From positions 1-11,688 of the forward strand of contig JAUWLG010000020.1 in the NCBI GenBank assembly GCA_030613795.1: a stretch of DNA of 11,688 nt, read 5' to 3'. The DNA comes from Helicobacteraceae bacterium. GTDB lineage: Bacteria > Campylobacterota > Campylobacteria > Campylobacterales > Sulfurimonadaceae. Below, piece after piece: positions 1 through 11,688 of this stretch. A program made the position numbers and the translations under genes. Position 1 is the first letter of the stretch. Each line of letters starts with the position of its first letter. Under the pieces are notes generated by a model. The model did not search any database. It had not been told where the DNA came from and saw only the letters and a program-made list of their open reading frames with translations.

Positions 1-37
1 AGGGCGGGTCATATATTGCTCTCCTCAAACGTTAGAT
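1..37 (+). repeat. 3' half of an attC-like recombination site
   Basis: The window opens inside what looks like the right half of an integron attC site. An L'-like box (GCTCTCCTC, from 18) is followed by AAAC and the core GTTAGAT at 31-37, which fits the R' consensus GTTRRRY. This stretch matches the right half of the complete site at 746-814 at about 19 of 27 positions, including the shared GCTC and AAACGTTA blocks. Recombination would fall between G31 and T32, so the next cassette begins at 32. The left half is outside the window, so the hairpin cannot be checked. Confidence 0.62.
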
Positions 38-53
38 ACTAAAGGAACTGTAT

Positions 54-743
54 TTGAGTGAAGAAATAATTGAAACTGCTAAAGCCACACAAGAAGTTGC
101 TAAAACAGCTGCCAAAGCTATAGATACAAGTGAAAAGTTTGGTGGTTTTATAGCGAAATTTATTTCTGGTTCTCTTGAACAAGGTATGGGTATATTTGAA
201 GATAAATTAAAATACATGCGTTGGGAAAGACAAATTCGTCTTATTGACAAAGCAAATGAGATAATGGAAAGACGAGACCTATCTAAACCATCAAAAGCAA
301 TTTCAATGAAACTTGCCATTCCTCTATTTCAATCTGCATCATTAGAAGAAGATGATTTTCTTCAAGACAAGTGGGCTTATTTATTAGCAAACTCTGCAGA
401 TAACAGTTTTGGTATTGAAATAAAAAGAAATCATTTAACTGCATTAGAGAATATGACAAAATTAGAAGTTCAAATATTCGATGCTATCTCTAAAAATGAA
501 ATTGAGTCTGGATTAACAGGAGAAAAGCTAGCTGTCAATTTAGCTGAATATCCAGAAAACTTAGTTCGACATGGTGAAAAGTCAAAAAAATCACTTTCAC
601 ATGAACTTGAAGCTTCTTTAAATAATTTACTCCGTTTAGGGTTACTTTATAATGAAACATTTGGAGCGTATCCAAATTGGGTAAGAGTAAGTGCACTAGG
701 AAAAGAATTCTATTACGCTTGTAATGACATAGATATAAAATAA
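54..743 (+). CDS. Abi-alpha family (DUF4393) protein in an integron cassette
   Basis: This 229-residue protein fits the Abi-alpha/DUF4393 family, which is linked to abortive phage infection; its molecular activity is not established. Visible family features are an amphipathic N-terminal helix rich in Ala and Lys (1-27), the block FGGFIAKFISGSLEQGMGIF (29-48) followed by the KLKYMRWERQ stretch, and the segment SLEEDDFLQDKWAYLLANS (96-114). The C-terminal third looks like a small winged-helix-type domain. No signal peptide is seen, so it is probably cytoplasmic, possibly membrane-associated. The start is TTG at 54, supported by AAAGGAAC (41-48) at good spacing; no ATG lies near. The gene fills a cassette bounded by attC-like sites, with only 22 bp between the cassette edge and the start and no promoter of its own visible. 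Base composition is very AT-rich (14 G+C of 60 in 421-480), unlike the genes to its right. Family recognised from memory. Confidence 0.78.
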   Translation: MSEEIIETAKATQEVAKTAAKAIDTSEKFGGFIAKFISGSLEQGMGIFEDKLKYMRWERQIRLIDKANEIMERRDLSKPSKAISMKLAIPLFQSASLEEDDFLQDKWAYLLANSADNSFGIEIKRNHLTALENMTKLEVQIFDAISKNEIESGLTGEKLAVNLAEYPENLVRHGEKSKKSLSHELEASLNNLLRLGLLYNETFGAYPNWVRVSALGKEFYYACNDIDIK

Positions 744-745
744 AT

Positions 746-814
746 ATCTAACAAGTTCGAGGAACGCAATATTTTCCCCTGCGGTGAAAATATCGCTCAC
801 GAAAAACGTTATAG
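746..814 (+). repeat. attC-like integron recombination site (69 bp)
   Basis: The site starts with ATCTAAC (746-752), matching the R'' consensus RYYYAAC, and ends with GTTATAG (808-814), a partly degenerate R' box (consensus GTTRRRY). Between them the arms pair imperfectly: TTCG (756-759) with CGAA (800-803), G761-G762 with T797-C798, then ATATTTTC (769-776) with GAAAATAT (786-793) perfectly. Unpaired A bases around 763-764 and 768 resemble the extrahelical bases that guide strand choice by IntI. It begins 3 bp after the stop of the Abi-alpha gene, the expected place for an attC. Cassette limits would be 32-808. Confidence 0.72.
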
Positions 815-825
815 AAAGAACACTA

Positions 826-1707
826 CTACGCAAACCGTTGCATAACAAAGTCTTTAAAGTGCTTCATCAATGCTGATTCGGCACGATCTTTACGTTTGAT
901 TAAGATGAAATCACGTTCAAAAGCCATATTTTTCACCTTCACCTCAAAAAGCTTCCCCTCTTTGAGTTCATTAGCAACACAGATACGCGGCAGTGCCGAA
1001 ACATAAGCATCATCACTCAACAAAAAGTTTTTAATCGCCTCAATGTTTTCAAACTCCATAAAGATATTGATCTCTTTGTCAAGAGGGGCGATGGCATTTA
1101 AAAAGACCGAACGTGTTCCGGAACCTTCTTCACGTAAGATCCACTTTTTTTGAAGAAGCTGGTCTATAAACAACGCCCCCTTTTTTTGCAGTTCAGCATC
1201 ACGGCTCACCACCACCAACTCATCTTGCATCAGAACATTGCACTCTATGGCACCATCAAGAAAGTCACCCTCTACAAATCCAAGGTCACACTCCCCGCTT
1301 TTCACCTGCTTGATGACATCAAAGGTGTTGGCACTTTTTAGTTTAATACTCAAGCCCTCATAAGCACCAAGGTAGTCATTTAAAAGATACGGCATCAGGT
1401 AGTCGGCAATGGTAACACTCGCGGTAATACGCAGTTCTCCCATAAGCTGTGAAGCATTAAAGTTGGCATAAATCTCTTTGAGCCCCTCTATATGCGATTC
1501 ACACCTCTCTAGAAGAAGATGTCCCCTGTCATTCAAGATCAATTTTTTGCCGATGCGGTCAAATAACTGCTCGCTCAACTCTTTCTCCAACTCGCGTATA
1601 GACATCGAAACGGCTGACTGGCTCATCTCATACTCTTTGGCCGTCTCAACAACCCGTTCTGTTCGGGCCAAAGAGATAAAAAGTTCCAACTGCTTAAACG
1701 AATACAT
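826..1707 (-). CDS. LysR-family transcriptional regulator
   Basis: This 293-residue protein has the full LysR layout: an N-terminal winged helix-turn-helix (about 1-60, with VVETAKEYEMSQSAVSMSIR followed by LEKELSEQLFDR), a linker helix, and a periplasmic-binding-protein-like effector domain (about 88-293). Length is normal for the family. The start is the ATG at 1705-1707, with AAGGG upstream on the minus strand. It is divergent from the sulfite dehydrogenase genes across a 171-bp gap that holds a LysR-type operator, so it probably regulates sorAB and itself. The effector may be sulfite or another sulfur compound. That is inference from context; a sulfite-sensing LysR protein (YeiE) is known in enterobacteria, but I cannot say this is its orthologue. 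Its stop lies 11 bp from the end of the attC-like site, so it appears to be the first chromosomal gene beyond the cassette array. Confidence 0.9.
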   Translation of the reverse strand: MYSFKQLELFISLARTERVVETAKEYEMSQSAVSMSIRELEKELSEQLFDRIGKKLILNDRGHLLLERCESHIEGLKEIYANFNASQLMGELRITASVTIADYLMPYLLNDYLGAYEGLSIKLKSANTFDVIKQVKSGECDLGFVEGDFLDGAIECNVLMQDELVVVSRDAELQKKGALFIDQLLQKKWILREEGSGTRSVFLNAIAPLDKEINIFMEFENIEAIKNFLLSDDAYVSALPRICVANELKEGKLFEVKVKNMAFERDFILIKRKDRAESALMKHFKDFVMQRFA

Positions 1708-1723
1708 ACTAACCCTTTTTTTC

Positions 1724-1740
1724 TATAGTCATATGCTATA
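1724..1740. promoter_or_regulatory. LysR-type operator (ATAG-N7-CTAT)
   Basis: TATAG-N7-CTATA is a perfect inverted repeat; its inner 15 bp (1725-1739) have the T-N11-A form used by LysR regulators, the same architecture as the ATAC-N7-GTAT sites of BenM/CatM. The six bases CTATAG occur at 1723-1728 and again at 1744-1749, 21 bp apart, so both lie on one face of the helix, as expected for a tetramer contacting a recognition site and an activation site. A TATAAT (1750-1755) overlaps the second half-site. Binding by the adjacent LysR protein is inferred. Confidence 0.6.
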
Positions 1741-1841
1741 CGCCTATAGTATAATTCATTATTTTTGCTTGTATACATAAGTTACATTCAATATTATTGT
1801 TTATTATATCATTTATATTTTATTTTATGTCAGCTTATAAC

Positions 1842-1852
1842 TATGATAAAAT
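1842..1852 (+). promoter_or_regulatory. Probable extended -10 promoter of sorAB
   Basis: TATGATAAAAT contains an extended -10 (TGA followed by TAAAAT, 1847-1852). Transcription would start near 1859, giving a leader of about 20 nt that carries the ribosome site AAGGG (1868-1872). The upstream DNA is AT-rich without a clear -35, which is normal for Campylobacterota. A second candidate -10, TATAAT at 1750-1755, would give a leader of about 117 nt and lies right at the LysR site. Which one is used cannot be read from sequence. Confidence 0.5.
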
Positions 1853-1878
1853 CCGGCCATTACAATCAAGGGTTCCGC

Positions 1879-3084
1879 ATGAAACGTAGAGACTTTTTCA
1901 AAACATCTTTAGCAGGGGCTGCTGCTGCAATGGCAACCTCTTTAGAAGCTGGTGTAACAGGACAACCGATAGACAATCGCAAGATTTCCACTATCGCATT
2001 TCCTGAAAAACGCCCAATGATCACCTATTCAGATCGCCCACCTCTTTTAGAGTCACCACGTAGTACTTTTGCAAATGCTATCACACCTAATGATGCATTT
2101 TTCGTACGTTGGCACATGCCGGACATTCCGACACACATCGATCCTAAACACTACAATATCAAGATCGATGGTCTTGTTAACAAAGAGCTTAACATCACTC
2201 TTGACTTTTTAAAAGACCCGGCTCATTTCGAGCAGGTTGAAGTCACTGCCGTACTACAGTGCGGCGGTAACAGTCGTTCAGCATTCAAGCCTATTGCAGG
2301 CGGGATCCAGTGGGGTCACGGTGCAATGGGTTGTGCCAAATGGAAAGGTGTACGTCTAAGTGATCTTCTTGACCAAGCCGGTCTTAAAAAAGATGCTGAG
2401 TGGATCGGTTTTAACGGTAAAGAGACGGCTGCTTATTATGAGACACCTAACTTTGTCCGTGAACTTCACCTCGATGAGTTAGATGACCACGTTATCTTGG
2501 CGTATGAGATGAATGGTGAAGACCTTCCATACCTGAACGGTTTTCCTCTTCGTCTAGTCATCCCGGGTACATACTCAGACAGCTGGGTTAAAATGCTAAG
2601 TAACATCACAGTGACGAACAAGAACAAAAAACTCTTCTTTATGGATGTTGCTTACCGTGTACCTGACAATGAGTGTGAATGTGAGACACCGGAGAAGAAG
2701 TTTAAAAAGACAAAACCAATCTCTAAGATGAATGTCAAGTCAATTATCGGCTACCCAGAAAACGGCACGGTACTTCAAACGAAGTCACACGTTGTTGTTC
2801 GCGGTGTTGCCTTTGATGACGGTCACGGTATCCGTGATGTCAAGATCTCTATCGATAACGGCAAGACATGGAAGTCAGCTAAACTTGACAGCGGTGAAGC
2901 GGGTCGTTACGCCTATAGAGGATTTTCATTAGCTATCAAACCGATGAAGTATGGAAAGATGACGATCATGGCAAAAGCGATCAACAAGATCGGTCAAGAG
3001 CAGCCATTGGCAAAAGATATTAAATGGAACCACGGCGGTTATAAGTTTAACGGTATTGATGTCGTTACAGTAGACGTGGTATAA
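1879..3084 (+). CDS. sorA: Periplasmic sulfite dehydrogenase, molybdenum subunit (SorA-type)
   Basis: This subunit oxidises sulfite to sulfate in the periplasm at a molybdopterin centre and passes electrons to a cytochrome c. The 401-residue protein begins MKRRDFFKTSLAGAAAA, a twin-arginine signal, as expected for a cofactor-loaded exported enzyme. The sulfite oxidase fold follows: FVRWH (R77, H79) matches the active-site Arg/His pair, and LQCGGNSR gives the Mo-ligand cysteine C128 with R133 five residues on. The AYEMNG segment (Y209) may carry the active-site tyrosine, but I am less sure of that. Residues from about 285 form the Mo-co dimerisation domain. The start at 1879 has AAGGG at good spacing; an in-frame upstream extension to 1765 would bury the Tat signal and is rejected. 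It resembles Campylobacter jejuni Cj0005c, and the cytochrome gene follows at once. SoxC is an alternative relative, but the partner cytochrome fits SorB-type better. Confidence 0.9.
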   Translation: MKRRDFFKTSLAGAAAAMATSLEAGVTGQPIDNRKISTIAFPEKRPMITYSDRPPLLESPRSTFANAITPNDAFFVRWHMPDIPTHIDPKHYNIKIDGLVNKELNITLDFLKDPAHFEQVEVTAVLQCGGNSRSAFKPIAGGIQWGHGAMGCAKWKGVRLSDLLDQAGLKKDAEWIGFNGKETAAYYETPNFVRELHLDELDDHVILAYEMNGEDLPYLNGFPLRLVIPGTYSDSWVKMLSNITVTNKNKKLFFMDVAYRVPDNECECETPEKKFKKTKPISKMNVKSIIGYPENGTVLQTKSHVVVRGVAFDDGHGIRDVKISIDNGKTWKSAKLDSGEAGRYAYRGFSLAIKPMKYGKMTIMAKAINKIGQEQPLAKDIKWNHGGYKFNGIDVVTVDVV

Positions 3085-3095
3085 GGAGTAGATAG

Positions 3096-3404
3096 ATGAA
3101 AAAAATCTTATTAATAGCAGCACTAACAATGGCACCGCTTTTTGCACAGGTAGAAGGTGACATCGAAGTTCCGTACATCCCTTTTGAAGTCAAGATGGGT
3201 AAAGGTTTTGGCGAGGTCAATGCAAACTGTCTTACCTGTCACTCTTTTGGTTATGTTACCAATCAAGGCCGTCAGTCTAAAGCATTTTGGAGAGGAAAGG
3301 TCGACAAAATGATCGTTCACTTTAAAGCACCGATGACAGATAAAGATGCCGACATCGTTACAGAGTACCTTTTTGAAGAGTATGGTAACGGCAAGTTAAA
3401 ATAA
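3096..3404 (+). CDS. sorB: Mono-haem cytochrome c partner of sulfite dehydrogenase
   Basis: The electron acceptor for SorA is a 102-residue periplasmic cytochrome c. A Sec signal peptide (about 1-17, ending LFA) precedes a mature protein with a single haem site CLTCH (C45, C48, H49). M80 in KAPM is the likely second axial ligand. The start ATG has AAGGAG (3083-3088), which overlaps the stop codon of sorA, so the two genes are surely co-transcribed and probably translationally linked. The pair corresponds in order and size to C. jejuni Cj0005c-Cj0004c. It would deliver electrons to the terminal oxidase through the periplasmic cytochrome pool. Confidence 0.88.
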   Translation: MKKILLIAALTMAPLFAQVEGDIEVPYIPFEVKMGKGFGEVNANCLTCHSFGYVTNQGRQSKAFWRGKVDKMIVHFKAPMTDKDADIVTEYLFEEYGNGKLK

Positions 3405-3423
3405 CCCTTTCACATTAAAGATT

Positions 3424-3442
3424 TGCACCGTAAGAAGGTGCA
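3424..3442 (+). terminator. Weak hairpin after sorAB
   Basis: TGCACC-GTAAGAA-GGTGCA is a perfect 6-bp stem with a 7-nt loop, 20 bp after the sorB stop. It is not followed by a T-run (CCCCTCAC instead), so it is at best a weak or factor-assisted terminator or a 3'-end stabiliser. Confidence 0.3.
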
Positions 3443-3461
3443 CCCCTCACAACAAATTATA

Positions 3462-3571
3462 ATTATAGATCTAGATTTGGTACAGATTGTGCCCAAGTAA
3501 GTCCGAAGATGCACTGCTGTGCATCGAGAGGCGCACTTGGGTACAAGATGTGCTGAAGCTAGACCTATAAT
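3462..3571 (+). repeat. Structured long-hairpin repeat, copy 1
   Basis: This 110-bp element folds as one near-continuous hairpin on the + strand. ATTATAGATCTAG (3462-3474) pairs with 3559-3571 with one mismatch. 3476-3484 pair with 3549-3557 using G.U pairs, and 3487-3498 pair with 3535-3546. The apical hairpin is GATGCAC-TGCT-GTGCATC (3508-3525). A tandem G.A/A.G mismatch lies at 3485-3486/3547-3548. Copy 2 (4301-4409) shares TTTGGTRCAGRTTGTGC, GAGAGGC and CAAGATGTGCTGAAGCTA but differs in its stems with pairing kept. It lies between sorB and the aldolase-like gene, and its right arm contains TATAAT next to that gene's promoter. No known RNA family is recognised. Confidence 0.75.
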
Positions 3572-3581
3572 ATGCTACAAT
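3566..3581 (+). promoter_or_regulatory. Promoter of a probably leaderless gene
   Basis: The extended -10 TGCTACAAT (hexamer TACAAT, 3576-3581) ends 7 nt before the ATG at 3589, which places the transcription start at or one base before the start codon. A second TATAAT at 3566-3571 would still leave only about 10 nt of leader. No Shine-Dalgarno sequence is present, which fits a leaderless mRNA. Confidence 0.5.
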
Positions 3582-3588
3582 CGTCTTT

Positions 3589-4182
3589 ATGAATAAGCAA
3601 CGTTTAAACAAACAACTATCCACTTTCTCCCTCTCTATGTTTCGTAAAGATTTCTATGGGATCTATCACGGGGCTCTATCTGCCAAGACTGAGAGCAACC
3701 GTTTTGTCATCAACACTAACGAAGCCATCTTTGACGCCATTGATGATGAGCATCTTTTAGAACTCTATTTTGACGAAGATTACCGTTGGAACGATGCCAG
3801 CATTGATGCAGGGATCCACAAAGGAATCTATAAAAAGATCACCGATGCCAAGTTCATCACCTTCTCTATGCCCCCCTTCACAACCGCCTATTCACTAGAG
3901 CACAACATCATCGATCCAAAAGACTATTTTGGCCATCAGGAGCTAGGGCAGATCACCATCTACGATCCAAAAAACTTTGATGACTGGTACGACCGCGCCG
4001 TCACTGAGATTCCAAAATATTTTATTAATAATAAGACCAACATTATGGTTATTCGAGGGTACGGTATCTATGCTTACAACCGTAACCTGCATGAGATGGC
4101 AAAGCAGTTGGCTATTTTAGAGAAAAGTTGTCGTCTTTTGATGTTGGAGAATGAAGATGATGGCATAGGGTTTGATTACTAG
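3589..4182 (+). CDS. Class II aldolase/adducin-like protein
   Basis: This 197-residue cytoplasmic protein resembles the class II aldolase/adducin domain. The N-terminal part FYGIYHGALSAK (22-33), followed by SNRFVINT, corresponds to the glycine-rich, Asn/Ser/Arg substrate loop, and VIRGYGIYAYNR near residue 155 matches the C-terminal GHG(V/I)Y-type block. The paired metal-binding histidines of active aldolases are not evident: the region where HxH is expected reads TTAYSLEHN, so catalysis by the usual zinc mechanism is doubtful. Sugar-phosphate aldolase activity should not be assumed. The ATG at 3589 has no ribosome site; an internal Met (17, MFRKDFYG) is possible but has none either. Copies of the hairpin repeat stand on both sides of the gene. 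The family assignment is from motif resemblance only. Confidence 0.66.
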   Translation: MNKQRLNKQLSTFSLSMFRKDFYGIYHGALSAKTESNRFVINTNEAIFDAIDDEHLLELYFDEDYRWNDASIDAGIHKGIYKKITDAKFITFSMPPFTTAYSLEHNIIDPKDYFGHQELGQITIYDPKNFDDWYDRAVTEIPKYFINNKTNIMVIRGYGIYAYNRNLHEMAKQLAILEKSCRLLMLENEDDGIGFDY

Positions 4183-4261
4183 TACGATGTGTTAAGTGTT
4201 AAGAAAGATGGCGAAGCTCATCTGTAACCAACCTAAATTGTCTTGAAATACCTACTTGTGG

Positions 4262-4281
4262 ATTCCCGTCTTCACGGGAAT
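4262..4281. repeat. ATTCCCGT palindromic repeat
   Basis: ATTCCCGT-CTTC-ACGGGAAT is a perfect 8-bp inverted repeat with a 4-nt loop, followed by GACGG. It closely resembles a short dispersed repeat (ATTCCCGC...GCGGGAAT, as in Neisseria dRS3) scattered in many proteobacteria. It sits between two convergent genes, and only one copy is present in this window. Confidence 0.55.
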
Positions 4282-4300
4282 GACGGAAATTAAGAACTTA

Positions 4301-4409
4301 TAAAAGTCTTAGATTTGGTGCAGGTTGTGCGAAAAGTTTGCCCGATAGCGTGCTAGTGCACGTGGAGAGGCAAACTTTCGTGCAAGATGTGCTGAAGCTA
4401 AGACTTTTA
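4301..4409 (+). repeat. Structured long-hairpin repeat, copy 2
   Basis: This is the second copy of the element at 3462-3571. TAAAAGTCTTAG (4301-4312) pairs perfectly with 4398-4409. 4314-4322 pair with 4388-4396, and 4325-4331 with 4379-4385, partly by G.U pairs. AAAGTTTGCC (4333-4342) pairs perfectly with 4369-4378, and the tip is CGTGC-TAGT-GCACG (4349-4362). The stem sequences differ from copy 1 at most positions outside the conserved blocks, yet pairing is kept. It lies between two convergent genes, and its last bases overlap the yebC stop codon. It could act as a transcription end or a 3'-UTR element for the aldolase-like gene. Confidence 0.75.
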
Positions 4410-5117
4410 GCTGAAGTTGGTGTAGACGGCTTGGACATCTTCGTCTTCGTCTAGCTTGTCTAACATCGGCTGAAGCAGTTCTATCTGCTCTTCAGAGAGC
4501 TCAATAGGTGTATTGGCAATACGCTCCAATGTCGCCTTCTTAAGCTCAACACCCATATCTTCAAGCGCATGGCTCATGTTTCCAAAGTCAGTGTAGTCGG
4601 TATGAACAATACACTCACCCTCTTCTGCCTCGATCTCTTCAAGACCGGCATCAATAAGCTCAAGTTCGAGTTCCTCAATATCCATCTCATCCGTCATCGC
4701 AAACTCAAAGATCGCTTTACGTGAGAACATAAAGTCAAGTGCACCATTGTTTAACATTTCACCGGCATTTTTATTGATGATGTTTTTGATGTTGGCAACA
4801 GAGCGTGTGTTGTTGTCTGTAAGACACTCTACAAAGATAAGTGCACCATTTGGTCCTTTACCTTCAAACGTCACCTCAAGCATATCTTTGGCATCTTTAC
4901 CCAATGCACGTTTAATCGCTGCAGCGATGTTGTCTTTAGGCATGTTCTCCGCTTTAGCATTCAAGATCGCTGTACGAAGTTTCGGGTTCATATCCGGCTC
5001 ACCACCACCCTCTTTAGCCGCTTTTTCGATCGCTTTTGCCAACTTAGGGAAAACACGAGACATGTTTCCCCAACGTTTCATCTTTGCTGCTTTACGGTAT
5101 TCAAAGGCTCTACCCAT
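4407..5117 (-). CDS. yebC: YebC/TACO1 family protein
   Basis: This 236-residue protein is a member of the YebC/PmpR family. These cytoplasmic proteins were long annotated as transcription regulators and are now linked to ribosome function on proline-rich sequences. It shows the typical order: N-terminal basic, helical domain ([20 protein letters not shown], 12-31; then [20 protein letters not shown]), [34 protein letters not shown] (103-119), and acidic C-terminal domains ending [10 protein letters not shown]. Length is close to the usual 235-250. AGGAG (5124-5128) precedes the ATG by 6 nt and fixes the start. It has its own -10 candidates in the gap to ywbE. The 3' end runs into the hairpin repeat, so the stop codon is shared with the repeat's right arm. 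Confidence 0.92.
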
Positions 5118-5137
5118 GTCATGCTCCTAAGTAATAT

Positions 5138-5158
5138 ATTATAAGTATCGCGATTATA
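5138..5158 (-). promoter_or_regulatory. Candidate promoter(s) of yebC
   Basis: On the minus strand TATAAT occurs at 5143-5138 and 5158-5153, separated by an ATCGCGAT palindrome (5147-5154). The first would start transcription around 5130, just upstream of the AGGAG site. The second would give a leader of about 30 nt. No clear -35 is seen. Confidence 0.4.
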
Positions 5159-5202
5159 ATCAATCTTGACTTTATTTCGCGTTTATTTGTGTTTTAGACT
5201 AT

Positions 5203-5394
5203 CTAATAGATTTCTTTAACTCTTCCTACTTCACCACTCATAAGACGAACTTTGATGCCGTGCGGATGACTTGCTGACTTAGTTAAGATGTCACGAACAA
5301 CACCATCGGTCAACAGGCCCGTGTCTTGATCTTGTTTTAAAACAATGGCAACGCGTTTGCCACTGATGATATTCTTACGCAGTTGACCGTCCAC
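5203..5394 (-). CDS. ywbE: YwbE family small protein
   Basis: This conserved 63-residue protein of the YwbE family (DUF2196) has no established function. Near-complete family features are visible: RKNIISGKRVAIVLKQDQDT (6-25), TDGVVRDILT, and SHPHGIKVRLMSGEVGRVKE (42-61). The fold is probably a small beta barrel. The start is GTG at 5394-5392, which shares one base with the TAG stop of the upstream gene (TAGTG), so the two genes are translationally coupled. AAGAG lies just upstream. Confidence 0.88.
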   Translation of the reverse strand: MDGQLRKNIISGKRVAIVLKQDQDTGLLTDGVVRDILTKSASHPHGIKVRLMSGEVGRVKEIY

Positions 5395-5894
5395 TACGAC
5401 TCTTTTGGTGTGTAGCTAAGTACTTTTTTGATGGTGTCTACCGAACAGAAAAAGAGTGCATCAAAAACAGGGTTGATACGCGTTGTCTCTTTGTCGACGA
5501 TATCAAAGGCATGAAATGTAAATCCTTCACCGTCTTTTTGGTTTTTAGGCGTGACCACAAACTCAATAGGCTGAAGTGTACGAAGAAGATTCATCACCTT
5601 TTTGTACGACTTGTCATCCTTAGCAGGCAGAAGGTTGCCATCTTCATTTTCAGTCACACGAATGCTGGTTAGAAGTGTAAACTTGTCTTTAAAGATCACC
5701 TTCTCCCACTTAACAATACCGCGAGAAAAACGAAACTCACAGTGCTTAGCCGTCAATGGATGCGGCTTGGTCTTGCGAATAGCCTCAAGAAGCTGAAGAA
5801 AAAAGTTTGTGCCGCCAAAAGAGTCAGCACATTTAGTCAGTTGTTTGTGATACGCGCTCTTAGCCGCATCATCCAAGTTGTTGAAGTCGCACAT
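5394..5894 (-). CDS. Conserved protein of unknown function, coupled to ywbE
   Basis: I do not recognise this 166-residue protein. It has no signal peptide or membrane segment and looks cytoplasmic, with alternating helix and strand, a basic middle region (KTKPHPLTAKH, SRGIVKWEKVIFKDKF) and a C-terminal part ending DALFFCSVDTIKKVLSY. The chosen start is the ATG at 5892-5894, because AAAAAGGAAG lies right upstream and a TATAAT -10 (5928-5923) sits 28 bp beyond; an in-frame extension to 6005 would translate through that promoter. The stop overlaps the ywbE GTG, so the two form an operon. The pairing with ywbE does not by itself suggest a function. Confidence 0.72.
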   Translation of the reverse strand: MCDFNNLDDAAKSAYHKQLTKCADSFGGTNFFLQLLEAIRKTKPHPLTAKHCEFRFSRGIVKWEKVIFKDKFTLLTSIRVTENEDGNLLPAKDDKSYKKVMNLLRTLQPIEFVVTPKNQKDGEGFTFHAFDIVDKETTRINPVFDALFFCSVDTIKKVLSYTPKES

Positions 5895-5922
5895 GGCACT
5901 TCCTTTTTGTAATATTAATGCA

Positions 5923-5928
5923 ATTATA
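5923..5928 (-). promoter_or_regulatory. -10 element for the 5894-5203 operon
   Basis: The minus strand reads ACTATAATTGC, a perfect TATAAT at 5928-5923. Transcription would begin near 5916 and give a leader of about 21 nt carrying AAGGAAG before the ATG at 5894. Confidence 0.5.
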
Positions 5929-6052
5929 GTAGAAAAGGCGGAGATCTGCATTTTATACAATATATCAACGCAACCATCATGAAAAATGATTATATTGTCA
6001 TACATAAAGACTAAAATAACAACCTCTTCGTTCTCGAACCGTAATGCAGCTG

Positions 6053-6061
6053 TGCTATAGT
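6053..6061 (+). promoter_or_regulatory. Extended -10 promoter, probably leaderless
   Basis: TGCTATAGT is an extended -10 (TG-C-TATAGT). The hexamer ends at 6061, exactly 7 nt before the ATG at 6069, so transcription should start at or one base before the start codon. No Shine-Dalgarno sequence lies between. The spacing is the same as for the gene at 3589. Confidence 0.52.
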
Positions 6062-6068
6062 ATATGCC

Positions 6069-6695
6069 ATGAATAAAACTGCACTATGGGCCGAATTTTT
6101 CCTGATCTTTATCTCTCCGCCGCTGTTCATTGTATGGGGGTTGCTGCCAAAAGAGGCCATCATGCCGGTGTTGTGGGTGGTATCTCTCTACGCCTATCTG
6201 CTCTTACGCAGCAGCGGGGTCAAAGTGTTGGCGATCGACTTCGAACGCGAAGCACTCTATGCTGTATTGAAGAGGTTCATTATTATCGCTGCGGCAATGA
6301 CGCTTTTTGTGCTGCTTTATAAACCTGAGATCTTTTTGGTATTGGTCAAAACCGAGCCGTGGCGTTGGTTGGCAGTCATGCTGTTCTACCCTGTTTTCTC
6401 GGCATTCATCCAAGAGGTCCTCTTTCGAAACTTCTTCTTTTACCGCTATGAAAGGCTGTTCGAAGGCCGAATGCTGCTTCTCGTCACTGTCAATGCCCTG
6501 CTCTTTGCCTATGTCCACATTGTCTTTGAAAACTGGATCGCCGTCATTTTCACCTTCTTCGGAGGCCTCTTGTTCGCACAGACCTACCTAAAGACCAGAT
6601 CGACCCTGCTGACCGCCATTGAGCACTCGCTTTACGGTAATACGCTCTACACCATTGGACTCGGATACTACTTTTATCACGGTGCAAACATCTAG
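6069..6695 (+). CDS. CPBP (CAAX-like) intramembrane protease family protein
   Basis: This 208-residue integral membrane protein has about six hydrophobic helices. Family motifs are QEVLFRN (115-121; the usual EExxxR), FAYVH (H150) and EHSLYGN (H186, N191), with IGLGYYFYHG at the end, as in CPBP metal-independent or Rce1-type glutamic endopeptidases. The first Glu of the EExxxR motif, thought to activate the catalytic water in Rce1, is Gln here. Family members occur in prenyl-protein processing, bacteriocin self-immunity and, more loosely, Abi systems; none can be assigned here. The gene is GC-richer than its left neighbours. It has no ribosome site, and its promoter abuts the start codon, so it is likely leaderless. 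It stands divergent from the 5894 operon. Confidence 0.82.
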   Translation: MNKTALWAEFFLIFISPPLFIVWGLLPKEAIMPVLWVVSLYAYLLLRSSGVKVLAIDFEREALYAVLKRFIIIAAAMTLFVLLYKPEIFLVLVKTEPWRWLAVMLFYPVFSAFIQEVLFRNFFFYRYERLFEGRMLLLVTVNALLFAYVHIVFENWIAVIFTFFGGLLFAQTYLKTRSTLLTAIEHSLYGNTLYTIGLGYYFYHGANI

Positions 6696-6708
6696 CGTCT
6701 CTTCTCTG

Positions 6709-6831
6709 TTGGATTATGCATTTGTCAAGGTACGCGGACATAAACTGTCGCATCAAAAAGATGATATCGATAGACTTTTTATGTTTGTGGATAGAGCTTC
6801 ACGGAAGGTATTAAAAGAGGATGATAATTAA
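6709..6831 (+). other. Possible short coding remnant
   Basis: After the CPBP stop a frame stays open to TAA at 6829-6831 and reads as plausible protein (YAFVKVRGHKLSHQKDDIDR, then LFMFVDRAS). The only usable start is TTG at 6709, and it has no ribosome site. It could be a 40-residue protein, a leftover C-terminus of a lost gene, or chance. I do not recognise it. Confidence 0.2.
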
Positions 6832-6842
6832 GCTCTATTACC

Positions 6843-6867
6843 TCAGGAAAAAAGCTTTCTTTTCTGA
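6843..6867. terminator. Imperfect palindrome between converging genes
   Basis: TCAG...CTGA encloses A-rich and T-rich arms around AAGCTT (centre 6855), an imperfect 25-bp inverted repeat. It lies between the end of the CPBP region (+) and the end of sixA (-), where a bidirectional terminator would be expected. The stem is AT-rich with mismatches and has no separate T-run, so this is tentative. Confidence 0.3.
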
Positions 6868-6908
6868 CTCATAAAAATTGATGATCTGATCCTACTAGTA
6901 AGTGGCTT

Positions 6909-7403
6909 TCATGCAGAGAGTTGTCGTGGCACCCATAGCTTGATAAGTTCACCCTTAATGGAATCGTCCAATTCACGCCACGTTTGGATTGGCAACGAAA
7001 CTTCGGCCAAGGCTGCCGTCGGCAGTGTATGTTCTTCTGCGGTGAGGCGTTCCAGCAACTCTTCGAGGCCAGGATTGTGACCCACGACCATAACCCGTTG
7101 ATACTTGTCGTCGAGTTCTTTGAGGGCTTCGATGTAGGCTTCAGGTTCAGCGGCGGACAGCGGTTCTCTAAAGAGCCGTTCGCCCTCGTAACCGCACGCT
7201 TCGCTTACGAGCTTCACCGTCTTACGGGTACGTTTTGCCGTGGAGCTGATAATCAGCTGCGGTACAAGCTCTTTGTCTCGGAGTAAGCGCCCCATCTTGG
7301 GGGCATCCCGATGTCCACGCTTATTAAGAGGTCGGTCATGGTCGGTGAGATGGGCCTCTTTCCAACTCGATTTGGCATGGCGTAAGATCAGTAAAGTTTT
7401 CAT
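6909..7403 (-). CDS. sixA: SixA-type phosphohistidine phosphatase
   Basis: This 164-residue cytoplasmic protein of the histidine phosphatase superfamily, SixA branch, removes phosphate from phosphohistidine, classically from the Hpt domain of ArcB or from the nitrogen phosphotransferase system in E. coli. The N-terminal LRHAKSSW (R8, H9) holds the nucleophilic histidine. DRPLNKRG (23-30), SSTAKRTRKT (53-62) and VVGHNPGLEELL (H109) complete the active-site set. Length is typical. The start has GAGGAG at 7 nt. The gene is GC-rich (37 G+C of 60 in 7141-7200) compared with genes on either side, suggesting acquisition from a GC-richer donor. No histidine kinase or Hpt partner is nearby, so the substrate is unknown. 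Confidence 0.88.
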   Translation of the reverse strand: MKTLLILRHAKSSWKEAHLTDHDRPLNKRGHRDAPKMGRLLRDKELVPQLIISSTAKRTRKTVKLVSEACGYEGERLFREPLSAAEPEAYIEALKELDDKYQRVMVVGHNPGLEELLERLTAEEHTLPTAALAEVSLPIQTWRELDDSIKGELIKLWVPRQLSA

Positions 7404-7501
7404 CGCATACTCCTCGAACTAAAGGTCAGGTTGTCGATCTTGAGCGTGATGTAAAACCGCTCTAAACTGAGGGGGTCAGGCACATTTTGTAAACCAAAGT
7501 T

Positions 7502-7541
7502 AAAAAAAACTCTAATGACTTCGTACAAGTGCCGCGAAGTC
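7502..7541 (-). terminator. Terminator overlapping the 3' end of the small cysteine gene
   Basis: GACTTCG (7517-7523) and CGAAGTC (7535-7541) form a 7-bp stem with an 11-nt loop inside the last codons of the minus-strand gene. On the minus strand it is followed, after a short gap that includes the stop codon, by eight T (complement of 7502-7509). The gap makes it a non-ideal intrinsic terminator. Confidence 0.4.
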
Positions 7542-7697
7542 TATCTCCTCTTCTTTCTCTTCCTCTTTTTTAGGCTCAGGTTCGCCACTGAAGATGTAGT
7601 CACTGCCTTTGAGTATACACCCTTTCATACCGGGAACACACGGTTTTTCGATACGTTTACAGTAACCTTTATAATCATATTGACAGGTCCAGCCCAT
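7512..7697 (-). CDS. Small four-cysteine protein of unknown function
   Basis: This 61-residue protein has a conserved-looking N-terminal half with four cysteines (C5, C13, C20, C27) in MGWTCQYDYKGYCKRIEK then CVPGMKGCILKG, and a highly acidic/lysine-rich tail (EPKKEEEKEEE). The cysteine spacing could bind a metal or form disulfides; there is no signal peptide, so metal binding in the cytoplasm is more likely. The start has AAAAAGG 6 nt upstream, and an extended -10 (TGCTATAAT, minus strand, 7731-7726) lies 29 bp further. A decayed second copy lies at 10948-11124, and the cysteine-rich part and DNA around the stop are the best preserved there. Function unknown. Confidence 0.72.
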   Translation of the reverse strand: MGWTCQYDYKGYCKRIEKPCVPGMKGCILKGSDYIFSGEPEPKKEEEKEEEIDFAALVRSH

Positions 7698-7725
7698 AAG
7701 AAACCTTTTTAGAGTCTTTGAGATG

Positions 7726-7731
7726 ATTATA
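7726..7731 (-). promoter_or_regulatory. -10 element for the small cysteine gene
   Basis: The minus strand reads TGCTATAAT, a perfect extended -10. The predicted start near 7719 gives a leader of about 22 nt that carries the AAGG ribosome site. Confidence 0.52.
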
Positions 7732-7895
7732 GCATTACTGCAAAAGCACCTAGTATTTATTCTCTAATTTTTACATAAATTACCATAAATCAGTAGAGTT
7801 ATATTATAAGAAAAACAAATTTTGCTCTATCGCCTTTTTATCAAATATTGCAACAACATCTATTTAATACCCCATACCAATATTATTTGAAGTAC

Positions 7896-7907
7896 TTATG
7901 GTATAGT
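7896..7907 (+). promoter_or_regulatory. Promoter of the secreted coiled-coil/lipoprotein operon
   Basis: TTATGGTATAGT contains an extended -10 (TGG-TATAGT form; hexamer 7902-7907) in a very AT-rich 235-bp gap. Transcription would start near 7914, about 32 nt before the GTG at 7946. Confidence 0.45.
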
Positions 7908-7945
7908 ATTCAAATCATATAAGTTTATTCAATAAAAGGCACAAC

Positions 7946-8524
7946 GTGACAAAGTACATATCAAGCTTATTTCTCACAGTTTTATTACTCAGTTTTTCGG
8001 CGCAAGCAGAAACAACGACCTATACTGATTTTGTAGCGATGCAGAACGACATGGACAGCCTCAACAGCACGATGATAGAGCAACAAGACCTGATCTCTAA
8101 ACTCTCTGATGACATTGGTCTTATGGCTGATCGTATTTTGGAGATGGCAGATCGTATTGTTTACACTGAAGAGTTGTTAGCGCAATCTTTGACCTTGTTG
8201 ATAAATAATCCTGACTTTGCAGGTACCAGCAGTAGTAACGGGACTGCATTGATCTTGCCTGCAGATGGTGCGACCTTAACAGTAACTGCCCCTACTGTCA
8301 CAACTATTCCTACCTCAACTGTTTACCTGATATACGCTTCTACTGAACCTACTTTCAGCGCAGGCAATACTATATCACTTTACATAGACTCCACAGATGC
8401 CCTCAGCTCTAAATGGTCTCAGGTCGTTGCATTTGCAGGAAGTACAACAATCTACTTAGCTGTCAAACGTATCGACGGCAGTACCATCTCAACCATCTCA
8501 AACGGTGTGAAAGTTAGTTTCTAA
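7946..8524 (+). CDS. Exported coiled-coil protein with beta-rich C-terminal domain
   Basis: This 192-residue protein has a Sec signal peptide (1-21, cut after AQA). Residues 28-85 are a predicted long helix or coiled coil with a repeated MADRI (60-64 and 67-71) and the sequence IVYTEELLAQSL. A short linker (SSSNG) follows, then a Thr/Val/Ser-rich beta domain (about 100-192). I recall similar MADRI-containing exported proteins in marine bacteria, all without known function. The start is GTG at 7946 with AAAAGG upstream. The lipoprotein gene begins 4 bp after the stop, so they form an operon and perhaps a complex in the periplasm or at the outer membrane. A decayed copy of the C-terminal coding part lies at 10212-10285. 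Confidence 0.75.
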   Translation: MTKYISSLFLTVLLLSFSAQAETTTYTDFVAMQNDMDSLNSTMIEQQDLISKLSDDIGLMADRILEMADRIVYTEELLAQSLTLLINNPDFAGTSSSNGTALILPADGATLTVTAPTVTTIPTSTVYLIYASTEPTFSAGNTISLYIDSTDALSSKWSQVVAFAGSTTIYLAVKRIDGSTISTISNGVKVSF

Positions 8525-8528
8525 AACA

Positions 8529-9143
8529 ATGAAAACTGTTTTGGCAAAGCTTTTGGCACTTGTACTTGCTTTCATGTTGACGGGGTGTTCAAACACTCCT
8601 GACGATGAGCCTGAATCAAGATTTGATGTTTATTCGTTTATAGATTTTGGTCTGACACTTCAAGACACACTTGTTCACTCTTATGAAAGCGATCTTAATC
8701 TCACTAGCGAACTTGTTGAAGACACCTATATTATGATGGATAGCTTTGAAAAAGTGGCAGACAGTGTTATAACATCTAGCACACTTGCAGCAGAGTTCAT
8801 TAACCTTTTAGCCAAAGATCATGCGTTTAATGATGGTTACAACGGTACTTTTTCACTCAACCCGACGTATGGAACTGACAGCTCATTTTTTACGATGAAC
8901 ACCTTTGACCTCACAAAAACATATATGCTGGTCACTTCGTCAACACGTTTGTTTGTACCACAGACAACGGTCAAAACCCTCTTTTATGACAACAGCTCTC
9001 TGGATGCAGCATGGCAACGTAGCCTTGATCATCACCAAACCGGTAATATGTATCTAAATATCTATGAAATTGAGGCAGATGGAACCGTTCAACGTGCAGG
9101 TAATGCTGCCGTTATCCCAGCCGCTGCAATAGCTAATCTATAA
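8529..9143 (+). CDS. Lipoprotein of unknown function
   Basis: This 204-residue protein has a lipoprotein signal; the lipobox LTGC places the lipidated cysteine at residue 20. The following SNTPDD has no Asp at position +2, so outer-membrane sorting is likely. The mature protein is acidic near its start (DDEPESRFD), helical in the first half (about 35-95) and probably beta-rich later. It has no recognised domain. It follows the coiled-coil gene by 4 bp with no strong ribosome site, suggesting translational coupling. A terminator lies 7 bp after the stop. A decayed copy of part of its 3' half is at 10299-10372, next to the copy of its operon partner, so the two genes were duplicated together. 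Confidence 0.74.
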   Translation: MKTVLAKLLALVLAFMLTGCSNTPDDEPESRFDVYSFIDFGLTLQDTLVHSYESDLNLTSELVEDTYIMMDSFEKVADSVITSSTLAAEFINLLAKDHAFNDGYNGTFSLNPTYGTDSSFFTMNTFDLTKTYMLVTSSTRLFVPQTTVKTLFYDNSSLDAAWQRSLDHHQTGNMYLNIYEIEADGTVQRAGNAAVIPAAAIANL

Positions 9144-9149
9144 CGGCTA

Positions 9150-9190
9150 AGAGGTAAACGAATAAACGTTTCCTCTATTTTCCCCTTTTC
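9150..9190 (+). terminator. Rho-independent terminator of the lipoprotein operon
   Basis: AGAGGTAAACG (9150-9160), a 6-nt AATAAA loop, and CGTTTCCTCT (9167-9176) form a 10-bp stem with one bulged T. A T-rich tail (ATTTTCCCCTTTTC) follows. Confidence 0.7.
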
Positions 9191-9213
9191 TCACGGTAGA
9201 AGACAACCCTATG

Positions 9214-9488
9214 TTAAGGGCACCTCTAAAAACCCTATGCGGACTCAGAGGCGATTTGAAGTATGAGATTTGTCACTTTTTCTGTGAAGCCCTAGCCGTA
9301 GCTAAGGCAAGAAAAAAAAGGGGCGAAGGTCGTGTTTCAAATCGCCTCCCACAGGGCGCTACAGAGAAACACCCTCTCGGCGTTAGTTACTTCCATCCGT
9401 AGCTTCGGCTACGCAAGAAAGCAACTGCCTTGATTGAAAATTTCCCTGTAGCGCTGAGGCCATATAGGGTTTTTAGAGATGCCCTTAA
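9214..9488. mobile_element. MITE-like element with 25-bp terminal inverted repeats
   Basis: A 275-bp element without a transposase is bounded by inverted repeats 9214-9238 and 9464-9488 that match at 24 of 25 positions (inner part CTCTAAAAACCCTAT). TTAA stands at both ends and may be the target duplication. Inside are nested pairs: GAGGCGATTTGAA (9248-9260) with 9336-9348 (13 bp perfect), GCGCTACAG (9356-9364) with 9446-9454, a CGTAGC-TTCG-GCTACG hairpin (9398-9413), and an imperfect GCCCTAGC/GCTAAGGC hairpin near 9290-9308. No convincing gene lies inside; an open frame over 9211-9402 is chance. The parent element cannot be named with certainty. Confidence 0.78.
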
Positions 9489-9544
9489 GTCTACTGTGGT
9501 TACAATAATTTTAATTCGTAGCATGATTCAAGTGAAAGGGATAT

Positions 9545-10189
9545 ATGCCTATGAGATTAATTTACTTACTTTTTCCCATACTATTTCTGCCTCAAACGCT
9601 CTTTGCTGAAGTGACCCTTGATCTATATGGTGGACTCTCAAATACAAAAAATAGCAATGTTAATATCACCTTACTTGACTATGTTCCCACTAAAACAGCT
9701 AGTGAACCAATTAACGGTAACTCAAATATTTACGGCATGAGAGTTGTCGGCTGGTTAAGTCATGATTCCTGGATTGGTATAGGAGCAGATCTCTATACCT
9801 TCCAAGCGAACAGTGCAACAGCCAAAATAACTCCCTTAGCAGTTTCAGCCACCGTTATGTTTCGATATCCTGATGACACATGGAAGCCTTACATGGGATT
9901 AGGACTGTCAGCAAGCGCTTGTGACATCGTTATCAGTCGAGAGTCAGACCTTGGAGTACAGATCAGTGAAACCACTCAAAGTTCATTCGGATGGGACTTT
10001 AGTACCGGCATAGCATGGTCGATCTACAGTCACGTTTTGCTCTTTGCAGAGTACAGATATACCCACATCGATGTAGATTTTGGAGATGAGAAATTCTATG
10101 AATCAAATACAAAAATTGACTCTACCCTAAACAGTAACCACTATCTCATAGGAATTTCACTTCCTTTATGGCTTATTCTAAAAAGATAA
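9545..10189 (+). CDS. Outer-membrane beta-barrel protein
   Basis: This 214-residue protein has a Sec signal peptide (1-21, ending LFA). The mature part has alternating amphipathic strands typical of small eight-stranded barrels of the OmpW/OMP_b-brl class: VTLDLYGGLS, IYGMRVVGWL, WIGIGADLYTF, AVSATVMFRYP, WKPYMGLGLSAS, FGWDFSTGIAWSI, VLLFAEYRYTHIDVDF, HYLIGISLPLWLI. The C-terminus ends ILKR instead of the usual terminal aromatic residue, though LWLI lies near the end. GAAAGGG precedes ATG 9545 by about 4 nt; ATG 9551 is an alternative start. It stands alone after the MITE-like element and before the decayed duplicates. A structural or adhesion role is possible; no specific function is supported. 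Confidence 0.78.
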   Translation: MPMRLIYLLFPILFLPQTLFAEVTLDLYGGLSNTKNSNVNITLLDYVPTKTASEPINGNSNIYGMRVVGWLSHDSWIGIGADLYTFQANSATAKITPLAVSATVMFRYPDDTWKPYMGLGLSASACDIVISRESDLGVQISETTQSSFGWDFSTGIAWSIYSHVLLFAEYRYTHIDVDFGDEKFYESNTKIDSTLNSNHYLIGISLPLWLILKR

Positions 10190-10211
10190 CTGTAATATAA
10201 AAAGTGACGAG

Positions 10212-10285
10212 TTACATATGTTTTAGTCAAACACATTGATGACAGTAAGACCTCATCTTGTTCAAACGGTGTTAAAAGTCAGTTT
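10212..10285 (+). pseudogene. Decayed copy of the coiled-coil protein's 3' end
   Basis: This stretch aligns with 8450-8522, the last codons of the coiled-coil gene. Shared blocks include GTCAAAC, AT.GA.G.CAGTA, and TCAAACGGTGT followed by AAA and AGTTTC. Insertions and deletions break the frame and there is no start, so it is a remnant. The rest of that gene copy is missing. Confidence 0.68.
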
Positions 10286-10298
10286 CCGAATTCATCAA

Positions 10299-10372
10299 AA
10301 CAACACTCTAAATACAACTTACCAACGCAGCCTCGATCATCAGCAACCCTGAAATATAGACAACGTTTCTAT
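10299..10372 (+). pseudogene. Decayed copy of part of the lipoprotein gene
   Basis: This stretch aligns with 8989-9065 of the lipoprotein gene. Shared blocks include ACAACA, AACG.AGCCT.GATCATCA, AATAT and a final TCTAT. In the source the two matching segments are about 470 bp apart; here only about 14 bp separate them, so a large internal deletion has happened. It carries no usable frame. Confidence 0.66.
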
Positions 10373-10385
10373 AGGTAAAGGGAAT

Positions 10386-10805
10386 CTACACTATCGCAAT
10401 ATATTCTTCAATGGCTTTTAGGTCTTCTTTTTGCATAGAGGTGCCTTTGATCTGCTGCACCATTGCAACAACATCACCGTGTGCTCTTAGATCAACACGT
10501 TTTTGGAACAAAGCTTGAGAGGCAATATAGGCATGTACTTTTGTACGTTCGATACCTAATTTTGTTGTGATCATATGCGTTAAAAGCGTAGCACTGTATA
10601 CATCTTCTACACTGTTTTGAGAAAATTCTTTTGCAGCTTGATCTTCCAAACCTCGAGAGACCAATTGAGCTGCTATCTCTTGTTCAAAATGGATAGGAAT
10701 TTGTGAGACCATCTGAGCGGGTTGCGGAAGTGCCACCAAGGTCTCACCGAAGACAACATGAGAAGCAAATATAATGCTTCCAATAAATAGTATACGATTT
10801 CTCAT
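10386..10805 (-). CDS. Small exported helical protein of unknown function
   Basis: This 139-residue protein has a Sec signal peptide (about 1-20, ending VFG). The mature part is almost wholly helical (FEQEIAAQLVSRGLEDQAAK, then LTHMITTKLGIERTKVHAYI) with no cysteine and no known domain. The start has AAAGGGC upstream on the minus strand at good spacing. Its promoter region holds a perfect 7-7-7 palindrome (10828-10848). It lies between decayed duplicates, yet its own frame is intact. The stop is 13 bp from the lipoprotein remnant, so it may have moved in with, or belonged to, the duplicated segment. Function unknown. Confidence 0.68.
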   Translation of the reverse strand: MRNRILFIGSIIFASHVVFGETLVALPQPAQMVSQIPIHFEQEIAAQLVSRGLEDQAAKEFSQNSVEDVYSATLLTHMITTKLGIERTKVHAYIASQALFQKRVDLRAHGDVVAMVQQIKGTSMQKEDLKAIEEYIAIV

Positions 10806-10827
10806 AGATGCCCTTTATTTTCAATTC

Positions 10828-10848
10828 CTCTATTGTCTAATAATAGAG
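10828..10848. promoter_or_regulatory. Operator-like palindrome upstream of the 10805 gene
   Basis: CTCTATT-GTCTAAT-AATAGAG is a perfect 7-bp inverted repeat with a 7-nt spacer. It overlaps a possible minus-strand -10 (TATTAT, complement of 10840-10845), about 25-40 bp upstream of the start codon. This is the position of a repressor site, but the regulator is unknown. Confidence 0.4.
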
Positions 10849-10947
10849 TAAACAGAAATTAAATTACTACCTATTTTTAGTATTTAACAATGCTTCGTCA
10901 AAAGGACTAAGGTTCAGGGATGAAATTCAATATCTTGCAAAAAACCT

Positions 10948-11124
10948 TTATTACTTCGTACAAGTGCCGAAAAACCTATCTCTACTGTTCTAGTGCTTCT
11001 GTTTAGGCACATTATGAGGTTCCCAACTAAAGATGTATTCCCTGCATTTAAGGATATACCATTTCATACCTGGAACACATGATTTATCAATACGTATACA
11101 ATCATGTTGACAGGTCTAACCTAT
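10948..11124 (-). pseudogene. Decayed copy of the small four-cysteine gene
   Basis: Read on the minus strand from 11124, this matches the gene at 7512-7697: start codon ATA in place of ATG, GGT, then TAG where Trp3 should be, TCQ, a four-codon deletion, C.RI.K.CVPGMK, YIFS, and near the end the shared DNA ACTTCGTACAAGTGCCG. It has a lost start, an early stop, a deletion, a stop in the tail and a frame shift, so it is not functional. The rest of the 10806-11356 interval holds only the palindrome at 10828-10848, a small TCGAC/GTCGA hairpin near 11250, and AT-rich DNA in which I see no gene. Confidence 0.8.
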
Positions 11125-11356
11125 AAAAACACAAAATGCGAAGTCTTGATTTCTCTTTTTGCTCAGCTTATAAATAAGAAATAACTAAATTAAATATAAT
11201 TTAAGCTTCTTTTCCATAAAATATTTTATAACAGGTAAAAACCTATATCGACACTAAGTCGAAATATAAGGCTGCAAGAAGTGAGTAAATTTTCGTATTT
11301 TATTTCATCAGTAGTTATTAAAGTTCCCCAAGGTTTGCCTAGTGAGGATCAACACG

Positions 11357-11400
11357 AAAGGAGACTCTCCTTGTTTCTTGTCTCAGAGAGTTTTATGTAA
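11357..11400 (+). promoter_or_regulatory. Leader with possible uORF and alternative hairpins
   Basis: AAAGGAG (11357-11363) is a strong ribosome site followed 7 nt later by TTG (11371), opening a nine-codon frame MFLVSESFM that ends TAA at 11398-11400, just before the next gene's ribosome site. The same stretch can fold in alternative ways. AAGGAGA/TCTCCTT (11358-11372) would hide that site, while GAGAC/GTCTC (11361-11365/11380-11384) and ACTCTC/GAGAGT (11364-11369/11386-11391, followed by TTTT) offer other stems. Regulation through the leader is possible but unproven. Confidence 0.35.
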
Positions 11401-11415
11401 CAAAAAGGAATGATA

Positions 11416-11688
11416 ATGAAAAGATCTATTTCACCTTCGCTCTTATGGATGGGGCTGATATGTGCTGGCAGTTCGTTTGCCTTAACGACCAATTCTTCAT
11501 ATACACCGGAGCAGCTGGCCAATACGATTCTTGGTGAGGGCGTGACGATCTCCAATGTGAGATATACCGGTGCAGATGTAGCAGCAGGTATCTTTAATGA
11601 CGGTAGCAGCTCTATCGGATTTGAGAGCGGTATCGTTCTCAGCAGCGGCAATATTGCCAATGTTATCGGCCCGAATACCAATGATGGT
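11416..11688 (+). CDS. Choice-of-anchor L domain protein (5' part)
   Basis: This partial gene runs off the right edge with 91 codons. It begins MKRSISPSLLWMGLICAGSS, a Sec signal peptide ending near SSFA. The mature start fits the choice-of-anchor L domain: SSYTPEQLANTILGEGVTIS, then AGIFNDGSSSIGFESGIVLS and SGNIANVIGPNTND. Such domains are found in large exported surface or anchored proteins whose C-terminus carries one of several sorting signals (PEP-CTERM, type IX, or none), which cannot be seen here. The start at 11416 has AAAGGA 6 nt upstream; ATG 11410 is too close to it. A minus-strand frame over 11349-11681 is its shadow. Confidence 0.82.
   Translation, partial: MKRSISPSLLWMGLICAGSSFALTTNSSYTPEQLANTILGEGVTISNVRYTGADVAAGIFNDGSSSIGFESGIVLSSGNIANVIGPNTNDG

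Follow-up and report, generated by a model that had tools for sequence, protein, structure and literature searches.

The stretch of DNA analysed here (hereafter the window; 11,688 nt, contig JAUWLG010000020.1 of the Helicobacteraceae bacterium assembly GCA_030613795.1) contains two copies of a noncoding hairpin element of about 110 nt, each consisting of outer arms and a core, and both close to genes:

3462..3571, + strand: element copy 1, folded strand +; arms 3462-3474 / 3559-3571, core 3475-3492 / 3541-3561
3589..4182, + strand: class II aldolase/adducin-domain gene, between the two copies
4206..4223, + strand: short hairpin AGATGGCGAAGCTCATCT, found 5' of many copies in the clade (by eye in their flanks, uncounted)
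4301..4409, + strand: element copy 2; arms 4301-4312 / 4398-4409, core 4313-4330 / 4381-4400
4407..5117, - strand: YebC/PmpR-family gene, whose stop codon (4407-4409) lies within the outer stem of copy 2

The sequence-only reading had described two elements with three common sequence blocks, paired throughout and lying in the same orientation on either side of the gene at 3589-4182. Our analysis confirmed this, including the claim that the outer, middle and apical stems differ in sequence but pair (mean column identity 82-83%). The predicted RNA folds of copies 1 and 2 have energies of -59.8 and -58.5 kcal/mol (z-scores of -9.5 and -8.9), which 0 of 200 shuffles matched, and the opposite strands reach just -44.9 and -40.5 kcal/mol. 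A known RNA family, which that reading had not recognized either, was rejected, as none of 4227 Rfam models matched anywhere in the window at an E-value of up to 1. Copy 2 occupies the usual position of the family: it ends in the reverse complement of the TAA stop codon of the YebC/PmpR-family gene, an overlap of three bases, and thereby obeys the stop-codon rule described below. Copy 1 follows a + strand gene that ends at 3404 and precedes the + strand gene that starts at 3589; it is one of the 8 of 50 gene-end copies of its own genome that fall outside this rule. Nothing was found to tie the gene at 3589-4182 to the element, and the idea of a single-gene cassette bounded by the two window copies is unsupported. 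The two copies were also proposed to form a tandem pair; their common orientation stands, but they are not a special pair, since the genome has about 50 elements of this type.

These further copies were found in a genome that is 72% complete and split over 314 contigs. An 18-nt block of the element (CAAGATGTGCTGAAGCTA), searched with at most 3 mismatches, gave 44 matches, and its reversed control gave 0. A covariance model built from 22 own copies gave 83 matches, corresponding to 56 distinct places after opposite-strand repeats were dropped. Seven of these 56 places are MITE-like units, in which the common part is the inner core only; the other 49, together with an extra copy on contig C86 that was detected by the pattern search alone, make up the 50 own gene-end copies. 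The element and the gene end next to it are the same on contigs C249 and C309 (L055 and L060), where the assembly breaks at the repeat; the two places are probably a single copy split over overlapping contig ends, and both are counted among the eight copies outside the stop-codon rule.

The sequence-only reading had called the hairpins a selected single-strand structure with compensatory changes, and the many covarying copies bear this out. Among the 22 own copies, both sides have changed in 25 of 46 pairs and 95.4% of the cells are paired; the covariation score was reached by 0 of 500 shuffles (2 of 500 on the least sensitive of five measures). When relatives are included (44 sequences), 33 of 39 pairs show compensatory change. 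The letters of the stems change yet stay paired, which indicates that the single-stranded fold matters. Conserved features are a 1x1 A-G mismatch, a 9-bp G-U-rich segment, a tandem GA/GA, a UUGUGC/GUGCAA segment with tandem G-U, and an apical module of two kinds; the sequences of the outer and middle stems vary widely. By eye, we also found insertion variants, with about 47 nt extra on the 3' side in five copies and with insertions near the apex or within the 5' arm in others. At the porB-like loci L117, L123, L136 and L191, a hairpin of about 33 nt (CCCGACCGAAGGGACAAATGCCCTTGGGGT-like) is nested inside the 3' arm of the element, and it is reversed in L127 and L167, so that both orientations occur, in different species.

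The element has a set position relative to genes, which the first reading overlooked, as it did the locus-specific outer stem, the terminator position and the old multi-species site. In 42 of the 50 own gene-end copies (39 of 46 plus 3 of 4), a frame on the opposite strand, defined stop to stop with at least 80 codons, stops within 18 nt of the 3' end of the element, compared with 124 of 3080 positions drawn at random from these loci. None of the 7 MITE-type own copies obeys this rule. From the related genomes G398, G399 and G400, whose matches number 164 when both strands are counted, we analyzed the 53 copies in 40 regions (one of these copies is MITE-type). Of the 53, 45 have a frame of 100 codons or more that ends within 40 nt, and for 43 the frame end falls between -10 and +23, compared with 35 of 1600 random positions. 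In most cases, the stop codon is either a TAA within the outer stem, at its foot, or a TAG that abuts the core.

For the distribution among relatives, we used 29 genomes picked from porB loci (see below), comprising 19 carriers and 10 genomes chosen as lacking the element at porB, with 130 candidates scored per genome. Of the carriers, 16 have 1-5 model matches and three have 42, 46 and 76, where both strands can match one place, so that there are fewer places than matches; all 10 genomes chosen as element-free at porB have 0 matches. Sulfurimonas indica NW8N (L174) is among the carriers, and the porB copy is its sole match. The step from 1-5 to 42-76 matches suggests spreading. In G407, a single match with a conserved core was found, which counts against a decaying selfish copy. 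An exact core pattern occurred in 42 of 398 Campylobacterales genomes and in none of the controls, the hits including some of MITE type and, by eye, some that are unrelated. Under strict settings, a preceding search with the model of the own genome had matched 11 genomes out of 149 in the order, counting the own genome itself. The core pattern matched 93 viral stretches, but at least 93 chance matches are expected in so large a collection by a rough estimate, and carriage of the element by viruses was therefore rejected. Several matches in relatives lie behind guaA-, rplS- or mrp-like genes or beside tRNA genes, mostly with lower scores, and some of those at tRNA genes are also beside rRNA genes. 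The gene names used here (guaA, trmA, nhaA, dusA, mrp and rplS) are putative assignments from the protein sequences. Weaker related hairpins were seen by eye directly behind tRNA 3' ends in L067, L069, L070, L071, L072, L096 and L097; they too are antisense to the gene, and some apparently lie in rRNA operons. The tRNA-adjacent hairpins of relatives score just 24-44 bits and may be convergent in origin.

One site is old and common to many species. Of 80 Sulfurimonas-group loci, at least 47 have both core blocks behind a porB-like gene (PF02775; the best NCBIfam model is PRK11865, pyruvate synthase PorB, with a score below its cut-off), and their middle sequences come in 45 different forms. The 33 loci without both blocks include about 15 altered or insertion-bearing versions, judged by eye. 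In several element-free species, a plain hairpin followed by a T-run is found at the same position (by eye). On the sense side, at least 6 T among the 9 nucleotides after the hairpin occur in 35 of 47 porB loci, and on the + side in 6 of 47; the own copies show no sense-side excess of U-tracts (8 of 42 on the sense side, 13 of 42 on the other), and the A+T content of the outer stem is high for a terminator. At porB, the element alternates with plain terminators; this and its terminator-like position suggest that it serves the host as a 3' hairpin. Upstream of the element, no column between -70 and -4 exceeds 0.2 bits across 46 porB loci, so no promoter is conserved, and a small RNA with its own promoter was rejected on this basis. 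The neighboring gene at the 47 carriers is codirectional in 31, convergent in 13 and too short to tell in 3, for which reason we also rejected a function tied to a convergent neighbor. Together, the lack of a conserved promoter and the independence of the neighbor argue against a dedicated antisense RNA, leaving single-stranded DNA or incidental antisense transcripts.

Which strand folds can be read from the mismatches. Across the 44 sequences, the + strand of the element has 284 G-U and 24 A-C cells, although alignment cells are not independent, and the 18 most variable pairs, with at least 3 Watson-Crick types each, have 113 G-U and 17 A-C cells. In each of the 44 sequences, the predicted fold of the + strand is more stable than that of its complement, both with RNA parameters (-54.2 vs -32.8 kcal/mol) and with DNA parameters (-26.0 vs -18.8), and the conserved loops are purine mismatches on this strand. 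The bias is weaker in a looser, alignment-free count of the middle and apical stems with loop positions left in, which gave 42 G-U against 27 A-C for porB (p = 0.09) and, for 32 own copies, 55 against 31. Cruciform DNA would give equal numbers of G-U and A-C and was rejected given the 284 and 24 cells found. The strand bias and the G-A motifs indicate that the folded single strand is the one antisense to the gene; the sense strand folds poorly, which argues that sense-strand stability is not what is selected. The sequence-only reading had named RNA or, in parentheses, single-stranded DNA: the selected fold is upheld and the single-stranded DNA alternative is retained. Its independent RNA of about 110 nt is not, as the folded strand is antisense to the abutting gene, the upstream sequence is not conserved and the direction of the neighbor is irrelevant.

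To see how the element came to its positions, we compared genes of the own genome with pieces of G399, G400 and G398. Two things were seen by eye: elements stand at many orthologous ends but have different middle stems there, and the trmA-, nhaA- and dusA-like genes are element-free in a relative, their ends being the same or at most 2 codons off. Because element-free orthologues end at the same place, the element apparently sits behind the native stop codon and does not cut the gene. No target duplication was found, and an insertion footprint could not be derived from the element-free orthologues, whose sequence past the stop codon is too diverged. Tandem copies at single gene ends occur in G398 and G399. 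The outer stem pairs in a locus-specific manner: 14 outer positions pair in 75.2% of cases over 100 copies. Exchanging arms between copies at random gives 61.2%, and none of 1000 such shuffles (maximum 63.8%) reached the observed value. For the 16 copies whose gene-side arm is coding, the values are 75.4% and 58.7%. Outer pairing above the shuffled level indicates that the far arm is matched to each gene's own end.

We looked for a transposase that could belong to the element, and none was shown to do so in the genomes and loci examined for Y1_Tnp. The domain is absent from the own genome, at its 72% completeness. It was found in all 3 other high-copy genomes, in 8 of the 16 with few copies and in 2 of the 10 without the element. 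Among 10 Y1 loci, of 27 Y1 matches listed, no match to the element (R3) was found at an E-value of up to 1. Given that none of the loci looked at (10 of 27) had an element, and given the weak presence pattern, REP sequences driven by a RAYT were rejected as an explanation. In G400, contig C6 has a Y1 gene some 2.8 kb from an element, which keeps a RAYT link conceivable; on contig C48 of G398, the distance between a Y1 gene and the nearer of two elements is about 6.5 kb.

Several known repeat systems resemble the element in part. YPAL prefers sites just downstream of stop codons and overlaps terminators, and the close placement behind stop codons seen here is YPAL-like. YPAL, or RU-2, is a small hairpin-forming intergenic repeat without a terminal TA motif, of about 168 bp, found in Yersinia and Erwinia, which targets sites in or beside dyad symmetry and makes target duplications of 3-26 bp, according to the available part of PMC2229807. 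The present element differs in being 110 nt long and in occurring in Sulfurimonas-group genomes, a distinction made by description and not by comparison of sequences, and the available part of PMC2229807 makes no mention of an old common site, strand-specific covariation or a gene-matched outer stem in YPAL. ERIC (IRU), described in the same portion of that source as a 127-bp repeat with long stem-loops and an orientation-dependent effect on upstream mRNA, has terminal inverted repeats with TA ends, whereas the present element has a set stop-codon position and covarying stems. REP sequences are likewise palindromes at gene 3' ends; RAYTs recognise them as single-stranded DNA (available part of PMC3733652), and REPs within 15 nt of a stop codon were reported to affect translation (available part of PMC12306157). 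REPs and REPINs are, however, 20-40 bp long with a GTAG or CGTC tag, whereas our element has 110 nt and outer ends that vary by locus. The attC site of integrons is a hairpin behind a gene's stop codon that is folded from the bottom strand, with a variable stem and conserved unpaired features, all of which it has in common with the element; it also has the conserved R boxes RYYYAAC and GTTRRRY. Here, however, the element lies behind single genes, which we take to be mostly housekeeping-like, and not in cassette arrays, and its outer stem (AAGTTTTAG / CTAGAACTT) changes with the locus and has no fixed R boxes (by eye), so an integron attC was rejected. No description of the family was found among the open-access literature matches listed: there is none in the available parts of PMC11109978, PMC6429828 (which analysed Arcobacter sp. 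L) and PMC2267715, and the terms searched for do not occur in PMC8632094. Based on the terminator-like position, the alternation with plain terminators and the jump in copy number, we file the element in kind with the YPAL and REP gene-end repeats, as a member of neither.

We tentatively favor the reading that the element is a palindromic gene-end repeat that occupies the place of the terminator, YPAL-like in kind, and is read through a single-stranded antisense fold, while giving it somewhat less than an even chance. According to this reading, a noncoding hairpin of about 110 nt would take the terminator position behind the stop codon, as a rule with the same strand towards the gene. In the sense direction, it would serve as the gene's 3' hairpin and replace the ordinary terminator; its antisense strand, with G-U pairs and tandem G-A mismatches, would be the form recognised by a trans-acting factor, for which a nuclease or transposase that works on single-stranded DNA is the likeliest candidate. 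From the old site, it may have spread to about 50 gene ends in one genome group, and its outer stem would be completed with the host gene's end, either through selection for pairing or through fold-back copying. Against it speak the missing target duplication, the lack of a transposase shown to belong to it, the conserved core of the single match in G407, the own copies' lack of a sense-side U excess and the high A+T content of the outer stem. That the core persists where matches are few is the strongest argument for something more than a selfish repeat. An unlikely variant is that elements are mobilised via the folded antisense strand and that the outer stem is a backward copy of the gene's last bases, made by snap-back synthesis; if this were true, each insertion would carry an inverted copy of its own target, stop codon included.

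Most of the other explanations take the fold to act in RNA. In one, the element works on antisense or convergent transcripts: the + RNA would fold while transcription comes towards the gene from the 3' side, and binding, cutting or termination at the stop codon would shield the gene from antisense RNA. This would account for the G-U pairs and tandem G-A mismatches being on exactly the + strand and for a position where antisense transcription would enter the gene; yet no promoter is conserved, the element is present whichever direction the neighbor has, and the U-tract on the + side is weak at porB, so we consider it a serious but rather unlikely alternative. The stop codon in or beside the outer stem, and the REP precedent (available part of PMC12306157), could also point to a sense 3'-UTR hairpin that stabilises mRNA or stalls ribosomes. 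The sense strand, however, is the poorer folder (-32.8 vs -54.2 kcal/mol, worse in 44 of 44), and we consider this about as improbable as snap-back synthesis. A trans-acting small RNA gene on the opposite strand would fit the strong covariation and the fact that many genomes have just one match or a few, at one old site, but not the missing promoter conservation, nor some 50 copies scattered over unrelated gene ends of the own genome and the high numbers in three others; we regard it as highly improbable. Hardly more probable is that pairing is kept without structural selection, by template-switch correction of a quasi-palindrome: the middle and outer stems are indeed mostly Watson-Crick despite wide sequence differences, but correction would favor neither strand and would erase the G-U and G-A positions of the core, which are kept across species and in few-match genomes. 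Conservation of these positions over long divergence at a single-copy locus, which this explanation does not allow, was seen, indirectly.

Strong covariation, the stop-codon rule and the strand bias pose the question of which single strand is read at gene ends, and the stability of the sense transcript does not explain the strand bias. The element further provides a natural experiment, with one old multi-species site, about 50 gene ends in some genomes and simple terminators in relatives.

Some additional repeats were observed in and around the window. At 9214-9488 lies a MITE of about 275 bp with 35-nt terminal inverted repeats (AAGGGCACCTCTAAAAACCCTA). MITEs with similar ends on C53, C82, C95 and C130 contain the GATTGTGC...GTGCAAGA core of the gene-end element in their left hairpin, as does the MITE on C36, whose ends are different; in the window MITE, the version of the core is diverged. 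The short hairpin at 4206-4223 resembles part of the 3' arm of the long hairpin and may be what is left of a tandem copy, a possibility suggested by a triple copy in L251. Short tandem arrays adjoin the short hairpin (GATGGCGAAGCTCATC) at 4189-4203 and in the 5' flanks of many copies; their units are mostly 7 nt long and not the same in each copy, and they are probably slippage products from a single ancestral heptamer. A dyad repeat (GGATTCCCGTCTTCACGGGAATGACGG) lies at 4260-4286, with variants 5' of other copies, for example in L012, L017 and L089. Finally, the same stretch occurs at 7504-7702 and, as a diverged second copy with no listed frame of 60 aa or more, at 10939-11129, about 3.4 kb apart; the former contains a small reading frame of 61 aa (7512-7697, - strand).
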